A DNA stretch of 64,000 nt from assembly GCF_000025005.1 (NCBI RefSeq), contig NC_013525.1:1948501-2012500 (forward strand), read 5' to 3'. Positions 1 through 64,000 of the stretch are shown in pieces (position 1 is the stretch's first letter; every line of letters starts with the position of its first letter). Below the pieces are notes generated by a model. It had not been told where the DNA came from. It searched no databases and worked only from the letters and a program-made list of their open reading frames with translations. The DNA is from Thermobaculum terrenum ATCC BAA-798. Lineage in GTDB: Bacteria > Chloroflexota > Chloroflexia > Thermobaculales > Thermobaculaceae. The position numbers were made by a program, and so were the translations under genes.

Positions 1-1
1 T

Positions 2-736
2 GTAAGCTCCGGTTCTCACTTAGATGCAACCACTGCCGGAGAGGTAGTAGTAGAGAATACCTTGGACCTGCTCAAAAAACATAATGTTAAGATATCTGCA
101 CTGGCTGCCTATACGGTACTGACAGGCACGACCACTGAAAAAATCGAGACCAACCGCAGGTTTCTGGAGAGGGCCATTGCCCTGGCAGCACGACTTGGGG
201 TTGACACGATATGTACCCTGGGTGGCTTCCCCTCCGCAGGGAAAGATCGATTCAGGACAATAAAAGAAGACCTGGTTTATATCCTCAAACCACTGCTTGA
301 ACGCGCTCAACAGCACAACATACGCATCGCACTTGAGAACTGGTACGCTACTAATCTCCAAAACCTAGATCACTGGGTAGCATTGTTCGAGTCTCTTCCA
401 AATGAAAATCTAGGGCTTAACTTCGACCCATCCCACCTGGCTTGGCAGGGTATAGATCCAATCGGAGCCATATATGAGTTCCGAGATCGTATATTTCACT
501 TTCACGCAAAAGATGTAACAATAAACGCGTCTCTCCGATCCCGGAGAGGTATATTAGGGGAGGGATGGTGGAGATATGTCCTCCCAGGATACGGAGTTCT
601 ACCATGGGGGGAGATCATAGGTGCCCTGAGAGATATCGGTTACAACGGCGCTATCTCCATCGAGCACGAAGACAGAGCCTTTCCCATCGAAGAAGGCTTT
701 ATCAGATCTTCCAGGTTCCTATCGGAATTGATCTGA
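2..736 (+). CDS. Sugar phosphate isomerase/epimerase, TIM barrel (5' end cut by window)
   Basis: The reading frame is open to the first base of the window, so the true start lies upstream and the TTG at 62 is not the start. The protein is a xylose-isomerase-like TIM barrel (AP-endonuclease-2 superfamily). Likely metal ligands sit in the expected places: Glu in IALEN, Asp and His in FDPSH, His in FHFHAKD and a final Glu in SIEHED. Such enzymes isomerise or epimerise keto-sugars or inositol-like compounds in the cytoplasm. It is followed by a Gfo/Idh/MocA dehydrogenase and an FAD oxidoreductase on the same strand, so a sugar or cyclitol catabolic role is likely. The substrate cannot be named from sequence. 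Confidence 0.85.
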   Translation, partial: VSSGSHLDATTAGEVVVENTLDLLKKHNVKISALAAYTVLTGTTTEKIETNRRFLERAIALAARLGVDTICTLGGFPSAGKDRFRTIKEDLVYILKPLLERAQQHNIRIALENWYATNLQNLDHWVALFESLPNENLGLNFDPSHLAWQGIDPIGAIYEFRDRIFHFHAKDVTINASLRSRRGILGEGWWRYVLPGYGVLPWGEIIGALRDIGYNGAISIEHEDRAFPIEEGFIRSSRFLSELI

Positions 737-791
737 TCAAACCGCGTGATCAGCACAAAATACAGATAAGTGGAGGAGGATCCGTACGAAG

Positions 792-1826
792 ATGCAAGAA
801 GGGCAAGCCAATATCCGCGTAGCGATGGTAGGATGTGGAGCCGTAGCCAGGTGGCATGCTTCTACTCTCTATCGTATCCCGGGAGTAGAAATCGTAGCTC
901 TGGTTGATCCTAGCCAGGAAAATCTCAACGCCATGGTCAAGTGGATTCCGCAGCTATCGAACGTCCCCACTTTCTCGGGACCGGAGGAGATGTTCAAGGC
1001 TATCGGTCCAGATGCTGTAGAGATCTGTACCCCACACACCCTGCATCACGAGCACGTAGTCATGGCTCTGGAGCACGGAGCTCATGTCCTGTGCGAAAAA
1101 CCCCTGGCTTGTAGCGTGGAACATGCCCAGGATATCAAGCAAAGAGCTCAAGACACTGGCAAGGTCGTTATGGTTAGCTACCAGAGACGACTCGATCCGG
1201 GCTACAACTATATCAAGAACGCCATAACCAGCGGAGAGATCGGAGATATCCAGACTATCTCAGTGATCTGCTGCCAGGCATGGAAGAAAGGTACCACAGG
1301 TACCTGGAGACAGAACCCAGAGCTTTCCGGTGGTGGCATGCTCATGGACAGCGGCAGTCACCTGGCAGACGTGCTGCTCTGGCTAACTTCACAGCCTGTA
1401 GAGAGCGTGTACGCCACTGTAGATAATTGCGACACCCCAGTTGATATAAACAGCACCAGCACGATCAAATTTACCAACGGCACACAGGCTCAGTTCACTG
1501 TCAATGGAAACCTGCCAATCACCTGGATAGAAGAAGTACTCATAATAGGTACCGAGGGCATACTAAAGTACGAAAGTGACCCACAGCACCCGTGGAGAAC
1601 CGGCAGAATAACCCATAGCAAGGATGGTAACCTGATCCAGCCTCTAAGGCTTCAGATGTATTCCAGCCCGGATGAGGCCTGGATAGCTGCCATTAGGGGC
1701 GAAGGAGAAAACCCATCACCTCCGGACGCTGGGGTGAGGGTGGCAGAACTTACCACTGCCATCTACGAATCTGCCCGTACAGGGCAAGCCATAAAGATAT
1801 CAGACATATCGCCAGTAGGGCGATGA
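792..1826 (+). CDS. Gfo/Idh/MocA family NAD(P)-dependent oxidoreductase
   Basis: 344 residues. The N-terminal Rossmann fold has the dinucleotide motif [10 protein letters not shown], then the family signature CEKPLA with the catalytic-type lysine near residue 105. The second domain carries [14 protein letters not shown], matching the D-x-G-x-H-x-x-D substrate/catalytic motif. Family members oxidise or reduce hydroxyls of sugars and cyclitols with NAD(P). An ATG is used, 55 bases after the isomerase, with a purine-rich GGAGGA sequence upstream at about 774-780. The gene's end overlaps the start of the FAD oxidoreductase by four bases (ATGA), so the two are translationally coupled. The exact substrate is unknown. 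Confidence 0.92.
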
Positions 1827-3406
1827 GGGAGCTTGAGACCGATATCCTGATAGTGGGTGGAGGGCTGGGAGGAGTAGCTGCTGCGCTCTCAGCTCTCCGC
1901 ATGGGCAGGAAGGTCCTGCTCAGCGAGGAGACCGATTGGCTGGGAGGACAGCTCACTTCTCAGGGCGTGCCCCCTGATGAGCATCCCTGGATAGAGTCCA
2001 CAGGTTGTACAGCAAGCTATAGGCTCCTGAGAACCAAGATCAGGGATTACTACAGGCGCAACTACCCACTGCTGGCATCCTCCAGGCAAGATCCCTATCT
2101 CAACCCAGGCAAAGGTAACGTCAGCGCTCTGTGTCACGAGCCCAGGGTGGCTCTGGCCGCGATTGAGGAGCTCCTGGCTCCCTATCGCGCCACGGGACGA
2201 CTGGAGGTGCTCCTGGAGCACAGGCCCGTGGCTGCCGAGAGCGATGGGGACATCGTGCGGTCGGTCACCCTGGAAGCGCTCGGGTCTCAGGAGAAGGTGC
2301 AGGTACATGCCAGCTACATCCTGGATGCCACGGAACTAGGCGACATCCTCGAGCTGGCGGGGATAGAGCACGTGATAGGAGCTGAAAGCCAGGCCCAGAC
2401 CGGCGAACCTCATGCCCTGGAGGGTGATCCTAATCCCCTGGATCAGCAGGCCATTACCTGGTGCTTTGCGCTGGACTTCATCGAGGGGGAAGACCACACG
2501 ATAGACAAACCCTCGGAATACGACTTCTGGAGACGCTATCAGGCCTCTTTCTGGCCCGGCAGGCAGTTGGGATGGACCGATGTGCATCCCGAGACCTTAG
2601 AGGTCAGGACACACAAGCTCTTTGATCCCCAAGGTAACTTCGACCTCTGGAGGTACAGGCGGATCTTCTTTCGAGGGCACTATCCAGAGGGTACCTATCC
2701 CAGCGACATCACCCTCGTCAACTGGCCACAGAACGACTACTGGCTGGGACCCATCGTAGGAGTATCCCCACAGGAGAAGGACATCCACCTGCATAGGGCA
2801 CGCCAACTGAGCCTGTCACTGCTGTACTGGATGCAGACCGAGGCTCCCAGGCATGATGGTGGCTATGGCTACCCCGAGCTGAGGCTACGGGGGGATGTGC
2901 TTGGGACCGACGGACTGGCCAAGCACATGTATGTGCGTGAGAGCAGAAGGCTGAGGGCGGAGTTCACGGTGCTGGAGCACCACGTGGGTGTGGAGGCCAG
3001 GGGCAAGCTCCAAGGAGCGGAGGAGTTTCCAGACTCCGTGGGAGTGGGGAGCTACCGGATAGACCTGCATCCCAGCACAGGTGGCAGAACCTATATAGAT
3101 ATAAGCAGCTACCCCTTCCAGATACCTCTTGGGGCCTTGATCCCTATAAGGGTGGAGAACGTACTACCAGCCTGCAAGAACCTGGGCGTAACTCACATCA
3201 CCAACGGGTGTTACAGGCTGCATCCTGTAGAGTGGAACATAGGAGAAGCAGCTGGAGCTCTGGCTGCCTACTGCCTGGAGCACGATCTCACACCCAGGGC
3301 GGTCAGGAATATGCAGCAGCACCTGACGGACTTCCAGCACCTGCTGCAGAACAAGCTTGGCTTCCAGCTGGCATGGCCACAGGAAATACGCATAATACCC
3401 AGATAG
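1823..3406 (+). CDS. FAD-dependent oxidoreductase (FAD_oxidored-type)
   Basis: 527 residues. It starts with an FAD-binding Rossmann motif ([16 protein letters not shown], residues 8-23), followed by the acidic strand end and GGQLTSQG. It resembles the FAD_oxidored family often found beside sugar-degradation genes; no activity is firmly established for most members. Near the C terminus, [16 protein letters not shown] fits the second FAD/substrate-binding segment of this family. It overlaps the upstream dehydrogenase by four bases and ends convergently, six bases before rdgB. By eye this gene is richer in G and C (CTGG, CAGG, GAGCAC runs) than genes to its right, which could reflect a different history. 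Catalysis of a sugar hydroxyl oxidation is inference. Confidence 0.82.
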
Positions 3407-3411
3407 AGCTT

Positions 3412-4023
3412 CTATAGCTTATCCAAATTGCGCTTTATCCAGTCCACAGCTAGCTGAGCAGCTCTGGCTCTGTGGCTCACCCTATTCTTTTCCAACATAT
3501 CCAGCTCGGCAAACGTTTTGCCAAGCTCGGGCAAGTAGAATATAGGATCGTAACCAAAACCATGGCTACCCCTGGGATGATCAATGATTACTCCCTCCAC
3601 CTCACCCCTGAACAAGTGCTCATTCCCATAACGGTCGATAAGCGCTATAACACACACGAACCGAGCGCTCTTGTTAGATGATGAGGCCTTGTTCAACCTC
3701 TCTATCAAAAGCTTGTTTCGCTCCGCATCAGATATTTGCTCCCCAGCCCAACGTTTGGACCTTACACCTGGCTCTCCTCCTAGAGCTGCTACTTCCAACC
3801 CTGAATCATCGGCAATGGACGAGATGCCAGTCATATTCCAACAATACCTGGCCTTGATTAGAGCGTTCTCCTCAAAAGTACTGCCTGTCTCCTCGGGAGC
3901 CCGCTCAATTCCAGCATCCCTCATAGAGACGATCTCTATCCCGAGACCACTCAGTAACTCCTGATATTCAGCCAATTTACCAGGGTTATCTGACGCTATG
4001 AGCAATTTACTCAACTTCATCAC
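3412..4023 (-). CDS. rdgB: XTP/dITP (non-canonical purine NTP) pyrophosphatase, RdgB/HAM1 family
   Basis: 203 residues, the usual length. The N-terminal nucleotide loop IASDNPGKLAEYQELL, the acidic metal/base motif ADDSGLEVAALGG and the C-terminal GSHGFGYDPIFYLPE are diagnostic. The enzyme hydrolyses ITP, dITP and XTP to monophosphates and pyrophosphate, keeping deaminated purines out of DNA and RNA. The start overlaps the end of the upstream lipid kinase gene by 17 bases, so the two are one transcript. It converges on the FAD oxidoreductase gene with only a few bases between stops. Confidence 0.96.
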   Translation of the reverse strand: MMKLSKLLIASDNPGKLAEYQELLSGLGIEIVSMRDAGIERAPEETGSTFEENALIKARYCWNMTGISSIADDSGLEVAALGGEPGVRSKRWAGEQISDAERNKLLIERLNKASSSNKSARFVCVIALIDRYGNEHLFRGEVEGVIIDHPRGSHGFGYDPIFYLPELGKTFAELDMLEKNRVSHRARAAQLAVDWIKRNLDKL

Positions 4024-4876
4024 CGACCTTTATTGCCAATGCTTCCCGAACGACCTCAAACCTTTCGGTTCGGAACTCGTCCAGTTCACCATCCACACTA
4101 AAAGGCATAACTGGTTCAGAGTGTATCTCAACAGAAGATGCCTGCTTGTAAAACACAGCCTCAGAATCAAGATGGCTACCTGTAAGTATCCTCGGCAATA
4201 CTGGAGCTAAGGACAATAACTGCTGATCCTTTATCCCCACTATATCCATCAGGCCATCATCTAGTTGTGCCAGGGGAGCCAAAGGAATTCCGCCCCCAGA
4301 ATACCTAGCATTTGCGACTGTAAGGTTTAGCAGTCTGAGGTCGACCGCCTCTCCATCTAAACTAAGGGTCACATTGTAACGAGGTAAATCTCTGAGTACT
4401 TCTATTGACGCCCTCCAGTACGAGAGCACACCTTTCTTCCCAGTCTGCTCCTCAACTTCTTGTGCTATCTCACCGGAGAGACCACCATTCGCCTGGTTCA
4501 GGATAGTCCTATCACCAGACCTGATAAGGTCTATTCTCTTTACTTTGCCATCTACGGCTACCTTTATGGCATCCTCCAGATCAGTTGATACGCCAACCGT
4601 CTTAGCAAAGTCGTTACAAGTCCCAAGGGGAAGAACGGCCATAACAGCATCTGAACCTGACCTGAAGATAGCATTCGCTACGCTGCTAAGCGTACCGTCA
4701 CCCCCAGCAGCGACTACCAGATCTGATTCGGCTATTTTATCCCGAGATTTATCTAGAAGCCCTATATCAACGAATTCCGGAGACAGCCCATAGTCAGCAA
4801 AATATTGCCTGATCTCATCATGGGCTCTAGCTGTACCACTCTTGCTATTAATAAAAACGATCGCTTTCAAGCACAA
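4007..4876 (-). CDS. Diacylglycerol kinase-like lipid kinase (YegS/DgkB family)
   Basis: 289 residues. The N-terminal DAGK catalytic domain shows FINSKSGTA (residues 8-16), the glycine-rich ATP motif VVAAGGDGTLSSVANAI and LPLGTCNDFAKTVGV. The C-terminal beta domain contains NGGLSGE and SVDGE near the end, as in YegS/DgkB. Such enzymes phosphorylate diacylglycerol or a related lipid at the membrane surface; the actual lipid is unknown. It is divergent from the CBS gene across a 138-base spacer and coupled by overlap to rdgB downstream. Confidence 0.92.
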   Translation of the reverse strand: MCLKAIVFINSKSGTARAHDEIRQYFADYGLSPEFVDIGLLDKSRDKIAESDLVVAAGGDGTLSSVANAIFRSGSDAVMAVLPLGTCNDFAKTVGVSTDLEDAIKVAVDGKVKRIDLIRSGDRTILNQANGGLSGEIAQEVEEQTGKKGVLSYWRASIEVLRDLPRYNVTLSLDGEAVDLRLLNLTVANARYSGGGIPLAPLAQLDDGLMDIVGIKDQQLLSLAPVLPRILTGSHLDSEAVFYKQASSVEIHSEPVMPFSVDGELDEFRTERFEVVREALAIKVGDEVE

Positions 4877-4929
4877 CCTCTCTGGAGAGATTTCTGAATC
4901 TATTCAAAATTATGATCTATATTAGATAA

Positions 4930-4958
4930 TTAGCAAAGGAGCCCTTTGGTGCTATAAT
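4930..4958 (+). promoter_or_regulatory. Putative promoter of the CBS-domain gene
   Basis: TTAGCA at 4930-4935 and a perfect TATAAT at 4953-4958 are separated by 17 bases. Transcription would start near 4965, leaving a leader of about 50 bases before the ATG at 5015, which has an AAGGACG ribosome site. The -35 matches only 4 of 6. Confidence 0.55.
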
Positions 4959-5014
4959 TTTGCCCTGTCTCTGCAGAGACATAAACTAAATAGCCATTTA
5001 GTAAGGACGAAAAC

Positions 5015-5413
5015 ATGCTTGCAAGAGACATAATGACTACTCCGGTTGTCACTGTTACAGCTGATATGAGCATAAGAGATCTAGCTAAGATCCTTACCGA
5101 AAAAGGCATCAGTGGTGCCCCAGTGGTAGATGACAGTGGCCGTGTAGTAGGTATAGTCAGCGAAGCAGATGTTATAGCCAAAAATGGATTCACAGTAGCA
5201 GATGTAATGCAGAGTCAGGTCATCTCAGCAAGCGAAGATACCCCAGTAGAGGTTATCTGTAGTCTTATGACAAACAATAAGATCAACAGAGTTCCTGTCT
5301 TATCAGGGGATAGACTGGTCGGAATAGTCACGCGTGCGGACATAGTCAGGGCTATAGCCAAGGGCTATATAGAAGCAGGCATACAAGCAGATAAAACCAT
5401 TCAGAGCGCATAG
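5015..5413 (+). CDS. CBS-domain pair protein
   Basis: 132 residues made of two CBS motifs and little else (about residues 1-55 and 65-120). Both copies show the typical pattern: DIMTTPVVTVTADMSIRDLA...GAPVVDDSGRVVGIVSEAD and VISASEDTPVEVICSLM...RVPVLSGDRLVGIVTRAD. Paired CBS domains form a Bateman module that binds adenine nucleotides (AMP, ATP, SAM or similar) and acts as an energy or ligand sensor. There is no attached enzyme domain, so the partner is unknown. It is followed six bases later by the DUF2851 gene, probably in the same transcript. Confidence 0.93.
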   Translation: MLARDIMTTPVVTVTADMSIRDLAKILTEKGISGAPVVDDSGRVVGIVSEADVIAKNGFTVADVMQSQVISASEDTPVEVICSLMTNNKINRVPVLSGDRLVGIVTRADIVRAIAKGYIEAGIQADKTIQSA

Positions 5414-5419
5414 CTTAAC

Positions 5420-6643
5420 TTGCCTAAAGCTAATGATCGCCCTATAGATGAAAAACTTCTATGGAAACTATGGCAAGCTGGCAAGATTCCCAGCCACTGC
5501 TTAACCTCAGACTTAGCCCCAATACAAATCATCTCCAGGGGTAGATGGAGTGGAGGTTACGGCCCTGACTTTAGAGACGCTCTTATACTCCTGGGCAACA
5601 AGCAATTACTTCGAGGAGACATCGAGCTCCACGTAAGGATGTCCGATTGGTACAGACATAACCACCAAACGAACCCGCTTTACGAAAACGTCATACTACA
5701 TGTTGTCTGGGAGCTGGATGTACCATACCCCTTGAAATCTCCATGCTTGGAACTATCACGTTTTATGACATTTGAAGAATTACTTGCAGCTGGCCATAAG
5801 GTCGATCTTACAGAGAACCCATGTGTGAGAATAAGCCAAAAGGACCCTGAAGCACTAAGATTGGTCATCGAGTCTGCTGCTGATGAACGTTTTGAAGGCT
5901 GGTGCAGAAGATTTGAAGGAGATTTATCTTACGAGCATAGCGACCAGGTCATATACGTCGCCCTCATGGAGTCTCTGGGATATTCAGCCAACAAACTTCC
6001 ATTTAGACTATTAGCTGAATCCATCCATGTAAAGGCGTTAATGGGGCTAGCTCCTGAGGAAATTTTTGACCTGCTTTATACTTCTTCCGGACTGAAAGGC
6101 AAATCTGAGGGGACAGTGATATCCAGCTACCAGTGGAATCTTGCGAGGATGAGGCCACTCAACCATCCTAGGCGTAGGCTGGCCGGAATGGCAGAGATCC
6201 TTCACAGGGCATATATAGAGTGTCGTAGCCTGTCTGATTACTTGCGTGTGAGCTCAAATTCCTATACCTCGCTTGTCAAAAAATTAGTGGTATTTGACTC
6301 CCAAGGCAAAGCCCTCATAGGTCGTGGCAGAGCAATGGAGATGATAGTCAATGTAGTGCTGCCTTTCAACGTCGCACTAGGACGACATATAGAGGACCAG
6401 CAAATCGAGTCTCTCGCGACTCGGATGTGGCAGGAGATCCCACTGCTACCCACCAACAAAATAGACAGGCTAATGCGGTCCAATCTAAAGCTCCAGGCCC
6501 CCGGCAAGCTTATATACAAAGCAAGACATCAGCAGGGATTACTACAAATTTATAAAAAGTTCTGCCGCTATCAGATGTGCGCTCATTGCCCATTAGGTAA
6601 ACTAGCTTCAGACCACACAACCCAGATCCTTGACGACAGATAA
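5420..6643 (+). CDS. DUF2851 family protein
   Basis: 407 residues, matching the family by its N-terminal half: GGYGPDFRDALILLG, RGDIELHVRMSDWYRH and NVILHVVWE, with conserved His, Asp and Glu residues suggestive of a nuclease-like fold. The C-terminal part ends in a cysteine cluster (CRYQMCAHCPLG, about residues 385-396), typical of the family and possibly metal-binding. The function is unknown. The TTG start at 5420 is six bases after the CBS stop and has no clear ribosome site, so translation may depend on coupling. Confidence 0.85.
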   Translation: MPKANDRPIDEKLLWKLWQAGKIPSHCLTSDLAPIQIISRGRWSGGYGPDFRDALILLGNKQLLRGDIELHVRMSDWYRHNHQTNPLYENVILHVVWELDVPYPLKSPCLELSRFMTFEELLAAGHKVDLTENPCVRISQKDPEALRLVIESAADERFEGWCRRFEGDLSYEHSDQVIYVALMESLGYSANKLPFRLLAESIHVKALMGLAPEEIFDLLYTSSGLKGKSEGTVISSYQWNLARMRPLNHPRRRLAGMAEILHRAYIECRSLSDYLRVSSNSYTSLVKKLVVFDSQGKALIGRGRAMEMIVNVVLPFNVALGRHIEDQQIESLATRMWQEIPLLPTNKIDRLMRSNLKLQAPGKLIYKARHQQGLLQIYKKFCRYQMCAHCPLGKLASDHTTQILDDR

Positions 6644-6732
6644 AAACTCTACGTACCATTTCCTGAAGGTTATTGCAACTGGACACATATAAACCTTAGT
6701 ATTTCATTTGCCCGACTGGAGGATAAATAGAA

Positions 6733-7182
6733 ATGAAAGTAGTACTACTTAAGGACGTCCCAGGTGTAGGTAGCGCCGGGACAGTAAAAGAGGTAGCAGA
6801 TGGGTATGCACGTAACTTCCTGCTACCACGCAAGCTAGCAGCTCCCGCCACTCAGGCAGCCCTCAAGCAAGTGGAGCAAATCAAGGCAGCTGAGCAGAGG
6901 CGTCAGGAGAAGGCAGAAGCTCAAACCGCAGAGCTTGCCAACAAGATCAATGGGCAAGAATTGCTATTCAAAGTAAGGACCGGAAGCGAAGGCAGGCTCT
7001 ATGGATCGATAACTAATGCTGACATAGCCGAGGTGCTGTCCAGGCAGATCGGCGTAGAGATAGATAAGCGCAAGATAGTTCTCGAAGAACCCATCCACAT
7101 GATAGGTACATTTGATGTGCCAGTTAAGCTATCTTCTAACCATACACCAAAGATAAAAGTAGTAGTGGAATCGGAGTCCTAA
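6733..7182 (+). CDS. rplI: 50S ribosomal protein L9
   Basis: 149 residues, the normal length. The N-terminal domain has the L9 signature: [32 protein letters not shown] long helix rich in Lys, Glu and Ala (residues 45-75) connects to the C-terminal RNA-binding domain. L9 binds 23S rRNA domain V and helps reading-frame maintenance. The start ATG has a GGAGG ribosome site at 6718-6722. The usual upstream partners rpsF, ssb and rpsR are absent here. dnaB begins one base after its stop. Confidence 0.97.
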
Positions 7183-7183
7183 G

Positions 7184-8524
7184 TTGATAGAGACGCTGGA
7201 GAAGCTACCACCACATAGCATAGAAGCTGAGCAATCACTTCTGGGTAGCCTCCTGCTGGATCGAGATGCGATCATAAAAGTCGCACCTTTCCTTAGACCT
7301 GAGGACTTTTATAGAGAGGCTCACGCTCGCATATATGAGGCCATACTCGATCTATATAACAGGCGTGAGCCTCCCGACCTGGTCACTATTCATGAAGAAT
7401 TATCGCGACGAGGATACGCAGAAGAAGTAGGCGGAGCCAGTTACCTGACCTGGCTCATGAACTCAGTACCTACTAGCGTCCACGTTGAGTACTACGGGCG
7501 CATAATAGAGAGAACTGCGATCCTTCGCAGACTGATATCAGCCGGTAGTGAGATTGCTGGCCTAGGCTATGAAGAAGGCTTAGAGGTTGATGAAGCCCTA
7601 GACAGAGCGGAGCAGATACTCTATCGCGTTGCTCAAAACCGAAGCACCAAGGACTTTATATCCCTCCGAGACGCTCTGGCAGAGTTCTTCGATAAGCTAG
7701 ACTATCAGCACCAACATAGAGGTGAAATAGTCGGCATCCCCACCGGGTTCAGAGATCTTGATCAGTTGACAGGGGGACTGCAGAGATCTGACCTGGTTAT
7801 AGTGGCTGCTCGACCTAGTGTAGGAAAAACTGCTTTCGCCATGTGTATGGCAGCCAATGCGGCAATCAAGCACAATGTGCCCGTAGGGATATTCAGCCTG
7901 GAAATGAGTGCTGAACAGCTAGTGCTTAGATTGCTCGCTATGGAAACTGGGATAGATTCTCACCGTCTCAGGATGGGCTTTTTAGACGATGACGAGTGGG
8001 ACAAGCTTATACGCGCTATAGGTAGGTTGTCGGAGGTTCCCATATTTATAGACGATACATCCGCAGCCTCATCACAAGAACTTCGTAGCAAAGCGAGAAG
8101 GCTGCATGCGCAGAAAGGCGTACAGATGATAGTCATAGACTATCTGCAACTTATGCAAAGCGGCAGGACAGATAACAGAGTCCAGGAAATATCTGAGATT
8201 AGCCGAGGGCTCAAGGGGCTTGCCAGAGAACTTAATATACCAGTGGTAGCACTATCCCAGCTAAGCAGGGCTGTGGAACAACGGCAGGATCATCGCCCAC
8301 AGCTGTCAGATCTTCGAGAATCAGGTAGCATAGAACAGGATGCAGATGTTGTAATGTTTATATACAGAGAAGAGATATATAACCCTGAAACCGACAAAAA
8401 GAACATAGCTGAGATACACGTCGCAAAACATCGTAATGGGCCCGTAGGCATAGTGCCCTTGCGCTTTTTCAAGGACACTACCAGGTTCGCAGACCTGGAG
8501 ACCTTCAGGGAACCAGATATATAG
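7184..8524 (+). CDS. dnaB: Replicative DNA helicase DnaB
   Basis: 446 residues, standard length and no intein. The N-terminal helicase domain begins PHSIEAEQSLLGSLLLD. The RecA-like C-terminal domain has Walker A ARPSVGKTAFAM, the H2/Walker B segment DYLQLMQ and arginine-finger-region residues near EIHVAKHRNGPVG. It forms a hexamer that unwinds DNA at the fork. A TTG start is used one base after the rplI stop with GGAG just upstream. A DnaC-like ATPase follows within eight bases, suggesting a helicase-loader pair. Confidence 0.97.
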   Translation: MIETLEKLPPHSIEAEQSLLGSLLLDRDAIIKVAPFLRPEDFYREAHARIYEAILDLYNRREPPDLVTIHEELSRRGYAEEVGGASYLTWLMNSVPTSVHVEYYGRIIERTAILRRLISAGSEIAGLGYEEGLEVDEALDRAEQILYRVAQNRSTKDFISLRDALAEFFDKLDYQHQHRGEIVGIPTGFRDLDQLTGGLQRSDLVIVAARPSVGKTAFAMCMAANAAIKHNVPVGIFSLEMSAEQLVLRLLAMETGIDSHRLRMGFLDDDEWDKLIRAIGRLSEVPIFIDDTSAASSQELRSKARRLHAQKGVQMIVIDYLQLMQSGRTDNRVQEISEISRGLKGLARELNIPVVALSQLSRAVEQRQDHRPQLSDLRESGSIEQDADVVMFIYREEIYNPETDKKNIAEIHVAKHRNGPVGIVPLRFFKDTTRFADLETFREPDI

Positions 8525-8531
8525 CATTCGG

Positions 8532-9383
8532 GTGATATCTATGGCCAGAGAACTAAGCGATATACTCAAAGAGCTCTCCAAAAAGATACCCAAGAATTCC
8601 TATAACCCAGTGGCTTTACCAAAAGAGCTCCTAGAGGAACAGACTAAAAAAAACGAAAATGACTGCCCTATCTGTGGCGGAGTAGGATGGCTCAGGCTTG
8701 ACGTGCCTGTAGACCATCCTAACTTCGGTAAGCTGTGGCCATGCAAGTGCTACTCAAAAAGAAAGGAAGAATTGCTACGTAAGGAGCTCGAAGAGCTCAG
8801 CAACATGAGCCACCTAAGACAAAAGACCTTCGATAATTTTGACCCCTCAGTGCATCCGTCCGCAGCCACAGCGTTCGAAGCTACCAAACAATACGCCGAA
8901 AACCCTCATGGCTGGATCATGCTGTGTGGACCATGCGGCAGCGGTAAGACTCACCTGGCTGCTGCCATAGTAAACTACTCCATAAGCGTTCGCCAAAGCA
9001 ACAGCCTGTTTATGATAGTGCCTGACCTGCTGGATTACTTGAGAGAAACTTTCAACCCCAAATCCGATATAACTTACGATGAACGCTTCCTGATGATTCG
9101 AGAGGTACCTTTATTGGTTCTGGACGATCTCGGTACCGAGAATGCTACAAGCTGGGCGAGAGAGAAGCTCTATCAGCTAATAAACCACAGATACAACTCT
9201 GAGATGCCCACCGTGATCACTACCAACCAACCACCTGAGGCCATAGACGATCGTATTCGATCCAGGCTTTCTGACACCAGGTTGGTTATGCACATAGTAC
9301 TGGACGCACCGGACTATAGGTATCAGCAGGGTAAACACTCTCCTACCAGAAAAAGTCAACGAAAAGTATACGCCTGGCCCTAG
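8532..9383 (+). CDS. DnaC/DnaI-like helicase-loader ATPase with N-terminal zinc ribbon
   Basis: 283 residues. A four-cysteine cluster near residues 45-75 (CPICGG then CKCYSK) probably binds zinc. The AAA+ domain has Walker A CGPCGSGKTHLAAA (about residues 133-146), Walker B LLVLDDLG, sensor I TVITTNQ and RIRSRLSDTRL carrying the arginine finger, as in DnaC/IstB/DnaI. It lies immediately after dnaB, so its partner is almost certainly that helicase, which it would load at the origin or restart sites. A GTG at 8532 and an ATG at 8541 are both possible starts; the longer form is given. An IstB transposition role is unlikely because no transposase is near. Confidence 0.88.
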   Translation: MISMARELSDILKELSKKIPKNSYNPVALPKELLEEQTKKNENDCPICGGVGWLRLDVPVDHPNFGKLWPCKCYSKRKEELLRKELEELSNMSHLRQKTFDNFDPSVHPSAATAFEATKQYAENPHGWIMLCGPCGSGKTHLAAAIVNYSISVRQSNSLFMIVPDLLDYLRETFNPKSDITYDERFLMIREVPLLVLDDLGTENATSWAREKLYQLINHRYNSEMPTVITTNQPPEAIDDRIRSRLSDTRLVMHIVLDAPDYRYQQGKHSPTRKSQRKVYAWP

Positions 9384-9461
9384 AACATATACTTATACAC
9401 GCTCACATAAACTGATATACTGCTACAAGTAGAGATTCGTCCCTTATGGAGCAGCTTCAGC

Positions 9462-10262
9462 GTGACCGAAGTAATAGGTCGCACAAACCATATCAGCCCT
9501 CTACTGTCAGTAATAGACATCCTAGTAGTAGCAGCTATATTCTATTGGATACTGGGACTCGTTAAGGGCACAAGGGCTGTACCAGTACTTAGAGGATTAG
9601 CCATAATCCTTGTATCCTCCGTAGCGCTCCTGATAATCTTCCAAATTACGCCCTTCAAGCTTCGAGCTCTGGACTTCCTGCTTCAAAGGGCGTTGCTCCC
9701 GGGATTTGTAGTGGCCATTCCAGTTATATTCCAGCCGGAGCTTAGGAGAGCGTTAGAGAGAATCGGCACATCCACCACATTCTCAGCTCTTTACAGCCAT
9801 TCTGAAACAGATGAGATAACTAAATTGGCCCAGAACATAACCAAAGCCGTGACCGATCTTGCAGACAGAAGAATAGGCGCGCTCATAGTCATTGAGCGAG
9901 AGACAGGGCTTGAGGATATAGCAGACACAGGGACAAGGATCGATGCCTGTGCGGATCCAGGATTGCTCGAAAGCATATTCATGCCCAATGGGCCTCTACA
10001 TGACGGAGCTGTCATAATCAGCCGCGGCAGGATAGTCGCAGCTGGATGTGTGTTACCCTTAAGTGAGAATATGAGGGTACTGGGAGAAAGGGGGACAAGG
10101 CACAGAGCAGCACTGGGTGTAACCGAGACCTCTGATGCAATAGCGGTGGTGGTCAGCGAGGAAACAGGTGTGATATCTGTAGCCCAAAATGGCAGGTTAC
10201 TGAGTAACTTTACTGAAGAGAGGCTGATGAGGTTCCTCACAGCAGCTCTCAAACCCAGCTAG
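9462..10262 (+). CDS. cdaA: Diadenylate cyclase (cyclic-di-AMP synthase), CdaA family
   Basis: 266 residues. Three membrane segments at the N terminus (about 15-90) precede the DisA_N catalytic domain. Catalytic motifs are intact: GPLHDGAVII carrying the DGA motif, and GTRHRAALG carrying the RHR motif. The enzyme condenses two ATP to cyclic-di-AMP, a messenger controlling osmolyte and potassium transport and cell-wall homeostasis. A GTG start is used after a GGAG sequence. It heads a three-gene operon with an unknown membrane protein and the YbbR-domain regulator; stop-to-start distances are 2 bases and a 4-base overlap. Confidence 0.95.
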   Translation: MTEVIGRTNHISPLLSVIDILVVAAIFYWILGLVKGTRAVPVLRGLAIILVSSVALLIIFQITPFKLRALDFLLQRALLPGFVVAIPVIFQPELRRALERIGTSTTFSALYSHSETDEITKLAQNITKAVTDLADRRIGALIVIERETGLEDIADTGTRIDACADPGLLESIFMPNGPLHDGAVIISRGRIVAAGCVLPLSENMRVLGERGTRHRAALGVTETSDAIAVVVSEETGVISVAQNGRLLSNFTEERLMRFLTAALKPS

Positions 10263-10264
10263 AT

Positions 10265-11167
10265 ATGAGTAAAAGTCTTGGATACTCCAACAAAATCCGT
10301 ATTCCCACCTACCTTTGGGTAGGAGCTATATGGATAGTCCTTGCTGAGATACTACTCTTCCTTAGGGTAAAACCTGTACCTACCTTCTTCACACCCATAG
10401 TATGGACCGGCTACATATTGCTGGTTGATGGGCTAGTCAAGGCCAAAACTGGCAGATCTCTCATAACTACGAGATTCAGCTTGTTTCTTATCATACTGCC
10501 CTGGTCCATAATTACATGGCTAGTATTCGAAGGTTACAACCTCCATCTGAGAAACTGGCAATATTTCGGACTACCTCAGGACCTTACCCCGAGGCTCCTG
10601 GGATACGTATGGGCTTTCGCAACAATAATTCCAGGCGTGCTTGAGTCAGCCGACTTCGTCAGAGCTTTCTTAGCTCCAAGAGTAAGAATCAACAAGTGGA
10701 CGCCAGGGCAGAAGTTGCTAAACTCATCTATCTTATTAGGAGCTTTATGCTTGATTCTACCTCTACTGATGCCCCAGCGAGTAGCAAGTTACATGTTTGC
10801 ACTTGTCTGGATCGGATTTATATTGCTCCTGGACCCCATACTATACCTGTTAAATAAGCCTTCAATATTAGGCGATTTAGCAAAGGGCCATACAACACGT
10901 CTGGTAAGCCTGCTCATCGCTGGAGTAATAACCGGAGCACTGTGGGAATTCTGGAACTACTGGGCTGAGGCCAGGTGGGAGTATACCATCCCCTACCCTC
11001 TGAGCGCAGGACCTCACTACTTTGAGATGCCTTGGTTGGGTTTCTTTGGTTTCATCCCGTTTGCTATAGAGTTGTTTGATCTTACAAGCTTGCTGATGCT
11101 TTTCCTGGACAAAACAGGTATCTACTCCAGCAATAAAGCTGATACTCAAGATATACTATCTCTATGA
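10265..11167 (+). CDS. Uncharacterised polytopic membrane protein between cdaA and cdaR
   Basis: 300 residues with about eight hydrophobic segments and short loops. I do not recognise the family. Two halves look related. The first has WTGYILLVDGLV (47-58) then FEGYNLHLRNWQYFGLP (88-104). The second has WIGFILLLDPIL (182-193) then WEFWNYWAEARWEYTIPYP (227-245). Each half therefore carries a membrane-adjacent Glu followed by an aromatic-Asn pair. Its start is two bases after cdaA and its end overlaps cdaR by four bases, so it is co-translated with the cyclic-di-AMP synthase and its regulator. A role in sensing, regulation or transport tied to cyclic-di-AMP is inference. Confidence 0.85.
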   Translation: MSKSLGYSNKIRIPTYLWVGAIWIVLAEILLFLRVKPVPTFFTPIVWTGYILLVDGLVKAKTGRSLITTRFSLFLIILPWSIITWLVFEGYNLHLRNWQYFGLPQDLTPRLLGYVWAFATIIPGVLESADFVRAFLAPRVRINKWTPGQKLLNSSILLGALCLILPLLMPQRVASYMFALVWIGFILLLDPILYLLNKPSILGDLAKGHTTRLVSLLIAGVITGALWEFWNYWAEARWEYTIPYPLSAGPHYFEMPWLGFFGFIPFAIELFDLTSLLMLFLDKTGIYSSNKADTQDILSL

Positions 11168-11883
11168 AGGAAGTTCCCTGGAGAAGGATCTTCGTAGCTA
11201 CGAAGATCCCCAGCTCCAAGCTTGAAGCTATATCTTCCAGATTACCTCGGGCAGCCATAGCCTTAGGCATGGCCATACTGCTATGGCTATATGTCACTTC
11301 CACAATAGACACCCAGCGGATACTTTACCCTGCGGTCGAGGTAGAACTCCGTAACCTGCCTCCGGATATGGTACTGGTTAGCAGGGTACCTACTGTGACT
11401 GTAACTATACAACCGCTTAGTCCCGTACTAGGAGGACAAATAGACAGACCCAGAGCTTATGTGGACCTGTCTGGAGTAGGTCCCGGAGTACATACTCTGC
11501 CAGTACAGATTGAGGGATTACCAGGGGCACAGATCGTAGATGTCTCACCGAGAAGAGTAAGAGTCATTCTTAGAAAGATACTCTCTAGAAAGTATCCAGT
11601 GCAGGTTCAGATGAGTCCTCAAGGGATAAACACAAATGGTAAGCTCAAGTTCACCGTAGAGCCCAAAGAAGTGACCGTTAGCGGGACCATGAATCAGCTG
11701 TCAAGAGTACAAAAAGTAGTAGCTAATATCAACCAGCAGACCCTGAAACCTGGAACAGAGATAACAGCAGAGGTACAAGCTTACGACGAAAACAACAGAG
11801 TAATCGATAGCGTGACTATTGATCCCCAGCAGGTGAAGATAAGGATAACACCACAAGAAACACCCACCCCATCGCCATCCTAA
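11164..11883 (+). CDS. cdaR: YbbR-domain protein, CdaA regulator-like
   Basis: 239 residues. One N-terminal membrane segment (about 36-52, AAIALGMAILLWLYV) anchors an extracytoplasmic region with two to three YbbR repeats. Repeat cores end in patterns such as LPVQIEGLPGAQIVDVSPRRVRV and VTIDPQQVKIRIT. The tail is short and Pro/Thr/Ser-rich. In Firmicutes, CdaR binds CdaA and modulates cyclic-di-AMP output. The conserved operon position supports the same role here, although an additional membrane protein separates the two genes. No terminator with a T-tract follows on this strand; the hairpin downstream belongs mainly to the opposing tRNA. Confidence 0.88.
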   Translation: MKEVPWRRIFVATKIPSSKLEAISSRLPRAAIALGMAILLWLYVTSTIDTQRILYPAVEVELRNLPPDMVLVSRVPTVTVTIQPLSPVLGGQIDRPRAYVDLSGVGPGVHTLPVQIEGLPGAQIVDVSPRRVRVILRKILSRKYPVQVQMSPQGINTNGKLKFTVEPKEVTVSGTMNQLSRVQKVVANINQQTLKPGTEITAEVQAYDENNRVIDSVTIDPQQVKIRITPQETPTPSPS

Positions 11884-11905
11884 AGACCAAATTGATAACA
11901 AAAAT

Positions 11906-11936
11906 AGGGGCTTGAAGCAAATATCTTCAAGCCCCT
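11906..11936 (-). terminator. Intrinsic terminator after tRNA-Pro
   Basis: A perfect 12-base-pair stem (11906-11917 with 11925-11936) and 7-base loop. Read on the minus strand it is followed by ATTTTTG, so it ends the tRNA-Pro transcript. It may also block readthrough from cdaR on the plus strand. Confidence 0.88.
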
Positions 11937-11948
11937 GCGTGATTATAA

Positions 11949-12024
<76 letters not shown>

Positions 12025-12032
12025 GCAATCAG

Positions 12033-12063
12033 ATTATACCAAACCCAAGGTGCCAAATTACAA
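12033..12063 (-). promoter_or_regulatory. Putative promoter of tRNA-Pro
   Basis: On the minus strand TTGTAA (12058-12063) and TATAAT (12033-12038) are 19 bases apart. TGG immediately before the -10 makes an extended -10 element, which would offset the long spacer. The tRNA begins nine bases downstream of the -10. Confidence 0.6.
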
Positions 12064-12089
12064 GTGGAGGGGGAACACCCCTCCACTTG
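12061..12089 (-). terminator. Terminator after rplL
   Basis: A perfect 12-base-pair stem (12061-12072 with 12078-12089) and 5-base loop, 13 bases past the rplL stop. The tail on the minus strand is TAATTTGG, only partly T-rich. It overlaps the -35 of the tRNA-Pro promoter. Confidence 0.75.
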
Positions 12090-12102
12090 TCAAACAGAAA
12101 AG

Positions 12103-12504
12103 CTACTTCATCTCAGCCTTAGCGCCAGCCTCCTGCAGCTTAGCAACTGCTGCCTGTGCCTCTTCCTTGGACACACCCTGCTTGACAGGAGCTGGAGCAG
12201 ACTCGACCAAATCCTTAGCCTCCTTTAGGCCGAGGCTTGTTAGCTCGCGTACCGCCTTGATAACGGCAATCTTGTTGGCCCCTACATCAGTGAGCACGAC
12301 ATCGAACTCAGTCTGCTCCTCCTGCTCCTCAGCCGGAGCAGCAGCTCCAGGCGCAGCAGCTACACCAGCTGCAGCTACAGGGGCAACCGCGGTGACGCCG
12401 AACCTCTCCTCAAGCGCCTTTACCAGCTGAGAAAGCTCCAAGACGGTCATGTTCTCTATAGCTTGAATAATTTCTTCCTGGGAAAGCTTGTTCTCTACAG
12501 CCAT
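12103..12504 (-). CDS. rplL: 50S ribosomal protein L7/L12
   Basis: 133 residues. The N-terminal dimerisation helix ([20 protein letters not shown]) leads to an Ala/Pro-rich hinge (about residues 38-62) and the C-terminal factor-binding domain with [14 protein letters not shown]. The hinge has an added acidic stretch (EEQEEQTEF). The protein forms the flexible ribosomal stalk recruiting elongation factors. It follows rplJ by 39 bases and precedes a terminator, so rpoB does not follow as it does in many bacteria. Confidence 0.97.
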
Positions 12505-12543
12505 CTTCCTAACCTCTCCTTTATGTTCAAGACTAATTATACT

Positions 12544-13095
12544 CTAACCGGCAGCTTCAGCCGGAACACCACCAAGCTGATCTATTCGTGCTTGCAACAC
12601 GTAAGCTATGGAAGCTACTGCGGCGTTAAGCACTCCTACCAAGTTGGCTATCGGAGCATTCAAACCTCCTACCACCTTGCCAAGCAGTACCTCTCGAGGC
12701 TCTATGTTAGCCAGATCATTCACAGCCTCAGCCGATATGACTTTGTGCTCGAGCACTCCCGCCTTGACACTAAGAATCCTAGTGGACCTGGCAAAGTCGT
12801 TTATGACCTTCGCAACTACCGTGGGATCTCCAAAGGATACAGCTATAGCTGTTGGCCCCTCGAGGTAAGGATCCAGTCCCTCTATCCCCGCAGCCTTAGA
12901 GGCTATACGGGTAAGGGTGTTCTTGGCAACGTGAAACTCCGCATTAGCCTCACGCATCTTTCTGCGCAGCTCATTCATCTGAGCCACGTTCAGCCCTCTG
13001 TAGTCCGCAAGTATTACCGCGGACGATTTGCTCAGAAGCTCCTGCAGCTCGGCTACAGCAGCCTCTTTCTGAGGATTGGGCATTTCGGTCTTCAC
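12544..13095 (-). CDS. rplJ: 50S ribosomal protein L10
   Basis: 183 residues. The N-terminal rRNA-binding part has ILADYRGLNVAQMNELRRKM and AKNTLTRIA, standard for L10. The C-terminal helix region, ending AAVASIAYVLQARIDQLG, holds L7/L12 dimers. It is the stalk base. The start has an AGGAGG site and is preceded by a strong hairpin that is probably the L10 leader. Confidence 0.97.
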   Translation of the reverse strand: MKTEMPNPQKEAAVAELQELLSKSSAVILADYRGLNVAQMNELRRKMREANAEFHVAKNTLTRIASKAAGIEGLDPYLEGPTAIAVSFGDPTVVAKVINDFARSTRILSVKAGVLEHKVISAEAVNDLANIEPREVLLGKVVGGLNAPIANLVGVLNAAVASIAYVLQARIDQLGGVPAEAAG

Positions 13096-13266
13096 CTCCT
13101 TTACAATAAAGTAAGCCCCTACCTGCTTGAGACAGGCAGGGGCTTACCACTATACGCTCGGTATATATCTTCTACCCACTCCCCTTGCCTCGGCTGGCGA
13201 TAACATTAAGCGCTCAGGGCGCACCAGCTGTCTCAGGCAGGCAACGCTTGCAAATTATAGCATTAA
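13096..13266 (-). promoter_or_regulatory. L10-leader-type regulatory region of rplJL
   Basis: The 171-base gap between rplA and rplJ holds a strong hairpin: GTAAGCCCC at 13111-13119 pairs with GGGGCTTAC at 13139-13147, with an inner CCTG/CAGG helix. Read on the minus strand it is followed by TTTATTGTAA and then the rplJ AGGAGGTG ribosome site. Position and shape suit the autoregulatory L10 leader, where excess L10(L12) represses rplJ-rplL. I could not align the kink-turn element by eye, so the name is by position. Confidence 0.6.
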
Positions 13267-13995
13267 CTATGCGGCCTTAGCTTCGGCCTGAGCCTCTGAC
13301 ACATCTACCTGGACGCTAGGACCCATCGTACTAGTCAGGTAGATGCTCTTAATATAAGTGCCTTTGGCACCAGAAGGCTTAGCTTTCAAAACAGCATCCA
13401 TAAGAGCATCGAAGTTCTGTCTAAGCTGTTCCTCTGTAAAGCTGGCCTTTCCTATAGGTACATGCAGTATACCAGTACGGTCGTTACGGAACTCAACCTT
13501 ACCCTTGCGTATCTCCTGTATCGCCCTAGGCAGGTCCTGTGGCTGGACTATAGTCCCACTCCTGGGGTTGGGCATCAAGCCCCTTCTACCCAGTATTCGA
13601 CCAAGCCTACCAACCTTGGCCATCATATCAGGAGTAGCCAAGGCAACGTCGAAATCCAACCATCCCTCGTTTTCAATCCTGCGTATAAGATCGTCAGATC
13701 CCACGTAATCAGCGCCAGCTTCCTGCGCTATTCGCTCGGCCTCACCCTGCGCAAAAACCAATATCCTGACCGGCTTGCCAGTACCGGCAGGGAGAGTCAC
13801 AGTGCCTCTCACCTGTTGATCAGCATGCCTGGGATCTATACCTAACCTTAGATGAGCTTCTATAGTAGCATCAAAATTAGCAGTCTTGGAAGCAGTTTCC
13901 TTTACAATCTTTATTGCTTCCTGGGGGGAATAGATCTTCGACTCATCAACTAGCTTAAGAGCTTCTAGATATCTCTTGCCTCTCTTCTTAGCCAT
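13267..13995 (-). CDS. rplA: 50S ribosomal protein L1
   Basis: 242 residues, slightly longer than average because of an Ala/Glu-rich tail. Typical segments: [10 protein letters not shown] near the start, [38 protein letters not shown] and [19 protein letters not shown]. It forms the L1 stalk at the E site and in many bacteria represses its own operon. It lies 55 bases after rplK. Confidence 0.97.
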
Positions 13996-14050
13996 TTCTT
14001 ATACCTCCGTGGTAATAGCGGGATTACCCTCCCACAAAATACGTACAACC

Positions 14051-14473
14051 TTATACTACTTCTATGCCCATGCTACGAGCGGTACCCTCTATCATCTTCA
14101 TGGCATGCTCTACATCATAGGCATTCAGGTCCTTCATCTTAAGCTCAGCAATCTCTCTAATCTGGTCTCTGGTAACACGACCAACCTTTTGACGATTGGG
14201 AACACCTGAACCTTTTTCGATTCCAGCAGCCTGCAATAGAAGATTAGCAGCAGGCGGAGTCTTTGTAACAAATGTAAAGGACCTGTCCTCGTAAACGGTA
14301 ACCTCTACCGGTATGATCTGCCCAGCCATAGAGGCCGTCCTCTCATTATACTCCTTAACGAACTGGGGTATGGAAACCCCATGAGGAGCGAGAGCCGGAC
14401 CAATTGGCTGGCCAGGAGTCGCCTTACCAGCAGGTAGTTGAAGCTTTACAACTGCTTTTACTTTCTTAGCCAC
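14051..14473 (-). CDS. rplK: 50S ribosomal protein L11
   Basis: 140 residues. The signature [18 protein letters not shown] is present near residue 16 and the C-terminal RNA-binding domain holds [27 protein letters not shown]11 binds the GTPase-associated centre of 23S rRNA. It is 24 bases after nusG in a continuous operon. Confidence 0.97.
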
Positions 14474-14497
14474 TTTGCACTCCCAAGAAAAGATCTA

Positions 14498-15103
14498 TTA
14501 TGGAACTATCTTCTCAACCTGAAGGAAGTCAAGTTCAACAGGTGTTGGACGCCCAAATATACTAATCAACACCTTGACCTTTCCCTTCTCCTCATTGATC
14601 TCGTCCACAGTTCCCTCAAAGTCCGTGAAAGGACCATCGACAATCCTGACCGCCTCTCCAAGCCTGAGGCTCATCTTAACCTTCGGAGGCTCCTCGCTCA
14701 TACGCTGGAGGATCTTCTCAACCTCCTTCTCATCGAGAGGAGTAGGCTTAGTGCCGGAGCCAACAAATCCAGTTACACCAGGGGTGTACCTGACCACATT
14801 CCAGGCCGCATCATCCATTCGCATCCTGACCAGCACGTAACCGGGAAAGACCTTCTTCTGTACCTTATGACGTTTACCTTCCCTGATCTCGATCTCTTCC
14901 ACAGTGGGCACAATTATGTCTCGTATTCTGTCCGACATGCCCATGGTTTCGACCCTATGTTGAAGGTCTCTCTTTACCTTATCCTCATAGCCGCTATAGG
15001 TATGAATAACATACCACTGGAAGCCATCCTCTTCTTCCTGAGCAATAGCTTCTGCCTCTACCGGCTGTGACTGCTGGTTCTCGAGCACCGAATCGTTACT
15101 CAC
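14498..15103 (-). CDS. nusG: Transcription termination/antitermination factor NusG
   Basis: 201 residues with a short acidic N-terminal extension of about 28 residues. The NGN domain starts WYVIHTYSGYEDKVKRDL and contains FPGYVLVRMRMDD and TGFVGSGTKPTPL. The C-terminal KOW domain is VRIVDGPFTDFEGTVDEIN. It contacts RNA polymerase and links it to ribosomes or Rho. The order secE-nusG-rplK-rplA-rplJ-rplL is conserved across bacteria. Confidence 0.97.
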   Translation of the reverse strand: MSNDSVLENQQSQPVEAEAIAQEEEDGFQWYVIHTYSGYEDKVKRDLQHRVETMGMSDRIRDIIVPTVEEIEIREGKRHKVQKKVFPGYVLVRMRMDDAAWNVVRYTPGVTGFVGSGTKPTPLDEKEVEKILQRMSEEPPKVKMSLRLGEAVRIVDGPFTDFEGTVDEINEEKGKVKVLISIFGRPTPVELDFLQVEKIVP

Positions 15104-15134
15104 TAGTAACCTCCAAGTATCTCACCCCTGGTTT

Positions 15135-15365
15135 CTATATGCCACCTATCAAACGGTAAAGCCATAGAAATATGCCATCTACTATGACCCCCAGGAAAAT
15201 GGCCATAGACACCGACAGGACTATCACTACTATCGATAGTCTGATTACCTCATCCCTGGTCGGCCAGGATACCTTTCTAATCTCTGCTCTAGTATCTTCG
15301 TAGAACTTCGAAAGGTTACTTCGGAGGCGAGGGAAGAACCCTCTCCTGACTCTAATGGCTTTCAC
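15135..15365 (-). CDS. secE: Preprotein translocase subunit SecE
   Basis: 76 residues with one C-terminal membrane segment (about 48-70). The amphipathic helix motif TRAEIRKVSWPTRDEV, with the conserved KVxWP, identifies it. SecE clamps SecY in the SecYEG channel. The GTG start directly abuts the rpmG stop codon (TAAGTG). Confidence 0.95.
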   Translation of the reverse strand: MKAIRVRRGFFPRLRSNLSKFYEDTRAEIRKVSWPTRDEVIRLSIVVIVLSVSMAIFLGVIVDGIFLWLYRLIGGI

Positions 15366-15530
15366 TTAGCGAGTCTCCCTATGAAGCGTATGCACCCTAC
15401 ACCTTGGACAATACTTTCTAAGCTCCAGGCGACCAGGATCGTTTCGCCTGTTTTTTTCAGTCAGGTAGTTACGCTCACGACATTCCGTGCATTCCAGGGT
15501 TATTAGTTGTCTATCAGCTTTCTTAGGCAC
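15366..15530 (-). CDS. rpmG: 50S ribosomal protein L33
   Basis: A 54-residue gene. GTG at 15530 starts [20 protein letters not shown], followed by [21 protein letters not shown] and the tail [10 protein letters not shown] before TAA at 15368-15366. The two CxxC pairs (CTEC, CPRC) form the zinc-binding version of L33, and NY.T.KNRRN is diagnostic. It sits between tuf and secE, the classic tuf-rpmG-secE-nusG order. A purine-rich ribosome site (AGGTGGCAAA) precedes the start. Confidence 0.95.
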
Positions 15531-15569
15531 TTTGCCACCTACCTACAAACATTTGTTATCATTCACGAC

Positions 15570-15599
15570 CTGGCCCGAGCTGAGCTCAGCTCGGGCCAG
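15570..15599 (-). terminator. 30-base perfect palindrome between tuf and rpmG
   Basis: The sequence from CTGGCCCGAG to CTCGGGCCAG is a perfect inverted repeat that can fold into a very GC-rich hairpin. On the minus strand, the direction of the operon, it is followed by GTCGTGAATG rather than a T-tract; on the plus strand a TATTTTA follows. It may trim or partially terminate the abundant tuf message before the ribosomal genes. Confidence 0.55.
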
Positions 15600-15621
15600 T
15601 ATTTTACATCCTTAAGTATAC

Positions 15622-16824
<1,203 letters not shown>

Positions 16825-16885
16825 CCTCAGGCCTCCTTAGTGATCTTAGTAGTTTTGTCTTCCTAGATAACTTAAATACGAAAAG

Positions 16886-16905
16886 GCCGCATAAAAACAT
16901 GCAGC
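16886..16905 (-). terminator. Hairpin between tRNA-Thr(GGT) and tuf
   Basis: A 7-base-pair stem (16886-16892 with 16899-16905, one G-T pair) just after the tRNA CCA end. Read on the minus strand it is followed by GGCCTTTTCG. It could be a weak terminator or a processing signal dividing tRNA and tuf parts of one transcript. Confidence 0.45.
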
Positions 16906-16907
16906 AC

Positions 16908-16983
<76 letters not shown>

Positions 16984-17005
16984 ATCCGTAGCACAAGGCT
17001 ACAGG

Positions 17006-17088
17006 TGGGCCGGGAAGGATTCGAACCTCCGAAGGCTTTCGCCACCTGGTTTACAGCCAGGCCCGTTTGTCCACTCCGGCACCGACCC
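17006..17088 (-). tRNA. tRNA-Tyr (anticodon GTA)
   Basis: An 83-base class II tRNA with a long variable arm. The acceptor GGGTCGG pairs with CCGGCCC, and the anticodon stem CCTGG/CCAGG has loop CTGTAAA, giving GTA. CCA is not encoded. It lies between two tRNA-Thr genes as in the E. coli thrU-tyrU-glyT-thrT cluster, but no tRNA-Gly is present. Confidence 0.95.
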
Positions 17089-17100
17089 TTATCTTGCAGG

Positions 17101-17172
17101 AGCCGACGGTCGGATTCGAACCGACGACCTACTGTTTACAAGACAGTTGCTCTACCGCTGAGCTACGTCGGC
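17101..17172 (-). tRNA. tRNA-Thr (anticodon TGT)
   Basis: A 72-base cloverleaf. The acceptor is GCCGACG/CGTCGGC, and the anticodon stem ACTGT/ACAGT has loop CTTGTAA, giving TGT. CCA is not encoded. It is the first gene of the tRNA-tuf transcript, about seven bases after the expected transcription start. Confidence 0.96.
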
Positions 17173-17185
17173 CTGCCAGCTTCAA

Positions 17186-17215
17186 ATTATACGTAACACG
17201 GGAACGAGTGGTCAA
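17186..17215 (-). promoter_or_regulatory. Promoter of the tRNA-tuf operon
   Basis: On the minus strand TTGACC (17210-17215) and a perfect TATAAT (17186-17191) are separated by 18 bases. The predicted transcription start near 17179 is just ahead of tRNA-Thr(TGT). This is one of the best consensus promoters in the window and fits a stable-RNA/translation operon. Confidence 0.82.
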
Positions 17216-17217
17216 GT

Positions 17218-18012
17218 CTACTTAGAGCTCTTGCTCTTGTAGATCTCATACAAGGCTATCGAGCCTGCAACCGCCGCATTTAAAGATCCGATCCTCCCCG
17301 CCTGGGGGATCTTGACTAGCAAATCACAGCGCTTACGCACCAACTCTCTTATACCACTGCCTTCACTACCTACTACCAGGCATATAGGTATCCTCAAGTC
17401 TACATCCCATATAACACTGGAGCTCTCATCATATTCCAAACCCAAAACCCAGTATCCGTATTCCTTGAGTTTGGACGCTGTCCTTGCCAGGTTAGTTACC
17501 TTGGATATATTCAAGTGCTCGGTAGCACCAGAAGAGGCATTTACTACTGCGGGCGTGACCTCTACAGATCTATGCTCAGGGATTATGACCGCCCCAATAC
17601 CAAATACCTCCGCAGTTCGAAGCAGGGTTCCAAAATTTTGTGGATCCTGAAGAGAATCCAACATCAGGATGTCCTTGCCCCTCAGCTCCCCACTCGCTAA
17701 CAGATCTTCAATTGAACTATAGCTAAACTCTGAGGCTTCTATCACTACTCCCTGGTGATTAGCACCATGTGTGAGCCTGTCGAGAATGCTACGTTCTACC
17801 CTCTCAATCTGTAATCCAGATCTGGCAGCCAGTGATTCTATAGCTTCTAACGTTTGAGACGCAGAATGCGAATAAGCAACAAGCAGCCTGTATACCTTCC
17901 GCCGGCCAGCTAACAGACACTCTCTGACAGCATTACGGCCGTATATATACACCCTACCTGAAGGTTTAACAGACTCTTGCTCGTGACTTTTTCTTATCTC
18001 TCTAGCCTCCAC
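17218..18012 (-). CDS. rlmB: TrmH/RlmB-family 23S rRNA 2'-O-methyltransferase
   Basis: 264 residues. An N-terminal substrate-binding domain (VYIYGRNAVRECLLAG...) precedes the SPOUT domain with its knot motifs: LDSLQDPQNFGTLLRTAEVFG, VVGSEGSGI and SLNAAVAGSIALYEI. These use SAM to methylate a ribose in rRNA or tRNA; RlmB targets G2251 of 23S rRNA. The overlap with cysS (19 bases) is the common cysS-rlmB arrangement, supporting RlmB. The exact nucleotide target is inference. Confidence 0.92.
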   Translation of the reverse strand: MEAREIRKSHEQESVKPSGRVYIYGRNAVRECLLAGRRKVYRLLVAYSHSASQTLEAIESLAARSGLQIERVERSILDRLTHGANHQGVVIEASEFSYSSIEDLLASGELRGKDILMLDSLQDPQNFGTLLRTAEVFGIGAVIIPEHRSVEVTPAVVNASSGATEHLNISKVTNLARTASKLKEYGYWVLGLEYDESSSVIWDVDLRIPICLVVGSEGSGIRELVRKRCDLLVKIPQAGRIGSLNAAVAGSIALYEIYKSKSSK

Positions 18013-19355
18013 TTACTCCCCTCAGGGGTATCCATCACGCTTACTCCTAGCTCTCCCAGCTTGTCTCGGATGTAATCCGAGAGCTCATAGATCCTGGAAG
18101 CTCGAAGCTTATCTCTGACTCCTACAATCAGATCTATGAATGGCTCAGCTTCTGTGGCCTCGCCACCCACAGAGTCCAGCCTTAAACCCAGTAAAGCTGA
18201 CAGCTCTCTGAGTAGACCCGCTGCTGTAGAAGCGTCCTTACCCTCACTCCGAAGTGCGTTCACATCCCTTGCTAGTTCAAAGAGAACGGCTATGGCCTGA
18301 GGAGTATTGAAATCATCATCCATAGCAGACTCAAATCTCTGTCGAAAGTCCTTGAATTCCGAACCAGCAGGCCCTGCATCTTCACCTACAGCCTGATAAA
18401 GCCTGAGGACTCCTCTCTTTGCCGACTCCAGCGCCTCGAATGAGAAGTTCAAAGGTTTTCTATAATGTGAAGAGAGCACAAACAACCTAAAAGCATCTGC
18501 TCCGTACTGTCTCACTATAAAGTCTATCGACAGCACGTTACCCACCGAGCGAGCCATTTTCTCCTCTTCCAGCTGCAAGAGGCCGTTGTGTATCCAATAC
18601 CTGACAAACGGATGCTTACCTGTAATAGCTTCACTTTGGGCTATCTCGTTCTCATGATGAGGGAATATGAGATCCGCTCCACCACCATGTATATCTATCT
18701 GCTCCCCGAGCATTCGCAGATTCATCGTCGTGCACTCGATATGCCACCCGGGCCTGCCGGGTCCCCATGGACTTTCCCAATATGGTTCGCCAAGTTTGGC
18801 CGACTTCCAGAGAGCGAAATCCATAGGATGCTCTTTACGAGGATCTGCTTCGATCCTTGCACCTGCTCTCATCTCATCCAACCGTCTGTGACTTAGCTCA
18901 CCGTACTCTTCATCCTTGAGAACCCTAAAATATACATCCCCGTCAACGACATAAGCATAGCCTCGAGCTATAAGCCTTTGTATATCCTCAATTATCTCGG
19001 GTATAACTTCGCTAGCCCGAGGATAATAATGAGCCCTCAAAATGTTCAGGCTGTCCATCTGCCTGAGGAACTCCCTTTCGTATCTGGTCGCCAGATCCTT
19101 CCAGCTAATACCCTCTTCGTTGGACCGCGCGATGATCTTATCATCGACATCGGTAAAGTTCTGGACGTGTTTTACTTTGTAGCCCTTGTATTCCAAATAT
19201 CTGCGCACTATATCAAAGACGGTGTACGACATGGCGTGGCCTATATGTGCCGGCCCATATACAGTAGGCCCGCACACATACATAAGTACGTTGGGAGGAT
19301 TAAGAGGTATAAACTCCTCTTTTCTATCAGTAAGTGTGTTGTGTATGTACAGCAC
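17994..19355 (-). CDS. cysS: Cysteinyl-tRNA synthetase
   Basis: About 453 residues. Class I signature HIGH is present as PAHIGHAMSYT, next to the zinc cysteine in YVCGPTVYG. The second loop is EKMARSVGN, a KMSKS variant (KMARS). Other zinc ligands lie in HIECTTMN and FPHHENE. It charges tRNA-Cys. I prefer the GTG at 19355, preceded by GGAGG with five-base spacing, giving VLYIHNTLTDRKEEF as in other family members; an ATG at 19367 is the alternative. An 8-bp hairpin lies just upstream. It overlaps rlmB downstream. Confidence 0.95.
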   Translation of the reverse strand: MLYIHNTLTDRKEEFIPLNPPNVLMYVCGPTVYGPAHIGHAMSYTVFDIVRRYLEYKGYKVKHVQNFTDVDDKIIARSNEEGISWKDLATRYEREFLRQMDSLNILRAHYYPRASEVIPEIIEDIQRLIARGYAYVVDGDVYFRVLKDEEYGELSHRRLDEMRAGARIEADPRKEHPMDFALWKSAKLGEPYWESPWGPGRPGWHIECTTMNLRMLGEQIDIHGGGADLIFPHHENEIAQSEAITGKHPFVRYWIHNGLLQLEEEKMARSVGNVLSIDFIVRQYGADAFRLFVLSSHYRKPLNFSFEALESAKRGVLRLYQAVGEDAGPAGSEFKDFRQRFESAMDDDFNTPQAIAVLFELARDVNALRSEGKDASTAAGLLRELSALLGLRLDSVGGEATEAEPFIDLIVGVRDKLRASRIYELSDYIRDKLGELGVSVMDTPEGSKWRLER

Positions 19356-19380
19356 TTCGCCCTCCATGATGGTACAAATA

Positions 19381-19399
19381 TGCCCGGCAGAGCCGGGCA
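19381..19399 (-). terminator. Hairpin between the FmdB-like gene and cysS
   Basis: An 8-base-pair GC-rich stem (TGCCCGGC at 19381-19388 with GCCGGGCA at 19392-19399) and a 3-base loop. Read on the minus strand it is followed by TATTTG. It lies only about 25 bases before the cysS start, so it may terminate the small upstream gene or attenuate cysS. Confidence 0.5.
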
Positions 19400-19435
19400 A
19401 AGTAAATATCTACACCGATTTGTCTATCCCTGATA

Positions 19436-19687
19436 CTAATCTTCAGATTCGGATGAACCGTTGGAGGATTCGCTCTTGTCTTTATTAGACTCTCCCGAAC
19501 CATCCGAGTTCTTACGAGATTCAGTCCTGAAGAATCCCGGCCCCTTAAATATAACGGGAGCTGCAAAGAGCACCCTACGTACCTGACCACCACACTCCGG
19601 ACAGACCTCAATGGCAGGCTCCGAGAAGCTCTGGAACCGCTCAAACCTATGTCCACCGCTCACACACTCATACTCGTATGTAGGCAT
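19436..19687 (-). CDS. FmdB-family small zinc-ribbon protein
   Basis: 83 residues from the ATG at 19687, which has a GAGGTGG ribosome site; a longer frame upstream is not needed. The start MPTYEYEC and CPECGGQVRRV, with the four cysteine/histidine ligands, define the FmdB zinc ribbon (residues 1-42). The remainder is a low-complexity Ser/Asp/Lys/Glu tail. The family is named after a putative regulator in methylotrophs, but its function is unknown. It is divergent from pcrA and upstream of cysS. Confidence 0.9.
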   Translation of the reverse strand: MPTYEYECVSGGHRFERFQSFSEPAIEVCPECGGQVRRVLFAAPVIFKGPGFFRTESRKNSDGSGESNKDKSESSNGSSESED

Positions 19688-19780
19688 AGTCCACCTCTGC
19701 TCAGATACTGGAATCACAGATCTCAGGAGGAATTCCAGTAGTATATGTTAACTCAATTGTGATTCGGCGCGCAAACCTCC

Positions 19781-19809
19781 TTGGACGCTGCCAACTAGGC
19801 TAACATACT
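19781..19809 (+). promoter_or_regulatory. Putative promoter of pcrA
   Basis: TTGGAC (19781-19786) and CATACT (19804-19809) with 17 bases between. A second -10-like TAGAAT is at 19812-19817. Either places the RNA start within about ten bases of the ATG at 19827, which lacks a ribosome site, so the message may be nearly leaderless. Confidence 0.4.
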
Positions 19810-19826
19810 GATAGAATGATCAAGCT

Positions 19827-22166
19827 ATGAGTAACTATCCAGACATCTATAGTTCGATATTAGAGGGACTGAATGATAAGCAGCTCGAAGCCGTAACGGC
19901 CCCAGATGGTCCTGTACTGGTACTAGCAGGACCAGGGTCAGGCAAAACCAGAGTCCTTACTCACAGAATAGCCTTCCTCCTGTCTCAAGGAGTTAGTCCA
20001 TTTAACATACTGGCCGTGACGTTTACCAACAAGGCAGCAAGAGAGATGCGAGAACGCATAGAGAGATTGGTAGGCGGCGCATTTGGTAGCTATGAGGCCA
20101 GAAATATAACTATGGGAACTTTTCACTCTATATGCTCCAGAGTGCTCAGGCGTGATGGTGGAGCTATAGGCATCAGTCCCAACTTCGTAATCTATGACGA
20201 CGATGACCAGATAAGACTGATCAAGCAAGCACTCAACGAGATAGGACTGGACGAAAAACAGTACGCACCCAGAAGCATACAAGCTAGGATCAGTAGTGCC
20301 AAGAGCGCGCTGTTGGATCCCGAAGACTACTCAAGTCAGGGAGTTTCAAGTTATTTCGATGAGATAGCGGCAAGAGTATACCGTCGATACCAACAGCTAC
20401 TGGAAATCAATCAGGCTGTAGACTTCGATGACTTACTAATGAAAGTGGTACTGCTGTGGAAGTCCTACCCTGACATACTCCAGCAGTACAGGGATAGATG
20501 GCAGTACGTCCTAGTAGATGAATATCAAGATACAAACAGAGCGCAGTATATGCTCATCAACTTGCTTACTCAGGAGCACCGCAACATATTCGTAGTAGGA
20601 GACGAAGATCAGGGTATATACTCCTGGCGAGCGGCTGATATAAGAAACATACTGAACTTTGAGAGAGACTACCCAGAGGCAAAGGTAATACTACTAGAAC
20701 AAAACTACAGATCATACCAAGAGATTTTGGACGTAGCTTCCCACATAATCAGCAGTAATCGCCTGAGACGTCCCAAGAAACTTTGGACAAACAAATCTGG
20801 AGGTGCGCTGGTACGCGTAAGGGAGGCTTATGACGAGCAGGACGAAGCCTCATATATAGCACGAGAGATCAGCAGGCTTACATCACTAGGGGAATATACC
20901 TACTCAGATTTCGCAGTAATGTACCGAACCAACTCGCAATCACGCCCGGTAGAAGAAGCGTTTTCCAGGTACAGAATCCCATATCAGATCATAGGCGGTA
21001 CTCGCTTCTACGAAAGAAGAGAGGTAAAGGACGTACTGGCTTATCTCAGGCTGATACACAATCCACATGATGCAGCTAGCCTGCGCAGAATAATCGAGAA
21101 CACCCCATCGGGAAGAGGCATAGGTAAAGGCACAATGAAAACGCTGGAGGATCTTGCCTCCAGAGCACACATATCTTTGTGGGACGCTATAGAGATAGCA
21201 TTGGGTATCAAGAGTTTGGAAGAGGTAGGAGCATTTCTACCCAACCTCGAAATTCCCAAGTTGCAATCCAAAGCTAAAGAGTCTCTCAAGCAGCTCGTAG
21301 GACTAATATACGAGCTTAGAGAGCAACGTGACATTCTGACACTCCCTCACCTAATCGACACATTGCTTATCAAGAGTGGCTATGCATCCTTCCTAAGTAG
21401 CGGGGCAGAAGAGGATCTTGAAAGACTAGAAAACGCCAGAGACCTCATATCCATCGCGCAAGACTACGCGGCTATAGACACTTCCGAGGCACTGGTTGAG
21501 TTCCTCCAAGAGGTTGCTCTTCAAAGTGATGTGGACACCATGCAAAACAATGGGAACCAAGTTACTCTAATCACCCTCCATGCCGCCAAAGGGCTAGAGT
21601 ACAAAGTAGTCTTTATAATAGGCTTTGAGGAGGGACTATTACCACATGCGCGGTCCATGGACAGGGAAAGCGACATAGAGGAAGAATGCAGGCTCGCGTA
21701 TGTAGGAGTTACCCGAGCCATGGAAAAGTTATATATCTCATACGCTTTTCACCGCAATGTCTTTGGAGCCACACAAACTAATGTGCCATCGAGATTCCTG
21801 GCAAACATCCCACCTGATTTGTTGGACGGCAGCCTCCCATCCTTGGGAAGAAGAGGGCCGGGGAGATTAACTTCCACAACCTCTCCCAGAACACCATCTG
21901 GTAGTACCTACCCAGGTGGTGCACGCAACTATAGTGGTCAATCATATAGACCATTTCCTTCAAACAGCAACTTCGTATCTAGTAGCAACTTGGAGAGGAT
22001 AATACAGGAATACAAGCCTGGTGACAGAGTCAGGCATCCAAAATTTGGAGAAGGGGTTGTTCTCAAAGTGGAGATCCAGGGCGAGGACGCAGAGGTAGAG
22101 GTCAGATTCGCAGCAGGCAGTACGAAGAAACTCTTGGCAAGTATGGCCAGGCTGCAAAAAATTTGA
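19827..22166 (+). CDS. pcrA: UvrD/PcrA-type superfamily 1 DNA helicase
   Basis: 779 residues, with all SF1A motifs in order: Q-motif/LNDKQLEAV, Walker A AGPGSGKTRVL, TFTNKAAREM, Walker B VDEYQDTN, motif III GDEDQGIYSWR, EQNYRS, motif V TLHAAKGLEYKVVF and motif VI RLAYVGVTRAMEKLY. It translocates 3'-5' on single-stranded DNA and acts in nucleotide excision repair and removal of recombination or transcription blocks. After a Ser/Thr/Gly/Pro-rich linker (about 675-725), the tail YKPGDRVRHPKFGEGVV is the UvrD Tudor-like domain that contacts RNA polymerase in PcrA. An EVE-domain gene follows 16 bases later. Confidence 0.95.
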   Translation: MSNYPDIYSSILEGLNDKQLEAVTAPDGPVLVLAGPGSGKTRVLTHRIAFLLSQGVSPFNILAVTFTNKAAREMRERIERLVGGAFGSYEARNITMGTFHSICSRVLRRDGGAIGISPNFVIYDDDDQIRLIKQALNEIGLDEKQYAPRSIQARISSAKSALLDPEDYSSQGVSSYFDEIAARVYRRYQQLLEINQAVDFDDLLMKVVLLWKSYPDILQQYRDRWQYVLVDEYQDTNRAQYMLINLLTQEHRNIFVVGDEDQGIYSWRAADIRNILNFERDYPEAKVILLEQNYRSYQEILDVASHIISSNRLRRPKKLWTNKSGGALVRVREAYDEQDEASYIAREISRLTSLGEYTYSDFAVMYRTNSQSRPVEEAFSRYRIPYQIIGGTRFYERREVKDVLAYLRLIHNPHDAASLRRIIENTPSGRGIGKGTMKTLEDLASRAHISLWDAIEIALGIKSLEEVGAFLPNLEIPKLQSKAKESLKQLVGLIYELREQRDILTLPHLIDTLLIKSGYASFLSSGAEEDLERLENARDLISIAQDYAAIDTSEALVEFLQEVALQSDVDTMQNNGNQVTLITLHAAKGLEYKVVFIIGFEEGLLPHARSMDRESDIEEECRLAYVGVTRAMEKLYISYAFHRNVFGATQTNVPSRFLANIPPDLLDGSLPSLGRRGPGRLTSTTSPRTPSGSTYPGGARNYSGQSYRPFPSNSNFVSSSNLERIIQEYKPGDRVRHPKFGEGVVLKVEIQGEDAEVEVRFAAGSTKKLLASMARLQKI

Positions 22167-22182
22167 TTGGGGAGCGTATACG

Positions 22183-22653
22183 ATGAGTGTTAGCGAAGAG
22201 GTAACCTACTGGATGCTAGTATCTTCGGCAGAAAATTTCGAGATCTCCCGATCGAGAGGATTCGACCTCGCGGGCATGAAGAGCAGGCACGGTAAGAAAG
22301 CAGCTCAAGTCAAACCAGGAGACAAAGTCGTCTTTTACTTGACAGGGGTAATGGCCTTTGGAGGTACCGCGGAGGTAACAGGTACTGCTGAGTATAGTGA
22401 AGAACCAATATGGGTAAGCAAGAAAGAGGGGGAACTCTACCCATACCGTTTCCCAATAAAGATAGAAGTGGCAGCTGATCCGGGAAAGTACATACCCGCG
22501 GTAGAATTAGTAGAGCAGATGGAGTACACAAAGAAGTGGCCTCCAGAGCATTGGCGCCTTGCCTTCCAGGGTAACGTTCATAAAATCCCCAAGACGGACT
22601 ATGAGCTCATAAAATCAAGGATTGAAGAAACACAAAAGGTGATGGCAACCTAG
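22183..22653 (+). CDS. EVE (PUA-like) domain protein
   Basis: 156 residues. The opening TYWMLVSSAENFEISRSRGF, KPGDKVVFYLTGVMAFGGTAEVTG and the Trp-rich KKWPPEHWRLAFQGNVHKI segment fit the EVE fold, a PUA/YTH relative whose members read modified bases in DNA or RNA. It has an ATG start with GGGGAG upstream. Being 16 bases from pcrA and on the same strand suggests a DNA repair or modified-base link, which is inference. Confidence 0.85.
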   Translation: MSVSEEVTYWMLVSSAENFEISRSRGFDLAGMKSRHGKKAAQVKPGDKVVFYLTGVMAFGGTAEVTGTAEYSEEPIWVSKKEGELYPYRFPIKIEVAADPGKYIPAVELVEQMEYTKKWPPEHWRLAFQGNVHKIPKTDYELIKSRIEETQKVMAT

Positions 22654-22707
22654 ACGCAATAAGTTACAATATTTAGACGGATAGGCTTTGCAAGCGAGGT
22701 TTACAAA

Positions 22708-23007
22708 ATGGTCAACGAAGAGATCGTGAGAGAAGCCCTAAAGGATGTTTATGACCCAGAAATAGGTATAAACATCATAGACCTGGGGCTTGTATATAAC
22801 GTAGAGGTCAAAGAGAACAAAGTAGATATAGAGATGACTTTGACCTCCATGGGCTGCCCCGTAGGTCCTATACTCATACAACAGATTGAAGAGGTGATTG
22901 GCTCACTGCCCGGGGTAGAGGAGGTAAATGTCCAGCTGGTTTGGACTCCGCCCTGGAATCCCTCGATGATGTCGGAAGATGCCAAGCTTGAATTAGGCTT
23001 CGCCTAA
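22708..23007 (+). CDS. MIP18/DUF59-family iron-sulfur assembly protein (SufT/PaaD-like)
   Basis: 99 residues. The family core is complete: VYDPEIGINIIDLGLVYNV near the start, then MTLTSMGCPVGPIL with the conserved cysteine, and WTPPWNPSMMSEDA near the C terminus. Such proteins help mature iron-sulfur clusters on client enzymes; some form part of phenylacetyl-CoA monooxygenase systems, but no such genes are nearby. A strong terminator follows 30 bases after the stop. Confidence 0.9.
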   Translation: MVNEEIVREALKDVYDPEIGINIIDLGLVYNVEVKENKVDIEMTLTSMGCPVGPILIQQIEEVIGSLPGVEEVNVQLVWTPPWNPSMMSEDAKLELGFA

Positions 23008-23037
23008 CCGTTGAGTCCATCAATCTGAGATGATTAC

Positions 23038-23067
23038 AAGAAGGTGTGGCACTCGCCACACCTTCTT
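23038..23067 (+). terminator. Terminator after the DUF59 gene
   Basis: A perfect 13-base-pair stem (23038-23050 with 23055-23067) and a 4-base ACTC loop. The downstream tail TTGCTTTAGG is T-containing. It isolates the pcrA-EVE-DUF59 group from dgt. Confidence 0.82.
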
Positions 23068-23158
23068 GCTTTAGGAAAAAATCTTTACAAAAGCTCCCTT
23101 GCTAACAAAATACCCTTGTGACAAAATCTATACTTCCTTACGGTATTAGGTGATGGTT

Positions 23159-24217
23159 ATGAAAGATGTAAGTTTGGAAAGCATCAGGCTAAGACTTGAG
23201 CGAGAGGAGATCTCTAGGCTATCTCCTCTCGCTGCTAAGAGCGCTTACTCAAAGGGGCGTCAAAGACCAGAACAGCCTTCTGAAACCAGAACCGAGTTCG
23301 CAAGAGACAGAGATCGAATATTACACTCAAAGTCCTTTCGTCGCCTTAAGTACAAGACCCAGGTATTCTTTTCCCCTGCAGGGGACCACTATAGAACAAG
23401 GTTAAGTCATACTCTAGAAGTAGCCCAGATAGCTCGAACCATATCACGTGCACTAAGACTGAACGAAGATCTTACAGAAGCCATAGCACTAGGCCACGAT
23501 GTAGGACATGCCCCCTTTGGCCACGCAGGGGAAAGAGCTCTTGACGCACTGGTACCTGGTGGCTTCATACATAGTCAACAGAGCCTAAGAGTATTGGAAG
23601 TCCTCGAGAAAGACGGGAAAGGACTCAACCTCACTTGGGAGGTTCGCGACGGTATTTCCTATCACTCCAAGCACGAAGAGTCGGTATCCGAGCCTCTTAT
23701 ATCCATGCCCAGTACCCTTGAAGGTTGTGTGGTAAGAGTGGCTGACGCTATAGCCTATCTGAATGCTGATATCGATGACGCAATAAGAGCAGGTCTTATT
23801 ACTTTTCACGATTTGCCTCAGGAAGCTATCGCTGTGCTTGGAAGCTCTCATGGCGAGCGCATCGAAGCAATGGTGCACAGCATAATTAGAGAGAGCTGGG
23901 GAATATCCGAGGGGGACAGCTCAGCAACCATAAGAATGGAATCTAAGTTGCTTAAGGCTACGGATATACTCCGCGATTTCATGTTCAAAAACGTCTACAG
24001 GCACCCTGCTGTGGAGAAGGAAGCTCAAAAGGCCATGATGGTTGTGACCAAACTATACGAATATTTTGCAAGTCATCCTGAGGAGTTCAAAACGTATCTG
24101 GGGAATGAGGAGAGCAACACCGACTGGACAGTGGCAGACTACGTTTCAGGTATGACGGATAGATTCGCCTGTAACCTCTTTGTAAAGCTGTTTACACCTC
24201 AATCATGGTCTTACTAA
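23159..24217 (+). CDS. dgt: Deoxyguanosinetriphosphate triphosphohydrolase-like HD protein
   Basis: About 352 residues. The HD phosphohydrolase motif is clear: RLSHTLEVAQIAR (H), ALGHDVGHAPFGHAGE (HD and the second His) and later VRVADAIAYLNADIDDA. These hydrolyse dNTP to deoxynucleoside and triphosphate. I prefer ATG 23159, preceded by AGGTG at six bases; GTG 23150 and ATG 23153 are also in frame. It lies ten bases upstream of the dnaG reading frame, the common dgt-dnaG-rpoD arrangement. Confidence 0.93.
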   Translation: MKDVSLESIRLRLEREEISRLSPLAAKSAYSKGRQRPEQPSETRTEFARDRDRILHSKSFRRLKYKTQVFFSPAGDHYRTRLSHTLEVAQIARTISRALRLNEDLTEAIALGHDVGHAPFGHAGERALDALVPGGFIHSQQSLRVLEVLEKDGKGLNLTWEVRDGISYHSKHEESVSEPLISMPSTLEGCVVRVADAIAYLNADIDDAIRAGLITFHDLPQEAIAVLGSSHGERIEAMVHSIIRESWGISEGDSSATIRMESKLLKATDILRDFMFKNVYRHPAVEKEAQKAMMVVTKLYEYFASHPEEFKTYLGNEESNTDWTVADYVSGMTDRFACNLFVKLFTPQSWSY

Positions 24218-24248
24218 CTTAGGTCTTTTGTTTATTAGGACGGGACTC

Positions 24249-26120
24249 ATGGTAGCTTCTGGCAGAACCATAATCGAGGAGATCAAGAGTCGCATTGACA
24301 TCGTGGAGGTAATAGGCTCCTTCGTAGAGCTTAGGCGTACGGGCTCACGCTTCAAGGCGTTATGTCCCTTTCACCAGGAGAAAACCCCAAGCTTTATAGT
24401 ATTCCCAGAGCGTCAGACCTACCACTGCTTTGGATGTGGAAAAAGTGGAGACGTAATATCCTTTCTCATGGAAACCCAGAACCTCAGCTTCCGGGAGGCA
24501 GTGGAGCAGCTGGCTCAGAAGGCAGGTGTCAGGTTTGAGCCCGAGAAACCCAAGGAGAAATCTCCACAGTCTGAGATTGATTCCTTGTATGAGATCAATA
24601 AGCTCGCTGCCAGGCTCTTCAATCACCTGCTTATGAACTCAAAGGCCGCAGAGCATGCAAGAGATTATCTCAAAGACAGAGGGTTGTCTCCTGCTACATG
24701 GGAAGAGTGGATGCTAGGTTATGCCCCTGATTCCTGGGATGTAACGTCAAAGTTCCTCCAGAAGAGGGGTTTCTCGGAAGATCTCATATTCAAGGCAGGG
24801 CTTACGGTCGAAAGAACAGGTGGAGGATACTACGACCGATTCCGCGACCGGCTAATGTTCCCAATCAAGGATAAAGATGGCAGGTTCGTCGGCTTTGGCG
24901 GAAGAGCCATAGGCGAGGGCATTCCTAAGTACATGAACACTCCGGAGACTCCTATATTCACAAAGGGAGAACACATCTATGGTATTGATGTTGCCAAGTC
25001 TGCGATCAAGGAATCCAACTTGGTAGTGGTAGTAGAGGGTTACGTAGACGTAATCACCGCTCACCAATATGGCTTTAGGAATGTTGTAGCTACTCTAGGG
25101 ACAGCAATCACCCCCTCTCATGTGAAGTTACTATCCAAAATGGCTGCTAATATTTGCCTGGCTCTCGATGCCGACACCGCAGGACAGGCAGCTGCGCTAA
25201 GAGGATGGGAAGTTCTCAGGGATTCAATCCGTAGAAGAAGCATCCCGATCAGATCCAAGGGCAGGGTGATAAGCTCAGATAGTAAGCTTGAAGTGCTCGT
25301 AAAAATAGCCACTCTACCCAAAGGGGAAGATCCGGATACTCTAATCCGCAAGGATCCATCAGAATGGGCCAGGATCATCGAAGGTGCAAAAACTGTTATA
25401 GATCACTTCTTCGAAATAGTTGAAAGAGGCTATGATCTAAAGACTCCACAGGGGAAAACTCAGGCCATAGCAGATTTGGCACCAGTAATAGGTGACTTGG
25501 GCAATCCTATCGAGAGAGCTCACTATGAATCCAGGCTAGCCAAGCTAGTGGGTGTAGATGAGAATGAAATACATCTACACGTCGTTCAAGCCAGAAAACA
25601 ATCCTCACGACCCGGTGGAGGCGAGGCTGCTCCTATCAATCTCAATAGTGTGTCTCAGGAAGAGATGGTGCTAGCTCTGCTCATTAGATATCCCAGGCTC
25701 TTGGGCAATCTACCCGAGGATTTCATCAATGATATGGAGAATTCCCCTAACAAAGAGATCCTGGAAAAGATGCAAACTTTGGGGCACGAGAAACTAACAC
25801 CAGAGAGCTTACTTGAGAGCGTAGATGAATCCCTCAGACAGCACGTTGAAAGACTGGTAGCCTTAGCATCCACTCAGCCTGAACTATTCAGCAATGAGCA
25901 GTTGCTTGAGCTAAATAAGAAGATCAACCTTATCCGCAGGCAGAGACTGCGAGACCTGCTACATCAACACTCCTTACTACTAAAAGAAGCCATGGAACAA
26001 GGAGATGAAGAATCCGTAAGGAGTTTACTACAGCTGGTCCCTACGCTCGCATCTGAGCTTAGGCAATATGATCCACCAGCAAGTCCTTATTTCAAGGATT
26101 CAAGGTCTGAAATCGTATGA
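24249..26120 (+). CDS. dnaG: DNA primase DnaG
   Basis: About 623 residues. The N-terminal zinc-binding domain has CPFHQEKTPSFIV and HCFGCGKSGD. The TOPRIM core has VVVEGYVDVITAHQYG and ALDADTAGQAAALR. A C-terminal helicase-binding domain follows (about 440-620). It makes RNA primers for replication. The reading frame extends to 24228, but ATG 24249, with AGGACGGG upstream, fits the normal start (MVASGRTIIEEIKSRIDIVE). It is followed by rpoD on the same strand, as in the macromolecular synthesis operon of many bacteria. Confidence 0.96.
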   Translation: MVASGRTIIEEIKSRIDIVEVIGSFVELRRTGSRFKALCPFHQEKTPSFIVFPERQTYHCFGCGKSGDVISFLMETQNLSFREAVEQLAQKAGVRFEPEKPKEKSPQSEIDSLYEINKLAARLFNHLLMNSKAAEHARDYLKDRGLSPATWEEWMLGYAPDSWDVTSKFLQKRGFSEDLIFKAGLTVERTGGGYYDRFRDRLMFPIKDKDGRFVGFGGRAIGEGIPKYMNTPETPIFTKGEHIYGIDVAKSAIKESNLVVVVEGYVDVITAHQYGFRNVVATLGTAITPSHVKLLSKMAANICLALDADTAGQAAALRGWEVLRDSIRRRSIPIRSKGRVISSDSKLEVLVKIATLPKGEDPDTLIRKDPSEWARIIEGAKTVIDHFFEIVERGYDLKTPQGKTQAIADLAPVIGDLGNPIERAHYESRLAKLVGVDENEIHLHVVQARKQSSRPGGGEAAPINLNSVSQEEMVLALLIRYPRLLGNLPEDFINDMENSPNKEILEKMQTLGHEKLTPESLLESVDESLRQHVERLVALASTQPELFSNEQLLELNKKINLIRRQRLRDLLHQHSLLLKEAMEQGDEESVRSLLQLVPTLASELRQYDPPASPYFKDSRSEIV

Positions 26121-26167
26121 AAACATCAATTTTAGGTAAAGGAAACGTAAACTTTAAATTCTGGCTG

Positions 26168-26197
26168 TTGACACGAGAACACCTCTTATCCTAGACT
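26168..26197 (+). promoter_or_regulatory. Putative promoter of rpoD
   Basis: A perfect TTGACA at 26168-26173 is followed after 18 bases by TAGACT (26192-26197, 4 of 6 matches). The transcript would start near 26204, ahead of both candidate rpoD starts. Confidence 0.6.
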
Positions 26198-26264
26198 TCG
26201 TGAAAACCAGGAATTCACTTCAACATATATGCAACAGCCCCTTGTAGTCTATGGAGGGCAGGGG

Positions 26265-28055
26265 ATGGTACCAATATCAGGCTCGATAAACTCCAAACCT
26301 ACTCCTTCCGATCAGGAAGGAGAGATCTATAAGTATGTTTCTAACCGACGGGACACTTCTTACAGAGCAGGCATGAGAATGAAGAATCAGGAAAATGATG
26401 CTGATTATGTCGACCTCGAGATTGAGGAAAGCCTGCAGGATCCAGAGGATCTTGAGGATCTTGAAGGGACAAACTTAGATGATCCTATAAGGCTCTATCT
26501 AAGGGAAATAGGCAAGGAGAACCTTCTAAGTCAGGAACAAGAAATAGAGCTAGCCAGAAAGAACGAAAGAGGCAATTATCTCTCAAATATTCGATCCTCA
26601 CTGCAAGGACTTGACCCATCTCAGTTCACCGAGCAGCTGGCTGTCACACTCATCACCGATCTGGAGAGTTCCTTGCAGGCAGCAAAGGAATTGTATACTC
26701 ATATATTCCCTGCCGATAGTATTCCAGACTACTGGGTTGAACTAATAGAAAGAGTTGTCCAACACCTAGGATTGGAATCTAGGGTAGAACAAACCACAGA
26801 ACAGTCGGATGAAGATTCAGAATCCAAAGGCATCTATTCTGAGATAGATTGGGCCATAGTTAGGTTGCACATACTACAAGAGCTGGCGCCTGCAGATATT
26901 TCCGAGAAGATAGTTAGGACTAGTTATAGGCCATTTGACTTCACGTCGGATTTGATAAAACACTTTGGTGCTAATCAAGCTGATATACAAGATAAGATCA
27001 CCAAGTGGATAGCAGAAGGTGATATTGCCAGGAAGAGGCTCATAGAGGCAAATCTGCGCCTGGTAGTCAGTATAGCTAAGAAGTATACCGGTAGGGGCAT
27101 AACCTTATTAGACTTGATACAGGAAGGTAACATAGGGCTAATCAAAGCCGTTGAAAAGTTTAGGCACCAAAAGGGATATAAGTTCTCAACCTACGCCACT
27201 TGGTGGATTAGGCAAGCAATAACCAGAGCCATTGCAGACCAAGCCCGTACTATACGCATACCAGTCCACATGGGCGAGGCGATTAACAAAATTGCCCAGG
27301 CCAGAAGAAGGTTAACTCAAGAACTAGGGAGAGAGCCTACAGAACAAGAGATAGCAAACTACTTGGGGATTCCAGTAGAAAAAATCAGAGAGGTACAGAA
27401 GATATCACAGGAGCCCATATCTCTGGAGAACCCTGTAGGAGAGGAAGAGGACACCTCGCTTGGAGACTTCATACAAGATCATAAGGCTCCTGCCCCTATG
27501 GATGCGGCATCCCAATCCCTCTTGAGGGATCAGATAGATCAGGTACTTAAGCACCTGAGCGAGAGGGAGAGAGGGGTCCTGCTGATGCGATTCGGCTTGG
27601 ACTGTGAACCTCGTCCATACAGAGAGGTAGCACATATACTCGCTGTGTCTCCTAATCAAGTCATGCAGGCTGAAAGCCGAGTGCTCGACATGGTTGCAGC
27701 CAGGCTCTCTCCAGAGGACTATCAGATGTTGCTCGATAGATTTGGGCACCTAGATAGGTCTCCCATGAGTGAAGAAAGCTTTCGCCTCAAATACAAGCTA
27801 ACTCAGACACAGCTAAGGGAGATCGACCAAAAGCTACGCGAAGCTCTGGCATCCGTGATGTTACATGTTCCAGCTCCTGAAAGGGATATGATGAGGTTCA
27901 GGTTTGGCCTAGATATAGGACAACCTAGAACTCTGGAAGAAGTTGGTAGAGCCTTTGGAGTAACCAGGGAGAGGATCAGGCAGATAGAATCAAAGGCTCT
28001 TCGCAAACTTCGCCGAGATGTATTCCGAAGGCAGCTGGAAGATCTGCTATCTTAA
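26265..28055 (+). CDS. rpoD: RpoD-type sigma-70 factor with three tandem region-4 domains
   Basis: 596 residues from ATG 26265 (GGAGGG six bases before it); an in-frame ATG at 26229 lacks a ribosome site. Region 1.2 (about 72-103, [12 protein letters not shown]) is followed by a roughly 140-residue non-conserved insert. Region 2 (252-328) contains [15 protein letters not shown], and region 3 is 334-413. Region 4 then appears three times: about 422-480 ([18 protein letters not shown]), 483-531 ([14 protein letters not shown]) and 536-586 ([20 protein letters not shown]). Only the last has a consensus helix-turn-helix ([19 protein letters not shown]). It is the probable primary sigma factor, six bases upstream of obg. 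Confidence 0.94.
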
Positions 28056-28060
28056 ATAGC

Positions 28061-29368
28061 ATGGTAGATCAAGTAGTAATAGAGGTAAAAGCTGGCGATG
28101 GCGGAAATGGCAGTGCCAGCCTAAGGCGTGAGAAATTCGTCCCCAAGGGTGGTCCGGATGGAGGAGACGGAGGGAGAGGAGGATCTGTTTACCTTGTGGC
28201 AGATCCTAGCGAGAACACTCTCCTCCCCTACACCTTCAAGAAGAGATATGTAGCAGAATCAGGTGGTCACGGTAGATCCCAGAAGCGCCATGGTAAAGCA
28301 GGCGCAGATCTCTTCTTGCCCGTACCCGTGGGTACAGTAGTATATGACGACGAAACAGGGGAATTGCTTGCGGATCTCTCTACCCCTGGCCAAAAAGTGC
28401 TTGTGGCTCGAGGGGGGCGTGGAGGATTAGGCAATACCCATTTTGCTACTAGTACATATCAGACTCCTAGGTTTGCCGAAAAGGGTGAACCGGGTGAGGA
28501 AAGACGACTTAGGCTAGAGCTGAAACTGCTCGCTGATGTCTCGCTAGTGGGGCTGCCAAACGCAGGAAAGAGCACACTCTTATCAGCCATAAGTTCTGCA
28601 CGACCCAAGATAGGGAACTACCCCTTCACTACTCTTGAACCGGTATTAGGGGTGGTACAAGTTCCAGGATCAGAAAAGAGCTTTGTAGTAGCAGATATCC
28701 CAGGACTTGTAGAAGGAGCCCACGAGGGCACAGGATTAGGAGACGAATTTCTCAGACACATCGAGAGAACGAGAGTGTTACTCTTCGTGGTAGATGGTTC
28801 TTCCCAGGATGGTGTGGATCCCCTGGATGCCATAAGAATCCTTAGAGAAGAGCTTAGATATTATGATCCCAAGCTTCTTGAGAGACCTTCACTGGTAGCG
28901 TTCAATAAGATTGACCTTCCCGAAGCTCAGCAACGATGGGAGTCTTTCAAGAAGGAAGTTGAGACTCTAGGGTACGAAGCACTACCAGTTAGTGGCGCAT
29001 CCAGGGAGGGACTTAGAGAGCTGATATATAAACTCTCTCAAATGCTGGAAAACGCACCACCTATAGGCACCTTTGCACCCCAAGAAGAGCAAGCAGTCAT
29101 ACGCCCTAGATCAATAGATCACAGGTGGTACCAAATAAGGCGTAAAGGCAAGCGTACTTGGGAGGTACATGGCCCTACAATCGAGCGTATAGCAGTGATG
29201 ACCGATATCACAAATCCTGAGGCAGTGAATCGCCTGGAGAGAGAGATGGACAGGATGGGCATCACCAAGGATCTGGAGAACGCAGGTATCGAGCCGGGCC
29301 ATGTAGTGAGAATTGGGGGGGTGGAAATAGAGTGGGGACCCAGCTTAGATAAAGACCAAAACAAGTAG
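28061..29368 (+). CDS. obg: Obg family GTPase
   Basis: 435 residues. The Gly-rich Obg fold ([30 protein letters not shown]) comes first. The G domain has G1 [12 protein letters not shown]3 [10 protein letters not shown] and G4 NKIDL. A C-terminal OCT domain (about 345-425) is present. Obg binds the 50S subunit and ppGpp and couples ribosome assembly to growth state. It begins six bases after rpoD; rsmI follows in the same direction. Confidence 0.96.
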
Positions 29369-29383
29369 CGAGGTCGAATAGCT

Positions 29384-30244
29384 TTGGCCACTCTCTACTT
29401 AGCCAGCACGCCTATAGGGAACCTAGGGGATATAACTCTACGTGCGCTAGAGATCTTCAAAAGCGTGCGTGTAGTTGCAGCAGAGGATACCAGAGTAACA
29501 AGGAAGCTCCTGTCTCACTATGGCATACATTGTAGACTGATAAGCTATAACGAACACTCCCCACCTTCTAGGTTAGATGAGATACTAAGTGTACTTCAGG
29601 ATCAGGATGTTGTATACGCAACGGATGCGGGCGCTCCAGGTATATCTGATCCAGGAATGACCCTAGTAGCTACGGCACTAGAAAAGGGTATAAAGGTAAC
29701 TCCACTCCCTGGAGCATCCGCTCTAACTACCGCAATAATGGGGTCTGGATTCCCTGCAAATCGATTCTTATTCCTGGGCTTTCTGCCCCGAGGCTCCAAG
29801 GAAAGGGCTGAGGCCCTGGCTCAGGCTACCACGACCCCGTATACGATAGTGCTGTTCGAAGCTCCACATAGATTGGTAAAAACCCTTCAAGACTTGCTAA
29901 ACGCTCTTGGCGACAGGCAAATAGTAGTAGCCAGGGAGATGACCAAGATACACGAGGAGTTTCGCAGGTCCCACATATCTCAAGAAATAGAGTATTGGAG
30001 TAAGACTGAGCCTAGAGGAGAATATACCCTGGTTATAGCTCCATCAGCAGCATTACAAGAAGCAGGTCAAGATGAACAAAGCTTATCTGTTTATCTTGAT
30101 AGGATAGAAGAGGGAGTAAGAGCAGGCAAAAAAGCTAAGGACATCATAAAGCAGATAGCTACACAAACCGGCATATCCAGGAATCTGCTTTATAGGGCTT
30201 GGTTAGATCACTTACAAAACATAAATCAAGATAAAAAGTCGTAG
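29384..30244 (+). CDS. rsmI: 16S rRNA (cytidine-1402-2'-O)-methyltransferase
   Basis: 286 residues. The tetrapyrrole-methylase-like fold shows LYLASTPIGNLGDITLRAL, AEDTRVTRKLLSHYGI, TDAGAPGISDPG and LPGASALTTAIMGSGF, all diagnostic of RsmI. It uses SAM to methylate the ribose of C1402 in the ribosomal P site. A TTG start is used, 15 bases after obg. Confidence 0.95.
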   Translation: MATLYLASTPIGNLGDITLRALEIFKSVRVVAAEDTRVTRKLLSHYGIHCRLISYNEHSPPSRLDEILSVLQDQDVVYATDAGAPGISDPGMTLVATALEKGIKVTPLPGASALTTAIMGSGFPANRFLFLGFLPRGSKERAEALAQATTTPYTIVLFEAPHRLVKTLQDLLNALGDRQIVVAREMTKIHEEFRRSHISQEIEYWSKTEPRGEYTLVIAPSAALQEAGQDEQSLSVYLDRIEEGVRAGKKAKDIIKQIATQTGISRNLLYRAWLDHLQNINQDKKS

Positions 30245-30257
30245 CGTTTTCTTGACT

Positions 30258-30285
30258 TTTACTTGCTATAACGCTACTCCATAAT
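30258..30285 (+). promoter_or_regulatory. Putative promoter of the xer gene
   Basis: TTTACT (30258-30263) and CATAAT (30280-30285) are 16 bases apart. RNA would start near 30292, consistent with translation from TTG 30329 rather than ATG 30284. A GTAGCGTT/AACGCTAC inverted repeat (30241-30248, 30270-30277) overlaps it. Confidence 0.4.
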
Positions 30286-30328
30286 GATAGAATGTTTCTG
30301 GGTTTACTTCACGAACAGGAGAGAACCA

Positions 30329-31261
30329 TTGTTCGACGGACTGAGCAGTGTTGAGGAGTTCATATCCCATCTAGAATCGGAAAGGCATTTTTCAAACAAC
30401 ACTACTGCTGCCTATAAAAACGATATATTACAGTTCCACGATTGGCTTCAGGGTAAGGATCATATCAACTCTTGGGCGGCGGTAACCTCTTCTGACATAC
30501 AGGATTACCTCCTGTACCTGAAAGGTAATCAGGACAGGGCCTACGCTCCAAGCACACAGGCACGTAAGATGGCAGCTATAAAGAGCTTCTTCCAGTTCTT
30601 GGTAGCCAAGTCTGTAGTGGATCAAAATCCAGCCAGCGATCTCATAAGCCCAAGAGTACAGAAATACTGGCCAAAAGCCATAAGCGTGCAAGAAGTCAAT
30701 ATGCTACTTGCAGCTGCCAGTGATTCAGAGACGCCAGAGGGAATTAGGGATAGAGCAATGCTTGAGGTGCTTTATCGCACCGGGCTGAGAGTGAGTGAGC
30801 TGGTTAGCCTGAATGTGGACGATATAAATCTAGACGAAAGCCACCTCAAATGCATAGGCAGAGGAAAGACCAGAAAGGTGCCTTTGTCTCAACCCGCAGT
30901 GGATGTCCTCAAGTTGTATCTTGAGAGATCCAGACCTTTGCTGGTCAGAGGGCAAGACGAGCAGGCACTATTCGTGAACCACCGAGGGCAGAGGCTCACT
31001 AGACAAGGTTTCTGGTTAATTCTCAAGGCTTATGCTTCGGAGGCTGGGATCAAAGGGATTACACCTCACACGCTCAGGCACTCTTTTGCCGCTCATATGA
31101 TCGATGGAGGAATAGACCTGAGGCAGGTACAAGAGTGGCTTGGACACGCAAGCATAACGACCACCCAGGTCTATAGACAGATAAAGTCGAACTCTCATTC
31201 AGAGAAAATAATAGACATTAAAAGCAGGGAAGAGAGAATACCCGAGGAAGTAGCTAAATGA
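30329..31261 (+). CDS. Tyrosine recombinase, XerC/XerD-like
   Basis: About 310 residues from the TTG at 30329, which has AGGAGAG five bases before it; an in-frame ATG at 30284 would add 15 unlikely residues. The N-terminal SAM-like DNA-binding domain covers about 1-95. The catalytic domain shows Arg in YRTGLRVSEL, Lys in GRGKTRKVPL, HTLRHSFAAHM (His-x-x-Arg), WLGHASI and the nucleophile Tyr in TTQVYRQI. No integrase neighbours or attachment site are seen, so a housekeeping chromosome-dimer resolution role is likely. Whether it is the XerC or XerD partner cannot be told. Confidence 0.9.
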   Translation: MFDGLSSVEEFISHLESERHFSNNTTAAYKNDILQFHDWLQGKDHINSWAAVTSSDIQDYLLYLKGNQDRAYAPSTQARKMAAIKSFFQFLVAKSVVDQNPASDLISPRVQKYWPKAISVQEVNMLLAAASDSETPEGIRDRAMLEVLYRTGLRVSELVSLNVDDINLDESHLKCIGRGKTRKVPLSQPAVDVLKLYLERSRPLLVRGQDEQALFVNHRGQRLTRQGFWLILKAYASEAGIKGITPHTLRHSFAAHMIDGGIDLRQVQEWLGHASITTTQVYRQIKSNSHSEKIIDIKSREERIPEEVAK

Positions 31262-31458
31262 GATCTCCATTCATCGCCTTGCTAACGGGGCTAATCGCAC
31301 TTTCTGCATACAAGTTAGGATTTCCTGTGGTAAAAGTGTACGATGCCCCAGATGGGGGAAAGGTAATGAGGTTCTCTTTCAGCAAGACCCCAGGCTTCGT
31401 TGCTTACATGCGCATGCCGCGCAAGGCACTGCCTCAACCAGAAACGAAGCGTGCATGA
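31258..31458 (+). CDS. Small hypothetical protein with N-terminal membrane/signal segment
   Basis: 66 residues. Its ATG overlaps the xer stop as ATGA, so it is probably translated by coupling. A hydrophobic stretch (SPFIALLTGLIALSAYKLGF, about 3-22) could be a signal peptide or membrane anchor, followed by a basic, proline-containing tail. No family is recognised. It is followed by a terminator, marking it as the last gene of the xer transcript. Confidence 0.6.
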   Translation: MRSPFIALLTGLIALSAYKLGFPVVKVYDAPDGGKVMRFSFSKTPGFVAYMRMPRKALPQPETKRA

Positions 31459-31482
31459 AATCAAGCTCCTTGCAAGATATCT

Positions 31483-31512
31483 AGCCATCCCCACCAATGT
31501 TTGGGGTTGGCT
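31483..31512 (+). terminator. Terminator/attenuator just upstream of glyS
   Basis: An 11-base-pair stem with one T-T mismatch (31483-31493 with 31502-31512), followed by TTTCATTTTT. It ends the xer-small protein transcript, yet the glyS ribosome site (AGGAGG) begins only about ten bases later, leaving no room for a separate promoter after the hairpin. Confidence 0.75.
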
Positions 31513-31532
31513 TTCATTTTTAGGAGGTTAGG

Positions 31533-32906
31533 ATGGCTGAAACTAAGGAAACAACCGAAACTACAGTGAGCATGGATACTATCGTATCTCTCGCCAAAAG
31601 GAGAGGTTTCGTCTTTCCCAGCAGCGAGATCTACGGTGGCTGGTCAGCTTTCTGGGACTATGGCCCCGTAGGCGTAGAGATGAAGAAAAATATCAAGAAG
31701 GCATGGTGGCATGACGTCGTACAAATCCGACACGATGTCGTAGGTATAGATGCAGCTACGATAATGCATCCTCTAGTATGGAAAGCTTCTGGGCACCTTG
31801 AGAACTTCAACGACCTAATGGTCGACTGTAGGAACTGCAAGCAAAGGTTCAGAGCTGATCATCTTCCTGGTTACGAAGAGAACAAGAGAGCAGGGAAAGA
31901 GAATCCAATAGAGGGACTCTCCTGCCCCAACTGCGGATCGAAAGATCTAACACCTCCTCGCCCATTTAACACCATGTTCAAGACGTTCGTTGGGCCAGTA
32001 GAAAACGAGGCCGCGGTAGCCTATCTAAGACCCGAGACTGCCCAGGCTATATTTGTTCAGTTCTCAAACGTACTCATGACTAGCAGGAAGAAATTGCCCT
32101 TCGGCATAGCCCAGATAGGCCGAGCTTATCGTAATGAGATAACCCCAGGCAATTTCATATTCCGATCGAGAGAATTCGAACAAATGGAACTGGAGTATTT
32201 CGTACGGCCAGGCGAAGATGACAAATGGTATGATTACTGGCGCAACTTTGCGATAGATTGGTTTGTGTCTCTGGGAGTATCCAGAGAGAGGTTGCGCCTT
32301 AAGGAGCATGCTAAGGAAGACCTCTCTCACTACTCGAAGGCAACAACCGACTTGGAATACCTCTATCCGTTTGGATGGAACGAACTGTGGGGTATCGCTA
32401 ACCGCACCGACTATGACCTCAAAGCTCATATGGCGGTCAGTGGGCAGCAGCTGACTTACTACGATGAAGAGACTAAGAGCCACATAGTTCCATACGTCAT
32501 CGAACCATCACTAGGAGTAGACAGATCCTTCCTGGTATTCCTTCTAGATGCCTATCATGAGGAACCAGACAATGAAGGTACTCGCGTAGTTCTCAGATTC
32601 CACCCAAGGATAGCTCCGGTGAAGGTCGCTGTGCTACCGCTATCCCGCAAGGAGCCTCTCATCAAGATAGCATGGGAGATAAGAGACAGACTGGCAGATG
32701 TGTATGTGACCGACTACGATGAGACCGGCAGTATAGGCAGGAGATACCGCCGGCAGGACGAAATCGGAACTCCTTACTGCGTAACGGTTGACTTCCAGAC
32801 ACTAGAAGACAACGCCGTTACTATAAGAGACAGAGATACCATGCAGCAGGACAGGGTGAGCATTTCTGAGCTCGAGTCTGTCCTCAAGGATAAGCTTGGG
32901 TTCTAG
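31533..32906 (+). CDS. glyS: Glycyl-tRNA synthetase (single-chain alpha2 type)
   Basis: 457 residues, the eukaryote/archaea-like alpha2 type also found in many bacteria, not the alpha/beta GlyQ-GlyS type. Class II features: FVFPSSEIYGG...WDYGPVGVEMKKN, LRPETAQAIF, motif 2 region GIAQIGRAYRNEITP and motif 3 region PYVIEPSLGVDRSF. An inserted zinc knuckle is visible (CRNCKQRF...CPNCGS). It charges tRNA-Gly. The ATG has a strong AGGAGG site. Confidence 0.96.
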   Translation: MAETKETTETTVSMDTIVSLAKRRGFVFPSSEIYGGWSAFWDYGPVGVEMKKNIKKAWWHDVVQIRHDVVGIDAATIMHPLVWKASGHLENFNDLMVDCRNCKQRFRADHLPGYEENKRAGKENPIEGLSCPNCGSKDLTPPRPFNTMFKTFVGPVENEAAVAYLRPETAQAIFVQFSNVLMTSRKKLPFGIAQIGRAYRNEITPGNFIFRSREFEQMELEYFVRPGEDDKWYDYWRNFAIDWFVSLGVSRERLRLKEHAKEDLSHYSKATTDLEYLYPFGWNELWGIANRTDYDLKAHMAVSGQQLTYYDEETKSHIVPYVIEPSLGVDRSFLVFLLDAYHEEPDNEGTRVVLRFHPRIAPVKVAVLPLSRKEPLIKIAWEIRDRLADVYVTDYDETGSIGRRYRRQDEIGTPYCVTVDFQTLEDNAVTIRDRDTMQQDRVSISELESVLKDKLGF

Positions 32907-32974
32907 GAGCCCACAACATACCCAAAGTGGGAATCCTGGCAAAGAAGCATTCAAAGTACGGAGAATAACTTGTC

Positions 32975-33004
32975 GGCAGGAGGGCTAGTGAGCGCCCTCC
33001 TGCC
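32975..33004 (-). terminator. Bidirectional hairpin between glyS and the glycan locus
   Basis: A perfect 11-base-pair GC-rich stem (32975-32985 with 32994-33004), overlapping the stop codon of the minus-strand sugar transferase gene. Neither side has a strong T-tract, but its position between converging genes supports termination. Confidence 0.55.
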
Positions 33005-34139
33005 TCAACACCACCGGTATGGTGGCTAGACACAGCATTATATCTCCTAGAAGCGTATGGTTCTCAGCATACTCAGCTTCTAGTTTGGTGCGTTCCTCAT
33101 AGCCAAGATTAGATCTACCTGCTACCTGCCAAGGGCCTGTTAGGCCAGGCTTAACCGTCAGCATCTTCAGTATGTCGGGTATTGTCTCGGGAAATCTCTC
33201 TGCCTGAGCTATGATCTCGAAGGGGTAGCGAGGTCTTGGCCCCACTATACTCATCTCGCCATGCAAGACATTGATAAGGTTAGGAAGCTCATCGATGCTA
33301 GTCTTACGTATGAACCTGCCTACCCTTGTCAACCTTGGATCATCATCTAGAAGCTTGAAGTTGTTTCTTCTATACTTCTCCCACAGTACTGGGTTGTTTA
33401 CCAGAAGTAAGTGTGCGTTTGGCACCATACCCCTGAACTTATACATCTTGAAAGGTACACCATGCCTCCCCGCCCTCTTGGGAATATCCGCCATGACTGG
33501 CCCAGGAGATTCCAGTTTGATTAGTATTGCCACTATCAGCAATAGGGGAGCAAATATCAGCAAGGCTGTCAGAGATACTATTATGTCAAAAGTTCTCTTG
33601 AGAACTCTTTTGAGGCTCCACTTCTGACTCTCAGCCCAAAGTATCTGTACTTCTATAGGCGCATTGTAAAGCCACTCTTGGATCTTGGCATCTAGTATAT
33701 ATTGCTGTCTGTCATGTATATGAGCCTCCCTGGGCTCGAGATCGCGCAGATCCAGGATACGTAAGGAGTAGCGATATCCTGCCACAAGAGAAGTGGTGAT
33801 AGCTGCTTCAAATATTAGAACACTTCTCGGGAACTCCTGAATAGGATCCTGAAGGGACACGAATACTAACAGGAGGGTTGCAACTATAGACCCCACTACA
33901 GTAGCGGACACTACAGCTACCGTTTCTCTCAAAGCAGCATTCTGCCAAATATATCTATATAGTCCAAAAAGGGCAAATAGAGCTATTCTGAGAATTATAA
34001 GAGGGAATAACAGGTCAATAAATCTCGGAAGCTCCCTCTCCAGATATGGAAAAGGCACACGCACTGCAAAGCTGAGTATAAAAGAAGCAGCCACACACAG
34101 CACATCTATTATGAACCACCAGAAAGCCCCTAGCTTCAT
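32985..34139 (-). CDS. Polyprenyl-phosphate sugar transferase (initiating enzyme of glycan synthesis)
   Basis: 384 residues from ATG 34139 (GGAGA upstream, four-base overlap with the preceding gene). The N-terminal third has about four membrane helices. The C-terminal bacterial sugar-transferase domain starts KRTFDIIVSLTALLIFAPLLL, with KFRGM (KFRSM variant), DDDPRLTRVGRFIRK, SIDELPNLINVLHGEMS and VGPRPR. Such enzymes put the first sugar-1-phosphate on undecaprenyl phosphate. The usual Rossmann-like middle domain of WbaP/WcaJ relatives is reduced to about 60 residues, an unusual compact form. It is the last gene of a minus-strand glycan locus. Confidence 0.9.
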   Translation of the reverse strand: MKLGAFWWFIIDVLCVAASFILSFAVRVPFPYLERELPRFIDLLFPLIILRIALFALFGLYRYIWQNAALRETVAVVSATVVGSIVATLLLVFVSLQDPIQEFPRSVLIFEAAITTSLVAGYRYSLRILDLRDLEPREAHIHDRQQYILDAKIQEWLYNAPIEVQILWAESQKWSLKRVLKRTFDIIVSLTALLIFAPLLLIVAILIKLESPGPVMADIPKRAGRHGVPFKMYKFRGMVPNAHLLLVNNPVLWEKYRRNNFKLLDDDPRLTRVGRFIRKTSIDELPNLINVLHGEMSIVGPRPRYPFEIIAQAERFPETIPDILKMLTVKPGLTGPWQVAGRSNLGYEERTKLEAEYAENHTLLGDIMLCLATIPVVLRQEGAH

Positions 34140-35326
34140 GATGTTCTCCAAATATATGGATATGCCTTTGTTAACAGCTTATGTATTCTTCGAACCTCAG
34201 CCTCAGCGGTATGATCCCGGGCAAAACGCAGCGCATTTGAAGATAAACTCATCCTTAGATCGTCTGCTTGTATCAAGCGTTGAACACAAAAAGCTAGAGC
34301 CCTAGCATCCCCAGGCTCTACTAATAGACCATTGACGCCATCCTCTATGATATCGGGTATACCGCCCACTTTCGTCGCCACTATGGGCAGTCCAGCTGCC
34401 ATAGCCTCAAGCAGCACTTTTGGAATGCCCTCAGAAAGGCTCGGCAGAACGTATATATCTGCTCTGTCGAAGTAGGTCTTTAGCGCCGGACCAGGGGGGG
34501 CATAGCCAGGGAACTCAACAGCATGTTTCAAGCCTAACTTAGAAGCAAGATCCCTAAGGTAGTCTCCTTGTTCCCCATCTCCAACTATTGTCAGATGCAC
34601 ATTGAAGCCTCTATCGATTAGAAGCTTTACCGCTTCAAGAAGATAAGCAAGGCCTTTGACTGGTCTGAGCTGACCTGCCCAAAGTAAACGCACAGGATTA
34701 TGCAGTACACCCTTAGGGTTATTGCTGATATCAGATTCCTTCACCAGGCTACTATTAGCAATGATCGCATTTTTGGATCTTTCGAGATATCGACTGAGCC
34801 CCTTGCCAGTTACTAATACCGCCCCTCTCCTAGCAGCCAATAACATGCTTCTATCCAAGTAGACTGCAAGCCTTCGAGCCATATTATCCCGTTTTGTTTT
34901 GGAAACATACTTAGCTCTGGTAGTTTCCATTATGTCCCCTCGTATCCAGAGGACATACGGTTTTGCTAGCAATAGACAGACGAAAGCCGTTATAGGTAGC
35001 AGAGGATGCGGGCCATTTATCCACACTAAGTCTGACCTGCGAACACATTGGTAAATCTTCCGCACTATAACCGGAAGATCTCTCGGCAGCTGCTTCATGA
35101 ACTGCTCGATAGTCCTTGAGGGTGGAAGCTTTATATAACGAATACGCTCGCTTTCTATACTAAATCCGCCAACGCCAGAGGCATGTACTGGGCAGCAAAT
35201 CTCTATATTTTCAGTAAAAGCAAGCAGCTCAGGGACAAATTTCATAAAGGCGCTGGTAGTGCAGACCTTATCTTCATCCACAAAATGATAGTCACTTGTT
35301 ACAAGGCACAATCTGTTTATCTTCAT
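34136..35326 (-). CDS. Glycosyltransferase family 4 protein
   Basis: 396 residues with a GT-B fold. The C-terminal domain has VRLLWAGQLRPVKGLAYLLEA, IVGDGEQGDYLRDLA and VLPSLSEGIPKVLLEAMAAGLPIVATKVGG, the EX7E retaining-transferase signature (Glu in SEG and LEAM). It would add a hexose from a nucleotide sugar in the cytoplasm. It sits nine bases after a GT2 gene and overlaps the sugar transferase gene. Donor and acceptor are unknown. Confidence 0.9.
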   Translation of the reverse strand: MKINRLCLVTSDYHFVDEDKVCTTSAFMKFVPELLAFTENIEICCPVHASGVGGFSIESERIRYIKLPPSRTIEQFMKQLPRDLPVIVRKIYQCVRRSDLVWINGPHPLLPITAFVCLLLAKPYVLWIRGDIMETTRAKYVSKTKRDNMARRLAVYLDRSMLLAARRGAVLVTGKGLSRYLERSKNAIIANSSLVKESDISNNPKGVLHNPVRLLWAGQLRPVKGLAYLLEAVKLLIDRGFNVHLTIVGDGEQGDYLRDLASKLGLKHAVEFPGYAPPGPALKTYFDRADIYVLPSLSEGIPKVLLEAMAAGLPIVATKVGGIPDIIEDGVNGLLVEPGDARALAFCVQRLIQADDLRMSLSSNALRFARDHTAEAEVRRIHKLLTKAYPYIWRTS

Positions 35327-35335
35327 ACTTCCGAT

Positions 35336-36499
35336 TCATTCCACAGAACTGTAGGTCCTAATCTTTCTCCCCAGAAGCAGGTCCTTCCAGCCCAACAGAA
35401 AAGCCAAATTAGCTACAAAGAAACTGTATGCAGCAGAGAGCAAGCCAACCCTTTTGCCCACCTTTTCCAAAAGAAAACCACATAAAGACATAGAAAAGTA
35501 CACAAGGTGCAACCATAAAGCCAGGGAATAAATCTTTTTATGGGATCTTAAGCCTATCGATGAGACAAAAGATAGAATCAAAAATACAGGAGTCATCCAT
35601 CTCAGCACTTTATGCGAGAATACTGCCCACCAATGTAGGGGATGTCTCAAAGGGTTAATACTCCCCTCATCGCTAAAAAGAGCTCGAAGAGCTCTTGACA
35701 CCATCCGCCGTCGAGCATTTACCTCTCCTCTTGCGCTGGATGGCATCACCTCGTAAGCCACAGCCCTGGGCTCATGTACCATCACATAGCCTTTCTTTAT
35801 CGCAAGCTTGGGTATAACAACATCTTCACTACAATCTGGAGAGAAGGGCTCGAAGATTTCTCTTCTGAAGCTCATAACAGCACCACTGGTTGTTGAGAGT
35901 ACGCCTGCATCGCTCTCGAGCCTTCTAAGTAGCATTTCGTATCTCCAATAGATCCCCTCGCTCTGCGATATACCTGAAGCACTAGTGTTCCTTATCTTGA
36001 GCTCTCCCCCCACACATCCGATACGCGGATCAAGATAATGCTTAGCTATATGGATTAGGAAATCCTTATCGTGACGTGTATCAGCATCTGACCTGACAAT
36101 GACCTCATACCTGGCAGCCAGAACCCCTTGTATGATGGCTGCAGTCTGACCAGATCTTTGTAGCTCTATCAAGCGTACCCTCGAATCCTTTGAAGATATG
36201 CTGCGTACGATTTCATTGGTCGCATCCGTAGATCCATCAGACACAACAACGACCTCGAGCTCCCCATGCGGATAATCCATAGCCAACAAATCAGTTAGAG
36301 AATCCTCTATGACCGAAGCCTCGTTATGAACAGCCATTACTATAGATATTGAAGGCCAGCTTTTTACCTGCCGAGAGCCGTTCTTGGATTTCAAAATAGA
36401 CAGCAGCTTCAAGAGAAACGGATACGCCACCCAGGTATATCCGACCATGAGTGAGGACAACCAAAACAACCAGCGCAGAGGATGAAGATATAGCCTCAT
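35336..36499 (-). CDS. Glycosyltransferase family 2 membrane protein
   Basis: 387 residues. A membrane segment at the N terminus (about 12-30) is followed by a GT-A domain: SISIVMAVHNEASVIEDSL, VVVVSDGSTDATNEIV and the metal-binding VRSDADTRHD (DxD). The later ED (SEDVVIPKLAIKKGY) and RRRM segment resemble the processive-type QxxRW region. Three C-terminal membrane helices follow. It is similar in layout to hyaluronan/poly-glucosamine-type synthases, so it may extend a polymer. It overlaps the upstream epimerase by four bases. Confidence 0.88.
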   Translation of the reverse strand: MRLYLHPLRWLFWLSSLMVGYTWVAYPFLLKLLSILKSKNGSRQVKSWPSISIVMAVHNEASVIEDSLTDLLAMDYPHGELEVVVVSDGSTDATNEIVRSISSKDSRVRLIELQRSGQTAAIIQGVLAARYEVIVRSDADTRHDKDFLIHIAKHYLDPRIGCVGGELKIRNTSASGISQSEGIYWRYEMLLRRLESDAGVLSTTSGAVMSFRREIFEPFSPDCSEDVVIPKLAIKKGYVMVHEPRAVAYEVMPSSARGEVNARRRMVSRALRALFSDEGSINPLRHPLHWWAVFSHKVLRWMTPVFLILSFVSSIGLRSHKKIYSLALWLHLVYFSMSLCGFLLEKVGKRVGLLSAAYSFFVANLAFLLGWKDLLLGRKIRTYSSVE

Positions 36500-37461
36500 T
36501 TCACCATAGCGTATATACCTGAATTTATGCCCGAGCAGAGCTTGGCGAACTCCTCAACTCCATCTTCTACCGAAATGGTAGGTTTCCATCCCAGAGCCCT
36601 GAACTTTGATCCATCGACTTCATAGGAGATCTGGTTGAGGTGCCTTCCTTCCTTACGCTCCACTTTGAGCCTTGGGAAACGGGGCCTTACGTAAGACAAC
36701 ACCTGATTTACGGAAGCGTTCTCACCAACCACGTTGAATACACCGTTCTCAGTCGCTGGATTCAAGAGGGCAAAGATAAAGGCCGAGCTAGCATCCTTTA
36801 CATGTATAAAAGGTCGCTTCTGCTCCCCCGTACCATGCACAGTAATCGGCATACCCAACGCGCCATATATAGCAAACTTGTTTACCACGGTATGCACGCG
36901 TAGTCCGGGGCTCAGACCAAATACAGTAGCAAGCCTCAATGCTGTGCCACTTATTCTGCCGTTAGTTTGAGATGGAAGGGCAAGGACCTCTTGCTCTCCC
37001 ATAAGCTTGTACACACCATAGGGGCTTTCAGGATGACATTCTGATTCCTCATTGACTATCCCTGTAGTCTCACCATAGACACTACATGTGGAAGCGTATA
37101 TTACTCGTCTGACTGTACTAGATCTCTTAACAGCCTCGACAACGTTCTTGGTTCCTTGAAAGTTCGTTCGCTCCGTCTCCGGAATACGTTCAAAGGAAAC
37201 CACTGCATTGGTCAGAGCCGCAAGATGTATAACTACATCGCACCCTTGAACAGCATCAACCAGATCGTCAAGGTTCTGCACATCACCGTATACGAAGTCA
37301 TAGATACCACTTGGTGGTAAGTTCATCAGGGATTGGTATCTTTCGTCTTGCATGTTGTCAAAAATGATTATCCTGGATCCTGCTAACTCTGGATGCTCTC
37401 CCAAGTCCCTGATGAGTTGAGAACCTACATACCCAGCGCCACCTGTTACTAGTATGTTCAA
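36496..37461 (-). CDS. NAD-dependent epimerase/dehydratase (extended SDR)
   Basis: About 321 residues from the TTG at 37461, preceded by AAGAGGTGTAAGG; upstream in-frame ATG 37518 would add residues not normal for the family. The nucleotide motif NILVTGGAGYVGSQL opens the protein and the catalytic SPYGVYKLMGE contains the intact Tyr-x-x-x-Lys with the Ser/Thr in YASTCSVYGET. It acts on an NDP-sugar; the product sugar is unknown. It overlaps the GT2 gene, supporting supply of a glycan precursor. Confidence 0.88.
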   Translation of the reverse strand: MNILVTGGAGYVGSQLIRDLGEHPELAGSRIIIFDNMQDERYQSLMNLPPSGIYDFVYGDVQNLDDLVDAVQGCDVVIHLAALTNAVVSFERIPETERTNFQGTKNVVEAVKRSSTVRRVIYASTCSVYGETTGIVNEESECHPESPYGVYKLMGEQEVLALPSQTNGRISGTALRLATVFGLSPGLRVHTVVNKFAIYGALGMPITVHGTGEQKRPFIHVKDASSAFIFALLNPATENGVFNVVGENASVNQVLSYVRPRFPRLKVERKEGRHLNQISYEVDGSKFRALGWKPTISVEDGVEEFAKLCSGINSGIYAMVK

Positions 37462-37573
37462 CTGCCTTACACCTCTTTTCACGATTTTGTTTTCATCTAC
37501 CAAGAAGGAATTATACACTTCGGATCAACTATTATTGTCTAGAAGGTATCGTCAAGCAAAAAATAATTATCAA

Positions 37574-38875
37574 TTACCTTGCCTCGACTATTCGCCTATA
37601 GATCAAGCTCCCTTGCTGCAATATCTTGGATACATCCATGGAGTTGATTATCAAAATATCTCTAATCGGCAATCCTGACCAGCGAATGAACAGCACGGTG
37701 AGGAAGATTGTCGAGAGGCTATAACTAACGGCCGAGGATAACGCTGCCCCTTCTATGCCCCACCCCGCAACCCCCAAAAGAAATACGTTCATTACGACAT
37801 TTATACACATAGACGCCAAGGTAGCGATTTGAAACCATTTAGCCTCCCCCTGACCTATAAAGTAATTCGAAAGCACCCTCTGTAGGGAAAAAACTACAGT
37901 ACCTATGAGCAGTATGCGAAGGGCATCCACAGCACCTAGAAAGCTACGACCATACAGGAGAGTTATTATGAAATGCGAGAAGACCATTATCCCCAGCCCT
38001 ATGATCAGAGAGATAGTAAAAGTAATCCTCATCGTGGCTGCTGTTATGTCTTTGACACTTTTCCTGTCCGCAACCGAGACTCTTGGTAGTAGAGCTGTAG
38101 AGATCGCTCCAGGTATAAGCCACACTACTTCGGCCCAGTTAGTAGCAGGAACATACAGTCCTAGATGAGATGAACCTAAGAAGTACTTCACAAGGAAGTA
38201 ATCGAATCTATAACCAATGGCCTGAGCGACTGTACCAGCCTCTATATGAAATCCATATCTGACGGCCTTGAAAAAAGCATCCAGGCTTACTCTGAAGCTA
38301 AATCCTAGATTTCGGGCAATAGTTACCAGAGATAGAAGAAGTGTCGTAATAGAGTTGGCAGCCAAACCAAAAGCTATCCCCACATCCCCGCTCCAAATGA
38401 CAAGCCCCAAGAGTATGAACACCGGGAGAGTGAGGTATCTGGCCACATACATGGCGCTAAACCAGTCCAACTTCCTTTCGGAAACCCAAACATAATCTAG
38501 ATAACTCTGCAATATCGCTACAGGGAATGTCAGGGTAATGATGGTAATAGAGAGCTTGGACTCTAGCTCCATATTGAGGTAAGGCCTTAGTATGGAGAAC
38601 GCCAATATTGAAGATAGGCCAAATATAATTGCGCCTATAAACGAGTTGCCTATTATCTCCTCGAGGGAAAGCTGCTTCTGCCCCCTGAAGTGTACATGGG
38701 CAGGGCCAAGTCCCAAAGTAGCGACCGTAGTTACGAAAGTAGATATGGTTACCAATAAACCATAGGACCCAAGTCCTTCCCTACCTGCTACACGAGCCAG
38801 CATCACCGTAAGCAACAGGGATACCACTTTCTGAAAGTTACGGCTAATAAATACCAGGACAGTATCCTTTAGCAT
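37574..38875 (-). CDS. Polysaccharide flippase (Wzx/MurJ-like, MOP superfamily)
   Basis: 433 residues, almost wholly hydrophobic with about 12 membrane helices. The N-terminal pattern VFISRNFQKVVSLLLTVMLARVAGREGLGSYGLL is typical of Wzx/RfbX proteins. It would flip an undecaprenyl-linked oligosaccharide across the membrane. It overlaps the upstream GT4 gene by seven bases, and a 112-base spacer separates it from the epimerase downstream. No polymerase (Wzy) is recognised nearby. Confidence 0.87.
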   Translation of the reverse strand: MLKDTVLVFISRNFQKVVSLLLTVMLARVAGREGLGSYGLLVTISTFVTTVATLGLGPAHVHFRGQKQLSLEEIIGNSFIGAIIFGLSSILAFSILRPYLNMELESKLSITIITLTFPVAILQSYLDYVWVSERKLDWFSAMYVARYLTLPVFILLGLVIWSGDVGIAFGLAANSITTLLLSLVTIARNLGFSFRVSLDAFFKAVRYGFHIEAGTVAQAIGYRFDYFLVKYFLGSSHLGLYVPATNWAEVVWLIPGAISTALLPRVSVADRKSVKDITAATMRITFTISLIIGLGIMVFSHFIITLLYGRSFLGAVDALRILLIGTVVFSLQRVLSNYFIGQGEAKWFQIATLASMCINVVMNVFLLGVAGWGIEGAALSSAVSYSLSTIFLTVLFIRWSGLPIRDILIINSMDVSKILQQGSLIYRRIVEAR

Positions 38876-40026
38876 CTAACACCTGCCGCCTTGAGATACT
38901 CTTCCTGTAACTTGCCAATAGTAAGCTTTATATCAAATCTGGAGGCTGCCCATTCCTTGGCCTTCAATCCCATATGCTCGCGCAAACTATCTTCTGACAA
39001 TAACCTGATCACTGAGCTTGCTAAAGCTTCAGGATCACGAGGAGGCACTAAAAGACCCGTCTCCCCTTCAATAACTATCTCGGTAATGCCGCCCACCCTG
39101 GTGGCTACCGCCGGTACGCCCATAAGAGCAGCCTCCACCAACGCCACCCCAAAGCTTTCCTGTAGGCTAGGGAAGACAAATACGTCCGTTAGCGAAAGTA
39201 TTCTGTCTATATCCTTACGAGCTCCAAGGAAAAGTACACGGGAGCCAATACCTAAACTATTAGCTAGATCAGACAAATATTGTTGCAGCTCTCCGTTGCC
39301 AACAAATAGAAAGCGTGTGTTAGGATATTGCTCTATGACTTTAGGAGCAGCTCTTATCAAATATTCTTGTCCCTTTATCTTTCTAAGCCTAGCAACGTTT
39401 GTTATTACGAACTCGCCTTCAGAGATGCCCAACTCTCTTCTGAAAGAAATCAGTTCATCAGATGAAGCTCTTTTCCAAGAGTTTAAATCCACTCCCGAAT
39501 ATATAACGTTTACCTTGTCCTTAAGTAACGGCTCAAGCCCAATAAGCCTATCTCTAACAGCATTACTGGGAACTATTATTCTAGTCGTGCGCAGGTTGAG
39601 AAGCCAATCCACCAGAACATGGGTAGACTTTCCAGTCAGGAAAGGCATGCCTCTCTTATGAATGATCACTGGCACACCTGTAAGAAAGGCAGCGAGTCTT
39701 CCCCAGGTCTCTCCTGGATACAGGTTGGCATGTACCACATCCACAGACAGGTCTCGAATTATACGAGCCAAAGCCAAGGCATTACTTGGATCATTACGTC
39801 CATATTCACTTATCTCGTATATGGGCACACCCAGGCTGTAAAATTCATCTCTAATGAGACGATCGCCATCATCGATAACGAGTGAAGAATCAGCAAATCT
39901 AACAGACGCCAGGAAGGGCTGAAAACGATCTTTATCTAGGAGCCTTAATAGATGATATATTTGCCATTCAGCTCCACCCTGAGCTATTGGCCCCATTACT
40001 ATTAGGACTTTTATATTGGGCGGCAC
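38869..40026 (-). CDS. Glycosyltransferase family 4 protein
   Basis: 385 residues. GT-B signature elements: GPIAQGGAEWQIYHLLRLL at the N terminus, ITNVARLRKIKGQEYLI, FVGNGELQQYL and VFPSLQESFGVALVEAALMGVPAVATRVGG (EX7E). It is a retaining sugar transferase. It is two bases after an epimerase gene and overlaps the flippase gene, so it belongs to the same glycan operon. A link to the SQD1-like enzyme upstream, as with SqdX sulfolipid transferases, is possible but unproven. Confidence 0.9.
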   Translation of the reverse strand: MPPNIKVLIVMGPIAQGGAEWQIYHLLRLLDKDRFQPFLASVRFADSSLVIDDGDRLIRDEFYSLGVPIYEISEYGRNDPSNALALARIIRDLSVDVVHANLYPGETWGRLAAFLTGVPVIIHKRGMPFLTGKSTHVLVDWLLNLRTTRIIVPSNAVRDRLIGLEPLLKDKVNVIYSGVDLNSWKRASSDELISFRRELGISEGEFVITNVARLRKIKGQEYLIRAAPKVIEQYPNTRFLFVGNGELQQYLSDLANSLGIGSRVLFLGARKDIDRILSLTDVFVFPSLQESFGVALVEAALMGVPAVATRVGGITEIVIEGETGLLVPPRDPEALASSVIRLLSEDSLREHMGLKAKEWAASRFDIKLTIGKLQEEYLKAAGVRC

Positions 40027-40028
40027 AT

Positions 40029-40946
40029 CTACTCCTCACCTGATAGCAATCTTTCCACGGTTCCCTTTACCGTACGCTGTGGTGAAAAGCCAAGATCGTG
40101 ACATATACGGCTTATATCGACGACGAAGTTATCTGCTGATATCTCCCTGTTGCCTGCGCCTCTATCCGGCTTCTGCTCTATGGGAACTCTATAACCTAGT
40201 ATTCGCTCGGCTGCATCGTTGACGATATCGGCCACAGTCTTGACTGTAAGGGTCTCTGTGCTACCAAGGTTATAGATACCTGTGGCTTGTTTCTCTATTG
40301 CCAGCTTATATGCCTGCACCGTATCCATCACATGCAGGAAGTTTCTTGCCTGCATACCAGTCCCATAGATAGTAATAGGCTGGTGATTGAGCACACGATC
40401 GGCAAGCACATTCAGCAAAGTGTTCTTCTTGGTGATACCCTTACCGTAGATATTTGTCTGCCTGAATATCAAAACGTTCAACCCGTCAAGCTTTTGGGCT
40501 GCTAATAGCAAGTGTTCACTAGCTGTTCGCAAGAACCCATACATACCGATGGGAGCTCTGGGAGTATCCTCCGTAACCAAGCCAGAGGCCTGGCCATAGA
40601 CAGCGAATGTAGAAGAGAACAGAAACTGCTTTACTCCAGCACGAACAGCCGCCTCAGAAACATACTTTGTCGCCACAAGGATATCTCTAGAGGCATCCAG
40701 AGGATGTTGCTCACACTGAGGAATTCCTGTCATACCTGCAAGGTGTACTACCACATCACATCCTCTTACCATCTCCTCAGCATGTTCGGGGATCGCGCAA
40801 TCCATCTCCTCTACTGTAACATCCCCTATCTGCCTCACCGTTCCTACAGAAAAATTATCAATAGCTCTAACATCGTGATCGTGCCTAAGCAGATCCACAA
40901 GAGTGGACCCAATAAACCCAGCCGCACCTGTAACGAGTATCTTCAA
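40029..40946 (-). CDS. NAD-dependent epimerase/dehydratase with Tyr-x-x-x-Arg active-site motif
   Basis: 305 residues of the extended SDR family. KILVTGAAGFIGSTLVDLL binds NAD and FSSTFAVYGQ carries the active-site Ser/Thr. At the Tyr-x-x-x-Lys site the sequence reads MYGFLRTASEHL, with Arg in place of the usual Lys; the bases (TATGGGTTCTTGCGA) confirm this. The substitution could alter or remove activity, or the frame of the motif may be shifted. It is first in the downstream glycan operon, after a terminator that ends the SQD1-like gene. Confidence 0.85.
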   Translation of the reverse strand: MKILVTGAAGFIGSTLVDLLRHDHDVRAIDNFSVGTVRQIGDVTVEEMDCAIPEHAEEMVRGCDVVVHLAGMTGIPQCEQHPLDASRDILVATKYVSEAAVRAGVKQFLFSSTFAVYGQASGLVTEDTPRAPIGMYGFLRTASEHLLLAAQKLDGLNVLIFRQTNIYGKGITKKNTLLNVLADRVLNHQPITIYGTGMQARNFLHVMDTVQAYKLAIEKQATGIYNLGSTETLTVKTVADIVNDAAERILGYRVPIEQKPDRGAGNREISADNFVVDISRICHDLGFSPQRTVKGTVERLLSGEE

Positions 40947-41020
40947 AGCTCACTCTCCTAGGTGATGTTGATCAAGCAATTTTTATCTTACCAAGTTTGG
41001 GTGTAAAAGCATTCCAAAAT

Positions 41021-41048
41021 AAAGGTCCCCTATATTCAGGGGACCTTT
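41021..41048 (-). terminator. Terminator after the SQD1-like gene
   Basis: A perfect 10-base-pair stem (41021-41030 with 41039-41048) and 8-base loop. On the minus strand it is followed by ATTTTGG. It separates the SQD1-like gene from the rest of the glycan cluster. Confidence 0.82.
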
Positions 41049-41079
41049 CTAGTAAATAGTCTTATAGAGCACTTAGGCT

Positions 41080-42258
41080 TTATCTCGCAGCAACCTTGGC
41101 CAAAAGTTGTTCAGGTATAAATCTGTCCTTGTAAGCAGAAAGAACATCCTTATATGGCAAGAGACTCTCCAAGGTGTCTCTGATACCTGCTTCTATGTCT
41201 ACATGTATGTCGGGCAGCAGTTCCTGTATGAAGCGATCGTTCTCCATAACCATCTGGTGCTCTTCTTTCTCAACACGAGGATTGGGAAGATGCTCAACTT
41301 CTACCTCAACCCCCATCTCACCAGCTATCTTCTGAATTGCGTTAGCTACCTCCTGAATGCTGACAGGACCACTTGTCTGGTTGAAGATCTCAAACTTACC
41401 GTCGGTGCCTCTCTTGACAGCCGCAACTGTGGAGTTAACAGCATCCTGAAGTCCTATCATCGGGCGCTTGAGATCACCCTTGCCATAGACGGTTATTGGA
41501 AAGCCTGCAAGAGCCTGGGCAACAAACCTGTTCACAACCGTACCAAAGTAGAAATCAAAGTCAAATCTGGTAGCAAACCTGGGATCTTCCTGAGTCTCCG
41601 GAGTGCTTGTCCCATAGACGATAGCAGTTCTAAGGTCTATAATCGGTAGCTTCCACTTGCTATTCGCCAACCAGAGGTTATTTACATCATGACACTTGCT
41701 CATGTGGTACCATGAGCCTGCCATACCTGGAAAGATAATAGTATCCCTCTGTCCTTTACGCTCAACCTCTACGTAACCCTCAGGTATAGGGAATCCTGGC
41801 TGACCGTAGACCCCAGTCGTAGTAGTCTCTATAAAGAGTGTGTCCAGAGCATTGAGTTCCTTGAGGGCCCACAGTAGATTACGGGTGGACTGGGTATTAT
41901 TATGCTGGGTGTAGTTAGCCCTCTCTCCATTTATCTCAGAATAGGGGGCTGAGGGCTGAGCTGCCAGATGTACGATTGCCCTTGGCTTGAAAACAGATAC
42001 CAGCTCCAGGACAAAATCTCGATCAACGAGGTCGCCGTAGATGAAGCTGATATTGGTTAGACCCTTCTCATGGGCAGCCTTGACTCTATCCTCCATCGAG
42101 GCTATAGGCACCGCAGATACAGACCCTATCTCCTCAACCCATCTGCGCCGCCCGAAATTATCTACACCAACGATTCTTTCATTCGGGAATTCCTTAGCTA
42201 GCTTCAAAAGGGTGGGCCACCCCATGTATCCATCAGCGCCCGTTAGAAGTATAGTCAT
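41080..42258 (-). CDS. sqdB: UDP-sulfoquinovose synthase-like SDR (SQD1/SqdB/Agl3 family)
   Basis: 392 residues. The order of motifs follows plant SQD1: ILLTGADGYMGWPTLLKL, HLAAQPSAPYS, YTQHNNTQSTRNLL, TTTTGVYGQP, WYHMSKCHDVNN (catalytic Tyr-x-x-x-Lys), FYFGTVVNRFVAQAL, ITVYGKGD, FEIFNQTSGPVS and PNPRVEKEEH. SQD1 makes UDP-sulfoquinovose from UDP-glucose and sulfite. The product may be used for a sulfolipid or, as in Sulfolobus Agl3, a sulfoglycan. It has its own GGAGGG ribosome site and terminator, so it is a separate unit at the head of the glycan locus. A related epimerase activity cannot be excluded. Confidence 0.82.
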   Translation of the reverse strand: MTILLTGADGYMGWPTLLKLAKEFPNERIVGVDNFGRRRWVEEIGSVSAVPIASMEDRVKAAHEKGLTNISFIYGDLVDRDFVLELVSVFKPRAIVHLAAQPSAPYSEINGERANYTQHNNTQSTRNLLWALKELNALDTLFIETTTTGVYGQPGFPIPEGYVEVERKGQRDTIIFPGMAGSWYHMSKCHDVNNLWLANSKWKLPIIDLRTAIVYGTSTPETQEDPRFATRFDFDFYFGTVVNRFVAQALAGFPITVYGKGDLKRPMIGLQDAVNSTVAAVKRGTDGKFEIFNQTSGPVSIQEVANAIQKIAGEMGVEVEVEHLPNPRVEKEEHQMVMENDRFIQELLPDIHVDIEAGIRDTLESLLPYKDVLSAYKDRFIPEQLLAKVAAR

Positions 42259-42422
42259 GGTGATTGATACCCTCCTAACATTACCTCTAAAATAATCAGG
42301 TTAATCTACCATAATCCGACAGGTAACGATTGTGGCCGTGCCCAGTATAAAAGGGTGCGCCAATGCTGTCAAATATACGATAACACAACTCAAGTATACG
42401 AATTAATGCAGAGGTGTAAAAA

Positions 42423-43475
42423 TTGCAGATAGGTCTTATAGGGTTGCCGGGAAGCGGCAAAACTACGATCTTCCAGGCATTAACTGGTGTCAGATCCAGT
42501 ATAAGTACTTCGAGCAAAAGGGAAGCTGCAAACCTGGCAGTAGTAAGCGTACCGGACGAGAGAGTAGATAAGCTATCAGAGATATTCAGACCAAAGAGAA
42601 CCATCTATTCATCAGTGGAATTCACAGACGTAGCAGGACTCCAGGGAGTAGATACTGCTAGGAGCAAAGGATTTAGCTCAACTTTCCTAGCCGCTGCACG
42701 TAATGTAGATGTATTAGGGATAGTAGTTGGCAAGTTCTTACCCGGCTCCGATCCACAAGCCGAACTAGAAGAAATAGAGCTGGAACTTAACCTAGCAGAT
42801 CTTTCTGTTATACAAAAGCGCCTTGAAAGGTTGAATTCAGAAATCTCCAAGACCCCCGCCGCAAGAAGAGTAGAGCTGGAGAAAGAGCGTGAACTGCTCC
42901 AAAGACTCGAGCAGGCGCTGACAAATGATAAACCAATACGAGAGTTAGAAATATCTGCCGACGAAGAAAAAATGCTGAGAGGATATGGATTCCTGACTGC
43001 TAAACCAGCCTTCGTAATCCTCAATGTAGCAGAGACCGAAGCAAGCAAACAGGATCTAGACCTGCATCTCAACCTGCCCACTGTACAGGTATCTGGCATC
43101 ATAGAGGCTGAGATAGCAGAGCTGCCGCCAGATGACGCTAAGGCATTTCTGGAAGATCTAGGGCTACGAGAGCCAGGTATCAATAGGGTGATCAAGACAG
43201 CTTATGACACAGCAAATCTCATCTCTTTCTTTACCGTGGGAGAGGACGAGGTCAGGTCATGGACCATCAAGTCGGGGGCGACGGCGGTTGAAGCAGCTGG
43301 CGTTATCCACTCCGACTTTGCTCGGGGATTCATACGCGCTGAGGTGGTTCATTACGACGATTTCATACGTGTGGGAAGCCTGGCAGAAGCCCGCCGACAA
43401 GGTCTACTGCGCCTCGAAGGCAAAAACTATATAGTCAAGGATGGAGACATTTGCCACTTCTTGGCAAATGTTTAA
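42423..43475 (+). CDS. ychF: Ribosome-binding ATPase YchF
   Basis: 350 residues. G1 GLPGSGKTTIFQALTG and G3 DVAGLQGVDTARSKG are present; the NKxD motif is altered (NVAETE), as in ATP-preferring YchF/OLA1. A coiled region (about 125-165) and a C-terminal TGS domain with GVIHSDFARGFIRAEVVHYDDF follow. It binds the ribosome and has roles in stress responses. A TTG start has AGAGGTG upstream. It converges with rsmG with no gap between stop codons. Confidence 0.95.
   Translation: MQIGLIGLPGSGKTTIFQALTGVRSSISTSSKREAANLAVVSVPDERVDKLSEIFRPKRTIYSSVEFTDVAGLQGVDTARSKGFSSTFLAAARNVDVLGIVVGKFLPGSDPQAELEEIELELNLADLSVIQKRLERLNSEISKTPAARRVELEKERELLQRLEQALTNDKPIRELEISADEEKMLRGYGFLTAKPAFVILNVAETEASKQDLDLHLNLPTVQVSGIIEAEIAELPPDDAKAFLEDLGLREPGINRVIKTAYDTANLISFFTVGEDEVRSWTIKSGATAVEAAGVIHSDFARGFIRAEVVHYDDFIRVGSLAEARRQGLLRLEGKNYIVKDGDICHFLANV
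43447..43471 (+). terminator. Hairpin inside the 3' end of ychF
   Basis: A 10-base-pair perfect stem (43447-43456 with 43462-43471) followed by TTAAC; it encodes the last residues of YchF and ends at the stop codon. Because ychF and rsmG stops abut, a terminator within coding sequence would be needed to stop convergent transcription. Confidence 0.4.
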
Positions 43476-44231
43476 CTACTTCAAAGGTCTCTTTGCGGGA
43501 ATCCCTGGCCTACGAGGATACCTTTGTGGGGTAGATCTCACTTTATTTACGACTACTAGACTCCTGATACCATCTACATCCGGCAGTCGGTAGTGCAACG
43601 TCTGTCCCCATTCACCACCGAGAATCTCCAGCGCTTGTGAGGAATCGTTCAGCTCCTCATCCAGATTCTCACTCTTCATTGCGACAAACCTACCCCCCAA
43701 CCTCACGAACGGCAAGCAATACTCTAGTAAAGTAGGCATATAGGCCACCGCTCGCGCAACTACCAGCTCAAAAGCCTCTCTCAGGTCAGGAAGATGAGCA
43801 GCTACTTCGGCGCGCTGATTCAATACTGTAACGTTCAACCCCAGAGACTCAGAAGCAGCAGCTATAAAGGAGGCTTTCTTTCTGATCGCCTCCAGGGCCG
43901 TTACATTTATATCCGGGAAGGCGATCGCAATTGGAAGTGAAGGAAATCCAGCTCCACTTCCCACGTCTAGCAGATTAGCAGGCACTTTTCCATCATTGAT
44001 CTGCCAGTGCCCTATAGCAACAGAGAGAGAATCGATAATATGCTTGGTAAGGATTTCCCGTCTTGATCTAATGGCAGTTATGTTGTATTTGTAACTCCAC
44101 TCATTAACGAGATCAGCTAGAGCCAGGAAAAGCTCTAGCTGATCTTCTTCTACCTCTATACCAAGATTATATGCGGACTCTGACAGAAAATAGATCTCCG
44201 CCCGCCTGCTATCACTAGCGCTGATGGACAT
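43476..44231 (-). CDS. rsmG: 16S rRNA (guanine-527-N7)-methyltransferase
   Basis: 251 residues. The SAM-binding motif LDVGSGAGFPSLPIAIAFPD and the N-terminal WSYKYNITAIRSRREILTKHIIDSL, with the catalytic/positioning residues, are diagnostic. A basic C-terminal tail (about 225-251) is slightly longer than usual. It methylates G527 of 16S rRNA; loss gives streptomycin resistance in other bacteria. It starts 17 bases inside the end of dxs, so it is coupled to dxs. Confidence 0.95.
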   Translation of the reverse strand: MSISASDSRRAEIYFLSESAYNLGIEVEEDQLELFLALADLVNEWSYKYNITAIRSRREILTKHIIDSLSVAIGHWQINDGKVPANLLDVGSGAGFPSLPIAIAFPDINVTALEAIRKKASFIAAASESLGLNVTVLNQRAEVAAHLPDLREAFELVVARAVAYMPTLLEYCLPFVRLGGRFVAMKSENLDEELNDSSQALEILGGEWGQTLHYRLPDVDGIRSLVVVNKVRSTPQRYPRRPGIPAKRPLK

Positions 44232-46137
44232 CTTTCAAGGTCTTATCACGCAAATCAGTAGTCTTGTATAAGAGCTCACGAGCTGTCTGGGCTATACCTT
44301 CAGCATCCAAACCTAGTATCTTCCTGAGTATCTCTTGGCTGCCGTGCTCAACATAGCGATCAGGCATACCGAGACGAACGAAACGACTTGGTACCATGCT
44401 GTGATCAGCCAGGGACTCCAACACGGCACTGCCAAATCCTCCCATCCGGACGTTCTCCTCGACTGTGATCAAGTAATCGTGCTTAGCAACAAGCTTCTGA
44501 AGCAGCTCTTCATCCAGAGGCTTGATGAACCGACAGTTAACCACAGTCGCAAATATACCATCTTGCTTGGACAATATCTTAGCAGCCTCAAGAGCCTGAT
44601 AGACACTATAACCAGTAGCAAGTATAAGGAGGTCCTCGCCTTCCTGCAGTAACTCCCAAGTGCCGACTGGGATAACGTGGAAGGTCTCTGATAGAGGCAC
44701 ACCATAGCCATTGCCCCTTGGATATCTGATAGCTGCTGGACCTTCCAGGCTTAGGGCAGTCTTGAGCATGTGTTGGAGCTCATTCTCATCCTTCGGAGCC
44801 ATCAGCGTCATGTTGGGCACGCATCTGAGATAGCTTATATCCAGAGCACCATGGTGAGTACGACCGTCGTTGCCAGCTATACCCGCTCTGTCCATGGCAA
44901 ACACTACAGGCAGATTCTGCATGGCAACGTCATGCACCACTTGGTCATAAGCTCTCTGAAGAAATGTGCTATATATAGCCGCAACAGGACGCATACCTGC
45001 AGCTGCCAATCCAGCAGCAAAAGTGACCGCATGCTGCTCTGCTATGCCCACATCAAACATTCGGTCAGGAAAACGCTTGCCAAACTGATCAAGGCTGGTG
45101 CCATCAGGCATCGCGGCAGTAATACCCACTATGCGTTCATCCTCTTCCGCAAGCCTTATAAGTGTCTGAGCAAATACATCCTGGTACCTGGGAGCAGATG
45201 GCTTGTTATCCGATTTACCTGGAGACTTAGGAGTTACTGAGTGCCATTTATGTGTCTTAGATTCAGCTTCCGCAGGCTCAAACCCCTTGCCCTTGATAGT
45301 TATAGCATGTATGAGCACAGGGCGATCCAATTGCTTGGCAAGAGTCAGCGTCTCCTGCAGATCGGCCAAGTTATGACCATCTATGGGTCCAAGATAAGTT
45401 AGCCCCAACTCCTCCCACATCATATTGGGGATGACGAGTTCTTTGACACTATCTTTGAAGCGCTTACCAAGCTCAACAAGAGCGTCCCCGGCTGGCATCC
45501 TTTGTAGAATGGATACCACATCCCCTTTAGCCCGATGGTAAGTCCTGCTGGTGCGTAGGCGGGTGAGCAGCCTAGGTACGACTCCAACGTTGGGATAGAT
45601 GCTCATCTCATTGTCATTTAGCAGCACGATCATCTTAGTACCCAGATGGCCCAGGTTATTTAAAGCCTCCAGGGCCATACCCCCAGTTAGAGCACCATCC
45701 CCTATGACTGCCACCACATGGTAGTCCTCACCCTGCATATCCCGAGCTACTGCCATGCCGAGTGCCGCAGATATGCTGGTACTAGCATGCCCAGCTCCAA
45801 ATTGATCGTGAGGACTTTCCTCACGCATCAGGAAGGGAGCCAACCCCCCATATTGTCTAATAGTATGCATGAGTTTGTTTCGCCCGGTAAGCATCTTATG
45901 AGGATAAGCCTGATGTCCCACATCCCAGATAATCTTGTCGCGAGGCGAATCGAACACAGTATGTAAAGCTATAGCTATCTCCACTGTCCCCAGGTTGGAG
46001 GAAAAATGTCCACCGGTAACTCCGTAAACAGTCTCAACTAGCCTTTCTCTCATCTCCTGGGCTAGTTGCTTCAACTGATCATGAGTCAGATTCTTGAGTT
46101 GATCAGGCGACTCAATAGTATCTAAGATCCTAGACAT
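44215..46137 (-). CDS. dxs: 1-deoxy-D-xylulose-5-phosphate synthase
   Basis: 640 residues. Thiamine-diphosphate site GDGALTGGMALEALNNLG, the N-terminal GHQAYPHKMLTGR, and the pyrimidine domain DRAGIAGNDGRTHHGALDI with the conserved catalytic residues. It condenses pyruvate and glyceraldehyde 3-phosphate to start the MEP isoprenoid pathway. A strong promoter lies 49 bases upstream and the ATG follows GGAGAG. ispE of the same pathway is at the right end of the window. Confidence 0.97.
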   Translation of the reverse strand: MSRILDTIESPDQLKNLTHDQLKQLAQEMRERLVETVYGVTGGHFSSNLGTVEIAIALHTVFDSPRDKIIWDVGHQAYPHKMLTGRNKLMHTIRQYGGLAPFLMREESPHDQFGAGHASTSISAALGMAVARDMQGEDYHVVAVIGDGALTGGMALEALNNLGHLGTKMIVLLNDNEMSIYPNVGVVPRLLTRLRTSRTYHRAKGDVVSILQRMPAGDALVELGKRFKDSVKELVIPNMMWEELGLTYLGPIDGHNLADLQETLTLAKQLDRPVLIHAITIKGKGFEPAEAESKTHKWHSVTPKSPGKSDNKPSAPRYQDVFAQTLIRLAEEDERIVGITAAMPDGTSLDQFGKRFPDRMFDVGIAEQHAVTFAAGLAAAGMRPVAAIYSTFLQRAYDQVVHDVAMQNLPVVFAMDRAGIAGNDGRTHHGALDISYLRCVPNMTLMAPKDENELQHMLKTALSLEGPAAIRYPRGNGYGVPLSETFHVIPVGTWELLQEGEDLLILATGYSVYQALEAAKILSKQDGIFATVVNCRFIKPLDEELLQKLVAKHDYLITVEENVRMGGFGSAVLESLADHSMVPSRFVRLGMPDRYVEHGSQEILRKILGLDAEGIAQTARELLYKTTDLRDKTLKDVHQR

Positions 46138-46185
46138 ACTCTCTCCAATTGTTATATAGACTTTATCTACCTATCTTTCCTTGTG

Positions 46186-46214
46186 ATAATAGCAGTCAAC
46201 TTAAGAACGGTCAA
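46186..46214 (-). promoter_or_regulatory. Promoter of dxs
   Basis: On the minus strand TTGACC (46209-46214) and TATTAT (46186-46191) are 17 bases apart, with TGC just before the -10 (extended -10). RNA would start near 46179, about 40 bases before the dxs ATG. Confidence 0.75.
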
Positions 46215-46289
46215 ATGAGTGAATAAGTTGCAGCCCCCAAACGCCCTGGCAAGGTTCTAGCTATAGGCTGTTGAGAATTTACTTGGGGG

Positions 46290-47456
46290 ATGGAAATGAG
46301 AGCCCTGGTGCGCATCTTCTCCTTCGCTGCCAAAGAGATAACGGACATCAAGCGCCAGCCAAGACTAGTACTAACCTTGATAATGGGACCTTTCCTCATA
46401 CTCCTTGCCTTCGGGCTGGGCTACAACTCGACACAACCTCCTATACATGCCCTGCTGGTTGTCCCCGAAAACTCCGGCTTACCAGGCAACCAGCAAGAAT
46501 ACACTCGCCATATACCTCCTCCATTTGTGATCGACGGCTTATACAGAAACACAGAGGAGGCACTTGCTAAGCTACAAGCTGGGCAAACTGAGGTCGTGAT
46601 AATCTTTCCTGAGGATACCATGCAGAGTATAAGGAGCGGGCATAGAGCAACCGTACAAGTCATCTATAGGGAGCTTGATCCGATAGCGAGCAGCTGGATT
46701 CCCTACTTCACGCGTGCGGCCATAGACAGCATGAACAGACAGCTAGTGACCCAGGCTATCAGCTCCACTCGATTACTCGAGAACACATCACTTTCCCCCC
46801 AGGTAATCGTTGCTCCATTAGACGCCAAGACAAGAAATATAGTGCCATACCAACCCTCAGTAGTTATCTATTATCTTCCGAGTGCAATTGCACTACTACT
46901 GCAGCATCTAGCGATCACTTTGGCTTCGTTCTCACTGGTGCGTGAGAGATTAATCGGTGCAATAGAGCTCTTTCGTGTAGCACCAGTAGGTAGAACAGAG
47001 GTCATTACAGGCAAATATCTAGGCTATGGGATAGTTACGTTGATAGTTGGAGTAGTGCTTATAGCATCCATGATGTACTTCTTAGGTCTGCCACTATTAG
47101 GATCTGTGTACGAGCTGGCCATACTGTTAGCGGCGTTGACTTTTTCCTCTCTGGGTATAGGCTTCTTTATATCCGCAATCAGTAAGAGTGAAAGTCAAGC
47201 AGTGCAGTTCTCCATGCTAACCCTGCTTGCCAGCATTTTCTTCAGCGGCTTCTTTCTTCCCATTGAAAGCTTGAATGAGTACGCAAGATGGATCTCGTAC
47301 ATTTTGCCGGTAACATATGCAATAGATTCGCTCAAAGAAGTCCTACTATTAGGCATCCACATAAAGGAAGAGAATCTATATGCACTAGGAGCAATATTTC
47401 TAATAACTACCCTAGCATCAAGTTTCATACTAGGTAGGGACTTCAAACGCAAATAG
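46290..47456 (+). CDS. ABC-2-type transporter permease (no ATPase adjacent)
   Basis: 388 residues. One N-terminal membrane helix (about 30-46), an extracytoplasmic domain of roughly 150 residues, then about five helices from 185 to the C terminus ending at a basic RDFKRK. This is the YhhJ/DrrB-type ABC-2 export subunit. It has ERLIGAIELFRVAPVGRTEVITGKY, the typical cytoplasmic coupling helix after the second helix. No ATP-binding gene lies beside it; the partner must be elsewhere or missing. Substrate unknown. Starts at ATG 46290 or 46296 after GGGGGA. Confidence 0.88.
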   Translation: MEMRALVRIFSFAAKEITDIKRQPRLVLTLIMGPFLILLAFGLGYNSTQPPIHALLVVPENSGLPGNQQEYTRHIPPPFVIDGLYRNTEEALAKLQAGQTEVVIIFPEDTMQSIRSGHRATVQVIYRELDPIASSWIPYFTRAAIDSMNRQLVTQAISSTRLLENTSLSPQVIVAPLDAKTRNIVPYQPSVVIYYLPSAIALLLQHLAITLASFSLVRERLIGAIELFRVAPVGRTEVITGKYLGYGIVTLIVGVVLIASMMYFLGLPLLGSVYELAILLAALTFSSLGIGFFISAISKSESQAVQFSMLTLLASIFFSGFFLPIESLNEYARWISYILPVTYAIDSLKEVLLLGIHIKEENLYALGAIFLITTLASSFILGRDFKRK

Positions 47457-47469
47457 ACTCTCCTAATAT

Positions 47470-47784
47470 CTATAGGATTGATTTGAGCGGAATGCGCCAT
47501 TGCTCACCCTCCTTATGGGCATCCAGACGCTTCTCGCGGATTAATTTCCTGACTTGTTGTGGCGTATACCCTAAAACTTCGGAAGCAGCTTTCACTCCTA
47601 CTGTGACTCTCTTCAGATCCAACTCTTCATCGTCCTTTTTCCCAGCTATGAGCTGAGTAATAACTTCCCAGCGGCTATCGGCATATTTGATAGCCAATGG
47701 ATCTCTCGTTGCTATAGCCTCCATCCTCTCTTTATGTAGCATGTGCTTCAATTCAGCAACCGTCATGTGGTCCTTCTTTATCAT
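47470..47784 (-). CDS. Small helix-turn-helix (excisionase/MerR-like) DNA-binding protein
   Basis: 104 residues. The C-terminal half (about 62-104) has VGVKAASEVLGYTPQQVRKLIRE, then RLDAHKEGEQWRIP, the pattern of MerR/excisionase winged helix-turn-helix domains (DUF-HTH-17). The N-terminal half is charged and helical. It overlaps the upstream LysM/beta-lactamase-fold gene by four bases, so the two are co-translated. No phage genes are near, so a regulator is more likely than an excisionase. Confidence 0.75.
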   Translation of the reverse strand: MIKKDHMTVAELKHMLHKERMEAIATRDPLAIKYADSRWEVITQLIAGKKDDEELDLKRVTVGVKAASEVLGYTPQQVRKLIREKRLDAHKEGEQWRIPLKSIL

Positions 47785-49031
47785 GGTAGATCTTCTCTAC
47801 TGAGAATCATGGCAGAGTTGCGCAACGTATCCTTTCCGTAATCCCAAGTAGGCTGCTTACTATTATAGAAAGCAAATATGACAGTTTTGCCTTTCACTTC
47901 GGTGATACCTATCTGATGCACTAGCCAGCCATCGTCAAGTGGTAGCCAACCACCCTTGAAGGCTATCGGCGTACCTGCAGGGAGTCCCTGAGGCACCCCC
48001 CAGCGTTGGTCTTGTACTATTGATGCCATAAGACGGATGGCCACGCCTCGTAACGGCTCATTGAGGTACTGACCATAGTAAAGGCTTCTAAGAAGCATTA
48101 CCATATCAGGAGCAGTGGTCGTACTTAGCCCCCAAGCATTAGGATTGATGTCTGTATGTGTAATTCCCCTGCGATTTAGCTCACGCTCAACAGCAGCAGG
48201 ACCTCCAACAGCATTAAGCAGGGCTGTAGCGGCATCGTTATCGCTAACCGTTATCATCGGTACCAGCAGATCAGTGCCTGGAGATGAGGCCGAAGGATCG
48301 CGCCTGTACTGTTGGCTCAGTTGTGTAACCATGATTGGAACCTTTACTGTACTAGCCATCTGAAACTTTATATTGGTATTCCATGTATAGATAGTGTCGG
48401 TCTCGGGCAGATATACAGCCGCAGCTGATACACCCTGTCGAGATGTAAGATATTCCACAAGATCTGGGGCTATGGATCTAAGATTGGCTTGTTTAGGGGC
48501 ATCAAGCCTATTGGTTATGGGAGGAAGCTCAAAATCAGAATCCTCATCCATTGAAGGAATTATAAGTCTTTGCCCAACCTGCAAAGTAGCGTTGACACTA
48601 AGACCATTAGCACGAGCCAGGTCATCTACTGTGATCCCAAACTTTCTACTTATACCCCAGAGAGTATCCCCTGCAACCACGACATAGTACCTAGCTCTAT
48701 TTTTCTCCTTTGGAGTGGCTGTAGGTCTAGGGCTCCTGTTTGGATTCCTCGTGGGCTCTCTAGTTGGCTGAGTCGGAGCAGGGCTCGGAGGCACGCTTGC
48801 TGGTTTCGTTGGAGTAACTTGCGCGCCAGCCGCTGGCGTTGGTGAATGGACTGCTGAATTACTAGAACCTGGAGAAGCATGCGAGGCGCCTACAGTAGGT
48901 GAAGGGGTGACGCCTTCGGGAGCTAAGTCGTTGCCACATCGACCCAGCGCAAAAGCTACAACAAGTATGAGCATAAAGCTGAGGAACAGTATTAGGGGAT
49001 TACTCCCTTTCTTCCTAAAAAGCACTATCAC
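47781..49031 (-). CDS. LysM and class-A-beta-lactamase-fold serine hydrolase, membrane anchored
   Basis: 416 residues. A single N-terminal membrane segment (about 12-29) is followed by a Pro/Thr/Ser-rich linker (40-108), a LysM domain (115-159, YYVVVAGDTLWGISRKFGI...VGQRLIIP) that would bind peptidoglycan, and a beta-lactamase2 domain. Its motifs are Ser-x-x-Lys at 227-230 (STVK), SDN at 263-265 and KGG in AFKGGWLPL. It could be a carboxypeptidase/transpeptidase-like or beta-lactamase enzyme acting outside the cell. The Cys after ALGR is a poor lipobox because Arg precedes it. Confidence 0.87.
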   Translation of the reverse strand: MIVLFRKKGSNPLILFLSFMLILVVAFALGRCGNDLAPEGVTPSPTVGASHASPGSSNSAVHSPTPAAGAQVTPTKPASVPPSPAPTQPTREPTRNPNRSPRPTATPKEKNRARYYVVVAGDTLWGISRKFGITVDDLARANGLSVNATLQVGQRLIIPSMDEDSDFELPPITNRLDAPKQANLRSIAPDLVEYLTSRQGVSAAAVYLPETDTIYTWNTNIKFQMASTVKVPIMVTQLSQQYRRDPSASSPGTDLLVPMITVSDNDAATALLNAVGGPAAVERELNRRGITHTDINPNAWGLSTTTAPDMVMLLRSLYYGQYLNEPLRGVAIRLMASIVQDQRWGVPQGLPAGTPIAFKGGWLPLDDGWLVHQIGITEVKGKTVIFAFYNSKQPTWDYGKDTLRNSAMILSREDLP

Positions 49032-49105
49032 CTCCCAAGAGAATAAGGTGTGCAGAAGAGTGTATCACAAAACAGGATCAGTTCTACACTATATGCTTAT
49101 TGATC

Positions 49106-49140
49106 GGGGAGGGGGAGAGGAGGTGAGGGGAGTGGTGGGG
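49106..49140 (+). other. G-rich tract with quadruplex potential beside tRNA-Arg
   Basis: Four G runs (GGGG 49106-49109, GGGGG 49111-49115, GGGG 49127-49130, GGGG 49137-49140) in a nearly pure-purine stretch. On the strand transcribed with tRNA-Arg this is C-rich and G-poor, resembling a Rho-entry type tail. Confidence 0.5.
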
Positions 49141-49214
<74 letters not shown>

Positions 49215-49224
49215 AGTACACAGC

Positions 49225-49253
49225 TTAATATTATCACGATGGCCCGCATACAA
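49225..49253 (-). promoter_or_regulatory. Putative promoter of tRNA-Arg
   Basis: On the minus strand TTGTAT (49248-49253) and TATTAA (49225-49230) are separated by 17 bases. An overlapping TTGGTT-18-TAATAT alternative exists. Confidence 0.45.
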
Positions 49254-49261
49254 CCAAGAGG

Positions 49262-50314
49262 CTAATCGTACAGGACTACAAGGTCCTCTACAGGTTTGTG
49301 AGGCTTCCTAACAGGTTCCCTAGCCATAAACCCGAAAGTGAGCATAGCATGGGGAATCAGAGATGCATCCAGATGCAGGACATCTCGAACCGTATCCGGG
49401 CAAAATAACGGAGCGCACATCCATCCGCCTTCTAGGCCAAGAGCATAAGCTGCAAGTAGCATGTTCTGAGCTGCTGCCCCAAGGCTTTGAATCGCCATTA
49501 TCTCCTCTGCTTGTTGCCTGTCAGGATCTGGATAGCGGTCCAGATCCTGGAGGTAAAGACATAGTATAACTACCAGAGGGGCAGATATAAGTCTTGCTTT
49601 GCTCTTTGCTAGACGTTGTTCGACAACTGACGCTTCTTGGCCATCCATCTCCAACTGATATCGCCAAGTCTCGGCCATAGCTTCTGCGAGCTCTTGACGA
49701 CGACTCTCTGAAGTAAGCACAACAAAGCGCCAAGGCTGTACACCATGTGGGGATGGAGCCCACCTGCCAGCTTCCAATATCTTTCCTACGAGCTCTCCAG
49801 GGATCGGTTCAGGCAGAAACCATCTAACCGATCTACGTTCTCGAATAATCGTCATCAGGTCACGATCGGAGCGATCAGGAGCAAAATTTCTGCCCCAAAC
49901 ATTGAAATACTCCGGCTCAATTACTATAAGTGGGTTAGCTTGGATATTCATATCCAAATATTGAGAATACTTAGCCCTGAGGTAGGCTATAGCTTCATCG
50001 TAGTCACTGCCTTCATGCAGGAGAGAAGCTTTGCCCTGTATCTGTATGTAAGCTAGACAATCCCAGTCCTCAGAATATCTGTCTACTACCAAAGATACTA
50101 AAGGGTTTTTGACTATGTTTCTAACTCTTCGTAGATATGTCGGAGCCACGGATTTTGGTTTTTCGTCTAATGGAATATAGACGCGGTTATCCTTGTAAAC
50201 GAAGCAGACAGGGATATTGCTGGGAGCGCAATTCTCACTAACTGTTGCAAGGCGAGCAACACGTCTAGATTGCAGAAAAGCCAACTCTTGGGGAGAGAGC
50301 TCAGACTTACGCAT
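49262..50314 (-). CDS. PPOX-class flavoprotein fused to FbiB-C-type nitroreductase
   Basis: 350 residues in two domains. Residues 1-145 are a PPOX/split-barrel domain (FLQSRRVARLATVSENCAPSN, PSNIPVCFVYKDN, NPLVSLVVDRYSEDW), of the kind that binds F420 or FMN. Residues 150-350 are a nitroreductase (IIRERRSVRWFLPEP, WAPSPHGVQPWRFVVL, GAAAQNMLLAAYALGLEGGWMC) close in pattern to the C-terminal domain of mycobacterial FbiB, which reduces dehydro-F420 with FMNH2. CofE stands alone elsewhere in this window, so this fusion is a good candidate for the missing reductase. It overlaps the upstream luciferase-like gene by eight bases. Confidence 0.85.
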   Translation of the reverse strand: MRKSELSPQELAFLQSRRVARLATVSENCAPSNIPVCFVYKDNRVYIPLDEKPKSVAPTYLRRVRNIVKNPLVSLVVDRYSEDWDCLAYIQIQGKASLLHEGSDYDEAIAYLRAKYSQYLDMNIQANPLIVIEPEYFNVWGRNFAPDRSDRDLMTIIRERRSVRWFLPEPIPGELVGKILEAGRWAPSPHGVQPWRFVVLTSESRRQELAEAMAETWRYQLEMDGQEASVVEQRLAKSKARLISAPLVVILCLYLQDLDRYPDPDRQQAEEIMAIQSLGAAAQNMLLAAYALGLEGGWMCAPLFCPDTVRDVLHLDASLIPHAMLTFGFMAREPVRKPHKPVEDLVVLYD

Positions 50315-51170
50315 TCCTCAACTCCGGGATAACCTCGGTTGCTATCTTCTCCAACGTACGAACATCCCCATTCTTTGGGAAGTCTATGGTGAAATCAGTA
50401 AATCCAAGTGATCTATAGCGGTTATAGAAATCCAGAAACTTGTCGACCGAAGTCGCAACACTGTCATCCTCAGGTTCACGTATAAACCTGCGGATTTCAG
50501 AAGGATCCCTTCCTATCTCTTTACACTTACTATCCAGAAACCGCATGCGCTCAGCTACAAACTCAGGATCTCCAATGGTATCCCACATATCTGCATAGCG
50601 AGCCGTCAGCTCTAGCATCTTATTCCCACTTGTACCAACCAGTATCGGGATACGCGGTTTCTGAACAGGCTTGGGCTCAAAAGGAGCATTTTCCAAGGTA
50701 TAGTAGCGCCCCTTGAAAGTAGTGTACTGCTGGGTCATCAGGCTATGCATGATCTGCAAAGTTTCGGCAACCATAGCAACCCTCACCCCAGCAGGAGGAA
50801 GGGTAAAGCCATACATGCGATGCTCAGCTTCATGCCAAGCAGCACCAATACCTATGATAACCCTACCGCCACTAATATGATCGACTGTAACAGCCTCCTT
50901 CATAAGGAGCGAAGGATGCCTGAAGGTAACACCAGAAACCAGGACACCGAGCTTTATCCTAGATGTGAGTGGTGCAAGACCAGCGATAAGAGTCCACCCT
51001 TCAAGGCGATTCTGTAGACCATCCTCACCAGCAACAAAGTGATCTGACGTCCAAGCATAGTCAAAGCCTAGTTGATCAGCTAGCTGAAACCTCTCAACCA
51101 TCTCAGGCCAAGTCCTGCCGCCTTGGCGTAGAAACATGCCAAACCCAGGTCTGGGGAGTGTATTGTTCAA
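50307..51170 (-). CDS. LLM-class (luciferase-like) F420-dependent oxidoreductase
   Basis: 287 residues of the bacterial luciferase-like TIM barrel: FQLADQLGFDYAWTSDHF, TSRIKLGVLVSGVTFRHP, GRVIIGIGAAWHEAEHRMYGF and PRIPILVGTSGNKML. Enzymes of this pattern commonly use F420 rather than FMN, and its overlap with the PPOX-nitroreductase gene supports this. A TTG start with AGGAGGT four bases before it is used. Substrate unknown. Confidence 0.88.
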   Translation of the reverse strand: MNNTLPRPGFGMFLRQGGRTWPEMVERFQLADQLGFDYAWTSDHFVAGEDGLQNRLEGWTLIAGLAPLTSRIKLGVLVSGVTFRHPSLLMKEAVTVDHISGGRVIIGIGAAWHEAEHRMYGFTLPPAGVRVAMVAETLQIMHSLMTQQYTTFKGRYYTLENAPFEPKPVQKPRIPILVGTSGNKMLELTARYADMWDTIGDPEFVAERMRFLDSKCKEIGRDPSEIRRFIREPEDDSVATSVDKFLDFYNRYRSLGFTDFTIDFPKNGDVRTLEKIATEVIPELRNA

Positions 51171-51182
51171 GGTGACCTCCTC

Positions 51183-53186
51183 TTAGCGAGCCGGATTAGA
51201 AAGCACATTGTATGGTGGTTCTATTATACTTACCTGCTTACCAAGCAAGTCACCTATAGACTTAACTCTGTTAGCTGTACAAGCTTTGAGTTCATTGAGT
51301 GAGTTCGAGTCAATAGCTGCGGGTAAGTTAGAGGCTGGACGAGCATCACTTTTCAACCTGAAAACCACAAATCCCTGGAAGTCTCGTTTGGTCTTGTAAG
51401 CTTTGGGGTTACTGTTATATACGACATCAAACATGCCGGATCTAGCCAAGGTATTAGCCCAAAAGCTGGTCGCTGGATTAGGTCTGACCTTAAATACAAT
51501 CAGGTAACTACTGTGATGCTCTTGCATAAGAGATCGAAGATAGTCAAGGGAAAACACTCTATACCTGCAACCATCATCCTGACCTATCCAAATAACACTG
51601 GAACAATTTCTTTGAGCACATAAGGCTCTTACATAATTGTCAGGATTGATATTGCTGATATAGTAAGGAGACTTCCAGTAGTGATTAAGTTTATCCTCAA
51701 ATGCCAGAATATCTGGTAAGTGATCAGGTATCTTGCTAGTACCGTCTAATGTGATAAACACCATCTGCCCATGGGGGACGTTTTGACTAAGCCATGAGGC
51801 TGTGTTAACCGCAGCTTGGCGAACATATATAGAGCCCGACCGCCTTAAATCATCAGTGAAAGTTAGCATCCACCTGAGATGAAAGGCAGCAGCTCCGAGC
51901 AGGATTATCCATAGAGGGAGTAAGACCACAAACCTGGGAATATCTACAGTAACTTCTCTCTTACGAAGAGAGCAAGAAAGGGTATTTTTGGTAAGATCCG
52001 CAATCATCATACCTAAGAAGGCAAATATGTAAGCTTGTGGAACTATCAGCTGGCGAGCAGCGTAACCTTTCGATACGGTTACTATAAATATGGGTATCCA
52101 AGTAGCCGAAGAAATCACAAACAGATGCAACAAATTGTCTCTACATCTATATGCCATCCAGATGCCGTAAGCCACTGCCAGAGGATACAGATACCAAAGC
52201 TTTAAGTAGGGAATAATACCTGTTTTTAGTTGCTGAATTAGAGGCTGTTCCTTGTAGCCATATACCCCTTTCATAAGCACGTATGTAATAAGCACAACCC
52301 ATAGACACAAGCATAGCCAAGAAAACATAATTCTCAGGCTTATAGGGATATTAGGAATATTACTGAAGACCCCTCTCTTCGAAGCTATAACCAGAGCAAG
52401 AGCTCCGATAACTAGCATTACCAAGGCAACGCCTAGCGACAGAAGAAATATCTGAGAGCTTATGTTGATCTGGCCTAGATTGATTAAGTAGATCTCATGA
52501 GTCTTGATATATACCCATACCCACCACGGAAGAAGTACCAGAGATAACCCACTATAACATACAAAGCTAAGCAAACCGGAATTTGGCATTAGAATAAATG
52601 CAATAAATGGAATGGACAAAGCCACCATAGACGTTTCCTTGGTGAGAACCGCTAAGCCCAACAGCAGGCCGGAGAGAAAGGCTGGGAGTGCTTGACGCCA
52701 CTTTATACTCTTCACAAATAAATACAGGAACAAAAAATAGAAGGCCATCATAATAGCATCTGGGGAGAAGGCTATAAACATCATTGTAAGGAGGCCAAAG
52801 AACGCAAATAGGATAACTGATAAGAAAGCACTATCCCTTCCCCTAACCTCTTTGATAACCAAGTAAAGGCTGACCGGAGTGAGGACAGAAATAAACCTCA
52901 TCATCCATACGATTCTCGTTGCCCCTACCCCTAGCGACTTAATGATCAGGGCAATAATCATTGCCATCACTGGGCCACGCAGGGGAGATGGCAGATCACC
53001 GTAGGTGGTGTACCCTCTGCCTCCGGCAAGGTTGAGTCCCTGCAGCATGTACCATGCTGGGTCCTGGGCTAACCTCCAATTACGCCCAAACCAGTACAAG
53101 GCAGGTATACTGACTAGCAAGACCAGTAGTGTACAAATGAGCAGATCAAGCCTACAGATAACTTTTGAGATTAGCAGGCGACGCAT
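51183..53186 (-). CDS. GT39/ArnT-like membrane glycosyltransferase, copy 1
   Basis: 667 residues with about 12 membrane helices over the first 440 residues and a soluble tail. The first extracytoplasmic loop has an Asp (RLAQDPAWYMLQGLNLAGG) where GT-C enzymes place their catalytic acid, then PSPLRGPVMAMIIALI; KETSMVALSIPF is another conserved stretch. These enzymes transfer sugars from polyprenyl-phosphate donors on the outer membrane face. The tail carries a CSSVIWIGQDDGCRYRVFS motif shared by all three tandem copies. It is 12 bases upstream of the luciferase-like gene. Confidence 0.82.
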   Translation of the reverse strand: MRRLLISKVICRLDLLICTLLVLLVSIPALYWFGRNWRLAQDPAWYMLQGLNLAGGRGYTTYGDLPSPLRGPVMAMIIALIIKSLGVGATRIVWMMRFISVLTPVSLYLVIKEVRGRDSAFLSVILFAFFGLLTMMFIAFSPDAIMMAFYFLFLYLFVKSIKWRQALPAFLSGLLLGLAVLTKETSMVALSIPFIAFILMPNSGLLSFVCYSGLSLVLLPWWVWVYIKTHEIYLINLGQINISSQIFLLSLGVALVMLVIGALALVIASKRGVFSNIPNIPISLRIMFSWLCLCLWVVLITYVLMKGVYGYKEQPLIQQLKTGIIPYLKLWYLYPLAVAYGIWMAYRCRDNLLHLFVISSATWIPIFIVTVSKGYAARQLIVPQAYIFAFLGMMIADLTKNTLSCSLRKREVTVDIPRFVVLLPLWIILLGAAAFHLRWMLTFTDDLRRSGSIYVRQAAVNTASWLSQNVPHGQMVFITLDGTSKIPDHLPDILAFEDKLNHYWKSPYYISNINPDNYVRALCAQRNCSSVIWIGQDDGCRYRVFSLDYLRSLMQEHHSSYLIVFKVRPNPATSFWANTLARSGMFDVVYNSNPKAYKTKRDFQGFVVFRLKSDARPASNLPAAIDSNSLNELKACTANRVKSIGDLLGKQVSIIEPPYNVLSNPAR
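52941..53099. repeat. Near-identical tract shared with 57101-57259
   Basis: These 159 bases match 57101-57259 with about nine mismatches counted by eye, in the same orientation, within the N-terminal loop of copies 1 and 3. Sequence on both sides diverges abruptly, which suggests local gene conversion. Confidence 0.85.
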
Positions 53187-53361
53187 AACACTCCCTGAGG
53201 ATTATTTTCCAAATTTTATACGTAAGTATTATATGTTTGAATATACTTGTATAAACTTTCTGTAACTAGAGATCGACGCATGATGTCTTCTAAGGAGAAT
53301 AACTACCTACTATGGGCCGTTCCAGAAGAATGAGACGCACCCGAGAAACCTTAGGTTCCTG

Positions 53362-55308
53362 TTATTTCATTTCCTCCACCCCCTGAGGAAAGAAGCGTTC
53401 TATTACAGAAGGATCACCTAAACATCTGTTAAGGCTGGTAAGACTACTAGAAGTCATATAAATGGGTTGACGCTTGAACGATACACTGTCAATGATTCGA
53501 AACACGCGAAATCCTGCAAAGCTAGTATCGCTACTCTTAGGGGAAACACTATAGATCTCTTGAAATTTTCTAGACTCTAAAAGCTTCCTGTACCAAATTG
53601 CCGTGTTTCTCGTCTCATTTTGAATCATTAGTACCAAGTAAGTAGAATGCAGTTCTTGCATTCTCTTGGAGACCATATCAGTACCAATTAGTCTAAAGTC
53701 ACAGGCTATGTTCCTTGTAGTTGTGTTTTCTTCGATCCAGAAAACACTGCTGCAGTCAAAACGCTCACATAGATTACGCAGACTCGAAGCAGAGCTGACT
53801 TGCAAATCCACAGGATCGACCATCCGCCAATCATGATGCAATGCATCATGAAAAGGCACTTCGGCTATGTAATAGTTTCCACCTCTATCCGTCATAAGCA
53901 TCACGGTTTGACCATTAGGTACATTCTGTCTGATCCACTTAGCCACCTGCTGAGAATAAGTGTGAACATATACTGGAGCAGCTACTTCAGGCCGATGCTC
54001 GGTTACAAATTCAAGTGCCTGGGCAACGCCCGAGGCTAGGACAATCAAGAATATGACTGATCCAAGCGCCCAGAGCAACTTGCTAGTAAATCTAGCTATC
54101 TTTAGCCGTGGCAAAGAGCATATAAAATCAGCGATTAGGCACCCAAGAGCTCCGAGAATAAACACCTGAGGAGCAATAAGCTGCCTCGCAGCAAAGCCAA
54201 AGAAGACAGTAACGATTACTGCTGGCAACCAAGTAACAAGCACAACACTAAAGTAATCCCAATTGGGGTTAGGCCTAACCAGCAGCCTCCATAAAACGTA
54301 CAGAAGTGAGACAGGGTATAGGTACCACAGTCGAGTAAAGGGTATTATGTCTTCTCTTATATGTTCAGCAAGAGTCAAATTCTTATAGCTATAAACAGCT
54401 CCGCTGGAGAGCATATAAGTGATAACACCTACCCACGCTATAGCTATGACCCAAGCAATTATCCTTCTAGTCTTATAACTGCTTATCTTCTGCAAGATAA
54501 GGGTACGATATCTATAAATCAGAAGCAGAGCTATAACGATTGCTAACAACGATAAACACCCCAGAGCAATAAGCTCCGGAATAAATTGAGTAATAGCTAC
54601 TTGTCCTGTGCTTACCAGATATATTTGTCCCGTATTCTGGTAGACCCATACCCACCAAGGTGTCGCTACAATCACTGCGCCTAGATAGTAGGGTATAAGA
54701 GTATATAGTCCTTTACCAAAAAACAGCACTGCCAGAAGCGCTATTGGCAAACCTACTATTGAGGTCTCCTTAGTGATTATGCTAAATCCCAACAATAATC
54801 CTGCTAAGAAGCCCAGAGGCAAACTATCACGATCTACGGCCCAAAGCAGGGATAGTAACGACAACAGATATATGGCCATCATGACAGAGTCAACAGTAAA
54901 CCCCATGGTTAGAACAGACTGCAAGCCAAAGAACGTGACCATCACTGCAGCAAGCACGCCAGCTAAGCGTCCAGATACCTTGCTCACAATAAAATAAAGG
55001 GCAAAAGGTACTACTAAGCAGAACAGTCGCATGCCCCACATTACCCTGTCAAGATCAGCCCCGACAACCTTGATAATGGAAGCTATGACAATAGCCATAC
55101 CAGGCCCGCGTAAAGGATAAGCTGGCGCGCCGAAAAGCTCGTATCCCTTGCCACCTGATAGATTGAGACCTTCCAGCAGGTAGCGATTACCGTCCGGATA
55201 AATCATCCAATTGCGTGTAAACCAGTAGAGAGGAAGCAAGCTAAATAAAGCTATAACTAATAGATCCACAAGACGACCAAACAGGTTACTATGCCGATTC
55301 TCCAACAT
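53362..55308 (-). CDS. GT39/ArnT-like membrane glycosyltransferase, copy 2
   Basis: 648 residues. Same layout as copies 1 and 3: the loop PDGNRYLLEGLNLSGGKGYE with its acidic residue, PLRGPGMAIVIAS, KETSIVGLPIALLA, about 12 membrane helices, and a tail with CSSVFWIEENTTTRNIACDF. It is more divergent than copies 1 and 3 are from each other in the N-terminal loop. A 175-base gap with no recognised gene separates it from copy 1. The donor sugar and target are unknown. Confidence 0.82.
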   Translation of the reverse strand: MLENRHSNLFGRLVDLLVIALFSLLPLYWFTRNWMIYPDGNRYLLEGLNLSGGKGYELFGAPAYPLRGPGMAIVIASIIKVVGADLDRVMWGMRLFCLVVPFALYFIVSKVSGRLAGVLAAVMVTFFGLQSVLTMGFTVDSVMMAIYLLSLLSLLWAVDRDSLPLGFLAGLLLGFSIITKETSIVGLPIALLAVLFFGKGLYTLIPYYLGAVIVATPWWVWVYQNTGQIYLVSTGQVAITQFIPELIALGCLSLLAIVIALLLIYRYRTLILQKISSYKTRRIIAWVIAIAWVGVITYMLSSGAVYSYKNLTLAEHIREDIIPFTRLWYLYPVSLLYVLWRLLVRPNPNWDYFSVVLVTWLPAVIVTVFFGFAARQLIAPQVFILGALGCLIADFICSLPRLKIARFTSKLLWALGSVIFLIVLASGVAQALEFVTEHRPEVAAPVYVHTYSQQVAKWIRQNVPNGQTVMLMTDRGGNYYIAEVPFHDALHHDWRMVDPVDLQVSSASSLRNLCERFDCSSVFWIEENTTTRNIACDFRLIGTDMVSKRMQELHSTYLVLMIQNETRNTAIWYRKLLESRKFQEIYSVSPKSSDTSFAGFRVFRIIDSVSFKRQPIYMTSSSLTSLNRCLGDPSVIERFFPQGVEEMK

Positions 55309-55399
55309 TACTCCTCATATTCATGCAGAACACTAACTAACTCAAACCCAGATAAACCACCGCATTAATAGCGAATCCAGAAACGAAAAAGTTCCAAAT

Positions 55400-57355
55400 T
55401 TAGTTTGTAGGCTCTGGTATGGCGGTCGCTTTACCTTGCGGGAAAAACATTTCCTTTCTGTCCTTCTTGAGACAACTGGTAAGTTTCCCTTCTACCTCAG
55501 AGCTGCCTACAGCGTAAGGTACTGTATTGACAGTTGCCCCAAACCTAGCTCTAAGTATCACGTATCCTTGAAAATACCTAGTCTTGGATCTTACATCAGA
55601 GTAAGCAACCTCGAAGGCTCCAGTATCTACCAGTCGCTCCTGCCAGATCCTGCCAGCAAGCTGATCGGCCTCTGTAACGGGCAATAGCAGGTACTGAGAA
55701 CCAGAGCGCTGCATGAACTCTAATAGATCCGTACTAGATAGCAATCTAAAATTACATTCTTGTAAATGTTGTATCCATATAATTTTACTACACTCTATTG
55801 AGGAACAGACATTAGTGTTGCTTACCTGATCAAGGTTATGTACAGGTATATTGAACTGTTGCCATCTATGGTAGAGCTTATCCCTGAGAGCAACTTGATC
55901 CAGATATCTGGCAGCATCAGTAAGGATAACAGTAATAGGCTCATCACTTGGTATATGAGCCGAGATCCAATTCTCGGTACGGCTAACGGATCTGTCAATT
56001 TGTAAAGGAAGCCTTGAAGCTGCTAGATTCTTAGACTGTGGCTCAGCTAAGCTTCTCGCATGGGCAAGCGCTGAAAACGCCACTACAGCAAATACGATCA
56101 AACTAAGAAATATTCCTGATATACGTAGCCACGCAGAATAATACCTATCTTTCTTGAAGGGCAAAGTGCAGAGATCAAAGATCATGCATCCAAGTAGACC
56201 GAACAGCAGAGCCTGTGGAACCATGAGCTGCCGTGGGGCATAACCCATCATCAAAACGATCACTACAACTGGCATCCACACCAAAAGGCAGGTTCCATAG
56301 AGATGCCATTCGGCTCTACCATCACTGATGACCCTCCAAAGGAAATAGAGAATAACCAAGGGATAGAAAAACCATAATTTTAGGTTTGGCAATATATCTT
56401 TACTTATATGCTCTAAAGGAGAATCGCTACTTATATCACGCACGCTCACAGAGAGGAGCATCAACATAGCCAAAGACCATATAACCGCAAGGATCCAGCT
56501 AAGAACAACCCTTGTAGATTTATTACTGATAAGGGCAAGAATTCTGTAACGTAACGACCACCCAGCTAGCGAAGCTACTAAAGCCATTAAAAGAGCCGCA
56601 GACACTAGGCCTAAGCTAAGAGTAGCCTGGCCTAGATCGACAAGATATATATCTCCAGTTCGCAGATATACCCATCCCCACCAGGGTAAAAGGATAGCTA
56701 ACAAGCCCAGGTAGTGAAGCGCAGGCTTACTCCAGTAAGTTCCGAACAAGAACGATGTCAGCAGTGCGGAAGGTAAAGCAACTAAAGCTGTTTCCTTAGT
56801 TAGGATAGCAATCCCCAGGCTAACACCGGAGAGAAGCCAGGAAGCATAAGATCTCTCGTTACGCGCAGCATGCGTGAGAAGCAACAGGGATATCAAGTAG
56901 AAGAGCAACAGTACAGCATCAACCGTAAACGCAATACTAAGAACAGACAAGAGCCCAAAGAACGCAGTCAAAGCACCAGCAATTATCCCAGGATAGATAC
57001 CAGCAACCTTACGTACAACTAAAGCTAGTATTACTGGTGACAATGCTGAGAGCAATCTTATTACCCAAACTATCTTGACAATATCGGTCCCCAAAATACT
57101 AATAATCAGGGCAATGATCATTGCCATTACTGGGCCACGCAGGGGAGATGGCAGATCACCGTATGTGGTATACCCTCTACCTCCAGCAAGGTTGAGTCCC
57201 TGCAGTATGTACCATGCTGGGTCCTGGGCTAACCTCCAGTTACGCCCAAACCAGTACAATACCGGCAAGCTGCATATTAGGACTACTAGTATGATGATAG
57301 CTAGATCAAGGATGAGGTTCTTCGAGAGAGTATACTGTCCAGAGTCTTTAGACAC
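55400..57355 (-). CDS. GT39/ArnT-like membrane glycosyltransferase, copy 3
   Basis: 651 residues. RLAQDPAWYILQGLNLAGG and PSPLRGPVMAMIIALI are almost identical to copy 1 at both protein and DNA level over about 160 bases, while the flanks differ strongly. KETALVALPSALL, about 12 membrane helices, and the tail IECSKIIWIQHLQECNFRLLS follow. It is probably an outer-face transferase using a polyprenyl-linked sugar. It faces the same way as copies 1 and 2 and was likely formed by tandem duplication. Confidence 0.82.
   Translation of the reverse strand: MSKDSGQYTLSKNLILDLAIIILVVLICSLPVLYWFGRNWRLAQDPAWYILQGLNLAGGRGYTTYGDLPSPLRGPVMAMIIALIISILGTDIVKIVWVIRLLSALSPVILALVVRKVAGIYPGIIAGALTAFFGLLSVLSIAFTVDAVLLLFYLISLLLLTHAARNERSYASWLLSGVSLGIAILTKETALVALPSALLTSFLFGTYWSKPALHYLGLLAILLPWWGWVYLRTGDIYLVDLGQATLSLGLVSAALLMALVASLAGWSLRYRILALISNKSTRVVLSWILAVIWSLAMLMLLSVSVRDISSDSPLEHISKDILPNLKLWFFYPLVILYFLWRVISDGRAEWHLYGTCLLVWMPVVVIVLMMGYAPRQLMVPQALLFGLLGCMIFDLCTLPFKKDRYYSAWLRISGIFLSLIVFAVVAFSALAHARSLAEPQSKNLAASRLPLQIDRSVSRTENWISAHIPSDEPITVILTDAARYLDQVALRDKLYHRWQQFNIPVHNLDQVSNTNVCSSIECSKIIWIQHLQECNFRLLSSTDLLEFMQRSGSQYLLLPVTEADQLAGRIWQERLVDTGAFEVAYSDVRSKTRYFQGYVILRARFGATVNTVPYAVGSSEVEGKLTSCLKKDRKEMFFPQGKATAIPEPTN
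57101..57259. repeat. Near-identical tract shared with 52941-53099
   Basis: Partner of the tract in membrane glycosyltransferase copy 1; the offset is exactly 4160 bases with no gaps. Confidence 0.85.
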
Positions 57356-57453
57356 TCTACCTCCAAAGGATTACGCCTTGCTAAGGGACAAGTAAACGAG
57401 CCTGATCATTATACCAATACAGCAATACACCCCACGTTTAGGGCATACAAAAA

Positions 57454-57476
57454 GACTCCTCACTCTGTGAGGAGTC
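57454..57476 (-). terminator. Terminator of the F420/lipid operon
   Basis: A perfect 10-base-pair stem (57454-57463 with 57467-57476) and 3-base loop. On the minus strand it is followed by TTTTTG, a good intrinsic terminator 51 bases past the stop of the luciferase-like gene. Confidence 0.88.
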
Positions 57477-57527
57477 ATAGCCAACTTTATGATATATTCC
57501 CAGAATTCACTTGAATCAAGCAGGTGA

Positions 57528-58535
57528 TTAGGATGGGACTGCTTGATACTCAGGCCAATGTAGATTTGGAATAACCTTCTTTCCGAACTCCTTTATGAAC
57601 TGCTCTTGATTACGACCAACATTATGTACGTAGACCTCAGTAAATCCAAGGTCAATGAAGTGTTGTATATGTTCTCGGTGCTCCTCCAGATCGGCAGATA
57701 TTAGTACTCTACCCTTGAAGTTCTCAGGTCTTACTAGCTTGGCCATAGCCTCGAAGTCTTCGGGATTGCGTATATCCTGCTTGGGGAAGTTCATACCGCC
57801 GTTGGGCCATTCCTTAATCGCTTGCTCCATCGCAGCTTCTTGAGACTCAGCCCAGGATACATGCAGCTGGATTATCTTGGGCATCTTGGATGGATCCTTG
57901 CCTGCTTCCCGAGCCCCCTTCTCGAACCTGCCTAGCAGCATCTTGATCTTCTCATCTGCTGCACCTACGGTGATGATACCATCTACCATGCGTCCTGTAC
58001 GCTCGCTCATAATAGGACCAGAGGTAGCTACATAGATAGGGGGAGGAGTTTCCGGCAGGGTATACAGTTTGGCGGTCTCCATCCTGATATGTTTACCTTG
58101 ATACTTTACAGGTTTACCTGTAAACAGTTTCTGGATCACCTCGATCGACTCCATCAGCTTCTCTAGACGAATCGCCGGCTCGGGCCAGTACTCAGCCACA
58201 ATGTGCTCGTTCAGCGCTTCACCCGCACCCAAGCCAAGCCAGAACCTGCCAGGGAACATAGCTTCTAAAGTAGCAGCAGCTTGAGCAACGATCGCAGGAT
58301 GATATCTATACCCTGGTGGTGTTACTCCGGTGCCAAATCTTAGAGAAGTCTGAACACCTAGAGCACCCATCCAGGACCATACAAAAGCGCTCTGGCCTTG
58401 CTGCGGAGTCCAGGGATGAAAATGATCTGATGCCATCACTGAAGTAAAGCCTACATCCTCGGCCAGCTGACACCACTTCAGCAGGTCAGTAGGATGAAAC
58501 TGCTCAAACATAGCAGCGTAGCCTATAACTCCCAT
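57528..58535 (-). CDS. F420-dependent glucose-6-phosphate dehydrogenase-like enzyme (LLM class)
   Basis: 335 residues from ATG 58535, which has AGGAGGT five bases before it. The patterns follow mycobacterial Fgd: SDHFHPWTPQQGQSAFVWSW, GTGVTPPGYRYHPAIVAQA, FWLGLGAGEALNEHI and PPIYVATSGP. Fgd oxidises glucose 6-phosphate and reduces F420. Related members act on other sugars or alcohols, so the substrate is not certain. It is the last gene of the operon that makes F420 and is followed by a terminator. Confidence 0.9.
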   Translation of the reverse strand: MGVIGYAAMFEQFHPTDLLKWCQLAEDVGFTSVMASDHFHPWTPQQGQSAFVWSWMGALGVQTSLRFGTGVTPPGYRYHPAIVAQAAATLEAMFPGRFWLGLGAGEALNEHIVAEYWPEPAIRLEKLMESIEVIQKLFTGKPVKYQGKHIRMETAKLYTLPETPPPIYVATSGPIMSERTGRMVDGIITVGAADEKIKMLLGRFEKGAREAGKDPSKMPKIIQLHVSWAESQEAAMEQAIKEWPNGGMNFPKQDIRNPEDFEAMAKLVRPENFKGRVLISADLEEHREHIQHFIDLGFTEVYVHNVGRNQEQFIKEFGKKVIPNLHWPEYQAVPS

Positions 58536-58553
58536 AACCAACCTCCTAAAAAA

Positions 58554-59315
58554 TCACCTGAATAGATCACGCTCTGCGGGCATTACTAGGGATCTTGCGT
58601 ATCCCTCACTTTGCTCATAAGGATATCCTCTAACTATAGCTACGGGCACAGCGCTCAACTTACCCATTACCAGTTCTGCAGCACTGGCTATCTCGTCCGC
58701 TATTGCCATCACAGTTACAACTAGATCTCTACCATATATGTCAGCCTGTCCTCTATAGTCAGCAACAGGGGACATGCCATAAACACCAATAGCTACATTT
58801 ACTATACCGCTTCTCCAAGGCCTGCCAAAGGAGTCGGTGATGATCACTGGTAAGTGGAAACCAGTGCGCTCCTCCAAACGCTTTCCTATAGATCTGGCTG
58901 AGGCATCCGGATCCAAGGGTAGGAGGCATACACACTCTTCTCCTCTGACATTAGAAGCATCTACGCCCGCATTAGCGCACACGAATCCATGCCGGGTCTC
59001 AGAAATAATAATGCCTCTATCCATACGCACTATGCGGTTACTCTCTCGAAGCACAACCTCTACATGTCGAGGATCCTTGCCGTACTGCTCAGCATAACGT
59101 CTTGCGAGATCTGAAGGCACCACTGATTGGAGGTCCACAAGGCGTCCTTCGGATTTGCTAACCACCTTGTGAGCGATTACCAGGATGTCCCCCTCTTGAA
59201 GGACCAGGTTGTTCTGATTAAGTGTTGACCAAATTACCTCAGCAAGGTCATCGCCAGGCTGGACCTCAGGTATACCAGGAACAGGTATTATCTGCAAAGA
59301 GGTTAGCGTATCCAA
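58554..59315 (-). CDS. cofE: Coenzyme F420-0:L-glutamate ligase CofE
   Basis: 253 residues, the length of stand-alone CofE rather than the longer mycobacterial FbiB. Features: IPVPGIPEVQPGDDL, GDILVIAHKVVSKSEGR, ITDSFGRPWRSGIVNVAIG and DYRGQADIYGRDL with metal- and substrate-binding residues. It adds gamma-linked glutamates to F420-0 with GTP. Because the nitroreductase part of FbiB is missing here, another protein must reduce dehydro-F420; see the fusion at 49262-50314. Five bases separate it from cofC. Confidence 0.95.
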   Translation of the reverse strand: MDTLTSLQIIPVPGIPEVQPGDDLAEVIWSTLNQNNLVLQEGDILVIAHKVVSKSEGRLVDLQSVVPSDLARRYAEQYGKDPRHVEVVLRESNRIVRMDRGIIISETRHGFVCANAGVDASNVRGEECVCLLPLDPDASARSIGKRLEERTGFHLPVIITDSFGRPWRSGIVNVAIGVYGMSPVADYRGQADIYGRDLVVTVMAIADEIASAAELVMGKLSAVPVAIVRGYPYEQSEGYARSLVMPAERDLFR

Positions 59316-59320
59316 CTTAC

Positions 59321-60004
59321 CTAGGCTCCCATCTTAGCTCCCGACATACTGGTGACCTGCGAGATCTGCGCTAAAACCCCGGGATCTAAGATCTCCTCTA
59401 GACCGCTTATCTTGTGACCCCGCAGCGCTGCCAAGTCTAGTATGTCTTGAGGATAATCCAGATCTAAGGCTGTATTCTGAGATTGGTACACCAAAAACTG
59501 CACTCCAAGCTTTTCACAGTTGCTGCGAAAACGCTCATAACTATTACCGCCAAATGTAAAGGGCAAAAGATAGGGCGGATGCAAGAATAGCACATTGGTA
59601 CCAACGTTCCGCTTGTCTGGCGCTATTACACAAGAGGGTTTGCTCGAACCCAGCCTGACGATCGTCTTTATATCCTTATCGGATATCATCGGAAGATCGC
59701 CAAACACAACAAGCAATGCATCATAGTTCTGGCATAGCTCACCCCTGGCCAACTCTAGAGAAGGATTAAGCTCATCTCCCTGGTCCGGAATGAACTTGAC
59801 ACATAAGTCACAGGCTATGTTTTTGACCTGTGGATCACTTGCTACCAAATAAACATCACCAATCTGAGCTTTCTGCAAAGCCGATAGCACCCTACGCAGG
59901 GTGACCATCATGAGCTGACGCCTCTGGCTTCTGTCCAGAGTATCAGCCATCCTCATCTTAGCTTTATCTAATTTCTTTACGGGTACAAGTACAGCTATGT
60001 TCAT
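59321..60004 (-). CDS. cofC: 2-phospho-L-lactate/phosphoenolpyruvate guanylyltransferase CofC
   Basis: About 227 residues. The nucleotidyltransferase start is MNIAVLVPVKKLDKAKMRM, with LLVVFGDLPMISDKDI later holding the metal-binding Asp and GNSYERFRSNCEKLGV typical of CofC. It activates phosphoenolpyruvate (as now believed in bacteria) or 2-phospholactate with GTP. ATG 60004 is preferred; a TTG at 60013 overlaps the cofD stop as TTGA. Confidence 0.92.
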   Translation of the reverse strand: MNIAVLVPVKKLDKAKMRMADTLDRSQRRQLMMVTLRRVLSALQKAQIGDVYLVASDPQVKNIACDLCVKFIPDQGDELNPSLELARGELCQNYDALLVVFGDLPMISDKDIKTIVRLGSSKPSCVIAPDKRNVGTNVLFLHPPYLLPFTFGGNSYERFRSNCEKLGVQFLVYQSQNTALDLDYPQDILDLAALRGHKISGLEEILDPGVLAQISQVTSMSGAKMGA

Positions 60005-60009
60005 AGCAC

Positions 60010-60963
60010 TCAACTTACAGAAACTTCTGACATTAGCTTACTACCAAATGCTAACAGCTCTCGTGCTAAACGCTGGCGATCTTCTACGGTATTCATTATC
60101 GTATTGGTCACCAATACTGATAACCCAAGAGATCTCACGTTTTCTTCCAGATCAGCATCGATATTATCTATAACAATGCCATTCACGATGCCTCTGTAAT
60201 ACTTAGCGATCCCCAGCGGGGAAACTTCAAACCCCATAGAACGCATCATATCTGCAGCAGGTCCCTTGATAGCGCTACCCCCTACAATAGGACTCACAGC
60301 CACCTTCGGCGCAGAACTTGCATCTATAGCCCCTCTAATACCTCTAACGTTGAGGATTGGTCCAATACTCACAAAAGGATTAGAGGGGCAGAAAACTATA
60401 AACTCCGCAGACCTTATAGCCGCTAGCACCTCCTGTGTAGCTTGAGCACGATCTATACCAGCAAACTCTACCCTAGCTACCTCGGGCTCGTGCCTATATC
60501 TTACAAAGTACTCCTGAAATTCGAGCACTCTTCCATCAGTAGCAAAGATTGTCGTCGATACTGGTTCGTTACACATGGGTAGCAATTTGGATCGAACCCC
60601 TAGAGCAGTCGCCAGTTCACTGGTCACCTGGGTAATTGTTCTACCACTACTAAGTAGTTCCGTTCTGAGCACATGAGTAGCCAAGTCCCTATCGCCTATT
60701 AGGAACCAAGTATCTCTGCCATATCTTGCTATCATCTCAAGAGCATTCGTAGTATCTCCCTGCACTCCCCAGCCAGTTTGGGGATTGGCTATCCCTGCTA
60801 AGGTATACATTACGGTATCGATATCGGGAGATATATACAGACCATAAAGGCGAAAATCATCAGCAGTGTTTATAACTACCGTGAGGTCCTCAGGAGGTAT
60901 ACTGAGAGCCAGACCATGAGCCAGTTTGGCACCTCCAACCCCTCCAGCCAGAGCCACGATCAT
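60010..60963 (-). CDS. cofD: 2-phospho-L-lactate transferase CofD
   Basis: 317 residues. MIVALAGGVGGAKLAHGLAL opens the Rossmann-like fold, with NTADDFRLYGLYISPDIDTV, GWGVQGDT and FCPSNPFVSIGPIL, all hallmarks of CofD. It transfers the activated phosphoenolpyruvyl or lactyl group to FO, giving dehydro-F420-0 or F420-0. The FO synthase genes (fbiC or cofG/cofH) are not in the window. It is four bases from cofC by overlap and 23 bases after the lipid synthase gene. Confidence 0.95.
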   Translation of the reverse strand: MIVALAGGVGGAKLAHGLALSIPPEDLTVVINTADDFRLYGLYISPDIDTVMYTLAGIANPQTGWGVQGDTTNALEMIARYGRDTWFLIGDRDLATHVLRTELLSSGRTITQVTSELATALGVRSKLLPMCNEPVSTTIFATDGRVLEFQEYFVRYRHEPEVARVEFAGIDRAQATQEVLAAIRSAEFIVFCPSNPFVSIGPILNVRGIRGAIDASSAPKVAVSPIVGGSAIKGPAADMMRSMGFEVSPLGIAKYYRGIVNGIVIDNIDADLEENVRSLGLSVLVTNTIMNTVEDRQRLARELLAFGSKLMSEVSVS

Positions 60964-60986
60964 GCCTTACTCTCCTAGCAGATCTA

Positions 60987-61571
60987 TTACTTCCTGTTAG
61001 TTATCCTGTAAACGTGATATATCCTTTGCAAGGCTGTCAGGTTAGTACCTATTGCAAGTACCCATAAAGCCCAAACTGGCTTGCCCAGTATCAAGAAAAA
61101 GGATAGCAATATCACCCTTTCGGGTCGCGCGAGTATACCGGCTTCATTCTTTAATCCTGCGGCCTCAGCTCTAGCTCGCGCATAACTGATCATCAAGCTA
61201 CCTACTATCGTAGCATAGATCAAAAGGATAGCGCTCATGGAGCTGCCATCGCGCACGTAGAATACTAGCAGGCCAAAAAGCATGACGGCCTCGGAGTAAC
61301 GATCCAAAGTTGAATCCAAAAAACCACCAAATATTGAGCTCTTGTTTGCGCTTCTGGCGACAGCACCATCGAGCATATCAAAGCTTCCGGCCACAAGTGC
61401 CAGTAACCCTCCTGGCAAGAAATATCCCCATGCCAGTAACAGTGCTACCAACACATTCAGCAGCAGGCCCAATACTGTTAAGGTGTTTGGGGAGACACCT
61501 GTCCTTGCAATTACTTTACCGACGATCAGGGCCGATGCACGCACCCTGTCGCCTAGCCAGCTACTAAGCAC
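60987..61571 (-). CDS. CDP-alcohol phosphatidyltransferase, phosphatidylinositol-phosphate-synthase-like
   Basis: 194 residues with about five membrane helices. The catalytic motif is complete: Asp65, Asp68-Gly69, Ala72-Arg73, Gly82, Asp86 and Asp90 (DMLDGAVAR then FGGFLDSTLD). The FLDSTLDRYSEA segment resembles the archaetidylinositol-phosphate and mycobacterial PI-phosphate synthases more than phosphatidylglycerol synthase. It overlaps the PimA-like transferase gene by eight bases, which supports an inositol lipid product that is then mannosylated. The exact alcohol is inference. Confidence 0.87.
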   Translation of the reverse strand: MLSSWLGDRVRASALIVGKVIARTGVSPNTLTVLGLLLNVLVALLLAWGYFLPGGLLALVAGSFDMLDGAVARSANKSSIFGGFLDSTLDRYSEAVMLFGLLVFYVRDGSSMSAILLIYATIVGSLMISYARARAEAAGLKNEAGILARPERVILLSFFLILGKPVWALWVLAIGTNLTALQRIYHVYRITNRK

Positions 61572-62754
61572 CTTTCACCTTCCGTAAAACCATGCTCACA
61601 AACTTGGATCTACCAGAAATCTTTGCCTCTTCTTCCATCTTCTCCCTTCTAACACGAGAATAAAACTCTAATAGCTGGTTAGCTATCTTAGGCCAGCTAT
61701 AATCGTTGGCTTTACGCCTCCCCGCATTTCCCATCTGATTTCTCAAGGCCTCGTCAGACAATAACCTTACTATAGCCAACGCTAGCGTGTGCTCATCCTC
61801 AGGGGGCACAAGGAAACCCTCCTGGCCATTAGTTACCACACTCGCGTACCCAGGTATGTTGCCAGCCACAACTGGCAAACCTGCTGCCATAGCTTCTAAT
61901 AGTACTATTCCCTGACTCTCCCCGTGCGTACTAGGAGCTATCAGAAGCTTACAGCTCCTCATGTAGGCTGGCCTCTCCTCATCGGATATTACTCCTACAA
62001 ACCTGACGTTATCTTCTATGTGGTATTTCTGAATACGTGACCAGAATTTATCTGGATCTCCCTTCCCAGCTACCACTAGCCTTATATCTGGAAAGAAGTG
62101 TTTGACCCATCTTAAGGACTTCAGGGCGTACTTGAATCCCTTACGCTCCTCCTCGAATCTGCCCAGGAACAAAATATTCGGTCTACCATCCATAAGCTCC
62201 TTAACAGGAGCCACGTGACGTGAAAAAGCCTGCACATCCACCCCATTGGGTATTATATGGAACTCTCCGTCGAAATACTGAGATGCGAATTCCTTGGCAG
62301 GTTCTGAGACAGCTATTAAACCATCCAGCTTATTAAAGAACCTCTGCAGCACTGGTCGAGCGTAGAAATATCCTAGACTACTCTCAGCATAAGCATGAAA
62401 AGTCCCAATATTGATGGAGCGAGAGTACTGTAACACCATGAGAGGGAGGGCAGGTATCAATGGCTCCTGCAGATGTACGATATCAAACCTCTCACGCTCC
62501 ATTAAAAGCTTTATCTTCCACCTCAGATCAAGCGAGAAACTCAGCCTGGCAACTGATCCATTGAGCGATATTGGTACAACTCCACCAAATCCATAGAAGT
62601 CAGGTATATTCAATTCCACCCCCGAGTCCGATACCGGAGCGATTATGGACACTCTATGCCCATGCTTCTGAAACTCCCTCTTAAGGTGGAGTATATGTTG
62701 ATTCACGCCTCCGTATGTAGCAAAGTCATAAGGCGATACCAAAGCTATCTTCAT
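61564..62754 (-). CDS. PimA-like GT4 glycosyltransferase
   Basis: 396 residues. N-terminal IALVSPYDFATYGGVNQHILHLKREF resembles PimA (the GGV-x-x-H loop). The C-terminal domain has NILFLGRFEEERKGFKYALKSL, LVVAGKGDPD and IAPSTHGESQGIVLLEAMAAGLPVVAG (EX7E). PimA transfers mannose from GDP-mannose to phosphatidylinositol. The overlap with the PI-phosphate-synthase-like gene strengthens this assignment. A tail of basic residues is present. It heads the six-gene operon containing cofD-cofC-cofE. Confidence 0.85.
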   Translation of the reverse strand: MKIALVSPYDFATYGGVNQHILHLKREFQKHGHRVSIIAPVSDSGVELNIPDFYGFGGVVPISLNGSVARLSFSLDLRWKIKLLMERERFDIVHLQEPLIPALPLMVLQYSRSINIGTFHAYAESSLGYFYARPVLQRFFNKLDGLIAVSEPAKEFASQYFDGEFHIIPNGVDVQAFSRHVAPVKELMDGRPNILFLGRFEEERKGFKYALKSLRWVKHFFPDIRLVVAGKGDPDKFWSRIQKYHIEDNVRFVGVISDEERPAYMRSCKLLIAPSTHGESQGIVLLEAMAAGLPVVAGNIPGYASVVTNGQEGFLVPPEDEHTLALAIVRLLSDEALRNQMGNAGRRKANDYSWPKIANQLLEFYSRVRREKMEEEAKISGRSKFVSMVLRKVKGA

Positions 62755-62850
62755 TGCTTGAAGTTATACTAACCCTCACTAGTACTGTCTATATTGCTGC
62801 CAATACTATACAAGTTTTTGAGCCAATATCGCCCATCAAGGATAACAGAT

Positions 62851-62879
62851 TTGTTCCTGATCAACGCGACTGCTATAAT
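62851..62879 (+). promoter_or_regulatory. Extended -10 promoter of rsmA
   Basis: TTGTTC (62851-62856), a 17-base spacer ending TGC, and a perfect TATAAT (62874-62879). RNA should begin at about 62886-62888, which coincides with the GTG start of rsmA at 62888. Confidence 0.72.
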
Positions 62880-62887
62880 CCCACTCC

Positions 62888-63754
62888 GTGAACAACAACT
62901 TTCACGACCCCAGACTCATATTGAAGAAGTATGGACTATACCCTAAAAAGGGTCTTGGTCAGAACTTCTTGATAAGTCCAAAAGTGCTCAGAACTATCTT
63001 GCAAGCCTCAGAAATCACACCGCAAGATACTATCCTTGAGATTGGTCCTGGTACCGGCGTACTAACTCGCCATCTAGCAGCTGCAAGATGCGTAGTGGCA
63101 ATAGAGCTTGATGAAACCCTGGTGCAAATTCTCAGGCAGGAATTGGCTCAGTACCCCAACATACACATAGTACAGGGGAACATACTTGAGATAGAGCATC
63201 CTCAGTTAGTAGCCGAATTGTGTGGGATAGAGAAGAATTACAAGATTATAGGTAATCTACCGTACTATATTACTTCCCACGCCATCAGAAGATTTCTGGA
63301 GATTCAGCCCAGTCCTTCTCTTGTGATCATAATGGTTCAGAAAGAGGTAGCTGAAAGAATAACAGCTACACCTCCTAAGATGAGCCTGTTAGCGGTATCT
63401 GTACAGTATTACGCTATTCCGGAGATGGTGACCTTAGTTCGACGCACGGCTTTTATCCCTCCTCCGGAGGTTGATTCTGCCGTACTTAGACTGAGGGTAA
63501 GAGAACACCCACTTTTCCCCGACATTCCGTCAGATATATATTTCAGAATAGTATCTGCAGGCTTTGCACAAAAGCGCAAAAGCTTGCTTAATTCATTGTC
63601 TTCTAGCCTCAACCTACCCAAGAGCAGAATTGCTACCCTTTTGGATAAAGCATCCATCGATCATAATGTCAGAGCAGAACAACTAACGCTAGAGGATTGG
63701 GCAAGAATTTGCAGACAACTAATGGAATGCGAATCCTATCCTACTGTAAGATAA
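62888..63754 (+). CDS. rsmA: 16S rRNA dimethyladenosine transferase
   Basis: 288 residues. YGLYPKKGLGQNFLISPKVL, the SAM site ILEIGPGTGVLTRHLA, AIELDETLV and the catalytic NLPYYITSHAI identify KsgA/RsmA. It dimethylates A1518 and A1519 of 16S rRNA. The GTG start coincides with the predicted RNA start, so translation would be leaderless; no ribosome site is visible upstream. ispE overlaps its 3' end by 28 bases. Confidence 0.95.
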   Translation: MNNNFHDPRLILKKYGLYPKKGLGQNFLISPKVLRTILQASEITPQDTILEIGPGTGVLTRHLAAARCVVAIELDETLVQILRQELAQYPNIHIVQGNILEIEHPQLVAELCGIEKNYKIIGNLPYYITSHAIRRFLEIQPSPSLVIIMVQKEVAERITATPPKMSLLAVSVQYYAIPEMVTLVRRTAFIPPPEVDSAVLRLRVREHPLFPDIPSDIYFRIVSAGFAQKRKSLLNSLSSSLNLPKSRIATLLDKASIDHNVRAEQLTLEDWARICRQLMECESYPTVR

Positions 63755-64000
63755 ACCTCTGCCTAGAGGTACTAGGGAGAAGGCCCGACGGCTATCACGA
63801 CCTCGCAACTATCTTCCAGACTGTGAGCCTTGGGGATGAGTTGATTTTGAAACCCAATCAATCCTCATGTATAAGGCTGCTTGTAGATGGCAACGCCCCA
63901 ACAGGAGAAGACAATATAGTGCATACTGCAGCCAAGATGCTTCTGAGGTCTAAGGAGTGTGGCATAGATATAATTCTCCGCAAGGGCATTCCCTCAGGAG
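63727..64000 (+). CDS. ispE: 4-diphosphocytidyl-2-C-methyl-D-erythritol kinase (3' end cut by window)
   Basis: The ATG at 63727 is inside the end of rsmA in another frame and opens a frame that runs off the window. Its first residues are MRILSYCKINLCLEVLGRRP, then DGYHDLATIFQTVSLGDEL, which match the conserved IspE N terminus, including the KINL and DGYH-x-L motifs. It phosphorylates CDP-methylerythritol in the MEP pathway, as dxs does at an earlier step. The rsmA-ispE order is common. The GHMP-kinase ATP loop lies beyond the window. Confidence 0.92.
   Translation, partial: MRILSYCKINLCLEVLGRRPDGYHDLATIFQTVSLGDELILKPNQSSCIRLLVDGNAPTGEDNIVHTAAKMLLRSKECGIDIILRKGIPSG

Follow-up and report, generated by a model that had tools for sequence, protein, structure and literature searches.

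The gene examined here lies between cdaA, which encodes the membrane diadenylate cyclase, and cdaR in Thermobaculum terrenum, and the question raised by this position is whether its product, designated X, is a component of cyclic di-AMP signaling or has a function of another kind. The window, i.e., the whole 64,000-base stretch of DNA that was analyzed, corresponds to positions 1,948,501 to 2,012,500 of a replicon of 2,026,947 bases in a genome totaling 3,101,581 bases; the same sizes are published for chromosome 1 and the whole genome of T. terrenum YNP1 (PMC3035366). A first-pass annotation of the sequence had placed X 2 bases after cdaA and in a 4-base overlap with cdaR, and the open reading frame coordinates confirmed this spacing and the common strand of the three genes (Table 1). 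X is presumably cotranscribed with cdaA and cdaR. No intrinsic terminator was found on the same strand, and the matches obtained in a promoter scan did not exceed the level expected by chance. The G+C content of X was not unusual (45%, versus 48% for the window), and base composition therefore gave no support for a recent transfer. No glmM gene followed cdaR (positions 11883 to 12024), and the downstream genes were on the opposite strand, with a tRNA at 11951 to 12024 (minus strand) and then apparent rplL and rplJ genes, also on the minus strand. An Rfam scan of the region detected only the tRNA and an L10 leader (13101 to 13255).

Table 1. Positions of X, its predicted repeats and motifs, and the flanking genes in the window
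Feature	Position	Strand	Basis
cdaA, membrane diadenylate cyclase, upstream in the host operon	9462..10262	+	TIGR00159, 1.6e-68; Pfam DAC, 1.3e-44
X, unnamed 300-amino-acid protein with 8 transmembrane helices in two similar halves	10265..11167	+	
X repeat 1, residues 12-143, four helices	10298..10693	+	Model; HHalign of halves
W47-x-G-Y-I-L-L-V-D55 segment, repeat 1	10403..10429	+	W47 invariant, D55 99% (122 relatives)
F88-E89..N92..N97-W98-x-Y100, outer-side motif, repeat 1	10526..10564	+	F88, E89, W98, and Y100 invariant (122 relatives)
X repeat 2, residues 144-286, four helices	10694..11122	+	Model; HHalign of halves
W182-x-G-F-I-L-L-L-D190 segment, repeat 2	10808..10834	+	W182 invariant (122 relatives)
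W227-E228-F-W-N231..W238-x-Y240, outer-side motif, repeat 2	10943..10984	+	W227, E228, N231, W238, and Y240 invariant (122 relatives)
F253-E254-M255-P256 hairpin	11021..11032	+	M255 and P256 invariant (122 relatives)
cdaR (YbbR), downstream of X	11164..11883	+	Pfam YbbR, 1.5e-11; 4-base overlap with X (ATGA)

The first-pass annotation had proposed that X may sense the osmotic or envelope state or control CdaA, a reading that would have supplied a missing input to CdaA. The distribution of the gene order did not support this proposal. Neither cdaA nor cdaR was detected in the flanks of X relatives outside T. terrenum (0 of 87) or of the further Chloroflexota loci, with flanks of varying length and some short contigs, such that isolated exceptions could be missed. 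Rather than being a recurrent triple, the cdaA-X-cdaR order was found in T. terrenum only among the genomes examined. Four genomes of the same family had cdaA followed directly by cdaR, with 90 to 240 bases between the two genes, and X was absent from all positions in the six same-family genomes searched. The T. terrenum locus resembles the known cdaA-cdaR(-glmM) operon and differs from it in the presence of X and the lack of glmM.

A maximum-likelihood tree built from 122 sequences placed the T. terrenum protein apart from relatives of the same class and within a clade of 77 members, mostly from other phyla (support, 99/96). Its nearest relatives in the tree were from Kryptoniota, Ignavibacteriota, KSB1, and Calditrichota, with weaker support (91/55). 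The simplest reading of this placement, taken with the absence of X from the same-family operons, was a horizontal gain with insertion at the cdaA-cdaR junction, and X probably reached the T. terrenum lineage by this route. Judging from the genomes sampled, the insertion looks like a one-off, lineage-specific event. Overall, we are highly confident that X represents a widespread, unnamed eight-helix family, arrived horizontally, and came to lie between cdaA and cdaR without being a conserved part of the c-di-AMP system. Recruitment of X within T. terrenum to regulate CdaA and CdaR or to act together with them, for example, as a sensor of envelope or osmotic state, would be consistent with the spacing of the genes, which implies cotranscription and possibly translational coupling, and with the fact that all three products are membrane proteins. 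However, tight spacing is usual in operons of any kind, and with the arrangement confined to one genome and no cdaA gene near the relatives examined, such recruitment was considered highly improbable.

The description of X as a membrane protein outside the named families was borne out. Searches of Pfam, NCBIfam, PHROGs, PADLOC, and PDB sequences with X, and of Pfam, NCBIfam, and PDB with 82 family members, gave nothing both significant and consistent; scattered Pfam and NCBIfam matches of single members were taken as chance. A scan of the whole collection detected 334 close relatives from many phyla, of which 80 were retrieved, and a homologue was carried by 52 of 400 Chloroflexota genomes. 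A plasmid search detected no relatives. X belongs to a widespread and uncharacterized family that the searched libraries do not name and that occurs in many uncultured phyla and in some Chloroflexota. The first-pass annotation had also allowed for a known, unrelated family found mostly away from cdaA; the location away from cdaA was observed, but the known family was not.

The internal duplication of X extended beyond chance similarity. Comparison of half 1 with half 2 by HHalign, using the 82-member family, gave a probability of 96% and an E value of 2.8e-9, and the single halves of X matched each other by BLASTP (6e-7). Each half contained the previously noted W-x-G-[YF]-I-L-L-[VL]-D segment (W47-T-G-Y-I-L-L-V-D55 and W182-I-G-F-I-L-L-L-D190) and a Glu/aromatic/Asn motif of the form [FW]-E-x-x-N (F88-E89..N92 and W227-E228..N231). 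Sixteen residues were invariant over the 122 relatives, namely, W47, S81, W85, F88, E89, W98, Y100, W182, W227, E228, N231, W238, Y240, M255, P256, and F266, and D55, S65, and E269 were 99% conserved.

An AlphaFold2 model of X, built from the 82-sequence alignment, had a pLDDT of 93.3 and a pTM of 0.90 and consisted of two sets of four helices. The first-pass annotation had put the Glu/aromatic/Asn motif near a membrane edge, and in agreement with this the model placed E89 and E228 close to the end of the third helix in their respective halves. Loops rich in Lys and Arg alternated with loops poor in these residues, and by the positive-inside rule the N terminus would be inside and the side bearing E89, E228, and the associated Asn and W-x-Y motifs would be outside. 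Foldseek comparison of the model with PDB and BFVD produced no match (best E values, 1.2 and 0.4; TM score, ∼0.2).

A likeness to the CrtYc/CrtYd lycopene cyclases (CarR domain; TIGR03462; CarR_dom_SF) was noticed post hoc, from secondary-structure strings and motif spacing. Both families have two fused transmembrane repeats, and in both a helix ends with the pattern acid-x8/9-W-x-[YI]; in X repeat 1 and in the cyclase halves the acid-to-Trp distance was 9, and in X repeat 2 it was 10. The AlphaFold2 models of the two proteins had a helix, a W-x-[YI] strand, a hairpin, and a further helix in the same order. In X repeat 2, helix 211-233 was followed by the strand W238-x-Y240, then a short helix, a pair of 2-residue strands leading to P256, and a helix, and in a modeled CrtYcd cyclase a helix was followed by the strand W64-x-Y66, a short helix, two strands leading to P80, and a helix, with much the same pattern repeated in the second half. 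In contrast, X has 4+4 helices rather than the 3+4 of the cyclase, the PxEE motif that was invariant in the cyclase set is replaced after the hairpin of X by M-P-x-x-G, and many X-bearing genomes lack a phytoene/squalene synthase. Neither X nor the 82 members matched the TIGR03462 model in NCBIfam. HHalign of X and of its halves against lycopene cyclases, with secondary-structure scoring included, gave probabilities of 0.1 to 1.5%, the same as for reversed decoys, while the positive control (c1 versus c2) gave 97%. An X-profile search of 42 genomes with known lycopene cyclases, at E values up to 10, produced no match at the cyclase loci. Membership of X in the lycopene cyclase family was rejected, with the HMM, profile-profile, and PxEE comparisons all negative; the link is one of working in a like manner and not of membership.

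In the proposed mode of action, the two fused four-helix repeats would together create a pocket of pseudo-twofold symmetry at the outer surface of the cytoplasmic membrane. The pocket would be lined by the invariant Glu (E89 and E228), Asn (N231), Trp (W98 and W238), and Tyr (Y100 and Y240) residues and could carry out acid-base chemistry on a lipophilic substrate, after the manner of CrtYc/CrtYd. We tentatively favor the view that X is an enzyme embedded in the membrane, with a lipid, an isoprenoid, or another lipophilic compound as its substrate; its enzymatic nature, pocket, chemistry, and substrate class are putative assignments from motifs and models, and no sequence-profile link of X to any enzyme family was found.

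A carotenoid substrate would be a candidate in T. terrenum, which is pink (PMC3035366), and X could there replace a missing C50 hydratase (CruF) or cyclase. A crt cluster was present on chromosome 2 at about 174,080 to 179,530 (L233:4080-9534) and was read as idi-crtI-crtB-UbiA-like prenyltransferase-glycosyltransferase, with crtB assigned by its PF00494 match and the remaining gene names read from the sequence rather than from a family search. T. terrenum lacks both CruF (PF04240) and a CrtYcd-type cyclase (TIGR03462), and CruF was present in four of the five same-family genomes searched, all of which lack X. CruF (bisanhydrobacterioruberin hydratase) is, like X, an integral membrane protein with conserved acidic and aromatic motifs. 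Phytoene/squalene synthase was more common in Chloroflexota genomes with X (39/52) than in those without it (167/348), a difference uncorrected for relatedness, and homologues of X were paired with the CarH photoreceptor in one clade (see below). However, no Pfam match linked X to CruF, HHalign probabilities (0.1 to 0.3%) were no better than those for reversed decoys (a CruF subclade used as the control gave 98.9%), and X and CruF occurred together in Thermomicrobia-like genomes. Furthermore, X and the crt cluster are on different chromosomes in T. terrenum. Outside the Chloroflexota sample, PF00494 was present in 21 of 50 X-bearing genomes and absent from the other 29, including all three Kryptoniota, and within Chloroflexota a 100%-complete genome (G230) had X without PF00494. 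The 29 genomes lacking a phytoene/squalene synthase contradicted a carotenoid-only role for the family, and a general carotenoid role was therefore rejected. The idea of a carotenoid enzyme, which the first-pass annotation had named as an example of what would refute its own proposal, was suggestive in respect of the CarH pairing and the cyclase-like architecture and failed as a general role; a carotenoid role in T. terrenum itself is possible, with the replacement of CruF or a cyclase by X appearing quite unlikely. For the family in general, the substrate of the proposed enzyme would be something other than a carotenoid.

The CarH pairing was a further lead to function. Among the 47 Chloroflexota loci examined, 17 had a MerR-B12 gene directly upstream of the X homologue, often with a 1- or 4-base overlap. 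Pfam matches (MerR_1, B12-binding_2, and B12-binding) indicated a MerR helix-turn-helix and two B12-binding domains in this regulator, and the Wx9EH motif was present in 15 of 15 of the paired regulators, as in the AdoB12 photoreceptor operons of the CarH/LitR type. Adjacency by coordinates added five genomes (G098, G350, G357, G374, and G391), giving 22 with a carH-X pair. These genomes represented three Chloroflexota families and a single clade of the tree, distant from the T. terrenum protein, and the genes around the pair differed. PF00494 was present in 20 of the 22, and several had a second CarH gene, identified by coordinates, beside carotenoid genes. In T. terrenum, a single CarH-like MerR-B12 gene was detected (G000:C2:153753-154646, minus strand), which differs from the paired genes in lying on chromosome 2, away from X and ∼20 kb from the crt cluster.

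CarH represses its targets in the dark and releases them in the light (PMC4557120), and X would therefore be expected to be light induced in the carH-X clade, through a dedicated CarH-type B12 repressor. X might instead be a sensory or signaling membrane partner of CarH-type photoreceptors, as the direct and often overlapping carH-X pairs in three families could suggest. This reading was judged very unlikely, as most X loci have no carH beside them and CarH is described as repressor and photoreceptor in one, with no need for a membrane partner. The enzyme reading could be extended to propose that the family constitutes a membrane enzyme class of a new kind, with a lycopene cyclase architecture and a noncarotenoid lipid or isoprenoid substrate at the outer face, and that one lineage has brought this enzyme under the control of a B12 light sensor of its own for membrane photoprotection; this fuller version is speculative and distinctly more doubtful than the assignment of X as an enzyme.

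Elsewhere, the neighbors of X homologues included TldD/PmbA, S58, M24, and M16 peptidases, D-Ala-D-Ala ligase, TPM proteins, and a mechanosensitive channel. Clustering of neighborhoods outside Chloroflexota detected no partner common to several clades, and the clade-specific neighbors of X do not converge on a single pathway. The main rival to an enzyme is a transporter or channel, in which two parallel four-helix repeats would form a path for a solute or ion with a Glu/Asn/Trp binding site; solute transport had also been among the functions first suggested. Eight helices, pseudo-twofold repeats, and conserved charged residues would suit such a protein, as would the S58, M24, M16, and TldD/PmbA peptidases and similar neighbors in several phyla. 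Nevertheless, X matched no transporter family or transporter fold, and its best-conserved motifs, together with a strand-hairpin element, are gathered near one face and are not spread all through the membrane; we regard a transporter as unlikely. What remains when the c-di-AMP reading is set aside is a widespread unnamed family with a confidently modeled structure that has no Foldseek match, conserved Glu, Asn, Trp, and Tyr residues, and a CarH pairing in one clade, for which a membrane-embedded enzyme is our preferred, tentative reading.

Two further observations were made on individual homologues. In Thermomicrobia-like genomes, the X homologue was followed by FhaA-like genes (FhaA_N plus FHA; L182, L184, L185, and L187, and also L183 and L186), an adjacency that was considered as a link to the cell wall and was limited to this one clade. 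Another homologue (L087:6197-7549) carried ∼170 additional C-terminal residues and is a possible fusion.
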